Shown here in pieces: positions 1 through 36,592 of a DNA stretch of 36,592 bases. A program made the position numbers and the translations under genes. The DNA lies in contig JAAYEC010000038.1 in assembly GCA_012728915.1 (NCBI GenBank), positions 1-36,592 on the forward strand. The letters are read 5' to 3'. Origin of the DNA: Deltaproteobacteria bacterium (GTDB lineage Bacteria; Desulfobacterota; Syntrophia; Syntrophales; UBA2192). Position 1 is the first letter of the stretch. The number at the start of each line of letters is the position of its first letter. Under the pieces are notes generated by a model. The model saw only the letters and a list, made by a program, of their open reading frames with translations, did not search any database and had not been told where the DNA came from.

Positions 1-1072
1 TCGGGTCCAGCGTCAGCTTGCAGAGGTGGTAGAAGGAGTAGACCTCGTCGTAGGCCGCCAGGTTCTCTTCGGAACCGGCCAGGACGAGCACCGTGGTCCG
101 CTCGATCCGGGTGTCGGCGTGGGGGACGGAGAAACGGCCCCGGTCCCAGATCCCCACGACGTTGATCCCGAAGCTCTCGCGCAGCCGGCTCTCGGCGAGC
201 GTCTTGCCCACCAGGGGGGTGCCCATGGCGGCGAACTCGGCGATAATGAGATGGTCGAAACGGCTGATGATGTTGGCCCGGCAGTCGCCGCCCACGGTCC
301 ACGCCGCCAGGGACCGCCCCAGGATCTCGTAGAGCAGCAGCACCTTCGTGCTGCCCGCCATCCGCAGGATGTCCTCGGAGTAGGGCGAGTCGGCGGTGGT
401 GAGGATGGGGACGCTCTCGCTGAGCTCGCGGACCGTGAAGGCGATGTTCGTGTTGATTTCGTCGCGGTTCGTGGCGGCCACGAGCGCCGCCTGGTCGACG
501 CGCAGCCTGCGGTAGGTCTCCGGATCGTCGGCGTCCCCGACGGCCACCTTGACGCCCATGTCGTAGAGATCCAGGGCACGCTTGAAGTCGCTCTCGATGA
601 GGACGTAGTCGATCCGGCGGGCCTCGAGCTTCTGGATGAGGGCCATGGTCACCGGGTCGTACCCGGTGAGGATCACATGGCCGCGGGTCCCCTGCGGAAG
701 CTCGCGCGGCGCGCGCTTGCGGGACTCGGCCTCGACCCAGGGGGCGTAGAAGAACTTGATGAACATGAAGGGCAGCAGGGAGAGCAGGAAGATCATGCCC
801 GAGAGCAGCACCACGATGGAAAAGGCCTTGCCCAGGTCGGACTGGAAGGTGATGTCGCCGAACCCCAGGGTCGACATGACGGTGAGGGTCCAGTACACGC
901 CCGTGATCCACGAGTGGTCCCGGCCCTCGGCTTCCATGATGAAGTGGAACAGGACGCTGTAGACGGCCACCAGCACCGACAGGGTGAGGAGGTACTTGTA
1001 CAGCTGGCGCACGTTGCGCTTCGTGCTCTCCTTCTGAAAAAAGTAGCTGATGACGGCCGGGTTGTACTTCAT
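1..1072 (-). CDS. Potassium channel with RCK/TrkA-N domain (3' end beyond window)
   Basis: Ion channel of the two-helix type, with a cytoplasmic regulator-of-K-conductance domain that gates on ligand binding. 357 residues are visible and the C-terminus lies beyond the window edge. A membrane helix at about residues 27-45 and another at about 80-105 flank the pore loop, whose selectivity filter TLGFGD (residues 68-73) is a variant of the family TVGYGD. From about residue 123 a Rossmann-type RCK domain begins (RGHVILTGYDPVT, then IDYVLIES with a conserved acidic end), followed by a second RCK_C-like half. The glycine motif is GYDPVT rather than GxGxxG, so the nucleotide or ligand preference is uncertain. 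The start is the ATG at 1072, preceded by an AAGGAAAGG-type ribosome binding site. It lies on the same strand as the MscS and YihY genes upstream, suggesting an ion/osmotic homeostasis group. I see no clear promoter in the 103-bp gap before it. Confidence 0.88.
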   Translation of the reverse strand, partial: MKYNPAVISYFFQKESTKRNVRQLYKYLLTLSVLVAVYSVLFHFIMEAEGRDHSWITGVYWTLTVMSTLGFGDITFQSDLGKAFSIVVLLSGMIFLLSLLPFMFIKFFYAPWVEAESRKRAPRELPQGTRGHVILTGYDPVTMALIQKLEARRIDYVLIESDFKRALDLYDMGVKVAVGDADDPETYRRLRVDQAALVAATNRDEINTNIAFTVRELSESVPILTTADSPYSEDILRMAGSTKVLLLYEILGRSLAAWTVGGDCRANIISRFDHLIIAEFAAMGTPLVGKTLAESRLRESFGINVVGIWDRGRFSVPHADTRIERTTVLVLAGSEENLAAYDEVYSFYHLCKLTLDP

Positions 1073-1175
1073 GGCATCCCTTTCCTTCCCAAGCGGCCTT
1101 CCCTCACGGTCCCGCCCCCCGACGGGGTTCTCAATGGAAGAAACAGCGTCGATCCGTCATTGCGAGGAGGGCACC

Positions 1176-2930
1176 TCAGGCTTTCCGGCCGGCGCCCTTC
1201 TCCTTCATCGCCGACCCCTCGGGCGGGTAGTCCAGCGTGCCTTCCAGCTGAGAGATCCTTGCCTGCCGGTGATCCGGGAAGGGCAGATTGTCCTCCTCTC
1301 TCCATTGCCGGACGGCATCGGCGGCCTTGCGTCCCTTCTCCGCATCGAGCCCCCCGTCCTTCGCCATGTACAGGGTCTGGGAGGGGAAGGCGAAACCGCT
1401 TCCCGCCGCCTCGACGAGGTCCATGATCCGCAGCAGCAGGTCCTCCTGAACGGCCAGGAAGGCTTCCTGCGCGGTCTCCAGGACATAAGCGAAGATCTCC
1501 AGGTCGAGCGACGACGGCCCGAAGGCGACGAAGCGGATGCGGGCCGTCCGGGAGTCGACCCCGGGGTGGCGGTACAGGAGCTCGCGAATGCCGGCGAGGA
1601 TGAAGCGGAGCTGGTCCGCCGTGGTCTCGTACCGCAGGTTCAGCGTGTGCCGGAAGAGGAACCGGTCGCGCAGGGTGAAGTTCTCGATGCTCACCGCCGA
1701 GAGCTGTCCGTTGGGAATGGAGACGACCGTTCGGGTCAGCGTGCGGATTTGCGTGGAACGCAGGCCGATGTGCTCGACCGTGCCGGCCATGTCACCGGCC
1801 TTGCAGTAGTCGCCCAGCCGGATGGGCTTGTCCCAGACGAGGAAGACCCCGCCGAAGAAGTTCTCGATCGTCTTCTGGGCGGCGAAGGCAACGGCGATGC
1901 CGCCCACGCCGAGGCCGGCCACGACGGCCGTGAGATTGATCCCGGCAAAGTAGTAGAAGATGACCACGAGCCCGATGACGACGGCCAGGGTCTTGAGAAG
2001 CGTCGCCGCAAGGCGCACGGCTGCGTTGGCGGTCTCCGGGCGGCGCCTCTCGATGACCTCCAGCACGGCGTCGATCAGGTGGATGGAAAGCCACATCAGC
2101 CCTGTGACGGCCATCGTGGAGGCCGCGAAGACCCAGAACATCTGCCCGAGTAGCGAGAAAACGCCCCGGGAGTAGATGTAGATGACGGCCGCCGCAACGA
2201 TCAGCCGCATGGGGTTCTTCGCCCGCGCCGCCTTTGCCAGGACTGTTTCGCCGAAACGCTCGCGAAGCGCCCTGTGCGTCAGGGCCATCAGCAGCGCCGT
2301 GACCAGCCAGCCGATGACGAACGCCAGGGGCAGCATCAGGGCGGCGAAGACCCACCGGTAAAGCGGGAGACCCGCCAGGCGGGTCTCCGTCAGGGCCGCC
2401 GGAAGCTGTCGCTCGATCCAAGGGACATCGATCTCCTCGTAGATGCGAGGCACGAACTTCAGGGTCTCCGAGGCGAAGAGCCAGACGGGGGGGTTGTTAT
2501 CCTTCTGGACGCGATCGAGCCGGATCCTGTATTCCCCCTTGTTCGTCCGGACGACGCCGATTTCCTCGCGGTTGGGCGGCAGGTCGTCCTGGAGATTTCC
2601 CTCGGGCCTGGCGCTCAGCTTCGCCGTCACGGCCGAGATGCCCTCGGTGAGAATGTATTCCAGTTCGATGGCGAGCTCCCGGGCCCGCTTCCCCGTCTGC
2701 CTCGTGTCGAGGTACTCGACGGCGCGCTCGTAATTCTGTCGCTGCATCGCCTTCAGGAAACCGACCACGGTTCCCTGCGGGGTGCTTCTCCCCAGGGGGT
2801 CGTCATAGGCGACCTCGGTCTGGCCGGTCCCCTTCAGCGCGGAGGCGGGGGACGGCCGCTCGGCGGCCGAGGCGACGCCGGCAAGGGCAAGGACAAGCCC
2901 TGCGGCGACAACGATGCGGAATGAGACCAT
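1176..2930 (-). CDS. MscS-family mechanosensitive channel with signal peptide and N-terminal periplasmic region
   Basis: Small-conductance mechanosensitive channel of the inner membrane, which releases osmolytes on hypo-osmotic shock. 584 residues from the ATG at 2930. That start is chosen because it opens a clean signal peptide (MVSFRIVVAAGLVLALAGVASA) behind a GGAAAGGG ribosome site; an ATG at 2984 would add 18 charged residues and overlap the upstream gene. After a roughly 180-residue periplasmic region come about four membrane helices. Next is the pore-lining helix with the glycine/alanine pattern typical of MscS (GLGVGGIAVAFAAQ, then NFFGG), the beta domain (IRLGDYCKAGDMAGTVEHIGLRST, VSIPNG) and the C-terminal alpha/beta domain. 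It is longer than E. coli MscS (286 residues) because of the N-terminal extension, as in larger YnaI/MSL-type members. The upstream YihY gene ends 37 bp before it, so the two may be co-transcribed. Confidence 0.9.
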   Translation of the reverse strand: MVSFRIVVAAGLVLALAGVASAAERPSPASALKGTGQTEVAYDDPLGRSTPQGTVVGFLKAMQRQNYERAVEYLDTRQTGKRARELAIELEYILTEGISAVTAKLSARPEGNLQDDLPPNREEIGVVRTNKGEYRIRLDRVQKDNNPPVWLFASETLKFVPRIYEEIDVPWIERQLPAALTETRLAGLPLYRWVFAALMLPLAFVIGWLVTALLMALTHRALRERFGETVLAKAARAKNPMRLIVAAAVIYIYSRGVFSLLGQMFWVFAASTMAVTGLMWLSIHLIDAVLEVIERRRPETANAAVRLAATLLKTLAVVIGLVVIFYYFAGINLTAVVAGLGVGGIAVAFAAQKTIENFFGGVFLVWDKPIRLGDYCKAGDMAGTVEHIGLRSTQIRTLTRTVVSIPNGQLSAVSIENFTLRDRFLFRHTLNLRYETTADQLRFILAGIRELLYRHPGVDSRTARIRFVAFGPSSLDLEIFAYVLETAQEAFLAVQEDLLLRIMDLVEAAGSGFAFPSQTLYMAKDGGLDAEKGRKAADAVRQWREEDNLPFPDHRQARISQLEGTLDYPPEGSAMKEKGAGRKA

Positions 2931-2967
2931 AGTCAGACCCTTTCCGGGGAGCCCAGGCCGGTTCTCC

Positions 2968-3831
2968 CTAACGGATTTTCTCATTGACGTGCTCGAGCTC
3001 CGCGATGACCTGGGCGCCGAGCAGGACGATGATCGCCACGGCCTCGACGCCGAGCAGGAATACCACCACTGAGGCGAAGGAGCCGTAGATGAGGTTCACG
3101 AAGGTAAACGTCTTGTAGTACCAGACGATCACGCGGCGCGTGATCTCCCAGAGGACCGTGGCGGCCAGGCCCCCGACGAGCGCGTGCCGGAAGGAGGTGT
3201 TTCCCACGGGCAGGATCAGGTACAGCACCGTGATCAGGAAGACCTCCGCAGACAGCCCCAGCACGTAGACGGCAAAGCTGAAAATGAACCCGAGCCCGAA
3301 CTTGTGCCCGAAGACCTCCAGCTTCGTGCTCTCCAGTTGCTCCAGTGCGCCCACGACGAACGACAGGGTCAGAACGCCCAGGGCGATGATCACGATGAAC
3401 AGGTAGGGAAGAATGCTCGAGACCAGGAAGTGCCGGCGCCTGGGCCTCACGCGGTGGAAGATCCCGGATATGGCGCTCTCGAGAACCGAGAAGGCGATGG
3501 AGCTAAAGAACACGAGGACCAGGATGCCCACGGTGCCGATCACGCCGCGGTAACGCAGGAACACCCGGACCTGCTCGGTGAGGGCCGCGGCATAGCCGGG
3601 CATGGCAAGCTCCAGGAAACGCTGCATCGTCTCGATGAGCAGCTCGGGGTCCATGAAGTGCGACAGCACGATCAGGATGAGGATCATGAGGGGGATGACG
3701 GACAGCAGGGTGTAGTAGGCGATCGACCCGGCCAGGATCAGGCCCTGGTTCTGCCGGAAGCGGCCGAGGACCCGCAGGAGGAAGCCGGAGATGCGGCCGA
3801 ATGCGGCCAGCGCCTTGTAAACCTTGACCAT
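2968..3831 (-). CDS. YihY/BrkB-family inner-membrane protein
   Basis: 287-residue polytopic membrane protein of the YihY/BrkB (UPF0761) family. The family was once misnamed ribonuclease BN; its function is still unclear, with proposed roles in envelope integrity or transport. The hallmark is the N-terminal stretch NQGLILAGSIAYYTLLSVIPL (about residues 28-48), followed by about five further hydrophobic helices and the C-terminal signature NLIYGSFASVVVFLLG with a conserved charged tail. The length is typical for the family. The start is the ATG at 3831; a purine-rich stretch precedes it but the ribosome site is not strong. It is the first gene of the minus-strand group YihY, MscS, K+ channel. 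The 366 bp upstream contain no intact gene. Confidence 0.88.
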   Translation of the reverse strand: MVKVYKALAAFGRISGFLLRVLGRFRQNQGLILAGSIAYYTLLSVIPLMILILIVLSHFMDPELLIETMQRFLELAMPGYAAALTEQVRVFLRYRGVIGTVGILVLVFFSSIAFSVLESAISGIFHRVRPRRRHFLVSSILPYLFIVIIALGVLTLSFVVGALEQLESTKLEVFGHKFGLGFIFSFAVYVLGLSAEVFLITVLYLILPVGNTSFRHALVGGLAATVLWEITRRVIVWYYKTFTFVNLIYGSFASVVVFLLGVEAVAIIVLLGAQVIAELEHVNEKIR

Positions 3832-4197
3832 CGCCAGATCCGTTTAAACAGGATGCGCCTCCGTGCGGACCCTTTGAGGCTCGTGTCCGGAGGCAGACCG
3901 AATCATAGGTGATCGGAACGGGTGTGTCAATGAAGACGAGGGGACAGGGTGCAGGGTCTAAGGTACAGGAAAAGAAAAGAAATCCGAGTACGCGGGACAT
4001 CGGGGTGACGATCGGCTTGAGATCGTCCGCCGCAAAGACATCCACGCGGGCGCCCCGGAAGGAACTCATGGCGATCCGTCTGCCGTCCGGCGAAAACCGG
4101 GCTCCCGACGGCGCCTCTCACTTCTCCGACGTCATCGCCGCACCCGGCGAGGACGCCGTTCTCATCGCGGTAGGCGCCGCTTCCGGCTTTCCCCGGT
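3832..4197. other. Gene-free stretch with repeat and beta-propeller relic
   Basis: 366 bp between the YihY gene and the end of tex. It holds no intact gene. A G-rich degenerate repeat (units like CAGGGT, around 3939-3972) lies near the YihY side, and a short protein relic (listed separately) lies nearer to tex. The short ORFs here on either strand look like chance ORFs. Confidence 0.6.
4001..4117 (-). pseudogene. Possible WD40/YncE-like beta-propeller relic
   Basis: In one minus-strand frame, about 38 codons read APSGARFSPDGRRIAMSSF followed by RGARVDVFAADDLKPIVTP. The FSPDGRRIA and VDVFAADDLK pattern is the typical blade motif of WD40/YncE-type beta-propellers. The frame is closed by a TGA (4118-4120) just upstream, no ribosome site precedes it, and after about residue 40 the reading becomes nonsense. 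I read it as a surviving fragment of a larger lost gene. It is short enough to be chance, so confidence is low. Confidence 0.35.
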
Positions 4198-6495
4198 CTA
4201 TTTCGGCTTGCCCTTCCCGAAGGCCCTTGCGAAGGGGTTGTTGAAGGGGGCGGGCTCGGGTTTCTTTTTCTCCTGCTTCTGCCTGTCCTGTCGAGACCGC
4301 TCCGGCCTGCGCTCCGGCCACGGGCCCCTGTCCTGCGCGGGGGGCGCCTTCCTGTCGCCCGTGACGCCCTTCTTCATCGAGAGAGCGATCCGCTTTCGCT
4401 CCAGGTCCACGTCGAGAACGGTCACCTCGACGCGCTGGGCCACCTTCACGACCTGGTTGGGGTCGGAGACGTAGCGATCGGCCAGCTGGCTGACGTGCAC
4501 GAGGCCGTCCTGGTGGACGCCCACGTCGACGAAGGCCCCGAAGGCCGTCACGTTGGTGACAACGCCGGGCAGCTTCATCCCGGGCCGCAGGTCCTCGGGC
4601 TTCTCGATGCCCTCGGCAAAGGTGACGGGCTCAAACGTTTCGCGCGGGTCGCGGCCGGGCCTGGCCAGTTCGGCCACGATGTCCTTCAGCGTGGGGATGC
4701 CCACCTTGTCGCTCACGTACTTCGCGATGTCGATGGCCTTGCGCTTCGCCTCGTCCTTCACGAGGTCCGTGACGGAGCATTCCAGGTCGCGCGCCATGGC
4801 CTCCACGACGGCGTAGCTTTCGGGGTGGACGGCGCTCGCATCGAGCGGGTTCTTTCCGCCGCGGATGCGCAGGAAGCCCGCCGCCTGCTCGAAGGCCTTG
4901 GGCCCGAGGCGCGGGACCTTGCGAAGGCCCTCGCGGGCCTCGAAGGGGCCGTGCTCGTTTCGGTACGCCACGATGTTGGCGGCCAGCTGGGGCCCGAGGC
5001 CCGAAACGTAGGTCAGCAGCTGGGGGCTTGCCGTGTTGACCTCGACGCCCACGGCGTTGACGCAGCTCGACACCACGTCGTCGAGGCTTCGCTTGAGGGC
5101 CCCCTGGTCGACGTCGTGCTGGTACTGCCCCACGCCGATCGCCTTGGGGTCGATCTTGACGAGCTCGGCCAGCGGGTCCACGAGCCTTCGGCCGATGGAG
5201 ACGGCGCCGCGCACGGTGACGTCGTGGTCGGGAAACTCGTCGCGGGCCACGTTCGAGGCGGAGTAGACCGAGGCGCCGCTCTCGTTGACCAGGATGACCG
5301 GGATGCCGGCAAGACCGAGGCCCCGGACGAAGGCCTCCGTCTCGCGTCCCGCCGTGCCGTTGCCCACGGCGACGGCCTCGATGGAAAACGTCCCGACGAG
5401 TTCGCGGATGGTCTCGGCGGCCCTGGCCTTCCCCTCCTCGGAGAAGTGGGGGAAAATCGTGTCGTTGTGCAGAAGCTTGCCCTGCCGGTCGAGGCAGACC
5501 ACCTTGCAGCCCGTGCGGAAGCCCGGGTCGATGGCCAGGACGTTCTTCTGCCCCAGCGGAGGCGCCAGCAGGAGCTGCCGCAGGTTGTCGGCGAAGACGC
5601 GGATGGCCGCCTCGTCGGCGCGCTTCTTCGTTTCGAGGCGGATCTCCGTCTCCATGGACCAGCAAAGAAGCCGCCTGTAGCCGTCGTGGACGGCCTCGCG
5701 GACCTGCCCCGATGCAGGCCCCTGCCCCGTGACGAACTGCTCCTCGAGGAGTTTCAGGGCCTCTTCCTCCGGAGGGGAGATGCCGAGGCTCAGGATCTTC
5801 TCGTTCTCCCCGCGGCGCATGGCGAGCACGCGATGGGAGGGAGCCGAGGCGACGGGCTCCTCCCAGGCGAAGTAGTCGCGGAACTTCGCTCCCTCGGCCT
5901 CCCTGTCGGCGATGACCTTCGACTTGAAGACGCCCTTCGCGGCGAAGAGGTCGCGGATCCTGGCGCGGGCCTCCTGGTTCTCGTTGACCCACTCGGCGAT
6001 GATGTCCCGGGCGCCGGCCAGGGCGTCATCCACGGTCTCCACGCCCTTCTCGGCGTCGACGAAGGCGGCCGCCTCGGCGGCGGGGTCCGTGGCGGCGTCC
6101 TGCGCGAAGAGAATCGCCGCCAGGGGCTCGAGGCCCTTTTCCTTCGCGACGGTGGCCCTCGTCCGGCGCTTGGGTCTGAAGGGCAGATAGACGTCCTCGA
6201 GGGCCGCCATCGTCTCGGCGGCGTTTACCTTCTCCTTCAACTCGTCCGTCAGGAGCTGTCTCTCCTCGAGGGATTTCAGGATGGCCTCGCGCCGCTTGTC
6301 CAGTTCGGCCAGTTGTTCCAGCCGATCGCGGATACCGGTGATGGCCACCTCGTCGAGCGAACCCGTGGCCTCCTTGCGGTAGCGGGCGATGAAGGGCACC
6401 GTGCCCCCCTCCTCGAGCAGGCCGGCGACAGCCCTCACCCGGCCGGGCGCCAGACTGAGTTCGGCTGCGATCCTGGCAATGTGTTTGTCCTGCAT
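4198..6495 (-). CDS. tex: Tex-like S1 RNA-binding transcription accessory protein
   Basis: 765-residue Tex/YhgF-family protein, a nucleic-acid-binding factor resembling eukaryotic Spt6, linked to transcription and toxin gene expression. Domains in order are: N-terminal helical Tex_N (GGTVPFIARYRKEATGSLDE, from about residue 30); the YqgF/RNase H-like fold starting near residue 321 (AIDPGFRTGCKVVCLDRQGK); helix-hairpin-helix motifs around residue 500 (LAANIVAYRNEHGPF, VPRLGPKAFEQAAGFLR); an S1 domain from about residue 637 (GVVTNVTAFGAFVDVGV, DGLVHVSQL); and a lysine/arginine-rich tail. The ATG at 6495 is preferred because it follows GAGGGGA and begins MQDKHIARIAAEL, the family N-terminus. The frame stays open to 6624, but that extension would run through the tRNA-Sec gene. 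Transcription from the strong selC promoter could in principle read into tex, but a hairpin separates them. Confidence 0.93.
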   Translation of the reverse strand: MQDKHIARIAAELSLAPGRVRAVAGLLEEGGTVPFIARYRKEATGSLDEVAITGIRDRLEQLAELDKRREAILKSLEERQLLTDELKEKVNAAETMAALEDVYLPFRPKRRTRATVAKEKGLEPLAAILFAQDAATDPAAEAAAFVDAEKGVETVDDALAGARDIIAEWVNENQEARARIRDLFAAKGVFKSKVIADREAEGAKFRDYFAWEEPVASAPSHRVLAMRRGENEKILSLGISPPEEEALKLLEEQFVTGQGPASGQVREAVHDGYRRLLCWSMETEIRLETKKRADEAAIRVFADNLRQLLLAPPLGQKNVLAIDPGFRTGCKVVCLDRQGKLLHNDTIFPHFSEEGKARAAETIRELVGTFSIEAVAVGNGTAGRETEAFVRGLGLAGIPVILVNESGASVYSASNVARDEFPDHDVTVRGAVSIGRRLVDPLAELVKIDPKAIGVGQYQHDVDQGALKRSLDDVVSSCVNAVGVEVNTASPQLLTYVSGLGPQLAANIVAYRNEHGPFEAREGLRKVPRLGPKAFEQAAGFLRIRGGKNPLDASAVHPESYAVVEAMARDLECSVTDLVKDEAKRKAIDIAKYVSDKVGIPTLKDIVAELARPGRDPRETFEPVTFAEGIEKPEDLRPGMKLPGVVTNVTAFGAFVDVGVHQDGLVHVSQLADRYVSDPNQVVKVAQRVEVTVLDVDLERKRIALSMKKGVTGDRKAPPAQDRGPWPERRPERSRQDRQKQEKKKPEPAPFNNPFARAFGKGKPK

Positions 6496-6529
6496 CGGTC
6501 CCCTCGGAAAAATTGACGGCGTCAACAGG

Positions 6530-6560
6530 AAGGCGCTCCGGCGGGAAACCGGAGCGCCTT
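6530..6560 (-). terminator. Hairpin between selC and tex
   Basis: A perfect 12-bp inverted repeat (AAGGCGCTCCGG and its complement) with a 7-nt loop, placed 10 bp past the 3' end of selC. Position and strength suggest it ends the tRNA transcript. The T run after the stem is short on this strand (TT, then CCTG), so it may act as a weak terminator or as an RNA processing/3'-end barrier. Confidence 0.55.
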
Positions 6561-6570
6561 TCGGATCAAT

Positions 6571-6668
6571 TGGCGGAAGTGCATGGGAATCGAACCCACC
6601 TGGGAGGGTATCAGCCCCCCACACTGGATTTGAAGTCCAGGAGGCCCACCAGTGACCTGCGCACTTCC
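6571..6668 (-). tRNA. selC: tRNA-Sec (anticodon UCA)
   Basis: 98 nt including an encoded CCA end. The acceptor stem has the 8 base pairs characteristic of selenocysteine tRNA (GGAAGTGC with GCACTTCC) and discriminator G. The anticodon stem-loop CTGGA-CTTCAAA-TCCAG carries TCA, which decodes UGA. There is a long variable arm (a GGGGGG side against CCCTCCC) and a TTCGATT T-loop. These features together are specific to selC and exclude tRNA-Ser. The transcript needs SelA for Ser-to-Sec conversion and SelB for delivery; neither gene is in this window. Its presence shows the organism can probably read UGA as selenocysteine, which bears directly on the OsmC gene at 18822-19283. Confidence 0.97.
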
Positions 6669-6677
6669 GAGAGAGGC

Positions 6678-6706
6678 AAGATACCGAAGGGGCTGAGGAA
6701 TGTCAA
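6678..6706 (-). promoter_or_regulatory. selC promoter, sigma70-type
   Basis: On the minus strand TTGACA (6701-6706) and TATCTT (6678-6683) are separated by exactly 17 nt. The -10 box ends 9 nt before the first base of the tRNA, so the predicted transcript starts only a few nucleotides upstream of, or at, the mature 5' end. It is the best-matching promoter seen in the window. Confidence 0.75.
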
Positions 6707-6781
6707 GATGAAGAAACCCGGCGAACCGGTGGCGCCGTCAAAAGGCACCGCCTCTTCCTGCAGCGGCCGGATGCCGGGGCG

Positions 6782-7290
6782 TCACCTCTGTCCCGACCGT
6801 TTCTTGAGCATGAAGTCGATGACCTCGCCGGACTCGACCTGTTCCGCCTTCCGAGGCGCAGCCTCCCGGCCCACCGTCCCTGCCGGGGCGGCTGCCGCAG
6901 GGGGCGCCGGCTTCTTGCGCGGGCTTTTTGCCGCAGCCTGCCGCGTCCTGGCTGCCGGCTGCGGTTTCTTTTTCTCCTCGCGGATCTCGGCTCCGCCGAC
7001 CGGGACCTGCCCGGCGGCGGGCAGTTCGAACGATAGACTCCTCGGTGCACCGGCAGCCGGCGCTTTCTCCGGCGGCATCAGCCTCAGGGCCTCCCTCACC
7101 GTGTCCTGCGGGACGAGTTGCTCCCCCAGGTAGAACGCCCGGGACAGGGCGGCTTCGCAGGCCCTGTTGACCAGGCCGGGAATCCCCTTCGAGTCGGTGA
7201 AGATCTCCTCGACCGCGTCGGACGTGAACAGCTCCCGATCGCACTGGGTGACCCGGAGGCGGTGCCTGATGTACTGCGCGGTCTCATTGG
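6782..7290 (-). pseudogene. C-terminal remnant of an ExeA/GspA-type AAA ATPase
   Basis: In one minus-strand frame the sequence reads ETAQYIRHRLRVTQCDRELF, then a stretch with KGIPGLVNRACEAALSRAF. This matches the C-terminal lid part of the ExeA/TniB-like AAA+ ATPase family (secretion pathway protein A and relatives), where YIxHRL and GIPRLINxLC are typical. It is followed by a lysine/proline/alanine-rich tail to the stop at 6782. The Walker A and B region is absent. Upstream, the frame runs into a palindromic repeat (7291-7313) and then a TGA, with no start codon. The 5' part of the gene has been lost, and the repeat sits exactly at the point where recognisable protein ends. Confidence 0.55.
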
Positions 7291-7313
7291 AAAAAGGGGA
7301 CTGTCCCCTTTTT
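7291..7313. repeat. REP-like palindrome, copy 1
   Basis: Near-perfect 23-nt palindrome AAAAAGGGGAC-T-GTCCCCTTTTT, lying at the truncated edge of the ExeA-like remnant. The same sequence recurs at 8786-8807 in the same orientation. Such GGGGAC/GTCCCC palindromes are dispersed in many deltaproteobacterial genomes. Confidence 0.75.
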
Positions 7314-7453
7314 CGCTCTGCAGGAAAGAATCGAACTGCTTCAGGACATACAGGCTTCGATCATTCAGGTGGAAGGCGGGCAAGGAGTCGAGCCTGGCGA
7401 CGCCAAGGCATCCGTGTTGAAACGGATCGGAAAACGAGAATAATCTGGTCTCC

Positions 7454-8704
7454 TTACCGATTGACCAGGGCTCCCGGCTCGGCCGTCAGGTCGAGGGAGC
7501 CGTCCAGCAGCTGCACGGTTACCTCGTCGCCGGGCCGGATAGCCGTGATGTCCTCGGGCAGCACGACGAGGCCGTTGGCGAGCACCATGGATTTCAGGAT
7601 CCCCGAGCCCTGCTCGCCCGTGAGGGCGGCAACGTACCGCCCTTCGCGCAGCTCGATGCGGGCCCGCAGGAAATACTTCAGCCCAGCATTTTTCTCATAG
7701 CCGTCGGCCATCTCGGCTCGCACGACCCTTCGGAAGAGGTTCCCGTATCCCCTCATCTTGAGGATCGCGGGGCGAATGAACTGCTCGAAGGAGACCATGG
7801 ACGAGACGGGGTTTCCCGGCAGGCCGTAAAGGGGCTTGCCCTCCAGCAGGCCGAAGGCCAGCGGACGGCCCGGCCGCATGGCCACCCGCCAGAACCGGAT
7901 GCCGCTGCCGATCTCGGCCATGATGTCCTTCACCAGATCGTAGTCCCCCACGGAGACCCCGCCGGAGGAGATGACGATGTCGGCCCTGGCGGCCGCCTTG
8001 AACTTCGCAAGAAGGTCCTCGCGGTTGTCGCGGGCGATGCCCACCTGCAGGGGCACCCCCCCGGCCTCCAGGACCAGGGCCGCCAGCGAGTAGCCGTTGC
8101 TGTTGACGATCTTGCCCGGGCCGGGGGCCTCGTCCACCTCTAGAAGTTCGTCGCCCGTGGAGACGATCGCCACGACTGGTCGCTGGTGCACGTAGACAAA
8201 GGAGCGGCCCAGGGCGGCGAGCATCCCGACCTCGGCGGCCCGGATGACGCTTCCCCTCGGAATGACGAGCTCGCCCGTTTTCACATCCTCCCCCGCCTCG
8301 CGGATGTCGAGCCCGGGCTCCGCGGCGACGAAGATCTTCACCCGGCCGCCCTGCGCTTCCGTGTCCTCGACGCGCATCACGGCGTCGGCCCCGCCGGGCA
8401 GGGGCGCCCCCGTCATGATCCGGATGGCCTGTCCTTTCCGGACGGGCTGTGTCGCCACCTTGCCGGCGGGGACGTCCTCCAGGACGTCGAGGACGACGGG
8501 CCTGGCCCGGCTCGCGGAAGCCGTGTCGGCGGCGATGACGGCGTAGCCGTCCATGGCCGAGTTGGCCAGGGAAGGGATGGTGCGGCCCGAGACGATGTCC
8601 TCCCCGAGGACGCAGCCGAGGGCCGATGTGATGGGGACATTCTCGCAACCGAGGGGGCGGATCCCCTCGAGGATGGTTTTCAGGGCCTCTTCTACCTTGA
8701 TCAT
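7454..8704 (-). CDS. moeA: Molybdopterin molybdenumtransferase MoeA
   Basis: 416-residue cytoplasmic enzyme that inserts molybdate into adenylylated molybdopterin, the last common step of molybdenum cofactor synthesis. Family marks are the N-terminal [14 protein letters not shown] and [34 protein letters not shown]; the MoCF/MogA-like domain with IVSTGDEL and [41 protein letters not shown]; and the C-terminal MoeA_C barrel. The ATG at 8704 ([12 protein letters not shown]) is preceded by AAGGGA; the frame runs open further upstream but that part overlaps nadA and is noise. It is transcribed divergently from nadA, with a REP-like palindrome between them. Molybdenum or tungsten enzymes such as formate dehydrogenases often use selenocysteine, so moeA near selC is compatible with that metabolism, though none is encoded here. 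Confidence 0.95.
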
Positions 8705-8785
8705 TCCGAATCCCTTCGACTGCCGTTTTCGGCAGAGGGTAACCGAATCGCCGCCGGGAGTCAACCCCGCGGCGCCTGGGAAGGG

Positions 8786-8807
8786 AAAAGGGGACTGTCC
8801 CCTTTTT
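8786..8807. repeat. REP-like palindrome, copy 2
   Basis: Second copy of the palindrome at 7291-7313 (AAAAGGGGAC-T-GTCCCCTTTTT), in the divergent intergenic region between moeA and nadA, upstream of the nadA promoter. Confidence 0.75.
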
Positions 8808-8834
8808 CGTGGCTGTTTTTCCGCTCTTTTGCCC

Positions 8835-8863
8835 TTGAATTCGAGGGGTCGATCCCCTATATT
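8835..8863 (+). promoter_or_regulatory. nadA promoter
   Basis: TTGAAT (8835-8840) and TATATT (8858-8863) with exactly 17 nt between, 28 bp before the nadA start. The spacer contains a short inverted repeat AGGGG-TCGAT-CCCCT, which could be an operator for a NAD-responsive repressor; no such regulator is in the window, so the operator idea is a guess. Confidence 0.6.
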
Positions 8864-8890
8864 ACCCTTGAAATTTACCGGGAAAAGAGC

Positions 8891-9799
8891 ATGAGCAAGG
8901 ACGAATTGAGCAAAAAAATCAGGGCCCTGCTGAAGGAGAGAAACGGCATCCTGCTGGCCCACTTCTACCAGCGCGACGAGGTGCAGGAGCTGGCCGACTT
9001 CACGGGGGACTCCCTGGGACTGAGCTTCGAGGCCGCAAAGACCGGGGCCGACGTCATCGTCTTTGCCGGCGTGCATTTCATGGCCGAGAGCGCCTCGATC
9101 CTCTCGCCGGACAAGACGGTCCTGCTGCCCCGGGCCGAGGCGGGCTGTGCCCTGGCCGACACGATCACCGTGGAGGCCCTCGAGAAAGAGAAGAAGAAAT
9201 ACCCCGGCGCTGCCGTGGTGACCTACATCAACTCCTCGGCGGCCGTCAAGGCGGCAAGCGACATCTGCTGCACCTCGGCCAACGCCGTGCGCGTCGTCCA
9301 ATCGGTCGAGGAAAAACGAGTGCTCTTCATCCCCGACGGCAACCTTGCCCGCTACACGGCGAAGTTCACCGACAAGGAGATCATCCCCTGGGGAGGCGCC
9401 TGCCCCGTCCACCAGGACCTGACGCCCGAGGAAGTCCTGGCCGTCCGGGCCCGGCACCCGGGCGCGAAATTCGCCGCCCACCCGGAGTGCCGCGAGGAGG
9501 TCCTGGCGCTGGCCGACTTCGTGGGGAGCACCTCGGGGATCATCGATTACGCGGGGAAGATGAGCGGCAACGAGCTCATCTTCGGCACCGAGCTGGGCAT
9601 TCTCTACCAGCTGCGGACGCGGTACCCGGCAAAGACCTTCATCCCCGCCTCGGAGAAGATGATCTGCGAGACCATGAAGCTCACGACCCTCGAGGACATC
9701 CTGAAGGCCCTGACGGCCATGGCGCCCGCGGTGAAGGTGCCCGAGGCGATCCGGGCGCCGGCGAAGAGGTGCCTGGACCGAATGCTGACGGTTGGGTAA
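8891..9799 (+). CDS. nadA: Quinolinate synthase NadA
   Basis: 302-residue 4Fe-4S enzyme that condenses iminoaspartate with dihydroxyacetone phosphate to quinolinate in de novo NAD synthesis. The conserved N-terminus [23 protein letters not shown] is present, as are three cysteines at the spacing of the cluster ligands of short NadA proteins: Cys86 (EAGCALAD), Cys171 (GGACPVHQ) and Cys259 ([12 protein letters not shown]). Further cysteines occur at 126-127 (DICCTSANA) and 200 (HPECRE). Length matches the short NadA type. The ATG at 8891 follows GGAAAAGAG. It stands alone on the plus strand; nadD lies 10 kb away on the other strand, and nadB and nadC are not in the window. Confidence 0.95.
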
Positions 9800-9890
9800 G
9801 GATGTCGGGCGCCTTGCATCCGGACCTTTTTGAACAGCCTTTCAGAAACAGGCTCCCGGCCACAGACAGCAGGAAGAAGTCCCCCTGCAT

Positions 9891-10043
9891 CCCCCTTTTG
9901 AGACTGTGTCATGATCGGCTCTCGTCATTGCGAGCGACCGACGGGAGCGCGGCAATCTCAACCTTTTCAAGAATATCCGAGATTGCTTCAGTCGCTTCGC
10001 TCCTTCGCAATGACATTGCGGCACGGTCTCTTTTCAAAGGGGG
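9891..10043. repeat. MITE-like palindromic element, copy 1
   Basis: About 153 bp with imperfect long inverted arms: CCCCCTTTTGAGAC at the left, GGTCTCTTTTCAAAGGGGG at the right, and inside them CATTGCGAGC...GCAATCTC against GAGATTGCTTC...CGCAATGACATTGC. No ORF. A 27-nt block (9909-9935) recurs exactly, inverted, at 18750-18776. The right end runs directly into the ribosome-binding region of mfd. The 262-bp gap between nadA and mfd is otherwise empty. Confidence 0.8.
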
Positions 10044-10061
10044 TAAGAGGGGGATTTCGTA

Positions 10062-13000
10062 TTGGATTTTCGTAACGTGAACGCGGAACTTCATACGCTC
10101 CTCCAGGCCGATCCCGGCCTCCGGGACGCGCTCGACAGCATTAGGCGCGGCGAGGAGACGAAGGTCGCGGGCCTGAAGGGCTCCTCGAAGGCCCTCTTCC
10201 TGGCCGCCCTGCACGCGCTGACCCGACGGACGGTGGCCGTGCTGTGCGCCGGCCCCGACGAGGCGCGCTCGCTCGCGCAGGACGCGGCCTTTTTCGCCGG
10301 CAACGGCGACGTCCTGCTCATGCCCCCCTGGGACCTCATGCTCCCCGACACCCTCTCGCCGCAGAGGGACGTCGAGCGGGAGCGCATCCGCGTCCTCTCC
10401 GCGCTCGTCGAGAAGACACCTTCCCTCGTCTTCATCCCCCGGGCGGCCCTGCTGCAGAAAGTCGTTCCGAGGGACGTCGTCGCGGGCTTCCTGTCCGCCG
10501 TGTCCATCGGGGACAACCTCGACCGGGACCTCTTCGCCTCGAAGCTCGCCGAGGGCGGGTACCGACGGGTGCCGCTCGTCGAGGAAGCGGGCGACTTCAG
10601 CGTCCGGGGCAACGTGATCGACCTCTACCCGCCCACGGCGCCGGGCCCCTACCGGCTGCTGCTGGCCGGCGACGAGATCGAGTCGATCCGCGAGATGGAC
10701 GTCGTCTCCCAGCGCTCGCGCCAGGAGCTCGTCGGGTTCACCCTCACGCCGGCCCGGGAGCTGATCCTCTCGGAGGAGGCCCGCAGGAAGGCCCTCCGCA
10801 ACCTCCGGATCCGGGCGGGCGAGCTGGGCCTTCCGGCCCGGGCGAAGGACCGACTGGCCGAGATGATCGGAAACGGACCGGCTTCCTCCCTCAACCCGCA
10901 GTTCTTCCCTCTCTTTTACTCGGACGAGGCGGGGGCGGGGGGGCTCGAAGCGCTCACGGACTACCTGCCCGCAGACGGCCTCATCGTCGCCGTCGACCCC
11001 TTGGACACGGCACGGGCCGAGGAGAAGGCCCGCGACGATATCGGCCGCCTCTTCCTCCGGGCAAAGGACGAGGAAAAGTTCCACCTCGAGGAGGACGTCC
11101 TGTTCCTCGCCGGGGGCGACGTACTGCGCGCCGCCGGGCGCCGCCCGCAGATCGTCCTCGAGGACTTCGAGCTCGGCGCGGGGGACGGTGGCGGGGCGAT
11201 CCGCCTCCGCGTCGAGACCGACCTGGGACTTCGGCCGAAGGAGCCCGCCCTCATCCAGCGCGAGGAGAGCCTGCTGGCGCCCGTGGCCGAGCGGATCCGG
11301 ACCTGGACCCGCGAGGGGTTCCTCGTCTGCTACCTCTGCACCGGCGAGGAGGAGCGGCTGCGGATGAGCCACCTCCTTGCGGACTACGAGCTTCCCCTGG
11401 CGCACGCGGAGGCGCCGTTTTTCGAGGAGCTCTGCGCGCCGCGGGGTGCGCAGGGACGCCTCGTCCTGTGCGAGGGGAAGATCGCCGGGGGCTTCTCCCT
11501 GCCCGGGCTGCGGCTCGTCGTCGTGGGCGAGGAGGAGATCTTCGGAAAGAAGGCCCGCAGGCGCCGGCCCGCCCGGGCCCGCGAGGGCTACTTCCTGCAG
11601 TCCTTCGGCGAGCTCAGCGAGGGCGACTTCGTGGTGCACACCGACCACGGCATCGGCATCTACCGGGGCCTCAAGCGGCTCGCGGTGGGCGCGATCGAGA
11701 ACGACTTCCTGCTCATGGAGTACCAGGCGGGCGATCGGCTCTACATCCCCGTCCACCGCCTCGACCAGATCCAGCGCTACATCGGCCCCGACGGGCACGA
11801 GCCCCGCATCGACAAGCTGGGCGGGACGGCCTGGGAGACGGCCAAGCGGCGCGTCAAGAAGGCCGTCGAGGAGATCGCCGAGGACCTGGTCGCCCTCTAC
11901 GCCGCCCGCGACACGATGACGGGACACGCCTTCTCCGCCGTCGACCGCTACTACGAGGAGTTCTCCTCGTCCTTCGAGTACGAGGAGACCCCCGACCAGG
12001 CCCGGGCCATCGAGGACGTCAACCTCGACATGGACGCCGAGAAGACCATGGACCGCCTCATCTGCGGCGATGCGGGCTTCGGGAAGACGGAGGTGGCCGT
12101 CCGGGCCGCCTTCCGGGCCGCCATGGACGGCAAGCAGACGGCGGTCCTCGTCCCCACGACGATCCTCGCCGAGCAGCACTACCAGACCTTCCGGTCGAGG
12201 CTGGCGAAGTACCCCGTCCGGATCGAAACGCTCAACCGGTTCAAGACTCGGGAGCAGCAGAAGCAGACGCTCGAGAAGATCGCGAAGGGCACCGTCGACA
12301 TCGTCGTCGGCACCCACCGCCTGCTGCAGAAGGACGTCGCCTTCAGGGACCTGGGGCTCGTCGTGATCGACGAGGAGCAGCGCTTCGGCGTCACCCACAA
12401 GGAAAAGCTCAAGAAGCTGCGCACGCTCGTGGACGTGCTCACGCTGACGGCCACCCCCATCCCCCGCACGCTCCAGCTGTCCCTCGTGGGGATCCGGGAC
12501 CTCTCCGTCATCCACACGCCCCCCGAGGGGAGGCTCGCCATCAAGACCTGGGTGCTCGAGTTCGACGACGAGGTGATCCGCAAGGCCGTCCTCGACGAGA
12601 TGGCCCGGGAGGGACAGGTGTTCTTCATCCACGACCGGGTACACTCGATCCACCACATGGCCCGGCGCATCCGGCAGGTCGTCCCCGAGGCGAAGATCGG
12701 CGTCGCCCACGGCCGGATGCCCTCCCGGGAGCTGGAAGATGTCATGGTAAAATTTCTTCGCAGAGAGTATGATGTTCTGCTCTGTACGACGATCGTCGGG
12801 TCGGGCATCGACATCCCGGCGGCCAACACGATCATCGTGGACCGCGCGGACCGTTTCGGCCTGGCGCAGCTCTACCAGATCCGGGGGCGGGTGGGGCGCT
12901 CGAGGGAAGAGGCCCGCGCCTACCTGCTGATCCCCCCGGGGGCGATGCTGTCGCCGGACGCGCAGAAGCGGCTCACGGTGATCAAGGAGTTCACCGAGCC

Positions 13001-13622
13001 AGGCTCGGGGTTCCGGATCGCCTCGCAGGACCTGGAGATCCGCGGAGCCGGCAACCTCATGGGCATGGCCCAGTCGGGGCACATCTCGGCCGTGGGCTAC
13101 GAAATGTACACCCAACTCATGGAGCGGGCCGTCCGAGAGCTGCGGGGCGACAGGATGCCCGAGGCGGAGATCAAGCCGGAGATCCACCTGGGGCTGGCGG
13201 CCTTCGTGCCCGACGGCTACGTGCCCGATACGCACCGCCGGCTCGTGACGTACAAGAAGCTCTCCATGGCGGCGTCGGACGAGGAACTCACGGAGATGCG
13301 GGCCGAGATGCTGGACTGCTACGGGCCGCTGCCGCAGGAGGCGCAGAACCTGATCGAGGTCATCAGCCTGCGCAATCTCATGAAGGGCCTCATGGCCGAG
13401 AAGATGGAGTACGACGGGCGTCACATGATCCTCGCGATCCACCGCTCGAGCCCCATCGACCCGCTGAGGCTCGTCGCACTGGCGAAAAAGAAGTGGAAGG
13501 GCATGCGCTTCACCCCCGGGAATCGGCTCTACGTGCCCATGCCGGACCTGCCCGAGGGGCAGGTGATCGAGGCGGCCAAGGGGCTGCTCCGGGAACTGGC
13601 CGGGCAGCAGGAAAGTGGCTGA
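10062..13622 (+). CDS. mfd: Transcription-repair coupling factor Mfd
   Basis: 1186-residue DNA translocase that removes RNA polymerase stalled at lesions and recruits UvrA. Domains in order are: an N-terminal UvrB-like module (residues ~1-400, without helicase motifs); the CarD-like RNA-polymerase interaction domain from about 514 (LSEGDFVVHTDHGIGIYRG, LMEYQAGDRLYIPVHRLDQ); a RecG-like motor with Walker A GDAGFGKTE near 669, DEEQ at 770-773, LTATPIPRT, and the IVGSGIDIPAANTII and GRVGRS motifs; and a C-terminal TRCF domain. Length is typical. The likely start is TTG at 10062 (DFRNVNAELHTLL), 8 nt behind an AGAGGGGG sequence that belongs to the edge of a repeat; a GTG at 10077 is the alternative. 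It opens a plus-strand cluster with two foldase genes and uvrA. A very long antisense ORF opposite it is a GC-codon shadow. Confidence 0.96.
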   Translation: MDFRNVNAELHTLLQADPGLRDALDSIRRGEETKVAGLKGSSKALFLAALHALTRRTVAVLCAGPDEARSLAQDAAFFAGNGDVLLMPPWDLMLPDTLSPQRDVERERIRVLSALVEKTPSLVFIPRAALLQKVVPRDVVAGFLSAVSIGDNLDRDLFASKLAEGGYRRVPLVEEAGDFSVRGNVIDLYPPTAPGPYRLLLAGDEIESIREMDVVSQRSRQELVGFTLTPARELILSEEARRKALRNLRIRAGELGLPARAKDRLAEMIGNGPASSLNPQFFPLFYSDEAGAGGLEALTDYLPADGLIVAVDPLDTARAEEKARDDIGRLFLRAKDEEKFHLEEDVLFLAGGDVLRAAGRRPQIVLEDFELGAGDGGGAIRLRVETDLGLRPKEPALIQREESLLAPVAERIRTWTREGFLVCYLCTGEEERLRMSHLLADYELPLAHAEAPFFEELCAPRGAQGRLVLCEGKIAGGFSLPGLRLVVVGEEEIFGKKARRRRPARAREGYFLQSFGELSEGDFVVHTDHGIGIYRGLKRLAVGAIENDFLLMEYQAGDRLYIPVHRLDQIQRYIGPDGHEPRIDKLGGTAWETAKRRVKKAVEEIAEDLVALYAARDTMTGHAFSAVDRYYEEFSSSFEYEETPDQARAIEDVNLDMDAEKTMDRLICGDAGFGKTEVAVRAAFRAAMDGKQTAVLVPTTILAEQHYQTFRSRLAKYPVRIETLNRFKTREQQKQTLEKIAKGTVDIVVGTHRLLQKDVAFRDLGLVVIDEEQRFGVTHKEKLKKLRTLVDVLTLTATPIPRTLQLSLVGIRDLSVIHTPPEGRLAIKTWVLEFDDEVIRKAVLDEMAREGQVFFIHDRVHSIHHMARRIRQVVPEAKIGVAHGRMPSRELEDVMVKFLRREYDVLLCTTIVGSGIDIPAANTIIVDRADRFGLAQLYQIRGRVGRSREEARAYLLIPPGAMLSPDAQKRLTVIKEFTEPGSGFRIASQDLEIRGAGNLMGMAQSGHISAVGYEMYTQLMERAVRELRGDRMPEAEIKPEIHLGLAAFVPDGYVPDTHRRLVTYKKLSMAASDEELTEMRAEMLDCYGPLPQEAQNLIEVISLRNLMKGLMAEKMEYDGRHMILAIHRSSPIDPLRLVALAKKKWKGMRFTPGNRLYVPMPDLPEGQVIEAAKGLLRELAGQQESG

Positions 13623-13648
13623 GCGACCGGGGGAGCGAGGGGGATTTG

Positions 13649-13684
13649 ACGGAACGGACGAAATGGGCGAAAGAGACGAAACGG
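13649..13684. repeat. Degenerate heptad-like purine repeat
   Basis: Between mfd and the PpiC gene the sequence runs GACGGAACGGACGAAATGGG and on to CGAAACGG, a degenerate repetition of GACGAAA/GACGGAA units about 7-9 nt long. It has no ORF that fits and resembles other periodic intergenic stretches in the window. Confidence 0.4.
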
Positions 13685-13711
13685 ATGTCTTTCCATAAGG
13701 GGGGTGCGGAC

Positions 13712-14764
13712 ATGGAGGATCGTGAAGGGGAGTCGGAGAGGCCTGGCCGTCCCGGTGCGAAGGTGTGGGCCCTGGCGGGGCTTGCGGCCCTGTGCCTTGC
13801 CACGGTCGCCGGGTGCTCGTCCTTCAAGACGCCGTCGGAGGATGCCATCGCCACGGTGAACGGCGCCGAGATCACGGTCCGGGATTTCACCGTGAAGCTG
13901 AGAAACGCCCTCAACCTCGCGGCCACGCCGGTGGTCCTCCAGGATGCCGGCTTCGAGGCGCTCAAGCGGGAGGCCCTCGACGACCTCATCGAGGAAAAGG
14001 TGATGCTCATCCAGGCCGAAAGGCTGCGGCTCAGGGTGACGGACGAGGAACTCAAGAAACGCGTCGAAGAGATCAAGAAGGACTACCCGGGCGAGAACTT
14101 TACCCAGGTCTTCGGCGGGGAGAAGGTGGACTACAAGATCTGGAGCGAGGAGTTGAGGAAGCGGCTCCTGCTGGAGAAGCTCATCGACCAGGAGGTGAAC
14201 TCGAAGATCGCCGTAACCGACGACGAGGCCCAGGAAGCCTACCAGGCCAACCGGAGCAAGTACTACTCCGAGGAATCGGTGCATGTCGCGCAGATCGTCG
14301 CCCCGACCCGGGAAAAAGCCGACGGCGTGCTCCGGCGCCTCCAGGCCGGCGAGGATTTCGGCAGGATCGCCCAAGAGGTCTCGACGGGCCCCGAGGCGGC
14401 CAAGGGGGGCGATCTCGGCGTGTTCACGCGCGGCGTGATGCCGGAGGCCTTCGACCGCGTCGTCTTCACGCTTCCCGAGGGCAAGGCCAGCCAGGTCGTC
14501 AGGAGCCCCTACGGGTTTCACGTCTTCAAGGTGATCAAGAAGGACAAGGGCCGCTGGATCGAGTTTGCCGACGTGAAGGACAAGATCAAGCTGGACCTCA
14601 TGAAGGTCAAGGAAGAGAAAGAATTCCGCAAGTGGCTCGACCGGCTCAAGGCGGAGGCGAAGATCCGCATCGACCAGGAGCGCCTCCGGCAGGTCAAAAT
14701 CGAAGAGCCGCGGCCCGCGGAGACACGGCCGGAGGACACCCGGCAGGCTCCCGGCAAGGGATGA
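13712..14764 (+). CDS. PpiC/PrsA-type peptidyl-prolyl isomerase lipoprotein
   Basis: 350-residue predicted lipoprotein foldase. A hydrophobic signal segment (residues 17-34) ends in the lipobox VAGC, so Cys35 would be lipidated and the protein anchored on the periplasmic side. A SurA/PrsA-like N-terminal domain follows (ATVNGAEITVRDF; ALDDLIEEKVMLIQAERLRL). Then comes a parvulin domain (VHVAQIVAPTREKADGVLRR, DFGRIAQEVSTGPEAAKGGD, GVMPEAFDRVVFTLPEG, GFHVFKVIKKD) and a charged tail. The ATG at 13712 is chosen for its AAGGGGGG ribosome site and because it places the signal segment near the N-terminus; an upstream ATG at 13685 is possible. The next gene starts 6 bp after its stop, so the two foldases form one operon that probably serves outer-membrane protein folding. 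Confidence 0.9.
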   Translation: MEDREGESERPGRPGAKVWALAGLAALCLATVAGCSSFKTPSEDAIATVNGAEITVRDFTVKLRNALNLAATPVVLQDAGFEALKREALDDLIEEKVMLIQAERLRLRVTDEELKKRVEEIKKDYPGENFTQVFGGEKVDYKIWSEELRKRLLLEKLIDQEVNSKIAVTDDEAQEAYQANRSKYYSEESVHVAQIVAPTREKADGVLRRLQAGEDFGRIAQEVSTGPEAAKGGDLGVFTRGVMPEAFDRVVFTLPEGKASQVVRSPYGFHVFKVIKKDKGRWIEFADVKDKIKLDLMKVKEEKEFRKWLDRLKAEAKIRIDQERLRQVKIEEPRPAETRPEDTRQAPGKG

Positions 14765-14770
14765 GGACGC

Positions 14771-15745
14771 ATGGGCATGAGTAAGTCGTTTCGGTTATTG
14801 GCGGTTGCCGCAAGCCTGCTGATCATCGCGGCGACCGCCGCGCGGGCGGAGATCGTCGATCGGATCGTCGCCGTCGTCAACGACGACGTCGTCACCCAGT
14901 ACGAGCTCGACAGCGCCGTCGAGACCATCCTCAAGCGCTACGAGAGGACCATCCGCCCCGAGGACCGGGACCGGCTCGCCGCCGAGGCGAAGAAGGCCCT
15001 TGTCGGGCGGCTGATCGACGACCTTCTCCTGCGCCAGGAGGCCAGGCGGCTGGGAATCACGGTCCGCGACGAAGAGGTGAACTCCACCATCCAGGAGAGC
15101 CTCAAGAGGCGGAACATGACCCTTGACGAGATGCAGCAGGCCCTGGCCAGGGAGGGGACGTCGTTCGAGAGATATCGCGAGGCATCCCGCAGCGACCTGA
15201 TCAAGATGCGGATCATGCAGAGGGAGATCCGCCAGCGCGTCTCTGTGACCAACGAGGAGATCGGGGCCTATTACCAGGAGCACCGGGACGAATACGAGGG
15301 CAAGCTCCGGGTGAGGTTCCAGATGATCGCCCTGCCGGCCCCCGAGGGCAGCGATCCTCAGGTGAGGGCCGAGCAGCGCGAGAAGGCCGAGGCGATCCTG
15401 AAGCGGGTACGGGCCGGAGAGCCCTTCGAGGCGCTCGCGAACGAATTCGGGACGGGCCCCGGGCAGACCGGGGGCGACATCGGCTACGTCGAAAAGGGGT
15501 CGATGCACCCCGGCATCGAGGAGGTTGCCTTCGGGCTCAAGCCCGGAGAGGTGAGCGACGTCATCGAAACGCCCCAGGGCTTCACCCTCATCCGCGCCCT
15601 CGACCGGCGGGGCGGCGGGAGCCTGACCGTCAAGGCCACCCGGGAGGACGTGGAGGACCGGCTCTACCGGGCGAAGATGGACAAGAAATTCGAGGAGTGG
15701 CTCGCGGAGCGGCGGCAGAAGGCGCATATCGAGATCCGCCTCTAG
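14771..15745 (+). CDS. SurA-like periplasmic peptidyl-prolyl isomerase
   Basis: 324-residue periplasmic chaperone/isomerase. A cleavable signal peptide (residues 1-26, [11 protein letters not shown] then [20 protein letters not shown]) leads into a SurA N-terminal domain. One parvulin domain follows ([61 protein letters not shown]), then a short helical tail. E. coli SurA has two parvulin domains; only one is present here, as in many delta-type SurA proteins. The start is the ATG at 14771 with GAGG 5 nt upstream; the ATG at 14777 is also possible. It is coupled to the upstream PpiC lipoprotein gene. Confidence 0.9.
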
Positions 15746-15754
15746 AAGAATAAT

Positions 15755-15803
15755 AAATCCCCCTTTCCTCCCCCTTTGAAGAAAAGGGGAACGCGGGGGA
15801 TTT
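15755..15803. repeat. Nested inverted repeat between surA-like gene and uvrA
   Basis: Outer arms AAATCCCCC (15755-15763) and GGGGGATTT (15795-15803) enclose inner arms CCCCTTT (15771-15777) and AAAGGGG (15783-15789) with a 5-nt loop. The element fills the whole gap between the foldase gene and uvrA. It may end the upstream transcript, and its last GGGGG lies where the uvrA ribosome site is expected. Confidence 0.7.
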
Positions 15804-15808
15804 GAGTC

Positions 15809-18649
<2,841 letters not shown>

Positions 18650-18668
18650 ACAGGAATCCCCTGCCCCG

Positions 18669-18791
18669 TTTTGCAAAGGAGGGGGTGTTGCAATGTCATT
18701 GCGAGCGCAGCGAAGCAATCTTGGCCGGGTCACGGGGTTGACGCGTCGGGCTCGCAATGACGAGAGCCGATCATGACCCCGTCTCAAAGGG
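18669..18791. repeat. MITE-like palindromic element, copy 2 (inverted)
   Basis: About 120 bp between uvrA and the OsmC gene, in the opposite orientation to the copy at 9891-10043. It carries CAATGTCATTGCGAGC on one arm and GCTCGCAATGACGAGAGCC on the other, and GTCTCAAAGGG at the outer end. The 27-nt block 18750-18776 is the exact complement of 9909-9935. No gene lies in the 172-bp gap. Confidence 0.8.
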
Positions 18792-18821
18792 AACGGCGGG
18801 ATCCGCCGTGCCGGGAATCGA

Positions 18822-19283
18822 TCACGTTTCGAGGATCAACTCGTCTTGCAGCCGGATGCAGTCCTTGACGCTCTGGGCGGCGGGGCAGAGCGAGACGTAG
18901 TTCGCGAAGGCCTCCTTAGCGTCGGCCGCCTTCTCCTCGGGGCACTTCAGGTGCATCTTCACGCGAATCGTGGTAATCTTGAGGACGCCGCCCACATCCT
19001 CGATATCGCCCTCGACGTCGGCCCAGAAGAGTCTCTCGGGGGTGGGTATCTTCTTTCCGGCCATCACCATGGCCAGGGTGCCCATCATTCAGCCCGCGGT
19101 GGCGGCGACGATGTGATCGAGGGTTGCCGCGTGCTCCTTTTCGGGGTCGACCTTGTAGAACCGCCGGATCCCCCCGTGAACCCCGTAGTAGACGGGTTCG
19201 GAGAACCCTTCGATCTCGGCCCTGCGGGTGGGACCCGTCTGCCGGACAATCCTGATTTTCGAGGTGTGAACCACTTCGCCCAT
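18822..19283 (-). CDS. OsmC-family peroxiredoxin-like selenoprotein (UGA read as Sec65)
   Basis: Read with UGA as selenocysteine this is one 153-residue OsmC/Ohr-family protein; read conventionally it is two ORFs (19283 down to a TGA at 19089-19091, then 19088-18822) in the same frame. The N-terminal half ends AATLDHIVAATAG and the UGA follows at once, then MMGTLAMVMAGKKIPT. In OsmC proteins the peroxidatic cysteine sits exactly there (AxGxC before a hydrophobic helix). The second catalytic cysteine is kept at Cys133 (SLCPAAQS). The ATG at 19283 has a strong GGAGGA site 8 nt upstream; the second half has no ribosome site of its own. An 8-bp hairpin with a GGUG loop starts 12 nt after the UGA. 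Expected role: thiol-dependent reduction of organic or hydroperoxides in the cytoplasm. OsmC-like selenoproteins have been reported from metagenomes. A pseudogene is the alternative, but no other damage is visible. Confidence 0.85.
19057..19076 (-). promoter_or_regulatory. Candidate bacterial SECIS element
   Basis: On the minus strand CUGGCCAU (19069-19076) pairs with AUGGCCGG (19057-19064), 8 bp with one G-U wobble, closing the tetraloop GGUG (19065-19068). The stem starts 12 nt and the loop 20 nt after the in-frame UGA, inside the distance range known for bacterial SECIS, and the loop begins with G as SelB binding requires. It lies within the coding sequence, as bacterial SECIS elements do. 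Confidence 0.75.
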
Positions 19284-19454
19284 CGAGCTTTCCTCCTTCC
19301 CGTGTTCAGTCTCGATACCCTGTCTTGAAGAAAATTGCAATCGGACGCGGAGGCCCGTCCCCCTTCGGGAAGAACGCTGCGCCCGGATGAGCTCTCATGA
19401 TCCCGGCTTCCCGGGCTTCCCGGATCCGGCGATCGGACGCCGGCCCCGGAAGGC

Positions 19455-20171
19455 TTACGACCGGGAGCTCGAGGCGAGCCCGTCCAGGAAGTCGTCCATC
19501 CACCCGTTGATCAACCGGAAGAAATTGAGGTCCCCGAGCATATCCTCCGGCCCCTGAATGCAGGGTCCCTCGACGAGATCCTCCCGTCGGTTCTCGATGA
19601 GCTGCTCGACGCTCTCCCTCGTGAACTCGAGATGAAACTCGAGGGCAACGGCCCGGTCCCCAAAGGCAAACGCCTGGTTCTCGCAGGCCCTGCTCCGGGC
19701 GAGGTGGACCGCCCCGCGCGGGATCTCGAAGGTCTCGCCGTGCCAGTGAAACGCCGCGAATCGGTCCGGCAGGTGGCGGGCCAGGGGCGACTCCGAGGCC
19801 TGCGCCGTCTTTTCCACCGGGTGCCAGCCGATCTCCCGGCAGTGGTTCCCCATCACGCGGGCTCCCAGGACATAGGCCATCAGCCGGGCCCCGAGCCCGA
19901 TCCCGACGACGGTCTTCCCGCTGTGGAGTGCCTCGCCGATGAACCGCTTTTCCCGGGCGAGCCAGGGATGGCGGCTGTCTTCATCGACGTTCATGGGACC
20001 GCCGAGGATGATGAGCCAGTCGAACTGCTCGACCGGGGGCAGGAACTCGCCGGCGAAGAGCCGCGTGGCCGTCAGTCCGTGACCCCTCACCATGGCCCAC
20101 GGCTCGATGCAGCCCGTCCCCTCGTAGGGGACGTGCTGCAGGTAATGGATGCGAAGGGTGTGCCGCTGCAT
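19455..20171 (-). CDS. Class I glutamine amidotransferase-like protein lacking the nucleophile cysteine
   Basis: 238 residues with the fold of GMP-synthase-like amidotransferases: DWLIILGGPMNVDED, the would-be nucleophile elbow VVGIGLGARLMA, REIGWHPV, AFHWHGETFEIP, and the His-Glu pair in ALEFHLEFT (His180, Glu182). In active members the elbow reads GxCLGAQ; here the codon is GGG, giving Gly92, so glutamine hydrolysis by the usual mechanism should be impossible. The codon is not TGA, so selenocysteine cannot explain it. The ATG at 20171 is preferred over 20177 because GAGG then lies 7 nt upstream. nadD ends 24 bp before it, suggesting co-transcription. Function unknown: a regulatory or binding role, or a cysteine-independent reaction, are possibilities. 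Confidence 0.85.
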   Translation of the reverse strand: MQRHTLRIHYLQHVPYEGTGCIEPWAMVRGHGLTATRLFAGEFLPPVEQFDWLIILGGPMNVDEDSRHPWLAREKRFIGEALHSGKTVVGIGLGARLMAYVLGARVMGNHCREIGWHPVEKTAQASESPLARHLPDRFAAFHWHGETFEIPRGAVHLARSRACENQAFAFGDRAVALEFHLEFTRESVEQLIENRREDLVEGPCIQGPEDMLGDLNFFRLINGWMDDFLDGLASSSRS

Positions 20172-20195
20172 CGGCATCGCCTCAGTCCGGGGTTT

Positions 20196-20843
20196 TCATC
20201 CCCTGTACAGCCCGTGCGTCTCGATATACTCCCTGACCTCGTCCGGGACGAGGTAGCGGATGGAGCGGCCCGACCTCGCCCGCTCGCGGATGTCCGTCGC
20301 CCCGATGTCCAGCGCCGTGACCTGCGCAAACGAGATCAGGGTGCCCGCCGGGCCGCGATACCCGCGCGTCCTCCGATCATAGGCGTACCGCGCCGCGTAT
20401 GCCTCGGGGAGGGCCTTGCGCAGCGTGCCCCTGCCCCAGCCGGGCCGCGACATGACGACGAAGTGGCACAGGGTCAGGAGGCGCCGCCAGTCCTTCCAGC
20501 GCCGGATGTCGAGGAAGGCGTCCTGCCCCAGGATGAAGAAGATCTCCAGCTCCTCGCCGAAGGTCTCCCGGAAATACCCGATCGTGTCCACCGTGTACGA
20601 GCGGCCCTCGCGGCGGTTCTCGACATCGGAATAGGCAAAGGCGGGATTTCCCTCCACGGCCAGGCGCACCATGCGCTCGCGGTGCTCATAGGGGGTGATG
20701 CCGGGCCCGTGCTTCAGGGGCGGGGATGCCGACGGGATGAAGACGACCCTGTCAAGACCGCAGTGTTCCAGGATTTCCTGGGCACCGCGCAGGTGGGCCA
20801 GGTGAATCGGGTCGAAGGTACCGCCCATCAGTCCCCAGCGCAT
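20196..20843 (-). CDS. nadD: Nicotinate-nucleotide adenylyltransferase
   Basis: 215-residue enzyme that transfers AMP from ATP to nicotinate mononucleotide, giving deamido-NAD. It has the nucleotidyltransferase signature GLMGGTFDPIHLAHL at the N-terminus, FIPSASPPLKH, YTVDTI, FILGQDAFLDIRRWKDW, and the C-terminal IGATDIRERARSG followed by SIRYLVPDEVREYI. In most NadD the last motif is SSTxIR; GATDIR is a conservative change. The ATG at 20843 follows GGGAGG; extension to 20885 is not needed. It follows proA on the same strand, the common proA-nadD order in Gram-negative genomes, with a repeat element in the 178-bp gap. Confidence 0.95.
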   Translation of the reverse strand: MRWGLMGGTFDPIHLAHLRGAQEILEHCGLDRVVFIPSASPPLKHGPGITPYEHRERMVRLAVEGNPAFAYSDVENRREGRSYTVDTIGYFRETFGEELEIFFILGQDAFLDIRRWKDWRRLLTLCHFVVMSRPGWGRGTLRKALPEAYAARYAYDRRTRGYRGPAGTLISFAQVTALDIGATDIRERARSGRSIRYLVPDEVREYIETHGLYRG

Positions 20844-20907
20844 GATACCCTGCCTCCCGGAAAAATCGGCGGTTATGACCTGCAAGGTCTCCGGCTCAAT
20901 GAATACG

Positions 20908-21016
20908 AAGGCAAGAGGGTGTGAGGGTGAGAAGGTGAGATAAAGAGGTGGTCAGGATTTTTGCCCGGGGTTTTCAAACCTTCTTACCTTCTTACCCTCT
21001 CGCCCTCTCAACCTCT
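20908..21016. repeat. Palindromic heptad-periodic element A
   Basis: A purine arm (GAGGGTGTGAGGGTGAGAAG and on, 20908-20951) and a pyrimidine arm (CTTCTTACCTTCTTACCCTC and on, 20976-21016) are degenerate repeats of 7-9-nt units and complementary to each other, so the whole can fold back. No coding potential. A similar element with the same unit lies at 23608-23714. Confidence 0.65.
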
Positions 21017-21021
21017 GTCTT

Positions 21022-22281
21022 CTATGAGGTGCGCACCTGCCCGCCGCCGTAGATGATGAACTTCTGCGTCGTCAGCTCCTCGAGCCCCATGGGCCCGAAG
21101 GCGTGCAGCTTCGTCGTGCTGATCCCGATCTCGGCGCCCAGCCCCAGCTGGAAGCCGTCGCTGAACCGGGTCGAGGCGTTGACGAGGACCGTCGAGGAGT
21201 TCACCTCGCGCAGGAACCGCTGCGAGTTGTCGTAGTCGCGCGTGACGATCGACTCGGTGTGCAGGGAGCCGTACTGCTCGATGTGGCGGATCGCGTCGTC
21301 GATCCCGTCGACGACCTTCACCGCGAGGATCAGGTCCAGGTACTCCTCGCTCCAGTCTTTCTCCGTGGCCTCCTCGACCCCCGGCAGGACGGCCCGAGTC
21401 CGCTCGCAGCCGCGGAGCGCCACGCCCGCCTTCTCCAGGGCCTCCGCCACGGCCGGCAGAAAGACCCCCGCCACGCTCCGGTGGACGAGCAGGGTCTCCA
21501 TGGCGTTGCAGACACCCGGCCGCTGCACCTTCGCGTTCATGCAGATCCCGACGGCCATGTCGAGATCGGCGCTTGCGTCGACGAAGACGTGGCAGACCCC
21601 CTTGTAGTGCTTGATCACGGGAATCCGCGACTGGCTGACCACGGTGCGGATGAGATCCTCGCCTCCCCGGGGAATGATGAGGTCGATGTACTCCTCGAGC
21701 TGAAGCAGCAGGTTGACGGCCTCGCGGTCCACCACGGGGATGAGCTGGACGGCGTTTTCGGGGAGCCCCCTGACCCGGAGCACCCCGCGCAGGATGCCGC
21801 TCAGTGCCAGGTTGGAGTTGATGGACTCGGAGCCGCCGCGCAGGATGACCGCGTTGCCGGCCTTCAGGCACAGGGCCGCCGCGTCGACCGTCACGTTGGG
21901 ACGCGACTCGTAGATGATCCCGATCACCCCCAGCGGGATCCGCATCCTGCCCACGAGAAGCCCGTTGGGGCGGCGCCACATGGATGTGACCTTCCCCACG
22001 GGATCGGGCAGGGCGGCCACTTCCTCGAGTCCCCGGGCCATGGCCCGGATCGCCTTCTCGTCGAGGACGAGTCGGTCGATCATGGCCTTCGAGAGGCCCT
22101 TCCTCCGGGCGGCCTCCACGTCCTTCTCGTTCTCCTCGATGAGGGTGTCCGTGTGGTGAATGAGCTGCCCGGCCATCTCGACGAGGGCCTCGTCCTTGTC
22201 CGCGCTGGAAAGGCCCGCAACGGCCGATGCGGCATGCCGCGCATCTTTCGCGATCCGGAAAACCTGTTCCTTGATGTCCAT
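21022..22281 (-). CDS. proA: Gamma-glutamyl phosphate reductase
   Basis: 419-residue aldehyde-dehydrogenase-fold enzyme that reduces gamma-glutamyl phosphate to glutamate semialdehyde with NADPH, the second step of proline synthesis. Motifs: [62 protein letters not shown], the catalytic Cys258 in [16 protein letters not shown], and the C-terminal [20 protein letters not shown]. Length is typical. The ATG at 22281 follows AGGTG. proB is not adjacent upstream; the genes on that side are on the other strand, so proA probably starts its own transcript and includes nadD and the amidotransferase-like gene. Confidence 0.96.
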
Positions 22282-22299
22282 GAATCACCTGTACATGAT

Positions 22300-22392
22300 G
22301 GCGTAGGGCTAAGGGCTTAAGGCTAAAGGAAAATCAAGAAATATTCTCCATTTATATCATCGCCTTATGGCTTACGCCTTATACCTCATGCC
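22300..22392. repeat. Palindromic heptad-periodic element B
   Basis: Left arm GCGTAGGGCTAAGGGCTTAA and on to GGCTAAAGG (22300-22329), right arm CGCCTTATGGCTTACGCCTT and on (22361-22392). Units of about 7 nt (GGCTAAG-like) repeat in each arm, and the arms are roughly complementary, with an AT-rich centre. It occupies the divergent gap between proA and the patatin gene. Confidence 0.6.
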
Positions 22393-22431
22393 TGTTGTTA
22401 ATTCAAGAGGTCGGCGGACTGCAGCGGGGCG

Positions 22432-22460
22432 TTGAATTTCGGGGACAACTGGATTATGAT
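22432..22460 (+). promoter_or_regulatory. Promoter of the patatin-like gene
   Basis: TTGAAT (22432-22437) and TATGAT (22455-22460) with exactly 17 nt between, 35 bp before the predicted start codon. Same -35 hexamer and spacing as the nadA promoter. Confidence 0.6.
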
Positions 22461-22495
22461 GGCGCATTTTTCAGGGGCTGGAGCGCAGGAGGGCA

Positions 22496-23575
22496 ATGGA
22501 GAGGCTCTGTATCCGTGCGGGCAGGCGGGCCCTCGCGATGATCCGGGACGGGGGGTTCCGCTTCGATCGGGTCGCCGCCTGCGTCGGCCCCGCGGTGGGG
22601 CCCCGCTGGCTTGTCTCGAGCGGCTTCGACCTCGCCCTGCTGCGCAGCGGCGCCCTGGGCTCGAAGTCACGGCCCGTCCTGCTGGCGGGCTCGTCGGCGG
22701 GAGCGTGGCGCTTTGCCGCGTGGCTGCAGCCGGAACCCGAAAAGAGCTATCGCAGGCTCCTGGATGCCTACATCGGAATCCCCTGCGACCGCAGGAGCAC
22801 CCCTGCAAGCCTCAAGTCGGCCCTGCAGGAGGTCGTCAACGCGTACCTGGAGGATGACGCCGTCCCCTTCGCCCTGGCCCATGACCACTACCGGCTCGCG
22901 GTCACGACGGCCCGGGCGAAACACCTCGTGGCCGCCGAGACCCCCTGGGTCCAGAAGGTGGGACTTGCGTTGTGCTACCTGGGCAACCGGATCGGCCGCC
23001 GGCACCTCTTTCGCTTCTTCGAACGGGTGGTCTTCTACAGCGGCCCCCGGCCCCCGCCGTTCTGCTTTCGCCCCGGCTTCAGGGGAACGGCCGTGGCGTT
23101 CAATCCCGTCAACTTCAAGCACGCCGTGCTGGCCTCGGGTGCCATTCCGCTCGTGATCGAGGGGGTGTCGGACATCCACGGGGCGCCGCGCGGCGTCTAT
23201 CGTGACGGGGGCATCATCGACTACCATCTCGACCACGACTATACCGTGAAGCCCGACGACGTGGCCCTGCTGTTCCATCACGATGACCGGATCATCCCGG
23301 GATGGCTCGACAAGAAGCTCAGGGGGCGCAGGCCGCGGGCCGGGGTCCTCGACCCCCTGCTCGTCGTCTACCCGTCACCGCAGCTGGTGGAAACGTTTCC
23401 CGGGGGGAAGATCCCCGACCGGGACGACTTCGTGAACATGATGGACGATCCTGCAGGGCGCATCCTGTACTGGCGCAAGGTCGTCGAGATCTGCGGCCCG
23501 CTCGGGGAGGAGTTCGTGGAGCTCGTGCAGAGCGGGAAGATCAGCTCGCTGGCCGAGCCACTGCGTCCTGACTAG
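22496..23575 (+). CDS. Patatin-like phospholipase
   Basis: 359-residue predicted lipid acyl hydrolase with a Ser-Asp dyad. The nucleophile elbow is GSSAG (residues 65-69, Ser67) and the second motif is the DGG in VYRDGGIIDYH (Asp237), both as in patatins. The usual N-terminal oxyanion motif (GGGxxG) is not obvious; VGPAVGPRW (residues 30-38) may stand in its place. The middle section is long and unlike common patatins, with VVFYSGPRPPPFCF and FNPVNFKHAVLASGAIPLV, the latter a typical patatin stretch. No signal peptide is apparent, so it is probably cytoplasmic. The ATG at 22496 follows AGGAGGG. It is transcribed alone from its own promoter; the next gene is separated by a hairpin and a repeat element. 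Confidence 0.8.
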   Translation: MERLCIRAGRRALAMIRDGGFRFDRVAACVGPAVGPRWLVSSGFDLALLRSGALGSKSRPVLLAGSSAGAWRFAAWLQPEPEKSYRRLLDAYIGIPCDRRSTPASLKSALQEVVNAYLEDDAVPFALAHDHYRLAVTTARAKHLVAAETPWVQKVGLALCYLGNRIGRRHLFRFFERVVFYSGPRPPPFCFRPGFRGTAVAFNPVNFKHAVLASGAIPLVIEGVSDIHGAPRGVYRDGGIIDYHLDHDYTVKPDDVALLFHHDDRIIPGWLDKKLRGRRPRAGVLDPLLVVYPSPQLVETFPGGKIPDRDDFVNMMDDPAGRILYWRKVVEICGPLGEEFVELVQSGKISSLAEPLRPD

Positions 23576-23585
23576 GCGGTCGTCG

Positions 23586-23607
23586 GCCGGGAGCGCATCC
23601 TCCCGGC
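23586..23607 (+). terminator. Hairpin after the patatin-like gene
   Basis: GCCGGGAG (23586-23593) pairs perfectly with CTCCCGGC (23600-23607), 6-nt loop, 10 bp after the stop codon. No T run follows, so it may be Rho-assisted or a 3'-end stabiliser. Confidence 0.4.
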
Positions 23608-23714
23608 AGAGAAGGTAAGAAGGCGAGAGGGTAAGAACGCTGGATTAGTCGCCGGCCAAATTCATGCTCGTTGCTTCTCCCACCTTCTCACCTTCAGACC
23701 CTCTCACCCTCTGA
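23608..23714. repeat. Palindromic heptad-periodic element C
   Basis: Purine arm AGAGAAGGTAAGAAGGCGAG and on (23608-23637) and pyrimidine arm CTTCTCCCACCTTCTCACCT and on (23674-23714), closely related to element A at 20908-21016 and of almost the same length. It fills most of the gap before the radical SAM gene. The short ORF reading through it is not considered coding. Confidence 0.65.
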
Positions 23715-23760
23715 CAGGAAAGGCGCCTTGCGCCCCCGAAAGGTTGGACAAACGGCAGCC

Positions 23761-24732
23761 ATGAGAGCCTCGATGGAAACCCTGAGGGCTCGAATCCCCC
23801 TGCTGCGGGAGAGGATGCGCGAGTGCACCCTGTGCCCGCGCGAGTGCCGGGTCGACCGGCTCGGGGGGCGGACGGGGTTCTGCGGTCTCGGAGCCGGGGC
23901 CGTCCTGGCAAGGGCCCTGCCCCACTTCGGCGAGGAGCCGCCCATCTCGGGGACGGCGGGGGCGGGCGCCCTGTTCCTCGCCTCCTGCAACCTCCGGTGC
24001 CCCTTCTGCCAGAACTACCGGATCAGCCGCGAGAGGATGGGCGAGACCGTGGACCGCGAGGCGCTCGCGGGCCGCATGCTGGAGCTCGCGCTGAGGGGCT
24101 GCCACAACATCGAGCTCGTGACGCCCACGCCGCAGCTGCCCGCCGTCCTGGAATCCTTCCTCGCGGCCTGCGAGTGGGGGTTGAACCTTCCGCTCGTGTA
24201 CAACTGCGGCGGGTACGAGAAGGCGGACGTCATCGGCCTGCTCGACGGCATCGTCGACGTCTGGCTTCCCGACTTCAAATACGGGAGCGAGGGGGACGCT
24301 GTCGCCTGCGCCGCCCCGGCCGACTACCCGCAGCGGGCCCTGGAGGCGATCGGGGAGATGATCCGGCAGACGGGGGAAAGGCTCCGGACCGCGGGGGGCA
24401 TCGCCCGGCGGGGCGTGATCATCCGGCACCTCGTCCTGCCCGGACGCGTCCGAAACAGCCTGGAGACCGTCCGTCTCATCGCGGAGCGGCTCTCCCGGAA
24501 GGTCCCGCTGAGCCTCATGTCGCAGTATACGCCGGTTCCGGCCGTGGCGGGAGATCCGCTCCTGGGACGGCGCGTGACCCGGGAGGAGTACGAGGCCGTT
24601 GTCGACGGCGCCCTCGAGCTTGGGTTCGAAAACCTCTTCATCCAGGAGGTGGACGAACGGAACCTCGCGCCGGACTTCGACCGGGAGGAGCCGTTCCGGT
24701 GGGATCCGGGCCCCGGATCCGGCAGGGGATGA
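23761..24732 (+). CDS. Radical SAM protein, PflX/COG1313 type
   Basis: 323 residues. The radical SAM motif CNLRCPFC (Cys76, Cys80, Cys83) binds the 4Fe-4S cluster that cleaves S-adenosylmethionine. Ahead of it is a second cysteine group, CTLCPRECRVD with GFCG (Cys22, Cys25, Cys29, Cys41), which is typical of the PflX-like branch and may hold another cluster. Later marks are VTPTPQLPAVLESF, PLVYNCGGYE, VDVWLPDFKYG and MSQYTPVP. The family resembles pyruvate formate-lyase activating enzymes but its substrate is unknown. The ATG at 23761 is chosen; its ribosome site is weak (GAAAGG about 20 nt away), and the ATG at 23773 is an alternative. The patatin gene upstream is on the same strand but separated by a hairpin and repeat. 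Confidence 0.85.
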   Translation: MRASMETLRARIPLLRERMRECTLCPRECRVDRLGGRTGFCGLGAGAVLARALPHFGEEPPISGTAGAGALFLASCNLRCPFCQNYRISRERMGETVDREALAGRMLELALRGCHNIELVTPTPQLPAVLESFLAACEWGLNLPLVYNCGGYEKADVIGLLDGIVDVWLPDFKYGSEGDAVACAAPADYPQRALEAIGEMIRQTGERLRTAGGIARRGVIIRHLVLPGRVRNSLETVRLIAERLSRKVPLSLMSQYTPVPAVAGDPLLGRRVTREEYEAVVDGALELGFENLFIQEVDERNLAPDFDREEPFRWDPGPGSGRG

Positions 24733-24808
24733 AGCGGTGAAGCCTGAACCCCCGGCAAGGCGTTCCCGTGACGGGACGCAGGTCCCGACGCCGTTCCGTC
24801 CCGCCCTC

Positions 24809-24837
24809 TTGACTCCGCGGTCCCCCCGTACTAGAGT
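24809..24837 (+). promoter_or_regulatory. Promoter of the DUF2905 gene
   Basis: TTGACT (24809-24814) and TAGAGT (24832-24837) with 17-nt spacing, 27 bp before the start of the small membrane protein gene. Confidence 0.5.
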
Positions 24838-24864
24838 TTGCCCGGGCACAAGGGGGACCCGCAC

Positions 24865-25089
24865 ATGGGGGGCTTCTTCGACTTCGGCAAAACCCTGATC
24901 GTCATCGGCCTCGTCATCGCGATCGTGGGCGTGCTGATCGCCATGGGCGGCAAGATTCCCTGGATCGGCCGCCTGCCGGGCGACTTCACCGTCAAGGGCG
25001 AACGGTTCACCGTCTACTTCCCCCTGGCTACGAGCATCCTGATCAGCGTCGTCCTGTCGCTGCTGTTCTGGTTCATCGGAAAAAGATAG
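24865..25089 (+). CDS. Small membrane protein, DUF2905 family
   Basis: 74 residues, two membrane helices (about 7-27 and 50-70) around the conserved centre GGKIPWIGRLPGDF and a short basic end (FIGKR). This matches the DUF2905 family of tiny inner-membrane proteins of unknown function, usually 65-75 residues long. The ATG at 24865 follows AAGGGGG; an in-frame ATG at 24838 would add nine unlikely residues and overlap the promoter. It faces the phosphorylase fusion gene tail to tail with 25 bp between; no clear terminator is seen there. Confidence 0.85.
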   Translation: MGGFFDFGKTLIVIGLVIAIVGVLIAMGGKIPWIGRLPGDFTVKGERFTVYFPLATSILISVVLSLLFWFIGKR

Positions 25090-25114
25090 GGTTCGGGGTC
25101 AGCGGAATCCCTCC

Positions 25115-28100
25115 TCACCCCCATAAAACCAGTCCCGTCTCCTGCCTGCCGGCGAGGTTGCGGTTCCAGGGCAGCACGCGCACGCCGTAGAGGTGGGGGC
25201 CGTTCTCCTTCACGATGTAGACGCCCGTGAAGGTGAGGATCCCCGCGGCGTCCTTGTCCCTCAGCGTCAGCGGCACGCAGTCCGGCTCGCCGATGAATTC
25301 CTGGCCGTTTCTGCGTCCGATGACCAGCTCGGCAAGCAGCTCCTCGGGCTCCAGTTTCCCCGGGTCGACCCGCACGCTCACGATGAAGGGGTTGCCCACG
25401 AACACACTGTCGCCCGTGATCCCCTCTACGCTCACCTCGAGCAGGCGGGTGGCGGAGAAGCGCATCGGCACCTTCCGTTTCCAGTCGGCCACGTCCTTCG
25501 CCAGTCCGAACCCGTTCTTCGCGAGCTCCATCTCCCGCTCGGCCGCGGGAATGTACATCTTTGCGTAGTACTCCAGGAGCATCCGCTCCGTGTTGAACCG
25601 GGGGACCAGCGTCTCCATGGAGCGCTTGGCCATCCGGACCCACTTCTGGGGGATGCCCGAGGGGTCGCGGTCGTAGAAGAGCGGGATCGTCGATTCCTCC
25701 AGCAGGGTGAAGAGCGCATTGGCGTCGGCCTCGTCGGAGACGGGGACCTCTTCCGCGAGATCCCGCACCGCGGGCCCGATCACCCAGCCGTTGGTGCCGT
25801 CGTATCCCTCGGCCCACCAGCCGTCGGAAACGCTGAGGTTGACCGCGCCGTTGATGGCCACCTTCATGCCGCTCGTGCCGCTTGCCTCCATGGGCCTCCG
25901 GGGATTGTTCAGCCACACGTCGACACCCTGGACGAGGTACCGCGCCGACGCGATGCCGTAGTCCTCGATGAAGAAGACCTTCCCCCGGAAGCGCTCGCCG
26001 CGCGTCATCTCGACGACCTTCCGCACGAGGTCCTTCCCCATCTGGTCGTTGGGGTGTGCCTTGCCGGCGAAGACGATGTGGACGGGCCGCGTCTCGCCGG
26101 ACAGGATCCGCTCGAGCCGCTCGAGGTCGGAGAAGAGCAGGTCGGCCCTCTTGTAGGGAGCAAAGCGGCGCGCGAACCCGATCCAGAGCGCCGCGGGGTT
26201 CATCCGTCCCAGCACCTCCTCGCGCCAGGTCTTCGAGTACCCGTAGGCCACCCACTGTCGGGAGACGTGCTCGCGCAGGTGGTTGATCAGGTTCTGCTTC
26301 AGCTCGATGCGCACCCGCCAGAACACGGAATCGGGGATGTTGTGGACCCGCTTCCAGCGCTTGGGGTCGCTCATGCTGCGCTGCCAGTCGAGGCCCAGGT
26401 AGGTGTCCAGGATCTCCTTCATCCTCGGCGCCACCCAGGACATCATGTGGACGCCGTTGGTGACGTACTGGATCGGGATGTCGGAGTCGTGAAATCCCTT
26501 CCAGACGTCCCGCCACATGCGCCGCGCCACCGCGCCGTGGATCCGGCTGACGGCATTGCTGCGGTGGGAAAACTTCAGGGCGAGGTTCGTCATGAAGAAG
26601 GGCCGGTCCTCACCGATCTCCTTGCGGCCGAGGTTGGAGAACTGCGACCAGCTGATGCCCACGCGCTTGACGTACCCCGAGAAGTAGTACTCCATGAGGT
26701 CCTTGCTGAAGCGCTCGTTGCCCGCCTCGACGGGGGTGTGGGTCGTGAAGACGGTGCTGCCCCGGACGACCTCCTCGGCCTCGTCGAAGGAGAGCCCCTC
26801 CTCGGCCATGAGCTTGCTGACCCGCTCGAGCAGCAGGAAGGCCGAGTGCCCCTCGTTGATGTGCCAGACGCGGGCCTTGATGCCGAGCTTTTCCAGCAGC
26901 CTCACGCCCCCCATGCCGAGCAGGATCTCCTGCTCGATGCGGGTGCGCTGGTCGGCCGTGTAGAGACGATCCGTGATCTTGCGGTCCTGCGCGGTGTTGC
27001 GGGGCACGTCGGTGTCGAGCAGGTACAGCGAGATGCGCCCCACCTTCACCTCCCAGATGCAGGCGTAGAGCGTGCGTCCGGGCAGCTCGATCGCGATCTG
27101 CACCTCGCTGCCGCGGTCGTCCTGGACGATCTGGATGGGCATGTTGGAGAAGTCGCTCTCCACGTACTCGGCCTGCTGGATGCCGTCCTTGTCGATCGTC
27201 TGGTTGAAGTAGCCGCACTTGTACAGGAGCCCCACGCCCACCATGGGGATGTTGAGATCGCTTGCCGTCTTGAGCGTGTCGCCCGAGAGGACACCGAGCC
27301 CCCCCGAATAGATGGGAAGGCTCTCGTGGATGCCGTACTCCGTGGAGAAGTAGGCCACCGGCGCCGACCACTTGATGCTCTTCAGGCCCGCCGCCGCCCG
27401 GGAAAGGACCCGCTCCTCCATGTAGGCGTCGAAGCGCTGCAGGACGCGGGCATAGAGACCCGTGTAGCTCTCGTTCTCGGCCGCCTCGGAGAGCCGCTCG
27501 GGGCTGACCGTCTCGAGCATGCGCACGGCGTTGTTGCCCATCCTCTCCCAGAGCTCGGGGTCGAGCAGCGAGAAGAGTTCCAGCGCCTCGGGGTTCCAGG
27601 ACCACCAGAGGTTGTAGGCCAGCTCCCGCAGGCGCACGATCCTCGGAGGCAGGTTGACGACCGCTGTGAAGGTGCGAAAGTGCGGCTGGTTCGAGCCCGA
27701 GCTGGAAAAGACGTGCTTCATCTCCTCGCGCGATTCGCCGTCCCGCGCGGCGCGGGCCCGGGCGCCGGCCAGCGCCCTCTCGAAGGCGCGCTGGTACTCG
27801 GGGAAGAAGCTTTCCCAGCCGGCCTTGACGGCGATCCGCCGGGCCTCGAGCCGCTCCTTCAGGACCTCCTCGTCGGTCAGGCCGATGAATTCGCCGAGGA
27901 TGCCGTAGAGACCCTCGACGATCGACGCCGTGTCGAGGCCCCGCCGCTTCAGGACCCGGATGGCCCGGTTCTCGCCCGCCGTGGCGAGCACCCAGGAGCC
28001 GAAACCCGCCTGGTCCACGGTGACGGCGGGCACCGCATAGGCGGCGCACTCGTGGGGGGAGTAGCCCCAGGGCTCGTAGTAGGACGGGAACACCCCCAGG

Positions 28101-29365
28101 TCGCAGCCCGAGAGCAGATCGTAGTAGTTCATGTCGAACAGCCCGTCGTGGCCGTCCAGGTAGGCGGGGTTGAAGATGACGCTGACCCGGTTCTGGGGGG
28201 CGTTCTTGAGGCCGAGCCGGCTGCAGGTCTCGAGGATCGGGTCCGAGGCCTCGTAGCTCAGCCGGTGCGTCGCGATGGGGACGGCGGCGCCATCGGGCCT
28301 GGCGGAGCCGGCCTGGAGGGACGGCACGAGGTCCATGTGGCCCCCCATGAGGCACAGCAGCGCCAGGACGCTGGGGTTGCCGGCCATTTCCCTGTCCAGC
28401 CTCCCCAGGGTATGCAGGAAGATGTCCACGCCCTTGTTGCGGAATTCGTATCGCCCGGAGATGATCAGGATCCTGGTGTCGGCGGGCAACGGCCGCCGCA
28501 GGAGCTTCGCCGCGGCGGCGAGGATCCGCTCGCGGGCCCTCAGCGCCGCGCCGCGCGACACGGACAGGTCCGGAATGCCCGCCACGTCCAGGCCGTTGGG
28601 CGTCACCACGTCGGGGGAGCGTCCCAGGAAGTTTTTCGCCTCCAGCCCCGTGATGTCGCTCACCGCCGTGAGGCAGTCGGCCTCTCGCGCGCAGGCGGCC
28701 TCCAGGGAATACTGGGCGCCGCAGTTGTGGGCTCCGGCCTCGCGCTGGGGCGAGATGTGCTCCATCTCGGCGTAGATGTCCATGCCCGAGGCGGCCAGCG
28801 CCCGCCCGAGGACGGTCGAATGCAGCGTGAGGACCGTCCCGGCCTCGGGGACCGCTTTCTTCACGGCCAGCAGCCCCGCCCCGCACACCCAGTCGTGGAA
28901 CTGGGCGACGGCCCGCTGCCCCTTCGGCTTGACCTTGAGGTTGTACAGCGTCTCGATGACCTCGCCGCAGGCATACCCAAACATGGCCCGCTCGACGTAG
29001 TCCCAGCCGCCGGAGATGGAGTCGACGCCGTAATCCTCCCAGAGCTGGAACAGCAGCTGGTCCTTGTTGTACTTCTTCGTGAAGTTCACCAGGATGACCC
29101 GCGGCTCCCCTGGAACCTTCCAGCGCCCGAAGCGGCAGGGGAGGTCCTTGATGGCCGTGTTCTCCCGGGTGGAGAGCCAGAAGTCCTCCTCGGTCTCTTC
29201 GAACTCCGGGTTGTTCTTGAGGTCCGGCCCCAGCAGGATGTAGCGGTCCCCGAAAACCCGCGTCACGGCGGGGATCTTGCTGCGAACAATCGCATGGACA
29301 TCGCCGACCCGGTTACAGGTCTCCCAGCTCACCTCGAACAGGTAATCGTTGCGGTCTGTGCTCAT
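25115..29365 (-). CDS. Fused GT3 glycogen synthase and GT35 alpha-glucan phosphorylase
   Basis: 1416 residues joining two opposing enzymes of glycogen metabolism. Residues ~1-540 are a family GT3 glycogen synthase of the kind found in animals, fungi and Bacteroidetes: FEVSWETCNRVGDVHA, TLHSTVLGRALA, EAACAREADCLTAVSDIT, DVVTPNGLDV, SGRYEFRNKGVDIFL and GVFPSYYEPWGYSPHECAAY. From about residue 549 (MKHVFSSSG) a GT35 phosphorylase of the DUF3417-containing long type follows: LAYNLWWSWNPEALELFSLL, STEYGIHESLPIYSGGLGVL, INEGHSAFLLLERV, VTNGVHMMSW, and the pyridoxal phosphate site SGTSGMKVAING with Lys1168. The frame is unbroken and no separate ribosome site fits Met549. The start overlaps the stop of the GH57-like gene by 4 bp (ATGA), indicating coupled translation in the order GT4, GH57-like, fusion. 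Confidence 0.92.
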   Translation of the reverse strand: MSTDRNDYLFEVSWETCNRVGDVHAIVRSKIPAVTRVFGDRYILLGPDLKNNPEFEETEEDFWLSTRENTAIKDLPCRFGRWKVPGEPRVILVNFTKKYNKDQLLFQLWEDYGVDSISGGWDYVERAMFGYACGEVIETLYNLKVKPKGQRAVAQFHDWVCGAGLLAVKKAVPEAGTVLTLHSTVLGRALAASGMDIYAEMEHISPQREAGAHNCGAQYSLEAACAREADCLTAVSDITGLEAKNFLGRSPDVVTPNGLDVAGIPDLSVSRGAALRARERILAAAAKLLRRPLPADTRILIISGRYEFRNKGVDIFLHTLGRLDREMAGNPSVLALLCLMGGHMDLVPSLQAGSARPDGAAVPIATHRLSYEASDPILETCSRLGLKNAPQNRVSVIFNPAYLDGHDGLFDMNYYDLLSGCDLGVFPSYYEPWGYSPHECAAYAVPAVTVDQAGFGSWVLATAGENRAIRVLKRRGLDTASIVEGLYGILGEFIGLTDEEVLKERLEARRIAVKAGWESFFPEYQRAFERALAGARARAARDGESREEMKHVFSSSGSNQPHFRTFTAVVNLPPRIVRLRELAYNLWWSWNPEALELFSLLDPELWERMGNNAVRMLETVSPERLSEAAENESYTGLYARVLQRFDAYMEERVLSRAAAGLKSIKWSAPVAYFSTEYGIHESLPIYSGGLGVLSGDTLKTASDLNIPMVGVGLLYKCGYFNQTIDKDGIQQAEYVESDFSNMPIQIVQDDRGSEVQIAIELPGRTLYACIWEVKVGRISLYLLDTDVPRNTAQDRKITDRLYTADQRTRIEQEILLGMGGVRLLEKLGIKARVWHINEGHSAFLLLERVSKLMAEEGLSFDEAEEVVRGSTVFTTHTPVEAGNERFSKDLMEYYFSGYVKRVGISWSQFSNLGRKEIGEDRPFFMTNLALKFSHRSNAVSRIHGAVARRMWRDVWKGFHDSDIPIQYVTNGVHMMSWVAPRMKEILDTYLGLDWQRSMSDPKRWKRVHNIPDSVFWRVRIELKQNLINHLREHVSRQWVAYGYSKTWREEVLGRMNPAALWIGFARRFAPYKRADLLFSDLERLERILSGETRPVHIVFAGKAHPNDQMGKDLVRKVVEMTRGERFRGKVFFIEDYGIASARYLVQGVDVWLNNPRRPMEASGTSGMKVAINGAVNLSVSDGWWAEGYDGTNGWVIGPAVRDLAEEVPVSDEADANALFTLLEESTIPLFYDRDPSGIPQKWVRMAKRSMETLVPRFNTERMLLEYYAKMYIPAAEREMELAKNGFGLAKDVADWKRKVPMRFSATRLLEVSVEGITGDSVFVGNPFIVSVRVDPGKLEPEELLAELVIGRRNGQEFIGEPDCVPLTLRDKDAAGILTFTGVYIVKENGPHLYGVRVLPWNRNLAGRQETGLVLWG

Positions 29366-30510
29366 GGACGAACCCCCGACGTCCCGCCGGTCCTGGCGGA
29401 GAGGTCTCTCAGAATGTTCATATAATGGATGTAGGCGTCGTAGGGGGACGCGAAGGGGCGGGACACGCCGCCCCGTGCCCCCTCCGACGGGCCTTTCGTG
29501 CTCAGGAAATCCAGGTAGTCCGACGCCTGCAGCGCTCGCCAGGTCCCGAGCAACCGGCGGCTACCCGCCCCGAGGACCTGGCCCTCCATCGCGTAGAGGG
29601 TGTTCGCGGCGTCCCGCTGCAGGTGATTTTCCAGCCGCGAAGCGGGCCCGGGGCCCGTCCAGGAACGGCCGGCGCGCCCTTCGGCGCCCCTGTGCCCTGC
29701 TGCCGCTTCGGAGGGCGTGAGAAACCGCCAGTTGCGCTCTTTGAGCAGGCGGCCCGGGGCGGTTGCGAGGAAGCGCAGCAGCGACGATGCGCCCGGGTCG
29801 TCCCCTCCGGACCAAGGGCAGTCCGCCGCCAGGCAGATGATCTCGTTCCCCCCGTATTCGCCGGCCAGGCGTTCCCCGAGAGCTTCGGCTCCCGGGCCCG
29901 TCAATTCACCGGAGAAGCGGCCATGCCGGATCAGGGCCGTCAGCGCCCGGTTCCCCGGAAGCCGGCAGGAGGCCTCCGTCTTGCAGCCGGGCGGCAAAAA
30001 GGCGTCTTCGACCAGGATCGTCTGGAAACTCATGGAGCGGACGGTGCGCGCGACCCCTTCGTCGCAGATGCCCGCCGTGTTCCGAAAGGTCCGCGGCGTC
30101 TGCCCGAAACGGGCCCGGATCATGCGGCGGTGCAGGGCGACCTGCCGCCTGAATTCCGTTTCCGAGAACAGCGAGGCGAGAGAGTGGTGAGATACCCCGC
30201 ACACGAACTCGGCGCAGCCCGTGTCCGCCAGCCTCCGGAAGCTCTCCAGGAGCGGCTTCTGCCCCTTTTCCATTTGTTCAAGAAGCATGCCAGAGACCGA
30301 CAGGGAAACCCGGAAGCGGCCCCGGTGCCGTCGGGTGAGCGTGAGCAGACGTTCGCAGGCCGGCAGGGCGAACCCCTCTGCGAACCGCTCGAGGGCCGCA
30401 CGGCTTGCCCCGCCGTCGAAATAGTCCTGCGAGAGCCCGATGTCGAAGAAGCCGTAGGCCCTCAATCGCAGCGGCAGGTGGAAATCGAGATGGAGCACAA
30501 TAAACGGCAT
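29362..30510 (-). CDS. GH57-like protein with degenerate catalytic motifs
   Basis: 382 residues related to the GH57 alpha-amylase/glucanotransferase family: LHLDFHLPLRLR (the HxP motif, His11-Pro13) at the N-terminus, VSHHSLASLFSETEFRRQV, and GQTPRTFRNTAGICDEGVAR. Active relatives have AETYxHSLA and RNTELIYSDE at those places. Here CGVSHHSLA and RNTAGICD are found, so the glutamate taken as nucleophile is Ala146; an Asp230 in CLAADCPW may match the acid/base position. It is therefore likely inactive or changed in function. Its place between a GT4 glycosyltransferase (36 bp upstream) and the synthase/phosphorylase fusion (4-bp overlap) suggests it binds or positions glucan. Motif comparison is from memory of the family, so the assignment is firm but the loss of activity is an inference. 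Confidence 0.75.
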   Translation of the reverse strand: MPFIVLHLDFHLPLRLRAYGFFDIGLSQDYFDGGASRAALERFAEGFALPACERLLTLTRRHRGRFRVSLSVSGMLLEQMEKGQKPLLESFRRLADTGCAEFVCGVSHHSLASLFSETEFRRQVALHRRMIRARFGQTPRTFRNTAGICDEGVARTVRSMSFQTILVEDAFLPPGCKTEASCRLPGNRALTALIRHGRFSGELTGPGAEALGERLAGEYGGNEIICLAADCPWSGGDDPGASSLLRFLATAPGRLLKERNWRFLTPSEAAAGHRGAEGRAGRSWTGPGPASRLENHLQRDAANTLYAMEGQVLGAGSRRLLGTWRALQASDYLDFLSTKGPSEGARGGVSRPFASPYDAYIHYMNILRDLSARTGGTSGVRP

Positions 30511-30545
30511 CGTATGGTCTACCCTGTCCCTCGGTTGAGATCCCC

Positions 30546-31778
30546 TTACTGCCCGCCGGTCACTTTCCGGTAAACATCCTCGATCTGCCCCGCGGCGCGT
30601 TCCCAGGTGAAGGCCGCGAGCTCCTCGCGGCCGCGCTCGACCAGCTCGCGGGCAAGCGCCTCGTAGGCAAGGACCGCGCAGATCTTTTGCGCAAGGTCGT
30701 CCACGTCCGACGCGTCGACCTTCAGGACATGGCGCAGGACCTCGGCGACGCCGGACTGCCTCGAGAGGATCACCGGCACGTCCGCGAGCATCGCCTCGAG
30801 CGGGGCGATCCCGAAGGGCTCGGAGACGCTGGGCATGACGTAGAGATCGCTTGCCGCGAACATCCGCTCCACCTCCTCGCCGCGCAGGAACCCCGTGAAG
30901 AGAAACCGGCTGCCCAGGCCGAGCTCGGCCACCCGCTCGATCATCTGCGGCATGAGATCGCCGCTTCCCGCCATGACGAAGGTCACGCCGGGCAGAACGG
31001 CCAGCACCTTCGCGGCCGCCTCGACGAACACCCCGGGCCCTTTCTGGTGCGTGATCCGCCCGAGGAACAGCACGATCTTTTCGCCGGGCCGCTTCGAGAC
31101 GCCGTACGCCCCCACCGCCCCGCCGCGCAAGACGGCGTTGTAGACAACGCTGACCTTTCCGGGGTCGATCCCGTAGCGCTCCACGATCATCCGACTGGTG
31201 AAGCGGCTCACGGCGATGACGTGGTCCGCCTCGAGGAGGCCCTGCCGCTCGAGGGCGACGATGCGCGCATCGCCGCTTCCCCCGCTGCGGTCGGCTTCCA
31301 AGGCGTGGACGTGGAAGACGAAGGGGCGCCCCGCGGCGCGGCGGGCACGGAGGGCCGCCGGCACGGAAAGCCAGTCGTGGGCATGGATGACGTCGAACGG
31401 GACGCTCCGCGCGATGCGTCCCGCCGCCGCGGCGTAGCGCTCGAGCTCGGCAAAGAGGTCGGAGCCGTAGGGGCCCGGGCTTGCCAGGAGGCTCTCCCGG
31501 AGAATCCCGTAGTCCGCCTGCGTCATGTAGGGCCTCAGGGGCGATTCAACGGGGCTCACCGAGAGCCCCGCCGGGAGTCCTTCTTCCGCCGGGGCGGCGA
31601 AATCGGAGGCTGCCACGAGCGACACGTGGGACGTCCTGTCCCCCCCGGGCAGGGCGGGAACCACGAAGGTGATCCCGTGGCCCCTCTGCACGAGGGCCCT
31701 GGTCATGCCGAAGCACGCCGTCCCGAGACCGCCGCTGATTGCCGGGGGGAATTCCCACCCGAACATCAGGATCCGCAT
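30546..31778 (-). CDS. GT4-family glycosyltransferase, glycogen-synthase-like
   Basis: 410-residue GT-B-fold enzyme. The N-terminus MRILMFGWEFPPAISGGLGT carries the glycine loop that binds the sugar nucleotide. FDVIHAHDWLSVPAA and HVHALEADR follow, then the C-terminal domain VLFLGRITHQKGPGVFVEAA, and the EX7E motif SEPFGIAPLEAM. This type is regularly placed beside GH57 and GT3/GT35 genes in Bacteroidetes and delta lineages, so it probably makes or extends an alpha-glucan; sugar donor unknown. The ATG at 31778 (with GGGGGTG upstream) is preferred because it opens directly on the domain; an in-frame ATG at 31802 is possible. It is the first gene of the minus-strand glycogen operon. I see no clear promoter upstream. 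Confidence 0.88.
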   Translation of the reverse strand: MRILMFGWEFPPAISGGLGTACFGMTRALVQRGHGITFVVPALPGGDRTSHVSLVAASDFAAPAEEGLPAGLSVSPVESPLRPYMTQADYGILRESLLASPGPYGSDLFAELERYAAAAGRIARSVPFDVIHAHDWLSVPAALRARRAAGRPFVFHVHALEADRSGGSGDARIVALERQGLLEADHVIAVSRFTSRMIVERYGIDPGKVSVVYNAVLRGGAVGAYGVSKRPGEKIVLFLGRITHQKGPGVFVEAAAKVLAVLPGVTFVMAGSGDLMPQMIERVAELGLGSRFLFTGFLRGEEVERMFAASDLYVMPSVSEPFGIAPLEAMLADVPVILSRQSGVAEVLRHVLKVDASDVDDLAQKICAVLAYEALARELVERGREELAAFTWERAAGQIEDVYRKVTGGQ

Positions 31779-31959
31779 CACCCCCGCCCCAAGCACCCGC
31801 ATTCCATCCCTTCAACATCCCTATAGGAAAATCCCTCTTGCGTCAACGCCCCGTTCGGGCAGAGGCGAGGGCCTCTCTTCGCGGCTCGACCCCTGTGCCT
31901 GCCTCTTACCCCTGCTGCCCGGACCCCGGGCCCGGAGCCTGACGCCTGCAACCCGCCGA

Positions 31960-31975
31960 AGGCCTGATATTTGCA
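31960..31975 (+). promoter_or_regulatory. Candidate sigma54 promoter
   Basis: AGGCCTG-N4-TTGCA, with GG and GC dinucleotides exactly 10 nt apart as required at -24/-12 (consensus TGGCACG-N4-TTGCA). It lies 92 bp ahead of the first gene of the signalling operon on the same strand. The 289-bp gap between the GT4 gene and 32068 holds no gene or other clear element. One match of this kind can arise by chance. Confidence 0.4.
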
Positions 31976-32067
31976 TGACGACAGGACGGTTTCCTGCGCC
32001 CGCAGCCCCGGGACGGGCAGGAATTCGATCGCGGACCCAACCGGCAACGCGGAGGAAGACAACGTCG

Positions 32068-32403
32068 ATGGGCATTCTGAACATCAACGATCTCAAGGAA
32101 GGCATGACGCTTGCGGCCGATGTGAAGAACAAGCACGGCAACATCATGATCAAGCAGGGCATGACCCTCACCGAGAAGCACATCATGCTCCTCAAGGCCT
32201 GGGGGATCACGGATGCCGACGTGGAGGGCGCCGACCGAGACCGGCTCCACCAGGAGGAGATGAGGACCGTTTCGCCCGAGGTGATCGCGGCCATCGAAAA
32301 CGAGCTGAACGCGATCTTCCCGCCCGTCGACGGCAACGAGCTCATGTCGGAGATCTACCGCATCGCCAGGAAGCTGAAGATCAGGCAGGCCATGGAGTCG
32401 TAG
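32068..32403 (+). CDS. Small protein resembling the N-terminal domain of HD-GYP proteins
   Basis: 111 residues. The start INDLKEGMTLAADVKNKHGN, with IKQGMTLTEKHIMLLKAWGI, is the short beta-rich segment normally found in front of HD-GYP phosphodiesterase domains; here it is a free-standing protein with a C-terminal helical part (ELNAIFPPVDGNELMSEIYR). The catalytic HD domain is absent. GGAGGA lies 11 nt before the ATG at 32068. It is followed by HDOD and GAF-HD-GYP genes at short spacing, so it probably works with them in one signalling unit. Confidence 0.8.
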   Translation: MGILNINDLKEGMTLAADVKNKHGNIMIKQGMTLTEKHIMLLKAWGITDADVEGADRDRLHQEEMRTVSPEVIAAIENELNAIFPPVDGNELMSEIYRIARKLKIRQAMES

Positions 32404-32446
32404 AGGCCCCCCTGCCGGGACAGGACCCGGATTGACCCGAGGTGCC

Positions 32447-33298
32447 ATGAATGCCAAGGACATAGAACGGATCGTCAGTTCCCTCGACAAGATCCCGACG
32501 CTGCCGGTCATCTACTCCAAGCTGGGCAGGCTGCTGCAGTCCCCCGACGCGACGATCGCGGCCGTGAGCAACATCATCTCCGAGGACCAGGTCATCGCCG
32601 CCAAGGTCCTGAAATTCGTCAACTCCGCCTTCTACGGGTTCCCGCAGCGCGTCGGCAGCCTGCAGCGGGCCATCGTCATCCTCGGGTTCAACACGATCAA
32701 GAATCTCGTCTTCGCCACGTCCGTCTTCGACATGTTCCGGGGCATGGAGACCGGGGGCGCCTTCGACAAGAAGAATTTCTGGAAGCACTGCATCGGCTGC
32801 GCCGTGGCCTCGCGGGTGCTGGCCGAGGCGGCGGACCTGCGCAACCCGGACGAGGTGTTCACGGGAGGGCTGCTGCACGACATCGGAAAGCTCGTCGTCG
32901 CCGTCCACTACCCCGACAGGTTCAGCGCCGTCATCAACGAGGTCCAGGCCTCCGGCGCCCCCATGGTCGAATCGGAGCGGAAGGTCTTCGGGTACGACCA
33001 CTGCCAGGTGGGAAGCGCGCTGGCGGCCCAGTGGCGATTCCCCGCCGACACGGCCCAGATGATCGGCGCCCATCACCTGGCCGACGGGGCCCTCCCGGCG
33101 CGCAAGGACATCGCGGCCGTGCACATCGGCAATATCCTCGCCATGGCGCTCGGGCTCGGCTCGGGCGGAGAGAAGAAGCTCGCCCCGGTGAACCCGAAGG
33201 CCTGGGATCTGCTGGGCCTGAGCCTCAGCAGTCTCGAGCTCGTCATGGAAAAAACCGTGAAGCTTTACAGGGAAAACACCGAAATCCTGGAGATGTGA
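32447..33298 (+). CDS. HDOD domain protein
   Basis: 283-residue cytoplasmic signalling protein with a single HDOD domain, a relative of the HD phosphohydrolases often found in chemotaxis, motility and c-di-GMP circuits. Marks: LPTLPVIYSKLGRLLQSPD, SNIISEDQVIAAKVLKFVNS, AIVILGFNTIKNLV, and GGLLHDIGKLV near residue 143, where the HD pair is retained although many HDOD proteins lose it. The later HHLADG is also present, so enzymatic activity cannot be ruled out. The ATG at 32447 with GAGGTG upstream is preferred to the start 15 bp earlier. It lies 43 bp after the small protein gene and 15 bp before the HD-GYP gene. Confidence 0.88.
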   Translation: MNAKDIERIVSSLDKIPTLPVIYSKLGRLLQSPDATIAAVSNIISEDQVIAAKVLKFVNSAFYGFPQRVGSLQRAIVILGFNTIKNLVFATSVFDMFRGMETGGAFDKKNFWKHCIGCAVASRVLAEAADLRNPDEVFTGGLLHDIGKLVVAVHYPDRFSAVINEVQASGAPMVESERKVFGYDHCQVGSALAAQWRFPADTAQMIGAHHLADGALPARKDIAAVHIGNILAMALGLGSGGEKKLAPVNPKAWDLLGLSLSSLELVMEKTVKLYRENTEILEM

Positions 33299-33313
33299 CG
33301 TCGCGGAGCCATC

Positions 33314-34465
33314 ATGCAGGAATCCATGAACCCAGCGGCCGACAGCGGCGACCCCCGGACGATGCAGAAGAGGATCCGGTACCTCGACGAGCAGAACCGC
33401 GCCCTCGTCGCGATCCAGGACAAACTCGAGCGCCTCTCCGACTTCCGCTCGGACATGATCCTGTCCCACGACATCCCCGAGATCCTCCAGTCGGGCATCG
33501 CCAGGTTCCAGGAACTCGTCAAGACGGAGGCCTGCTCGGTCTTCCTCGTCGACGAGAACGGCTTCGAGTTCCGCCACGAGATCTCGATCCCCGAACGGGT
33601 CGCATCGCTCATGGAGCGGGAGATCGACGCCCAGATCATGTCGGGCACTTTCGGCTGGATCATCAGCAGCGGCACGCCCGCCTGCATCCCCGCGGAGGTC
33701 TTCGGCAAGGCGGAGAGCCGGCGGCTCAGCGTCATGATCGCGCCGCTGTCGAACAAGGAGCGGACGCTGGGGGCCGCCACCATCGTCTTCGAACAGGACG
33801 AGGACTTCATCCGCCAGCAGACGCTGAAACTGCTCTACATCCTCTCGGGCTTCTTCTCCCTGTCGCTGGAGAACGCCTACCTCTTCGAGGACCTCAAGAA
33901 GAGCTATTTCGACACGATCCGCGCCGTGGCCAACTCCGTTGAGGCGCGGGACGCCTACACGCGGGGCCACTCGAACCGGGTGGCCGCCATCGCCAAGATC
34001 ATCGCCGCCGAGATGGGCTGGGGCCGGCGGGACCTCGAGATGATCGACTGGGGCGGCGTGCTGCACGACCTCGGCAAGGTGGGCATCACCGACACCATCC
34101 TCAACAAGCCGGGCAAGCTCACCGACGGGGAGTTCGCGATCATGAAGACCCACCCGTCGATCGGCGCCCAGATCATCGGCGGCATCGCCTTCCTCGAGCC
34201 GCTGCTGCCCTACATCGCCCAGCACCACGAGCGCTACGACGGCCGGGGCTACCCCGCCGGGCTCAGGGGCGAGGAGATCGCCATCCAGGGCAGGCTCCTG
34301 GCCATCGCCGACACCTACGACGCCATGACGTCGGACCGGCCCTACCGCAAGGGCCTCGACGCCCGGATCGCCTACGACGAGATCGTGAAGTGCTCCGGCA
34401 GCCAGTTCGACCCGGTCATCGTGCGGGCCTTCGAAAAGGCGTTCAAGGCGGGGAAAATAATATAG
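33314..34465 (+). CDS. GAF and HD-GYP domain protein, probable c-di-GMP phosphodiesterase
   Basis: 383 residues: an N-terminal coiled-coil-like segment (about 17-45), a GAF sensor domain (about 50-195, ending SLSLENAYLFEDL), then an HD-GYP domain with HDLGKVGI near residue 250 and HHERYDGRGYP near 304. The metal-binding HD and the GYP triad are intact, which supports cleavage of cyclic di-GMP (or a cyclic GMP-AMP relative). The ATG at 33314 is used. The gene ends TAATATAG and its TAG touches the target duplication of the IS element, so the insertion happened just after the stop without cutting the gene. Confidence 0.92.
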   Translation: MQESMNPAADSGDPRTMQKRIRYLDEQNRALVAIQDKLERLSDFRSDMILSHDIPEILQSGIARFQELVKTEACSVFLVDENGFEFRHEISIPERVASLMEREIDAQIMSGTFGWIISSGTPACIPAEVFGKAESRRLSVMIAPLSNKERTLGAATIVFEQDEDFIRQQTLKLLYILSGFFSLSLENAYLFEDLKKSYFDTIRAVANSVEARDAYTRGHSNRVAAIAKIIAAEMGWGRRDLEMIDWGGVLHDLGKVGITDTILNKPGKLTDGEFAIMKTHPSIGAQIIGGIAFLEPLLPYIAQHHERYDGRGYPAGLRGEEIAIQGRLLAIADTYDAMTSDRPYRKGLDARIAYDEIVKCSGSQFDPVIVRAFEKAFKAGKII

Positions 34466-34475
34466 GTTCAAATAT
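34466..34475. repeat. Left target-site duplication of the IS element
   Basis: GTTCAAATAT, repeated exactly at 35862-35871 on the other side of the element. A 10-bp duplication fits the IS4 family. Confidence 0.8.
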
Positions 34476-35861
34476 CACTGCTGTCCAAAATAACCTGAAA
34501 CGGGTTCAGTGACCCTTATAGAATCAGGGTTTTGGACGGATTCTTTGACATTTTCAAGGTCAGGTTGCTTTCTTCTTTTTTACCTCGTTCAGGATGCTGT
34601 CCAATTCAGCTCCGGCTGTTCCTGCAGAGAGACAACCGGCGGTGGCTCGTAGGGCTCATCGAGCCAGACCCACAAGTCCCGGTATGCAAAGAGGTTATAC
34701 CGCAACATGGCCACCAGGTTCGACAGCGACCACTGGTACTGGGAACGGTGCTTGAGGTACTTCAGCACGAGGATCGCGATCAATGCTGTCCAAATCTGGG
34801 TCAACAAGGCGTTGGCTGACGTGCCCACAAAGGTCTTGATCTTCAGGTTCTGCTTGATCGTCTTGAAAAAGATCTCGATCTGCCAGCGGTCCTTGTAGAT
34901 GGCCGCGATCGTCGTTGCCCCGAAGTCCATATGATTGGTCAGCAGCACGATGAGCTGTTCGTTCTCTGCATCCCAGACCTCCAGCCGTCTCAAGACGACG
35001 GGATACTTTTTGTGAGCGTAGAACCCTTCGAGCTCAATGAGCTGATCGCTCAGGATGTTCCGGTTGGTCGGAATCGCTCGTTGTTCCACAACCCGGTAAC
35101 GGGCATTGCCCTTTTGGCGGGTGACGAAGAAAACCCCGCCCTGGTTCCAGGACCAGAAGAGCGAGAAGTCGACATAGCCCTTGTCCACCACCACGATCGA
35201 ACCCGCGGGGAAGTTCAGCGTCCGGGCGATCCGAACCTCGTGGATCTTGCCGGTCGTGACACGGGCAAACACGGGCAAATAGCCGTCATGATCCAGCAGC
35301 AGGTGAAGCTTCACGGCCCCCTTGGTTCGTCGGTACTTGGCCCAGTCAAACAGAGAGGCGCACAGCGGGATGATCGAGGCATCGAGGCTGAAGAGCCGGT
35401 TCTTGAACCGGAACTTCCGTTTGCCGAACTCCAGTTGCCGGCAGCGGCCCAGGATCTGATAAAACAACTTCTCGTAGAGCTGCCAGGGACGATGCTCGTT
35501 CGCGTAGGCCAGGGTCGAGCGTTTCGGGACCGTTTGAATGCCCAAATGCCTGGCCTTGCCGAAACAACTGGCCAGGCTCCCGCAGATCTCCCGAAGGGAA
35601 TGGGCCTGCCACAGCTGGCAGAACATCATGGCCACGAACTGGTCCCAGCAACTGAACCCTTTGGCGTCTCGATCCGCTCGGGTGGCCTCCACGGCTTCAA
35701 AGAACTCGCGTCGCGGAAATAGGTGTAGAATATGACCGAAAATGCTGCTAAATCTGTTCATGAGGGTGCCGCCTTTCAGGATTGAATTTCTTCTCGCAGA
35801 GAAACTACTACCTGATCGTGTGCACCCTTTTCAATTACAAAAACCTATTTTGGACAGATGT
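34476..35861 (-). mobile_element. IS4-family insertion sequence, complete
   Basis: 1386 bp bounded by the 10-bp direct repeats GTTCAAATAT. Near the ends are inverted repeats CTGTCCAAAATA (34481-34492) and TATTTTGGACAG (35846-35857), 12 bp identical. One transposase gene fills the inside. Intact ends, duplication and transposase suggest a recent insertion that may still be mobile. It lies exactly where the GC-rich chromosome segment changes to AT-rich DNA. Confidence 0.88.
34589..35761 (-). CDS. IS4-family transposase
   Basis: 390-residue DDE transposase. A helical N-terminal domain of the DUF4372 type (HLFPRREFFEAVEATRADRD, then FSCWDQFVAMMFCQLWQAHS) precedes the catalytic core. The first Asp is in RLFSLDASIIPLC, the second in SIVVVDKGYVDF, and the glutamate in the YREK-like motif YKDRWQIEIFFKTIKQNLKI. 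All three acidic residues are present and the frame is intact. It cuts and moves the surrounding element by a cut-and-paste mechanism. Confidence 0.93.
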   Translation of the reverse strand: MNRFSSIFGHILHLFPRREFFEAVEATRADRDAKGFSCWDQFVAMMFCQLWQAHSLREICGSLASCFGKARHLGIQTVPKRSTLAYANEHRPWQLYEKLFYQILGRCRQLEFGKRKFRFKNRLFSLDASIIPLCASLFDWAKYRRTKGAVKLHLLLDHDGYLPVFARVTTGKIHEVRIARTLNFPAGSIVVVDKGYVDFSLFWSWNQGGVFFVTRQKGNARYRVVEQRAIPTNRNILSDQLIELEGFYAHKKYPVVLRRLEVWDAENEQLIVLLTNHMDFGATTIAAIYKDRWQIEIFFKTIKQNLKIKTFVGTSANALLTQIWTALIAILVLKYLKHRSQYQWSLSNLVAMLRYNLFAYRDLWVWLDEPYEPPPVVSLQEQPELNWTAS

Positions 35862-35871
35862 GTTCAAATAT
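35862..35871. repeat. Right target-site duplication of the IS element
   Basis: GTTCAAATAT, identical to 34466-34475. Confidence 0.8.
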
Positions 35872-36311
35872 AAAGAATAAAAATACAGAAAGAAAGTCAC
35901 AAAGCAATGTGTGCTTCATTCTTCACTACTTTTTTGCTCACAGTATTTTAACCTCACAATCACCGTGCGTGCAATATGCAAAATTTTAATTCACAATTCG
36001 TTACCAGAGTATGTTGGTGTCATGACATGGCGCCCAGCGGAGCGCGAGTGCTCCAAAAGATGCCAATCCACAAATTAGCAGTTGAAAATACATTATATTA
36101 ATCGTCGATCGTTCTCGAAACTATCAAGATAGCCCGGTAGTAAATCACCATCTCGCACGGAACAAACAATCATCAAAGCGACAATTAAGCAGTGCATTGG
36201 CAAATATTCTTCGAAGCATAATAAATCGATCTCTTCTTATGCTTCTCTAAATCACATTCGGAGGGCACGCATATTGCAAAGATTAAGGTTGGCCGCGTAG
36301 GAGATACACCC
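35872..36311. other. AT-rich stretch without a gene
   Basis: 440 bp, markedly AT-rich compared with everything left of 34466. No ORF with a ribosome site is seen. A short hairpin GGAGC-GCGAGT-GCTCC lies around 36037-36052, without a T run. The composition break suggests horizontally acquired DNA; I see no attachment site or tRNA at the boundary. Confidence 0.6.
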
Positions 36312-36592
36312 ATGCCCTTCACAAGCATTGTCTCTATTTTAAGAAGTGCAGTGATTACGGGATCCGACATTTTTGATAGATACCAGAGATGGAAGCTTCT
36401 TGGAAAAGATGTCGACGCAAAATTACGTCTACTTTACCTCGAGTGCCGACGCAATCTATCTTTTATCGACTGCATAATATTAAAAAACGAATCGGGCGTT
36501 TTTATCAACGATCGAGAATTGCTTAAATCCATAAAACTACTCGACGTCGATGTCCTCGAAATGATCTTTATGGAAGGCGAAAAAAGTCATCA
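36312..36592 (+). CDS. Unrecognised AT-rich gene, 5' part only
   Basis: Open to the window edge, 93 codons visible, starting MPFTSIVSILRSAVITGSDI. An AGGAG ribosome site lies 9 nt before the ATG at 36312, which makes this more likely real than the antisense ORF overlapping it. The visible part is mixed charged and hydrophobic (RWKLLGKDVDAKLRLLYLEC, then ESGVFINDRELLKSIKLLDV), with no signal peptide or membrane helix. I do not recognise the family. Codon use is AT-rich, unlike the genes left of the IS element, which suggests transferred DNA. Confidence 0.6.
   Translation, partial: MPFTSIVSILRSAVITGSDIFDRYQRWKLLGKDVDAKLRLLYLECRRNLSFIDCIILKNESGVFINDRELLKSIKLLDVDVLEMIFMEGEKSH

Follow-up and report, generated by a model that had tools for sequence, protein, structure and literature searches.

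Whether a TGA codon in the middle of an otherwise open frame ends a protein or is read as selenocysteine (Sec) is the question raised by an OsmC-like gene in the window, the whole 36,592-nucleotide stretch of DNA that was analysed. The first-pass annotation of this stretch had described two open reading frames in the same frame, separated by a single TGA at 19089-19091. The observation is real, and the strand, which had been left unstated, is the minus strand: a frame of 153 codons plus a terminal TGA stop runs from 19283 to 18822, with a single internal TGA and, as had been claimed, no other lesion. Ordinary ORF calling lets the gene fall into pieces of 88 and 83 amino acids, the split that had been foreseen for routine annotation. 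The gene comprises the following elements:

18822..19283, minus strand: predicted OsmC-like selenoprotein gene (translation with TGA as U; Pfam OsmC; orthologues)
19089..19091, minus strand: in-frame TGA, predicted Sec65 (peroxidatic Cys column; TGA in 96/98, TGC in 2/98 distinct relatives)
18822..18824, minus strand: terminal TGA stop of the OsmC-like gene (translation)
18885..18887, minus strand: Cys133 codon, presumed resolving cysteine (invariant in alignment A2; aligns with the second catalytic Cys (CP) of Ohr/OsmC)
18858..18860, minus strand: Cys142 codon (nearly invariant, at least 90% conserved in alignment A2)
19292..19298, minus strand: ribosome-binding site AAGGAGG, upstream of the ATG at 19283

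Translated with TGA as U, the protein reads MGEVVHTSK...EHAATLDHIVAATAG-U-MMGTLAMVMAGKK...SLCPAAQSVKDC.... The codons for Cys133 (18887-18885) and Cys142 are both intact in the window gene, in agreement with the earlier statement that the resolving cysteine is preserved. That only one start possesses a ribosome site had also been stated correctly: AAGGAGG precedes the first ATG, and inspection of the sequence upstream of the ATG after the TGA revealed no such site in the window gene. A Shine-Dalgarno-like motif is found at M1 in all 148 loci checked, and before the UGA in 6 of these 148 (loci not de-duplicated).

The codon for residue 65 is TGA in 96 of 98 distinct coding sequences and TGC (Cys) in the other two, and the in-frame TGA is therefore not a chance occurrence. 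Distinct sequences rather than loci are the unit of this count; some loci represent one genome reached via two routes. UGA or Cys are thus the only states at a position where the first-pass annotation had placed the catalytic cysteine of the family. Within the window's own order, full-length read-through matches occur in 33 genomes, together with one fragment (G032), and each full-length copy carries a single TGA, except for two that lack it and have TGC at the same place. A scan of named bacterial genomes yielded 157 relatives, of which the 80 kept are all titled as metagenome-assembled genomes. Most are from Syntrophaceae or other 'Deltaproteobacteria'; a few carry titles naming Nitrospirota, Acidobacteria, Methylomirabilota, Dehalococcoidales or Abyssobacteria, and there is one Opitutaceae bin. 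This single Opitutaceae record gave no match to SelA, and its contig may have been mis-binned. Further relatives came from a phylum sample, the full-length ones again with one TGA each. A tblastn search of plasmids gave no match. Comparison of the window gene with eleven relatives gives dN/dS values of 0.07-0.27 after the UGA; the part beyond the apparent stop is therefore under protein-level selection, and purifying selection is seen on both sides of the TGA.

Downstream of the UGA the transcript can fold into a hairpin of the type expected of a bacterial Sec insertion element (SECIS):

19057..19076, minus strand: SECIS-type hairpin, 8 bp, loop GGUG starting 20 nt after the UGA (fold and family conservation)

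The fold of the window hairpin (19076-19057) has an energy of -14.1 kcal/mol and a z-score of -2.0, modest when taken alone. Across 90 distinct sequences the six core pairs are standard in 97% when the arms are in register, compared with 1-77% when one arm is slid, and 7 of the 90 carry U-A instead of C-G as the basal pair, a compensatory change; the other pairs show one-sided changes. The constraint also extends to synonymous positions, as the stem codons for Ala71 and Ala75 are GCC in 90/96 and 90/94 cases, respectively, versus 549/1225 (45%) of the Ala codons elsewhere in the same genes; in genes of low GC3 the corresponding figures are 20/22 and 21/22 versus 84/256 (all raw counts that ignore kinship). 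In a scan with a spacing window of 16-37 nt after the UGA, 76 of 79 distinct segments contain a hairpin whose loop lies 18-20 nt downstream of the UGA and has a G at loop position 1 or 2. A small apical loop bearing a G is a published feature of bacterial SECIS elements (PMC1088965). The stem is weaker in both Cys genes, where a mismatch interrupts it and its folding energy is -5.0 kcal/mol; the Sec genes average -11.5 kcal/mol. This conservation supports the view that the hairpin directs Sec insertion.

The window itself contains the tRNA that such decoding would employ:

6571..6668, minus strand: tRNA-Sec, anticodon TCA (ARAGORN 6571-6668; Rfam RF01852, 76.1 bits at 6575-6668)

The first-pass annotation had made its reading depend on selA, selB and selD, and the genome does encode SelA, SelB and SelD besides this tRNA. 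SelA was found in 13 of 14 carrier genomes tested, which are named under several phyla. Across the order it is present in 137 of 155 genomes, and because it is nearly universal there, its co-occurrence with the gene within the order is uninformative; three carriers of the gene without a SelA match are assemblies that are 77-88% complete. The SelD gene of the window genome (G000:C79:39544-40467, L191) contains one in-frame TGA, and its product is probably a selenoprotein too.

The protein was compared with profile models and structures. With C in the place of U it scores 42.4 bits against Pfam OsmC (PF02566; cut-off 27.5), and remains below the cut-offs of the NCBIfam models for OsmC (TIGR03562; 17.4 bits versus 85.8) and Ohr (TIGR03561; 12.4 bits versus 88.85), and thus appears to represent a third, OsmC-like branch. 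Alignment of the family profile to the structures 6d9n and 1nye puts U65 on the peroxidatic cysteine, where the first-pass annotation had expected it, and Cys133 on the second catalytic cysteine, with weak E-values (best 0.027); a single-sequence phmmer search of the PDB sequences found no OsmC match. The AlphaFold model has a mean pLDDT of 83.8, and the top rows of a Foldseek and VIA-align comparison are all OsmC/Ohr proteins with Z-scores of 8.8-12.8, versus 7.9 for unrelated SAM synthetases. The stretch with the Arg/Glu pair beside the peroxidatic Cys precedes the start of the HMM alignment and falls where the model is poorly predicted (residues 35-52). The OsmC fold and the placement of the catalytic residues are thus supported by computation.

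Taken together, the conserved UGA with Cys in the remaining sequences, the SECIS-type hairpin, the purifying selection and the Sec machinery uphold the earlier selenoprotein reading: the internal UGA is almost certainly read as Sec, and the locus is very probably best explained as one intact selenoprotein gene of the OsmC/Ohr/YhfA superfamily, whose product acts as a selenol/thiol redox enzyme. A true stop at the UGA, followed by reinitiation at the adjoining ATG ATG (TGAATGATG), would instead yield two polypeptides, that is a split OsmC, and UGAAUGAUG is indeed an attractive coupling site that is kept in most relatives. The Met pair, however, persists in the Cys genes as well, which have no stop to be bypassed, the codon right after the TGA is CTG in L135 and CTG or CTC in the deeper relatives L193 and L232, and 142 of 148 loci lack a ribosome site before the post-UGA start. 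As a split would moreover leave the synonymous constraint on the SECIS unexplained, we rejected reinitiation at ATG66 as very improbable. That the locus is a pseudogene, or an ordinary Cys OsmC gene with a sequencing error, would fit the two short ORFs that automatic annotation yields. This explanation is refuted by the recurrence of the same TGA in 96 distinct sequences from many assemblies, and low dN/dS on both sides of the TGA in a frame with no other lesion leaves it with hardly any probability. A genome-wide change of the code, with TGA specifying another amino acid in place of local Sec recoding, would likewise account for a tolerated in-frame TGA, but TGA terminates 11 of the 20 window genes checked, the OsmC-like gene among them, which shows the code to be unchanged; relatives carry Cys at the site, not Trp or Gly, and the Sec machinery is present, so that the chance of such a change is negligible.

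The peroxide reductase activity that had been claimed is less firmly indicated than Sec decoding itself. The gene's neighbours in the window, uvrA, a glutamine amidotransferase-like gene and a cytidylyltransferase-like (NadD-type) gene, are functionally uninformative, and there is no constant partner gene among the neighbours of its relatives, which in most cases, the window included, are not conserved. In six related Desulfobacterales loci (L124, L145, L148-L151) a rubrerythrin gene (92.4 bits) follows the OsmC-like gene at a distance of 0-48 bp, and a flavodoxin gene comes next. Judging from the fold, the two-cysteine layout and this partial operon link, a role in the reduction of peroxide or hydroperoxide is slightly favoured. 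A selenoprotein with another role, such as a disulfide reductase, a sulfur or selenium carrier or a repair enzyme, is a serious alternative of somewhat lower probability: the protein falls outside both the OsmC and the Ohr NCBIfam models, its neighbours vary, and YhfA-type proteins, which keep two cysteines without the Arg/Glu pair, are uncharacterised (PMC8945050). Against such a role speak the OsmC/Ohr fold with its two-cysteine layout and the rubrerythrin/flavodoxin operon in one clade. Two kinds of neighbours were seen besides. Upstream, an Rrf2-type regulator gene is oriented the same way, 13 bp (L129, L141) or 171 bp (L143) from the OsmC-like gene, and a second OsmC-domain gene is found on the opposite strand, adjoining or near the Cys or Sec gene; in L118 (also L116, L119) it lies downstream of the Cys gene and is an ordinary member of the family (Pfam, 53.9 bits).

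Under the favoured explanation, SelB and Sec-tRNA would decode the internal UGA as selenocysteine under guidance of the hairpin just downstream. The product would most likely be a selenol/thiol redox enzyme, presumably dimeric, in which Sec65 would attack a peroxide or a similar electrophile and Cys133 would then resolve Sec65 as a selenenyl-sulfide. A dithiol donor would re-reduce the selenenyl-sulfide; lipoyl(ated) or AhpD(-like) donors serve the Cys-containing OsmC and Ohr proteins (PMC8945050).

OsmC-like selenoproteins as such have been described before. They were reported in 2005 from the Sargasso Sea, with three sequences and the motif UxxT (PMC1088965), and were found again in the GOS data (PMC2398784); a 2026 inventory of 119 families and subfamilies lists OsmC-like once, as UxxT, with MCS5647933.1 as its representative (PMC13188914). 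The Sargasso/GOS protein (COG1765, PF02566) likewise combines an OsmC domain with Sec for the catalytic Cys and a bacterial SECIS, and was likewise predicted from sequence only. It differs in motif, with T at +3 (UxxT), whereas the family described here has UxxG, usually UMMGT with T at +4; every member listed carries G at +3 after Sec and none the known UxxT motif. The share of Sec forms differs as well, with 96 of 98 here versus 3 Sec against 10 Cys in the Sargasso table. The OsmC (TIGR03562) and Ohr (TIGR03561) hydroperoxide reductases share the fold, the resolving CP motif and the peroxidatic-Cys column with our protein, which has Sec in place of Cys and scores below both NCBIfam cut-offs. 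YhfA-type proteins (COG1765), to which it is likened by description, also have two conserved residues at the catalytic positions and stand outside OsmC and Ohr; the form found here is the Sec form. We did not find a UxxG OsmC-like family in the 2026 inventory (PMC13188914), although an earlier mention is possible in the 2007 Olavius or the 2025 Haft and Tolstoy papers. As the inventory counts different Sec motifs as distinct subfamilies (PMC13188914), the UxxG family likely constitutes a new OsmC-like selenoprotein subfamily, set apart from the listed UxxT by motif only.

A quick tree groups the two Cys genes with support and nests this pair within the Sec family, so that one change of state suffices; the history that best fits this topology has Sec as the older state in the family and Cys as the outcome of a single Sec-to-Cys reversion. 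A Cys copy and a Sec copy occur together in one bin (G061; L069/L116 and L065/L104), but at an estimated contamination of 6% these could derive from two organisms. Two deeper OsmC relatives, L193:3144-3608 and L232 (G179, G615), have an in-frame TGA in the motif ULTGT, in L232 followed by a hairpin, and could possibly form a second Sec branch. We consider it fairly probable that these genes make up an unlisted, ancestrally Sec-containing OsmC-like selenoprotein subfamily (UxxGT) that spans several phyla, almost wholly among uncultured bacteria, and includes both a deeper Sec branch with ULTGT and a single Sec-to-Cys reversion accompanied by a decaying SECIS.

OsmC-like selenoproteins, so far represented by a few marine fragments, thereby become a family that can be viewed in the context of whole genomes. 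Because no NCBIfam model matches above its cut-off, this redox gene of many uncultured bacteria is probably missing from annotations or split in them. The natural Sec/Cys pair in close relatives lets one ask what benefit selenium brings to an OsmC-type enzyme. Elsewhere in the window, the sequence CATTGCGAGCGCAGCGAAGCAATC at 18697-18720, between uvrA and the OsmC-like gene, is followed about 30 bp on by a GGCTCGCAATGACG stretch, and the two together look like an intergenic repeat element; at 34589-35761 on the minus strand lies an intact-looking transposase ORF with the domains DDE_Tnp_1 and DUF4372.
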